From NCBI GenBank assembly GCA_934249275.1, contig CAKQKT010000072.1, positions 1 through 9,405 on the forward strand: a stretch of DNA of 9,405 bases, in the 5' to 3' direction. Position 1 is the stretch's first letter; every line of letters starts with the position of its first letter. Positions 1 to 9,405 of the stretch are shown in pieces. The notes below the pieces were generated by a model. That model saw only the letters and a program-made list of their open reading frames with translations, did not search any database and was not told the origin of the DNA. Source of the stretch: an uncultured Sutterella sp. (lineage in GTDB: Bacteria > Pseudomonadota > Gammaproteobacteria > Burkholderiales > Burkholderiaceae_F). The position numbers were made by a program, and so were the translations under genes.

Positions 1-461
1 CGCTGGTCTTCAGGCAGGTCACGTCGCTCCTGGCGCTCAGTCTCCGTGAGCTCGATGCCCGAGGCATCGAGTACCTGTATCTTGACGGCTCTGTTCCCGC
101 GACCGAGCGCGCCAAGCTCACCGAGTCCTTCAGGCTCGGCACGATGCCGCTCTTCCTGATCAGCCTCAAGGCGGGCGGCGTGGGTCTCAATCTCACGGCG
201 GCCGACTACGTGATCCATCTCGATCCGTGGTGGAATCCGGCCGTCGAGGATCAGGCTTCGGACCGCGCCTACCGAATCGGCCAGGAGCGTCCGGTCACCG
301 TCTACCGCCTCGTCGCGAAGAATACGATCGAGGAAAAGATCCTGAGGCTCCACGACTCGAAGCGTTCGCTTGCCGACGCGCTTCTCGAGGGCGCGGACAT
401 GTCGAGCAGGCTGTCGAAGGAAGCGCTTCTCGAGCTTCTGGCTTCCGGCTCGAAGATGTAA
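1..461 (+). CDS. SNF2/Rad54-family DEAD-box-like helicase, C-terminal end (partial at the window edge)
   Basis: The reading frame is open from base 3 to the TAA at 459-461, so only the last ~152 residues are present. They show the second RecA-like lobe of SNF2 ATPases: a VFRQVTSLL segment (motif IV region), YLYLDGS, the LISLKAGGVGLNLT stretch (motif V), HLDPWWNP, and QASDRAYRIGQ (motif VI with its arginines), then the usual KNTIEEKILRLH tail. Family knowledge: these are ATP-driven double-stranded DNA or nucleoprotein translocases; bacterial members include RapA and stand-alone HepA-like helicases. The protein ends about 90 residues after motif VI with no extra C-terminal domain, as in many bacterial stand-alone SNF2 proteins. 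The N-terminal lobe and any zinc-binding domain lie outside the window. It is probably a host gene bordering the retron-like island; nothing in the sequence links the two functionally. Confidence 0.93.
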   Translation, partial: LVFRQVTSLLALSLRELDARGIEYLYLDGSVPATERAKLTESFRLGTMPLFLISLKAGGVGLNLTAADYVIHLDPWWNPAVEDQASDRAYRIGQERPVTVYRLVAKNTIEEKILRLHDSKRSLADALLEGADMSSRLSKEALLELLASGSKM

Positions 462-468
462 GGCGCAT

Positions 469-506
469 GCGCCGTTCCCGATTCCAATGCCGGATCGGGA
501 CGGCGC
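469..506 (+). terminator. Strong hairpin just after the helicase gene, possible terminator
   Basis: Bases 469-482 pair with 494-506 (13 bp with a single bulged T, 11-nt loop), starting 8 bases after the helicase stop. A 12-base palindrome (GGCGCATGCGCC, 462-473) overlaps its left arm. No T-run follows, so it is not a textbook intrinsic terminator; it may be a 3' end-stabilising or Rho-assisted structure. Confidence 0.5.
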
Positions 507-535
507 AGCAGAGGGATGCGTTGTTTGAAAAGCTG

Positions 536-544
536 TGCTAAAGT
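536..544 (+). promoter_or_regulatory. Extended -10 promoter-like site upstream of the degenerate repeat fragment
   Basis: TGCTAAAGT fits an extended -10 (TGn plus TAAAGT). Closely similar sites are TGTTAGAGT at 717-725 and TGCTAGAGT at 7651-7659, suggesting a promoter form common in this genome. The surrounding stretch (AAGCTGTGCTAAAGT) is alike at 711-725 (AAGTTGTGTTAGAGT). No convincing -35 box is seen at 16-18 bases. Confidence 0.35.
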
Positions 545-580
545 CGCGTCCATGCACTCGGCATGTCCCGTTCTTCGCTC

Positions 581-599
581 GGACGGTCTCAAGGCCTTG
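581..599 (+). repeat. Possible degenerate copy of the array RNA unit (a1-like end only)
   Basis: The 12 bases CGGTCTCAAGGC at 584-595 are identical to unit C at 1224-1235, spanning the end of a1 and the conserved AAGG. It lies 37 bases after an extended -10-like site. Downstream (600-710) I see a GCCGGG/CCCGGC pairing (618-623 with 651-656), but no clear a2 partner and no short-loop first hairpin. It may be a decayed unit, or a chance match in a GC-rich stretch. Confidence 0.3.
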
Positions 600-716
600 T
601 CACCGCCGCGCTGATCCGCCGGGCTGCTCTTTCCGTTGATTGATCGGCTTCCCGGCAGGCTGCTGCGCTGTTCGATGATGCGGAAAAGAGTGAGGCGTGA
701 GCCTTTCTCAAAGTTG

Positions 717-725
717 TGTTAGAGT
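717..725 (+). promoter_or_regulatory. Candidate promoter for the upstream RNA array
   Basis: TGTTAGAGT is an extended -10 ending at 725. A start 7-9 bases downstream would fall at about 732-734, which is the first base of the unit A left arm (a1 starts at 734). That coincidence supports its use for array transcription. A -35 box is weak. No comparable site lies directly before units B or C, so A-B-C may be transcribed together and then processed. Confidence 0.45.
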
Positions 726-733
726 GCACTCAT

Positions 734-959
734 ATCGTTTTGGCGGCTTCAAGGTTCCGATGTCCGGCGATTCGCCGGATGTGCAATGTTCGGGAGGCTT
801 TGAAGGCCGTTTCCCGCGCCATGCCCGCATGCGCACACGCGTCGGCGGAGGGAGCCGGCCACCGCGGTAGCGGTGACCCCCTCCGCCTTCCGGAGTGCTG
901 GCAATCATGTCGCCGGACCGTTGTCCGTCCGCCGGCATAAGTTGGGCCGCTGAAACGAT
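734..959 (+). ncRNA. Retron-like msr-msd RNA, unit A
   Basis: The ends pair: 734-749 with 944-959 (16 bp including four G.U), then bulged C750 and 751-752 with 942-943. This is the a1/a2 arrangement of retron RNAs. Immediately after a1 comes AAGGTT, with a guanosine placed to be the 2'-5' branch point (inference). Hairpin 1: 763-769/773-779 (7 bp, loop ATT). Hairpin 2: 791-798 with 806-816 (CGGGA/TCCCG plus GGC/GCC). Hairpin 3: 844-852/879-887 (9 bp) capped by 860-865/870-875 with loop GGTA, and flanked by GCAC (833-836) and GTGC (895-898). Hairpin 4: 912-916/932-936. CATAAG precedes the a2 side, and a T-run (964-968) follows. Sense strand is plus because the imperfect pairs are G.U only on that strand. 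It closely resembles unit C, while the hairpin 3 sequence is unique. Confidence 0.8.
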
Positions 960-965
960 TTCCTT

Positions 966-1168
966 TTTGCTTTGACGGCTCAAGGCTCATTGTCCGGCGC
1001 TTCACCGGACGTGCTTGATCGGGAGGCAATTCTGCCGCCTTCCGATGCTTGTTCCCTTCGCGCGCCTGGCCAGCCGAATTGAACAGCTTCAATTCGGCTG
1101 CAGGCGCTCTCGCCGCTCCTGCCGAACTGTCGTTCGTCCGTCGGTAAAGGTTGAGACGTCGAAGCAAA
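966..1168 (+). ncRNA. Retron-like msr-msd RNA, unit B
   Basis: It starts only 6 bases after the end of unit A. Ends: 966-977/1157-1168 (12 bp, one G.U), a G.A mismatch, then 979-983/1151-1155 (5 bp), giving 17 pairs. AAGGCT follows a1. Hairpin 1: 992-997/1005-1010 (6 bp, same position and similar sequence as in A, with one inner pair lost). Hairpin 2: 1018-1027/1037-1046 (10 bp, one G.U). Hairpin 3 is the most perfect of the set: 1072-1083/1088-1099 (12 bp, loop CAGC) stacked on 1062-1068/1101-1107 (7 bp), 19 bp in all. Hairpin 4: 1121-1125/1141-1145 (GCCGA/TCGGT), a covarying version of GCCGG/CCGGC in A and C. A T-run (1172-1176) follows a2. Confidence 0.8.
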
Positions 1169-1215
1169 TCATTTTTCCGGCTCCTTCACCGCGTGTGCCG
1201 GATGTCATTTCAAGT

Positions 1216-1424
1216 CGTTTTGGCGGTCTCAAGGCTTGATGTTCGGTGTTTCGCCGGATTCGCACCATAGGGAAGACTCTTCTTCCGTATCCCGCACCGG
1301 GACCCGCATGCGCACAGCCGTTGTCGAAGGGAGAAAAGCTTCGCCCTCCCTTCGACTACGGGTGCTGGCATGATCTTCGCCGGAGAACTCTTTGTCCGCC
1401 GGCATAAGTTGGGCCGCCAAAACG
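1216..1424 (+). ncRNA. Retron-like msr-msd RNA, unit C
   Basis: Ends: an 11-base perfect inverted repeat, CGTTTTGGCGG (1216-1226) with CCGCCAAAACG (1414-1424), continuing through 1227-1229/1411-1413, bulged C1230 and 1231-1232/1409-1410. AAGGCT follows a1. Hairpin 1: 1242-1248/1252-1258 (two G.U, loop TTT). Hairpin 2: 1271-1276/1281-1286 (6 bp, loop CTCT). Hairpin 3: 1323-1333/1346-1356 (11 bp perfect) extended by CCGT/ACGG (1318-1321/1358-1361) and GCAC/GTGC (1312-1315/1362-1365). Hairpin 4: 1379-1383/1399-1403. The 3' part (GTCCGCCGGCATAAGTTGGGCCGC) is nearly identical to unit A. It lies 253 bases before the RT start codon, about where a single-copy retron RNA would be expected. Confidence 0.82.
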
Positions 1425-1560
1425 CATTCCTTTCTCGAACGTCTCCTCTCAAATCCTGCATGCGGTGACCCGCGAGCTTGCTGATGGGTATCGATTGCGT
1501 TGAAAATGATTGCATAAGGTGATTTTCGTGTTGAGGCGTATGCTTTTTTCCAAGGTCGCA

Positions 1561-1566
1561 TAGAAT
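1561..1566 (+). promoter_or_regulatory. Possible -10 box for the RT operon
   Basis: TAGAAT is preceded by a T-run and CCAAGGTCG (1545-1558). This loosely parallels the sequence before the -10-like sites at 539 and 720 (T-rich, AAG, then a TARARTG-type box). No good -35 is found at 16-18 bases. The 1425-1677 stretch otherwise holds no gene; the RT operon may also be read through from the array. Confidence 0.3.
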
Positions 1567-1582
1567 GGACGAACATCGCATC

Positions 1583-1605
1583 GGGCCCTGTCAAAGACGA
1601 GGCCC
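1583..1605 (+). promoter_or_regulatory. Small hairpin in the RT leader
   Basis: GGGCC (1583-1587) pairs with GGCCC (1601-1605) around a 13-base loop. It is short and may be incidental, but lies just downstream of the candidate -10 at 1561. Confidence 0.25.
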
Positions 1606-1637
1606 TGAGCGTCGGTAATTCATCAAGGCAATTGGCG

Positions 1638-1656
1638 GCCGAATACGGGATTCGGC
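1638..1656 (+). promoter_or_regulatory. Hairpin immediately before the RT ribosome-binding site
   Basis: GCCGAAT (1638-1644) pairs perfectly with ATTCGGC (1650-1656), loop ACGGG. The RT Shine-Dalgarno AAGGAG (1665-1670) starts 8 bases later and the ATG 21 bases later. A hairpin here could tune RT translation. The CCGAA/TTCGG core also resembles the a1/a2 ends of units D-F, so binding of the RT to its own leader is conceivable (inference). Confidence 0.4.
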
Positions 1657-1677
1657 TTTGCGGCAAGGAGAGGCCTC

Positions 1678-4600
1678 ATGTTCTTCATTACTAAAAATCA
1701 TTCGCCCGGCCGGGAGATCTGCCGGCAGAATCTGCTTGACCTGCTCAAGGTCGCACTCGATAACGTTGATCCGTGGCGAAGGGACTGGCTCGCCGCACTG
1801 CGCGCCGATGTGAGGACCGCCGGTGCGGACATGTTCCGTTCGGCTGCCGCCTATCTGTCGGATCTTTCCGATGAGGAGGTCTTTCAGTGGATGCTCAAAT
1901 ACCTTCGCTTCTATCCGATTGCGCAGGCGATTTGGCTCATGGGCGCGAATGAAGCCTGTCCGGCGCTTCGAGACGTTGTGGAGGAGAAGCGGCAGAGGCT
2001 TGAGCATGACTGCCCCGACTGCCTTCCTCTTCTGGGCGATCTTCAGAAATGGCCGGTGGACGAGCGGCTTCCGGCGTCCGTGGCATCCGGCCGTACGGGA
2101 ACTGTTCTCGGCCTTCATATCGCCGGCTATTTCCTGACCGGTCATCGCGATGTCCTTTCGCTTGTCAGAGGCATCATGGAGCATCCTGAGGTCGAGAAGG
2201 GGCGCGCCTCGCAGGTTTGGAGCAGGGCTGCGCGCGCTGTTGACGAGCTGGGCATTGAACCGGTGCGCTGTCGTCCGGAAGTCCTGCTGCTTTTGAAGAC
2301 ACCCGGCATTGCCGAAGCTGCGCTGAATCCCGATGCCGCCGGCGTGTTTTTTGATCTCGAAGGCGTTTCCCGGGAGTACATCGACGGCATTGCCGGGACT
2401 GTGGCAAACAGGAAGCTTGCCGGCCTTGGCGCCTTGTTGTCTCAGGGGCGCTTTGCCGACGTTGAGGAATGGGTCTCGTCATGTTTCGGCGGCATCCCGA
2501 AGGGTGCGCTGCCCGAGGACCTCAAGCGGATGCTCAGGGAGAGATGGATGCCCGAGGATCCGTTTGTCCCGAATGACTCGATCCGTTTTCCCGAGAACTG
2601 GACTCCCATGAGTCCGAGCCTTGCGGACTGGCTTGACGACTGGTTCGGCATGGAGCCTCCGCAGTGGGCGCTCGGCGAAGAGAAGGCGCTGCTTCTGGCG
2701 CTGGCCTCGGCGGATTTTGTCGCACGCTTCCCGATGCAGGTTCTGCAGGGCTTTGCGCAGCGCTTCGGGCTTCCCGCCCTCAAGGTGCTGGCAGGGCACG
2801 TGCAGACTCAAAAGATAACGGTCAAGCATCCGGAGGCTTATGAGGACCTGGATCCATGGCGTGTTTTCACGTTGATGCCGGATCACGAGGCCTTTGAGCG
2901 GATCCTGCTGCCAAGGCTTGACGACAGGTCTTTTCATTGGCTGCTTGACGAAAAGTCAAAGTCGAAGCGCCAGACCTGGCTCGCCGCTTATGTGTCGGGC
3001 CGGCCTGCGCCCGAGCGCGAGGCTCTCACGCGCGAGCTGATCGGAAAATATCAGGCCGACGCGCTTCGATGGGTGATGCCCGACAATCCTCTGTGGCTTG
3101 AGCTCGGCCTCGAAACGATTCTGCAGCCGGTTTTCTGGCAGGTTGTCGAGGCGCAGGCTTCGGCCGTCGCCGAGCTTAAGGGCCGGACCGACGCTTTCAT
3201 CAAGAGCATGCCCAAGGGGGCCGGCAAGCAGAAAAAGGTCAGGCTTTCGAATGCTTCGCTCGAAGCCAGAATGCTCGCGGTTCTCATGAACAATACGTCT
3301 CTTCGCCGTCGGTGCGTGACGGATCATCTCGAAGATCGAATGACGGAGATTTCGCATGATTGGTGGCGAGGAAATACGCGCGTGACGATTCTTGGATGTC
3401 CTGCCGTGAGTCTGCGCCAGCTGATGACCGACATGCTGATTTCGAAGACCTTCAAGGGAAGCGATGCTCTGCGAAGCAGGGTCTTTGCGCGGGTGATGGA
3501 GGAGTCCGAGAAAAATCCCGGCAGCCGAATGCGGCATCTTGCGCTTGCACTGAGGTCGACGGCGCGCTTTGACGTCTTCAACGTGAAGGATGTGACTTGG
3601 AGCAGAGAGGAGCTCGTGGCGGCGGCCTCCCTCATGAAGCCGGCCTGCGTCGACGGATATTTGAAGCAGATGGGCGATGACGGCTATGAGCTTCTTTATG
3701 AGCGCTCGCCGGATTCGCTGGTCGGACGCCACTGGGTGAGGTTCTGCTGCAGGCGTGTTCGGGAAGGTCTGTCGCTCCCTGTGCGCAAGCATGAATTTAT
3801 GCCGGAGAATGCCGATGAGATCAATTGCGAGGAGGCGGCCAAGGTCTTTCGTCTGGCGGACGGATTGACCCGCAGTCGTGTAGAGGAATGGCTGGAGCGT
3901 CTGGGCAGACATGCTCGAGACGTGCTCGAAATCGTGAGAAGCGAGGCGTCGGAAGTCCTTCCCGAGCGTTTGAACAAGATGCTCGATGAGGCGCACGCCC
4001 GTCTGGACATCGAGCCCGGAGCACGTCTTGAGGCGATACTGGCTGCCGGCAGGGCTGAGAAGTCAGGCGAGTCTCTGCGGTGGTGGCCGCCGGAGGGGCC
4101 GTCCGGCGAGGATGGCCTCGTCTACGGCGTGCTTCGCAGCCATCATCTTGTGACGCGCGCCGCGGCGGCCTGGCCTGAGGATGACGCGGTGGCGAAGAGA
4201 ACGCTTTCGCTCATGCAGGAATGCTGGGCTCACGACGCGGCATGGGTCGAAATCGCGCTGGCGATCGGGCTCGAGAATGCGCCGGTTTTGCGCGAGCTCA
4301 TCGGCCGCACCGACTGGCAAAAGGACAACGGCGAACGCTATGACGGCTGTTATGCGCGCTACAGGATTCCGAAGAAGAACGGCGGAGAGCGCGAGATCCA
4401 TGCACCTTGCGCCACGCTCAAGACGATCCAGACGCTTGTCAACGAGAGGATTCTTCAGCCGCTGGGCGCGCACGATGCCGCCTGGGGCTTTGTGCCGGGG
4501 CGGAGCATTGCCGGAAACGCTTCCTGTCATGTCGGCAAGCCCATTGTGGCCTGCGCCGACATTCATTCGTGTTTCCCGAGCGTGGGCCGCGGTCTGGTGA

Positions 4601-5154
4601 TTTCCGTGCTTAGGCGTGATCTCGGCGATCGCTTTTCGGACACGGCCATTCTGAGGCTTGCCGACATTGCGCTTGCCGAAGGCGTTCTGCCGACCGGCGC
4701 GCCGACGTCGCCAGCGCTTCTCAACCGCGTGCTTCTCAGAACGGATGAAATTCTGACGGATGCGGCCGAAAAGCGAGGCTGCACGTACACGCGTTATGCG
4801 GACGACCTTGTCTTCAGCGGAGGAGAGGAGGCCGTAGGCCTGCTGGGTGTCGCCAAGGGCGTGCTTCGCGGGATCGGTCTTGAGCTTGATCCGAAGAAGA
4901 CGAACATCTTCCGCAAGGGTCGCCGCCAGTGCTGCACGGGACTTGTCGTCAATGAAAAGGTGGGCGTGCGGCGGGATTATGCGAGAAGGCTCCGCGCGGC
5001 CGTTCATGCCGTTGCCTGCGGCCGCCAGCCGGAGCTCGACGGCAGGCCGCTCAGCATGATGATGCTCAAGGGGCACATCGCATTTTTGGAAAGCGTAAAG
5101 CCCGAGGAAGGGGCACGCCTGCGCGAAAGGCTCGCTGCGGCGATTGTTCGATAA
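1678..5154 (+). CDS. Retron-type reverse transcriptase fused to a large N-terminal region of unknown function
   Basis: 1158 residues. The start ATG has AAGGAG seven bases upstream. The RT is C-terminal, from about residue 885: IPKKNGGEREIHAP (897-910), the retron region-X motif NAxxH as NASCH (947-951), catalytic ADIHSCFPS (D961), LPTGAPTSP (1004-1012), YADD (1040-1043, catalytic D1042 and D1043) and QCCTGLVVN (1084-1092), which corresponds to the retron VTG motif with Val replaced by Cys. Motif A has CF where most retron RTs have FF. All three catalytic aspartates are present, so it should be active. Residues 1-880 are rich in Leu, Trp and Arg and look like helical repeats; I see no nuclease, ATPase, protease or transmembrane signature. 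Stand-alone retron RTs are usually about 300-400 residues, so this is a fusion in which the N-terminal part may be an effector or scaffold. RNA units of the right form lie on both sides, and the next gene is translationally linked. A phage-defence role is inference. Confidence 0.9.
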   Translation: MFFITKNHSPGREICRQNLLDLLKVALDNVDPWRRDWLAALRADVRTAGADMFRSAAAYLSDLSDEEVFQWMLKYLRFYPIAQAIWLMGANEACPALRDVVEEKRQRLEHDCPDCLPLLGDLQKWPVDERLPASVASGRTGTVLGLHIAGYFLTGHRDVLSLVRGIMEHPEVEKGRASQVWSRAARAVDELGIEPVRCRPEVLLLLKTPGIAEAALNPDAAGVFFDLEGVSREYIDGIAGTVANRKLAGLGALLSQGRFADVEEWVSSCFGGIPKGALPEDLKRMLRERWMPEDPFVPNDSIRFPENWTPMSPSLADWLDDWFGMEPPQWALGEEKALLLALASADFVARFPMQVLQGFAQRFGLPALKVLAGHVQTQKITVKHPEAYEDLDPWRVFTLMPDHEAFERILLPRLDDRSFHWLLDEKSKSKRQTWLAAYVSGRPAPEREALTRELIGKYQADALRWVMPDNPLWLELGLETILQPVFWQVVEAQASAVAELKGRTDAFIKSMPKGAGKQKKVRLSNASLEARMLAVLMNNTSLRRRCVTDHLEDRMTEISHDWWRGNTRVTILGCPAVSLRQLMTDMLISKTFKGSDALRSRVFARVMEESEKNPGSRMRHLALALRSTARFDVFNVKDVTWSREELVAAASLMKPACVDGYLKQMGDDGYELLYERSPDSLVGRHWVRFCCRRVREGLSLPVRKHEFMPENADEINCEEAAKVFRLADGLTRSRVEEWLERLGRHARDVLEIVRSEASEVLPERLNKMLDEAHARLDIEPGARLEAILAAGRAEKSGESLRWWPPEGPSGEDGLVYGVLRSHHLVTRAAAAWPEDDAVAKRTLSLMQECWAHDAAWVEIALAIGLENAPVLRELIGRTDWQKDNGERYDGCYARYRIPKKNGGEREIHAPCATLKTIQTLVNERILQPLGAHDAAWGFVPGRSIAGNASCHVGKPIVACADIHSCFPSVGRGLVISVLRRDLGDRFSDTAILRLADIALAEGVLPTGAPTSPALLNRVLLRTDEILTDAAEKRGCTYTRYADDLVFSGGEEAVGLLGVAKGVLRGIGLELDPKKTNIFRKGRRQCCTGLVVNEKVGVRRDYARRLRAAVHAVACGRQPELDGRPLSMMMLKGHIAFLESVKPEEGARLRERLAAAIVR

Positions 5155-5160
5155 GGAGGT
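5153..5160 (+). promoter_or_regulatory. Shine-Dalgarno overlapping the RT stop codon
   Basis: AAGGAGGT shares its first two bases with the RT TAA stop (5152-5154) and sits 4 bases before the ATG at 5165. This near-perfect site fixes the start of the downstream gene, rather than the in-frame TTG at 5144, and makes translational coupling with the RT likely. Confidence 0.85.
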
Positions 5161-5164
5161 TGAT

Positions 5165-6100
5165 ATGAGCAAGCACAAGGCAAAACGCAAGAAGACGGTG
5201 CAGCCCGAGCTGGCTGCGCAGGAGGAGCTGCGCGACCTCAAGGGAAGAGTTGCATTGAGCATGAGCCTGCTGCATTTGGCGGCAAGCGTCATCAAGAAGA
5301 AGGCGCCGGAGGTTCTGTCTGTTCTTGAAGAGGATCTCAAGCGCTTTTATCCCGAAAAGCATGCTTATTGGACGCAGGAGCTGGCCAAAAAGCATGAGGT
5401 TCCCATGCGGGCCGACCTGTTGTCGGTTGTGCTGGCGCACGTGCTCGCAGAGAACTCCAAGAGTCCCGTGCTGGTGATGGATCCGGATTCCGCAGGTGCG
5501 CCGATCGGCTGGCAGATAACGGCGCGAGACAAGTTCGGTCTGGGCGTCAAGCCGGTTCCGGATTGTAAAAGGGAGGAACCCGGTGAGTTCGTGGTCTCGA
5601 TGCGGGCGCAGCTTTCTCAATCTGAGGAGCCGCTGTCTCAACCCGATTTCATGCCTCTGACGCTCTCGTACACGGTTGATCCCAAGCCGGCGCTCAGGCT
5701 GGAGTGGCACGGCGGCATTTCTCGGGATGTTGTTCTCTCGGGAGGACTTGACGTCAAGCTGGTGCATCAGCGGGAGGACGGCCCTGTGGGACGAAAGCTC
5801 AAGGGAAAGGCATCCGATGCGGCGGGCGCGGTGGTTTTCGAAGTGGCTTCGAAGGACATGCTGTATCTGATGGCTTCGGATGACGCGGTTCTTTATTTCG
5901 AGAAAAACGGCTTGCTGCTGAGCGCGCCCGTGCCGGAGCCCGACGGCTCTCCCGTCGGTGTCAGGGTGCACGCGCTCCGGGCCAAGGATGACGGCTGCCG
6001 GCTGTATCTGAGCAGGCGAGTTCTCGAGGCGTTCCAGGCTGAATGCCCGTGGCTGGGCGAAAAGCGTCCGGCAGGCTTGGATGCGGGAGCGGCCGCGTAA
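5165..6100 (+). CDS. Retron-locus accessory protein of unknown function
   Basis: 311 residues, starting MSKHKAKRKK, directly after the RT gene (10 bases between stop and ATG) with a strong ribosome-binding site. I do not recognise a family. What can be seen: a very basic N-terminus (K/R-rich first 10 residues), a helical stretch to about residue 95 (ELRDLKGRVALSMSLLHLA, then a Lys/Glu-rich helix), and a C-terminal two thirds with alternating hydrophobic residues suggesting beta structure (for example GVRVHALRAKDDGCRLYLS). There is no signal peptide, membrane segment, Cys-rich cluster or evident catalytic motif. The coupling suggests equal production with the RT and a direct role with it: effector, inhibitor, or binder of nucleic acid through the basic end. 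Unit D of the second RNA array begins only 9 bases after its stop codon. Confidence 0.85.
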   Translation: MSKHKAKRKKTVQPELAAQEELRDLKGRVALSMSLLHLAASVIKKKAPEVLSVLEEDLKRFYPEKHAYWTQELAKKHEVPMRADLLSVVLAHVLAENSKSPVLVMDPDSAGAPIGWQITARDKFGLGVKPVPDCKREEPGEFVVSMRAQLSQSEEPLSQPDFMPLTLSYTVDPKPALRLEWHGGISRDVVLSGGLDVKLVHQREDGPVGRKLKGKASDAAGAVVFEVASKDMLYLMASDDAVLYFEKNGLLLSAPVPEPDGSPVGVRVHALRAKDDGCRLYLSRRVLEAFQAECPWLGEKRPAGLDAGAAA

Positions 6101-6109
6101 CCTGCAATG

Positions 6110-6312
6110 ACGGCGTTTGCTTTCGAAGGTTGCTGACCGGCGCTTCGCCGGTTTTGAGGTGCGGAGCCTTTTACCGCTTTCCGCGCTTTCTTTCTGCCTC
6201 GCATCTTCATGGTCGCGGCCGCAGGCTGGCCGCTCGAATGAAGATGGTCGGCATCATGCTCTCCGGGCCGCAGACCGGTGTCTTGCGGTTCAAGTTCGGG
6301 AGCAAACGCTGT
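6110..6312 (+). ncRNA. Retron-like msr-msd RNA, unit D
   Basis: Ends: 6110-6127 pairs with 6295-6312 (18 bp, three G.U, no interruption), the longest closing stem of the set. CGAAGGTT marks the end of a1. Hairpin 1: 6136-6142/6146-6152, ACCGGCG with CGCCGGT, loop CTT; its outer pair is A-T where unit A has T-A, a compensatory change. Hairpin 2: 6161-6167 with 6176-6184. Hairpin 3: 6202-6210/6238-6246 (9 bp perfect) capped by GCGGCC/GGCCGC (6215-6220/6228-6233). GGCATCATG follows. Hairpin 4: 6268-6272/6284-6288. CAAGTTCGGG precedes the end; the T-run 6312-6316 follows. It begins 9 bases after the accessory gene, so it may be carried on the operon mRNA 3' end. Confidence 0.8.
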
Positions 6313-6390
6313 TTTTGAGTCATGTCCTTCGTCGGGCGCGTTTTCGGCGAGGGGAACGCAACGGATCAATTTCTGCGACAATGTGTCGCG

Positions 6391-6592
6391 GACGCTCATT
6401 CCCGAAGGTTCGAGACCGGTGTTTCGCCGGTCGAGAGGCGCAGAATTCGCTGTTGCTTTTCTGCGTTTTCCCTTCTGCCGGGCATTCTCCACGGTCGGGA
6501 CCGGTGGCGGTCCCTCAAGTGGACAATGCCGGCATTCATGCTGCACAACTAAAGGCCTGTGTCTGTCAGTGCAAGTTCGGGAGGTGTGCGTC
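6391..6592 (+). ncRNA. Retron-like msr-msd RNA, unit E
   Basis: Ends: 6399-6406/6576-6583 (8 bp, one G.U), then bulged G6584, 6397-6398/6585-6586, a T.T mismatch, and 6391-6395/6588-6592 (5 bp). CGAAGGTT follows. Hairpin 1: 6414-6421/6425-6432 (8 bp, loop TTT). Hairpin 2: 6439-6445/6459-6465 (7 bp). Hairpin 3 has three blocks: 6477-6481 plus 6483-6486 with 6525-6533, CCAC/GTGG (6489-6492/6519-6522), and GGGACCG/CGGTCCC (6497-6503/6508-6514). GGCATTCATG follows, then hairpin 4 (6542-6546/6569-6573). A perfect 6-bp hairpin (6375-6380/6384-6389) lies directly before the unit, and a T-run (6602-6606) after it. Confidence 0.78.
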
Positions 6593-6609
6593 ACCTGTTT
6601 GTTTTTGAC

Positions 6610-6661
6610 GTGTTTGCTGCCGAAGGCTGTTGTCCGTCGGTTCAAGTTCGGCGGCGGGCAC
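6610..6661 (+). ncRNA. Mini-unit G: closing stem kept, inner hairpins missing
   Basis: 6610-6624 pairs with 6647-6661 over 15 continuous bp, four of them G.U. It keeps CGAAGGCT at the end of a1 and GGTTCAAGTTCGG before a2, with GTCCGTCGG as in the 3' part of units A and B, but only 22 bases lie between the arms. It looks like a unit that lost hairpins 1-3 by internal deletion while keeping its ends, or a distinct small RNA. Confidence 0.6.
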
Positions 6662-6676
6662 ATATTTTGTAGGACT

Positions 6677-6856
6677 CCCGCTCCCGAAGGTTCTCGGCAG
6701 GCGTTTCGCCTGTCATGCGGTGCGAAGGCCTTTACGGCTTTTCGGCTCCGTCCTTCTGCCTCGCGGCTTTACGACCCGCTGCGCTCAGTAAAGCCGTTCG
6801 GCATTCATATCTCGCGAACGAAGACCAATGGCTGTTGGTTGCAGTTCGGGAGCGGG
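6677..6856 (+). ncRNA. Retron-like msr-msd RNA, unit F
   Basis: Ends: CCCGCTCCCGAA (6677-6688) with its exact complement TTCGGGAGCGGG (6845-6856), 12 bp. CGAAGGTT follows a1. Hairpin 1: 6696-6703/6707-6714, GGCAGGCG with CGCCTGTC (one G.U, loop TTT); the inner bases differ from D and E but pairing is kept. Hairpin 2: around GCC/GGC at 6728-6730/6736-6738, flanked by GAA and TTT. Hairpin 3: CGGCTTTAC/GTAAAGCCG (6764-6772/6788-6796, 9 bp). GGCATTCAT follows. Hairpin 4: ACCAA/TTGGT (6824-6828/6835-6839). A T-run (6863-6867) follows a2. Shortest complete unit, last of the second group. Confidence 0.78.
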
Positions 6857-6897
6857 CGGTTCTTTTTCGAGGCCTTTTGCAAAGTCCGGATACAACA

Positions 6898-6928
6898 AAG
6901 CCCGGACGGCACATGCGCTTCCGGGCTT
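6898..6928 (-). terminator. Terminator hairpin of the WYL-like gene, between convergent units
   Basis: AAGCCCGGA (6898-6906) pairs perfectly with TCCGGGCTT (6920-6928), 13-base loop. It lies 26 bases past the stop of the minus-strand gene and is followed in that direction by the T-rich TTGTTGT. It may also stop plus-strand transcripts from the second RNA array (TTATTGTTTTA follows on that side). Confidence 0.6.
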
Positions 6929-6954
6929 GACGCTTATTGTTTTATCGGTATGGA

Positions 6955-7254
6955 TCAGATCTGTTCGTAGATCTTGGAGAGCTGGGCGAAGACGGCCTTG
7001 TCTTCTTCAGAAGCTTCGCGATAGGCTGCGTCGGCAAAGGCGACGCCGGCCATGTCGGCTGCAGTGTAGAAACGGAGCTTTTCGGTCACGCCGGAGTTGC
7101 TGCCGCCGCCGACCTGGAAGCCGATCATCTTGATTTCATTGGTGGGCGTGAGACCGCAGGCATAAGGGACGACCACGCGGTCGAAGCCGTGGTAGGCGAA
7201 TTCGAGGGCCTTCTTTTCCTTGATCGCCTGAGCGATCGTGTCAACTGTCGTCAT
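6955..7254 (-). CDS. Small WYL-like protein
   Basis: 99 residues, starting MTTVDTIAQAI. I chose the ATG at 7254 because AAGGAG lies 8 bases upstream; an in-frame ATG at 7290 has no such site and would translate through that ribosome-binding site. The pattern of an N-terminal helix with AIKEKKALEFAYHG, then DRVVVPYACGLT, IGFQVGGGSNSG and a C-terminal KLRFYTAADM resembles a family of ~100-residue stand-alone proteins with a WYL-like (SH3-type beta) fold, in which Y.G..R.V.P...G and Q.GG.S.SG recur. WYL domains are known as ligand-sensing modules, often for nucleic acid, in larger regulators; what the short ones do I do not know. It is convergent to the RNA array and has its own terminator. It may be a host gene at the island border, or a regulator of the island. 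Confidence 0.75.
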   Translation of the reverse strand: MTTVDTIAQAIKEKKALEFAYHGFDRVVVPYACGLTPTNEIKMIGFQVGGGSNSGVTEKLRFYTAADMAGVAFADAAYREASEEDKAVFAQLSKIYEQI

Positions 7255-7279
7255 TTCTTTTCTCCTTAATCGGAAGTTT

Positions 7280-7298
7280 CCGCCGAACATTTCGGCGG
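7280..7298 (-). promoter_or_regulatory. Hairpin in the leader of the WYL-like gene
   Basis: CCGCCGAA (7280-7287) pairs perfectly with TTCGGCGG (7291-7298), 3-base loop. It sits about 13 bases upstream of the Shine-Dalgarno of the minus-strand gene and could be a leader attenuator or an operator palindrome. Confidence 0.45.
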
Positions 7299-7323
7299 CG
7301 TGCTTTAAGTATCACTCCTGTCA

Positions 7324-7329
7324 ATTGTA
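7324..7329 (-). promoter_or_regulatory. Candidate -10 box for the WYL-like gene
   Basis: On the minus strand this reads TACAAT, 69 bases upstream of the ATG. A TTGACA (7319-7324) overlaps it but has no fitting -10, and the -35 region for TACAAT is weak. Confidence 0.35.
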
Positions 7330-7629
7330 AACGGCATGATTTAGCTCAAATGTTTCGCTAGAGGCAGTGTTTTTGCTAACGGTGACTATTGCGAGTTTGC
7401 TGTAATTGGGGTGTCTTGGTGTGTTTTTGTTGAGTTTTGCGTGCAGATGGCGGAAATGTAAAGGATTGTCCTGATATTGGTCCGCGGGCTTGCCCGGGAT
7501 TTGCGGGTGAAGGCGTGCATCGGACGCGGTCCGCGGCCTGAAGGCCCCGGCGGCGATCCTGCTAAAAGATTGTTCCTAAGATGTTTCTCGCAGAGGAAAA
7601 AGTAATACCTCAAAGGTTTGCCGAATACT
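7330..7629. other. Intergenic stretch without a recognisable gene
   Basis: I find no supported gene. The first half is T-rich with short TTTTTG tracts. The second half has three small GC palindromes: CGGGC/GCCCG (7485-7489/7492-7496), CGGAC/GTCCG (7521-7525/7529-7533) and GGCC/GGCC with loop TGAA (7535-7538/7543-7546). No unit of the RNA array family (AAGGYT plus paired ends) is seen here. Confidence 0.5.
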
Positions 7630-7659
7630 TTAACTTTACGGAAGGACGTTTGCTAGAGT
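7630..7659 (+). promoter_or_regulatory. Promoter of metQ
   Basis: TTAACT (7630-7635) and TAGAGT (7654-7659) are separated by 18 bases, and the -10 is extended by TGC (7651-7653). This is the best-formed promoter in the window and gives a transcript starting near 7666, some 240 bases before the metQ ATG. Confidence 0.6.
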
Positions 7660-7665
7660 TCTTTC

Positions 7666-7907
7666 ACGGCCTTCTGAGAGACGGTCGAACGGAAACGCCC
7701 GGCATGACCGGGCTCGCCTTTGAACGAACCCGAGGGGCTCTCGGCGAAGGCGACACTTCTCCGGACAGTCGGCCCGAATCCTCTTCGGCGCATGCGGCAT
7801 CCTCGGCCGCGCGGACTTGTCTGATGTTTCTGCGAACCGGACGGCCAATGTTCCCGTCCGACAAAACCAAACAACTGAAAAACGCATCCAACATTGTGAG
7901 AAACAAA
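7666..7907 (+). other. Long structured 5' leader of metQ
   Basis: About 240 bases with several hairpins: GCCCGG/CCGGGC (7697-7702/7708-7713, loop CATGA) and CGGACGG/CCGTCCG (7838-7844/7854-7860), followed by an A-rich run up to the ATG. I compared it by eye with SAM-I and TPP riboswitch consensus sequences and found no match. The frame of metQ stays open back to 7581, but the part before 7908 reads as low-quality, arginine-rich sequence without protein character. Confidence 0.4.
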
Positions 7908-8717
7908 ATGAATCTCTCCCGACTTTTCGCACCCATCGCTCTTGCATCCGCCATCGCTCTTTCGGGCATTTCCGGCAGCGCTCTTGCCGACACGACGCTT
8001 CGCATCGGCGTGACGCCCGTTCCGCACGCGGACATCGTCAACTTCATCAAGCCGCAGCTGGCCAAGGAAGGCGTGAAGCTTGATGTGGTGGAATTCAACG
8101 ACTACATCCAGCCGAACCTCGCGCTCGACAGCGGCGACCTTGATGCCAACTACTTTCAGACGATTCCGTACCTTGAGGAAATGATCAAGTCTCACGGCCT
8201 CAAGGTGAAGATTCTCGTGTCCGTGCATCTTGAACCGATGGCTCTCTATTCCAAGAGGGTGAAGGCTCTGGCCGACATCCCGGTGGGCGCCAAGGTGGCC
8301 GTGCCGTCCGATCCGACGAACGAAGGCCGTGCGCTGAAGGTGCTTGAACATGCCGGCCTCATCAAGCTCAAGGACGGCGCAACGCTTCTGTCCGGCATCG
8401 GTGACATCGTGTCGAACCCGAAGAAGCTGAAGTTCGTCGAGCTTGAGCCCGCACTGCTTCCGCGCGCTCTTGACGACGTGACGGCTGCCGTGATCAATGC
8501 CAACTACGCGCTTGAAGCCGGCTTCAACCCCGCCAAGAACGCCATTGCACTTGAGGAAAAGAGCTCGCCCTTCGGCAATGTCGTGGTAATCCGCTCCACG
8601 GAAACCCGCAAGGACAAGCTGGAAGCCTTCGACAAGCTCAAGAAGGCGATCACGTCTCCCGACGTGAAGAAATTCATCGAAGACAAGTACCAGGGCGGCG
8701 TCCTGCCGGTCTTCTGA
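7908..8717 (+). CDS. metQ: MetQ-type methionine-binding protein of an ABC transporter
   Basis: 269 residues. Periplasmic substrate-binding protein of the MetNIQ (NlpA) family, which captures D- or L-methionine for import. Start at 7908 because it gives a clean signal peptide: NLSR, a hydrophobic core (LFAPIALASAIALSGISG) and cleavage after SALA, before DTTLRIGVTPVPHADI. That is followed by family hallmarks: VEFNDYIQPNLALDSGDLDA, NYFQTIPYLE, VAVPSDPTNEGRAL and INANYALEAG. Length is normal for the family (~270). There is no lipobox cysteine at the cleavage site, unlike E. coli MetQ, so it should be a soluble periplasmic protein. The ribosome-binding site is weak (GTGAG). metN and metI are not next to it; instead a BisC/TorA-like reductase follows, suggesting methionine or methionine sulfoxide as the ligand (inference). 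Confidence 0.92.
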   Translation: MNLSRLFAPIALASAIALSGISGSALADTTLRIGVTPVPHADIVNFIKPQLAKEGVKLDVVEFNDYIQPNLALDSGDLDANYFQTIPYLEEMIKSHGLKVKILVSVHLEPMALYSKRVKALADIPVGAKVAVPSDPTNEGRALKVLEHAGLIKLKDGATLLSGIGDIVSNPKKLKFVELEPALLPRALDDVTAAVINANYALEAGFNPAKNAIALEEKSSPFGNVVVIRSTETRKDKLEAFDKLKKAITSPDVKKFIEDKYQGGVLPVF

Positions 8718-8742
8718 TCGTCATAGAATCACAGCTGAACTT

Positions 8743-8779
8743 GCAAGGCCGGTCCGGGTTCGCCCGCACCGGCCTTTGC
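8743..8779 (+). terminator. Hairpin terminator after metQ
   Basis: GCAAGGCCGGT (8743-8753) pairs with ACCGGCCTTTGC (8768-8779, one bulged base), capped by CGGG-TTCG-CCCG (8755-8766). The stem is strong but the T-run is short, so readthrough into the next gene (ATG 20 bases further on) is possible. Confidence 0.55.
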
Positions 8780-8799
8780 GTCGATAAGGAATACCGAAG

Positions 8800-9405
8800 A
8801 TGACCCGAACCGACAGGCTCATTGCCGCCCACTGGGGAGTTGCCCGCATTCGAGAGAATAACGGCCGCCGTGAAGTCGTTCCCATCGCGGAGGATCAGAA
8901 GCCTTCCGAACGGATGGCCGATTATCTGGCCGGGCGCGACAGTCCCGAACGCCTGCTTGCACCGAAGGTTCGCGAAGGCTATCTGAAGGCCTGGCGCGAA
9001 GGACGCAATCCCGCCGAAACTCGAGAGGGGCGCGGACGCGAAGCGTTTGTCGAGGTCGAGTGGAACGATGCGATCGAAATTGCCGCGCATGCCATTGAGC
9101 AGACTTATGCCCAGTACGGTCCGTCGGCCGTCTGGGGCCGCTCGTACGGCTGGAAGAACACGGGCGAGGTCAACAACCCGATCGGACTCCTGAGGCGTCT
9201 TCTGATGCTCGAGGGCGGGTTCGTGCAGACGTTCAATTCCTATTCGACGGCTGCCATTGCCGCCATTCAGAAGGTGATCGCCGACATGGGCGATCCGGAC
9301 GTGCCGGTCGTCGACGAAGTGATCGAGCACGCCGAACGCGTCGTGCTCTGGGGCGCGGATCCCGTCGTCACGAACGACATTGCCTGGACGACGACGCTTC
9401 ACGAT
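8800..9405 (+). CDS. Molybdopterin oxidoreductase of the TorA/BisC (DMSO reductase) family, N-terminal part (partial at the window edge)
   Basis: 202 residues are visible, starting MTRTDRLIAAHWGVARI, with AAGGA 9 bases upstream of the ATG. Family features: an HWG start, VREGYLKAW, an RG.EAFVEVEWNDAIEIA block, WGRSYGWKNTGEVN near residues 113-126, FNSYSTAA, and VVLWGADPVVTNDIAW, typical of bis-MGD enzymes that reduce TMAO, DMSO, biotin sulfoxide or methionine sulfoxide. There is no N-terminal Fe-S cysteine motif, as in TorA and BisC, and no twin-arginine signal, which suggests a cytoplasmic BisC-like enzyme. Known: E. coli BisC reduces biotin sulfoxide and free methionine-S-sulfoxide. Placement 82 bases after metQ makes methionine sulfoxide reduction after import plausible. 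The substrate cannot be decided from this fragment. Confidence 0.88.
   Translation, partial: MTRTDRLIAAHWGVARIRENNGRREVVPIAEDQKPSERMADYLAGRDSPERLLAPKVREGYLKAWREGRNPAETREGRGREAFVEVEWNDAIEIAAHAIEQTYAQYGPSAVWGRSYGWKNTGEVNNPIGLLRRLLMLEGGFVQTFNSYSTAAIAAIQKVIADMGDPDVPVVDEVIEHAERVVLWGADPVVTNDIAWTTTLHD

What the first reader, a model, noticed from the sequence alone, without database searches (positions are those of the whole stretch)
734..6856. One retron-type RT flanked by two arrays totalling six to seven different msr-msd-like RNAs
Units A, B, C (734-1424) and D, E, G, F (6110-6856) share one architecture: closing inverted repeat, AAGGYT right after the left arm, and (except in G) hairpin 1 with a 3-7 nt loop, hairpin 2, a long hairpin 3, a small 3' hairpin 4, then the right arm and a T-run. 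Known retrons, as far as I know, have a single RNA upstream of the RT. A multi-RNA locus could make a set of different msDNAs from one enzyme. Structure seen directly; the msDNA interpretation rests on the retron-type RT between the arrays.
Basis: partly seen in the sequence, partly recalled or inferred. Interest (0 to 1): 0.95.

Follow-up and report, generated by a model that had tools for sequence, protein, structure and literature searches.

The report
One retron enzyme, six template RNAs
A bacterial DNA fragment carries one retron reverse transcriptase flanked by six complete structured RNA units of the sort found singly beside related enzymes, so this enzyme would likely make a set of different DNA hairpins, probably to sense viruses, where textbook retrons make one.

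Summary
Six full msr-msd-like units (A-C before, D-F after) and one stub (G) surround a 1158-aa retron RT and a 311-aa ORF. A covariance model built only from D, E, F found A, B, C and single units upstream of related RTs, with no other hit at E<=0.02 in 249 kb. A relative of the same genus as the window's nearest held genome (RT domain 58% identical, same helicase neighbour) has four units before its RT.

The pattern is wider. Five planctomycete loci with type XIII RT and SWIM genes carry two units each. One genome (G520) has seven, five with no RT in the 14-18 kb fetched. Its units share constant frame ends around a ~24-bp msd stem, different in each unit yet nearly fully paired: a likely repertoire of msDNAs.

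msDNA synthesis, active units, sensing and effector are inferred. The RT is nearest to PADLOC RT_XIII, but type XIII partner genes were not found, so I call it a type XIII-related retron. Ten searches of an open-licence library, which lacks key papers, showed no natural multi-template retron.

The parts
734..959 (+). msr-msd-like unit A (hairpin 1 at 763-779)
   Evidence: closing arms; z -3.6; R1 hit 736-962 E 4.5e-3
966..1168 (+). msr-msd-like unit B
   Evidence: arms; z -5.2; R1 hit 967-1172 E 2.4e-5
1216..1424 (+). msr-msd-like unit C (hairpin 1 at 1242-1258)
   Evidence: arms; z -6.9; R1 hit 1215-1430 E 1.4e-3
1678..5154 (+). retron RT, 1158 aa: almost all-helical N-terminal solenoid in the model (aa about 9-880) plus C-terminal RT domain (aa about 885-1150, NASCH 947-951, YADD 1040-1043)
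5165..6100 (+). ORF2, 311 aa, accessory protein; homologue in L098 (26% id) and probable distant kin of the X ORF that follows RTs of the wider class
6105..6317 (+). msr-msd-like unit D (hairpin 1 at 6136-6152)
   Evidence: arms; z -5.5; in model R1
6390..6597 (+). msr-msd-like unit E (hairpin 1 at 6415-6431)
   Evidence: fold; z -5.5; in model R1
6610..6661 (+). stub unit G: closing stem, AAGG and one short hairpin only
   Evidence: fold; z -3.9
6677..6856 (+). msr-msd-like unit F (hairpin 1 at 6697-6713)
   Evidence: arms; z -4.7; in model R1
3..461 (+). C-terminal part of an SNF2-type helicase gene; shared neighbour in L098, probably not part of the system
   Evidence: Pfam Helicase_C; SNF2 domain in the L098 homologue; four genus members have the helicase without RT or array beside it

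Best explanation
This is a retron-class locus in which one reverse transcriptase is flanked by six complete msr-msd-like RNA units and would likely reverse transcribe each of them into a different branched msDNA. Shown: the RT, the units, their homology to a single RNA upstream of related RTs, and conserved elements (AGG at the inner end of the left arm, hairpin 1 with core GGYGNWUCGCC in most units, AGU near the inner edge of the right arm in most units). Inferred mechanism: each RNA closes on its terminal stem; the RT binds hairpin 1; the 2'-OH of a G in AGG primes synthesis near the AGU side of the stem; the RT copies hairpins 4 and 3 and stops before hairpin 2, leaving msDNAs with a shared msr and different DNA hairpins. 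By analogy with known retrons, the RT-msDNA complexes would hold an effector in check (ORF2 and/or the RT's helical N-terminal solenoid). Damage to or modification of any one msDNA by a phage would release it, so several msDNAs widen the range of triggers. The planctomycete kin, with constant frames and variable paired stems, suggest that stem diversity itself is selected.
For: Retron RT. Unit homology and pairing. One unit upstream of related RTs. Four-unit array in the syntenic relative L098: with ORF2 conserved. Two-unit loci with type XIII RT and SWIM genes in planctomycetes. Seven units with constant frame ends and a variable, nearly fully paired stem in one genome. L030 units a and b: 147 of 156 aligned positions identical outside the msd, while in the 18-bp stem core 8 pairs changed on both sides with all 18 pairs kept in both units.
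Against: No msDNA or RNA data. R1 detects only 1 of the 4 L098 units at E<=1; the other three rest on arms, folds and a looser hairpin 1, and the weakest L098 arm score was reached by 1 of 10 shuffles of its region. Unit G is a stub, so copies can decay. In the fitted alignment 11, 3 and 14 pairs (D/E, D/F, E/F) are unpaired in one of the two. Units occur without a nearby RT. ORF2 has no known family and a poor fold model (pLDDT 43), so the effector is a guess. The stretch at 575-595 resembles the start of unit C but I found no rest of a unit there.
Confidence: 0.7

Rival explanations
1. Only one unit is the working msr-msd; the others are duplicates that drift or act as spare copies, and the array is a by-product of tandem duplication.
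For: Stub G, the unit-like remnant near 575-595, similar subsets A/C and D/E/F, varying copy number (6 here, 4 in L098, 1 in eight kin).
Against: All six full units fold better than 100 of 100 shuffles, with paired changes between paralogues (D/E 6, D/F 12, E/F 6 pairs changed on both sides; 11, 3 and 14 unpaired in one of the two). In G520 seven units keep frame and pairing while stems differ, which drift would not give.
Confidence: 0.17
2. The units are non-autonomous mobile elements that an RT in the same cell spreads, so that arrays and orphans are insertion products and not a sensor repertoire.
For: Orphan unit in G017 between a molybdopterin oxidoreductase and leuA (genes named by my reading), with no such RT in that genome at E<=1e-5; units in G520, G529 and G550 with no RT within the 14-18 kb fetched.
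Against: Copies differ most in the msd stem, with compensatory changes, whereas transposition makes near-identical copies. In 4 of the 5 two-unit planctomycete loci one unit stands before SWIM and one before RT; the fifth, L030, has both before SWIM. Target duplications were not looked for.
Confidence: 0.08
3. The units are cis-acting regulatory or terminator structures of the operon, unrelated to reverse transcription.
For: Most right arms are followed by T-rich sequence; units flank genes.
Against: Terminator scan not above shuffles. Homologues sit upstream of RT genes: hairpin-1 motif rate 0.085 per kb upstream of RTs against 0.007 per kb elsewhere (the motif was drawn up from units at RTs, so this is not independent for those loci). 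Copies also lie away from any RT.
Confidence: 0.04

Closest known systems
Standard retron (e.g. Ec86/Eco1), as described in PMC6868368 (passages)
   Same: Retron RT with NAXXH and YADD; RNA with complementary ends, short msr hairpins and one long msd hairpin; a G at the inner end of the left arm.
   Different: Six units instead of one; half of them downstream of the RT; AGG in place of the usual TAGC; CTG in place of VTG; RT fused to an ~880-aa helical solenoid (model).
Type XIII retron (PADLOC models RT_XIII, HEAT-ARM_XIII, SWIM_XIII, WGR_XIII; that these make up the type is read from the model names)
   Same: RT_XIII is the best PADLOC model (228 bits); R1 from the window's own units finds the RNAs of L038 and L047, which have SWIM_XIII and HEAT-ARM_XIII genes (E 4e-4 and 3e-3).
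   Different: Score less than half that of the two planctomycete RTs scanned (505 and 516 bits). No SWIM, WGR or HEAT-ARM hit on ORF2; the RT profile shows no similarity to the HEAT-ARM_XIII protein of L038.
Engineered retron arrays (multi-site editing; Gonzalez-Delgado 2024, seen only as a reference-list title; content recalled)
   Same: Several msr-msd templates served by one RT.
   Different: Engineered; here natural, with diverged units.
MoxR-vWA conflict systems (PMC7159879, passages)
   Same: Some kin of this RT class lie beside a MoxR-type ATPase and a DUF2201/VWA gene (L005; L099 and L102 by my reading).
   Different: No such gene was found among the window proteins scanned.

Membership tests
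Retron (general) | RT with YxDD catalytic core and retron-specific NAXXH (region X) | tested here: met
   YADD at 1040-1043; NASCH at 947-951, with N, A and H invariant in the 21-row alignment A2 (definition)
Retron (general) | VTG triplet opening region Y | tested here: inconclusive
   C-T-G at 1086-1088; a relative (P0054) has VTG; 14 of 16 validated retron RTs have it
Retron (general) | RNA with complementary ends, short msr hairpins and a long msd hairpin | tested here: met
Retron (general) | Priming guanosine at the inner end of the left arm (usually TAGC) | tested here: inconclusive
   AAGG in 7 of 7 window units; CAGG or TAGG in 7 of 8 kin and CAGA in L005 (CAGA is also that of Eco2); priming itself untested
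Retron (general) | Branched RNA-linked msDNA made in cells | not testable with these tools
   needs an experiment
Type XIII retron | RT_XIII | tested here: met
   best of 55 PADLOC models, 228 bits, best stretch in the RT part
Type XIII retron | SWIM_XIII or WGR_XIII plus HEAT-ARM_XIII partner genes | tested here: not met
   ORF2 hits none; for the RT only 25 of 55 PADLOC families were shown, so a weak HEAT-ARM hit there is not excluded, but its profile does not match the L038 HEAT-ARM protein; the partial helicase of the window was not scanned with PADLOC, a homologue in L130 matches DpdE
Group II intron or DGR RT | group II maturase family score | tested here: not met
   TIGR04416 53.9 bits against cut-off 300; DGR models were not tested apart

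The most novel reading that the evidence does not exclude
Retrons of the type XIII clade are repertoire systems: one RT serves a family of template RNAs, in clustered arrays and as orphan templates elsewhere in the chromosome. All templates share a constant recognition frame, while the ~24-bp msd stem is hypervariable but kept nearly fully paired, so the cell displays many different double-stranded DNA hairpins at once, each a separate tripwire for phage enzymes. The window is the most crowded cis array seen here (six units), G520 the largest set (seven units, five of them in trans).
Probability: 0.42. Interest if true: 0.95.

Novelty: new variant of a known kind. Interest (0 to 1): 0.87.

Why it matters
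Retrons are described as one RT, one ncRNA, one msDNA and an effector. A natural system with many diversified templates per RT would turn the retron from a single tripwire into a panel, with an obvious parallel to other repertoire immune systems. It makes an open question testable: what feature of msDNA is sensed. It also offers a natural RT that may accept variable stems within a fixed frame, useful for multiplexed DNA production.

Tried and rejected
Palindrome idea: planctomycete stems looked rich in restriction-site-like palindromes; a shuffle test on 26 stems gave 13 stems with a 6-bp palindrome against 13.9 expected. Rejected.

Phage origin of the units: no match of either array in the phage collection.

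RT in viruses, phages, plasmids: one viral-contig scan confirmed none; 42 phage and 460 plasmid records match, none with one place over 80% of the query.

N-terminal solenoid as a fused HEAT-ARM_XIII: no profile match to the one protein tried, though Foldseek gives HEAT-type karyopherins at weak scores beside retron RTs.

Helicase as a partner: 5 of 12 genus genomes have it at E<=1e-50; the four besides G069 were fetched and show no array beside it. A homologue scores as DpdE, not SWIM.

G062 hit of R1 (E 0.03): lies in probable coding sequence without hairpin 1. G055 hit (E 0.42, 37 nt) not followed. G523 hit of the planctomycete pattern: no complementary arms. Dropped.

R1 over 67 family genomes used strict filters and missed G069's own units, so absence there means little. 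First planctomycete pattern had a wrong gap length and found nothing; corrected.

Structure of ORF2: pLDDT 43, unusable. RT model: mean pLDDT 77, low in parts of the RT domain.

Literature: ten searches listed no paper on a natural multi-template retron. Passages only were seen of PMC6868368, PMC12548924, PMC8934634, PMC7159879, PMC8867640, PMC12262390 and PMC13405049; the term XIII occurs in none of the five where I looked for it. Mestre 2020, Khan 2024 and Gonzalez-Delgado 2024 are not held, so this is 'not found', not 'not in print'.
Full report
WHAT IS THERE. The window holds, on the + strand, the end of a helicase gene (3-461), three RNA-like units A, B, C, a 1158-aa ORF (1678-5154), a 311-aa ORF2 (5165-6100), units D, E, a stub G and F, then unrelated genes: a short ORF on the other strand, an NlpA lipoprotein and a molybdopterin oxidoreductase. 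The 3' flank (6892-9404) aligns at 82-86% DNA identity to genome G017, which is in the family of the Mesosutterella porci genome G001 and in the genus of G069. No genome is held for the window itself.

THE ENZYME. The C-terminal quarter of the long ORF is a retron RT. Pfam gives RVT_1; PADLOC's best model is RT_XIII at 228 bits. NCBIfam's best is retron St85 RT, below its cut-off. A profile of ten relatives hits 16 PDB sequences at E<=0.001, of which 14 are retron RTs. Catalytic YADD and the retron-specific NAXXH are present; VTG is CTG (definitions from passages of PMC6868368). AlphaFold2 (mean pLDDT 77) shows residues up to about 880 as an almost all-helical solenoid before the RT domain; Foldseek finds retron RTs and, weakly, HEAT-type karyopherins. 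67 homologous proteins were listed: eight nearly full-length, P0009 over 82%, and 58 matching over 34% of the query or less, mainly the RT part. Such RTs are rare in held genomes: 14 of 300 relatives at E<=1e-20, 5 of 67 in the family at E<=1e-40, 1 of 399 drawn from the order at E<=1e-60.

THE UNITS. All seven carry AAGGYT at the inner end of the left arm. Six share closing stem, hairpin 1, hairpin 2, long hairpin 3, hairpin 4 and right arm. Each folds more stably than all of 100 dinucleotide shuffles. I built a covariance model (R1) from D, E and F alone and searched 16 loci, 249 kb, both strands. Outside its training set it hit B (2.4e-5), C (1.4e-3), A (4.5e-3), one unit of L098 (2.3e-3), and single units in L005 (4.8e-5), L001 (4.5e-3), L004 (8.3e-3) and L014 (0.018). 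In L005 and L004 the hit ends 0-1 bases before the RT ORF; in L001 it overlaps the first possible start of that ORF; in L014 it lies about 340 bases before it (ORFs). The next matches were 17-nt pieces at E 0.33. So the window's units are homologues of an RNA that sits upstream of related RTs. Across the 11 units, 48 of 62 pairs changed on both sides and 90.9% of cells pair (alignment fitted to the model).

Conserved elements: between left arm and hairpin 1 the kin keep AGG (7 of 8; AGA in L005), and hairpin 1 keeps GGYGNWUCGCC in most units. In 92 RT loci this hairpin occurs within 3.6 kb upstream on the RT strand in 21; by this strict motif only the window and L098 have two or more. The rate is 0.085 per kb there and 0.007 elsewhere. 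The motif was drawn up from units at such RTs, and it misses the planctomycete units, so copy numbers are lower bounds. Of 16 wider-class and outgroup loci scanned closely, eight (L001, L004, L005, L010, L014, L099, L100, L102) have one copy upstream and none downstream of the RT; the other eight show no upstream copy, some with little upstream sequence held.

A SYNTENIC RELATIVE. Genome G069 (locus L098) has the same order: SNF2 helicase, 1360 bp, RT, ORF2. The RT domain is 58% identical to the window's; intact kin P0006 and P0008, which group with it, are 33% identical over the whole protein. The 1360 bp hold four units with long closing stems (192-237 nt span), hairpin 1 in recognisable form, and z -3.1 to -8.9. 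R1 finds only one of the four. ORF2 is 26% identical (E 3e-14). No comparable stem follows ORF2 there. Its RT frame is broken in this assembly. The window's ORF2 also relates to the X ORF that follows RTs of the wider class (hhalign probability 88%, E 2.9e-6).

AN ORPHAN IN THE SAME GENUS. R1 found one unit in G017 (E 6.5e-11), between a molybdopterin oxidoreductase and leuA (my reading; fold), in a genome with no match to this RT at E<=1e-5.

THE WIDER PATTERN. R1 over 84 loci (1.23 Mb) also hit planctomycete loci L038 (4e-4) and L047 (3e-3) and, below significance, two adjacent places in L030 (0.15, 0.32). By PADLOC, L030 has RT_XIII (516 bits) and SWIM_XIII genes; L038 and L047 have SWIM_XIII and HEAT-ARM_XIII genes, and their RTs were not scanned. 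L030 has two tandem units: 147 of 156 aligned positions are identical outside the msd and 51 of 69 within it; in the 18-bp stem core 8 pairs are changed on both sides with all 18 kept in both (on the six-row alignment the msd count is 6 double changes, 13 unchanged, 4 unpaired). Paludisphaera soli (L025; RT_XIII 505 bits, SWIM_XIII 577 bits) has one unit before SWIM and one before the RT; their msd differs at 2 of 72 positions, which form one compensatory pair as read.

A frame pattern (GTTGTTCTTT...GTGAACG) over 148 relatives of that genome matched in 13 genomes, 24 places; the control pattern matched none. One place (G523) lacks complementary arms and is dropped. Of the remaining 23, G520 has 7, G529 3, G550 3, G457 2, and eight genomes one each. 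I fetched eight regions from three of these genomes. Loci L156, L159 and L161 have unit, SWIM, unit, RT by tblastn; the other five regions hold units but no RT, SWIM or ARM match at E<=1e-10 in 14-18 kb, among them a tandem triple in G520. Whether those genomes have further RTs was not searched. All seven G520 units are 94 nt long over the matched frame; the first 14 and last 12 positions are invariant, whereas the stem pairs show up to four pair types per position. Of the first 25 stem positions, 23 are paired in 7 of 7 units, the others in 5 of 7 and 6 of 7. The 5' stem arms are 21-71% identical between units, the 90 nt before the frame 66-79%.

EVOLUTION. On an RT tree of 74 rows the window and L098 lie in one starred clade of eight rows (for the other six no DNA is available), and L030 and L025 in a separate planctomycete clade. 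So multi-unit loci arose more than once, or are ancestral and were often reduced; the tree's own count of four changes treats the six unknown rows as single and is not used.

HOW IT WOULD WORK. One RT recognises the shared frame and makes several msDNAs that differ in their hairpin. In known retrons phage enzymes that touch msDNA can be triggers; for example, GATC sites on the ncRNAs of Asa1 and Squ1 go with triggering by a phage methyltransferase (PMC12548924, passages). Several different hairpins would widen what can be noticed. Nothing here shows msDNA, defence, trigger or effector.

STATUS. Retron membership: the sequence features are met apart from VTG and the priming site, which are inconclusive; the msDNA is untestable here. 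Type XIII membership: RT is nearest, partner genes were looked for and not found, so it is a type XIII-related retron. The multi-template arrangement is, as far as my searches reach, undescribed.

Noticed in passing
L155 9266-9848, L157, L158 (G520); L160 (G529); L162 (G550): Planctomycete msr-msd-like units, three of them in tandem, with no RT, SWIM or ARM match within the 14-18 kb fetched; frame shared, stems different.
   Followed up: partly
L111 9149-9339: Solitary unit between (by my reading) molybdopterin oxidoreductase and leuA genes in a close relative of the window organism that has no such RT at E<=1e-5.
   Followed up: partly
window 560-730: Possible decayed unit: 575-595 is 81% identical to the start of unit C, but the fold and the motif scan show no hairpin 1 there.
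   Followed up: partly
L101 2483 and 8132-10717, compared with L102: The hairpin lies 5.6 kb before a shortened RT ORF, whereas in L102 it lies 226 nt before a 1226-aa RT ORF: looks like an insertion into the RT gene.
   Followed up: no
L005 6579-9794; L099; L100; L102: RTs of the wider class lie beside a MoxR-type ATPase and DUF2201/VWA gene (L005; L099 and L102 by reading) or an N6/N4 DNA methyltransferase (L100; L099 by reading): a possible RT-linked conflict system.
   Followed up: partly
window 3-461; L130 10290-14366: The neighbouring helicase family scores as DpdE in PADLOC (542 bits for the L130 copy) and occurs without an array beside it in four genus members.
   Followed up: partly
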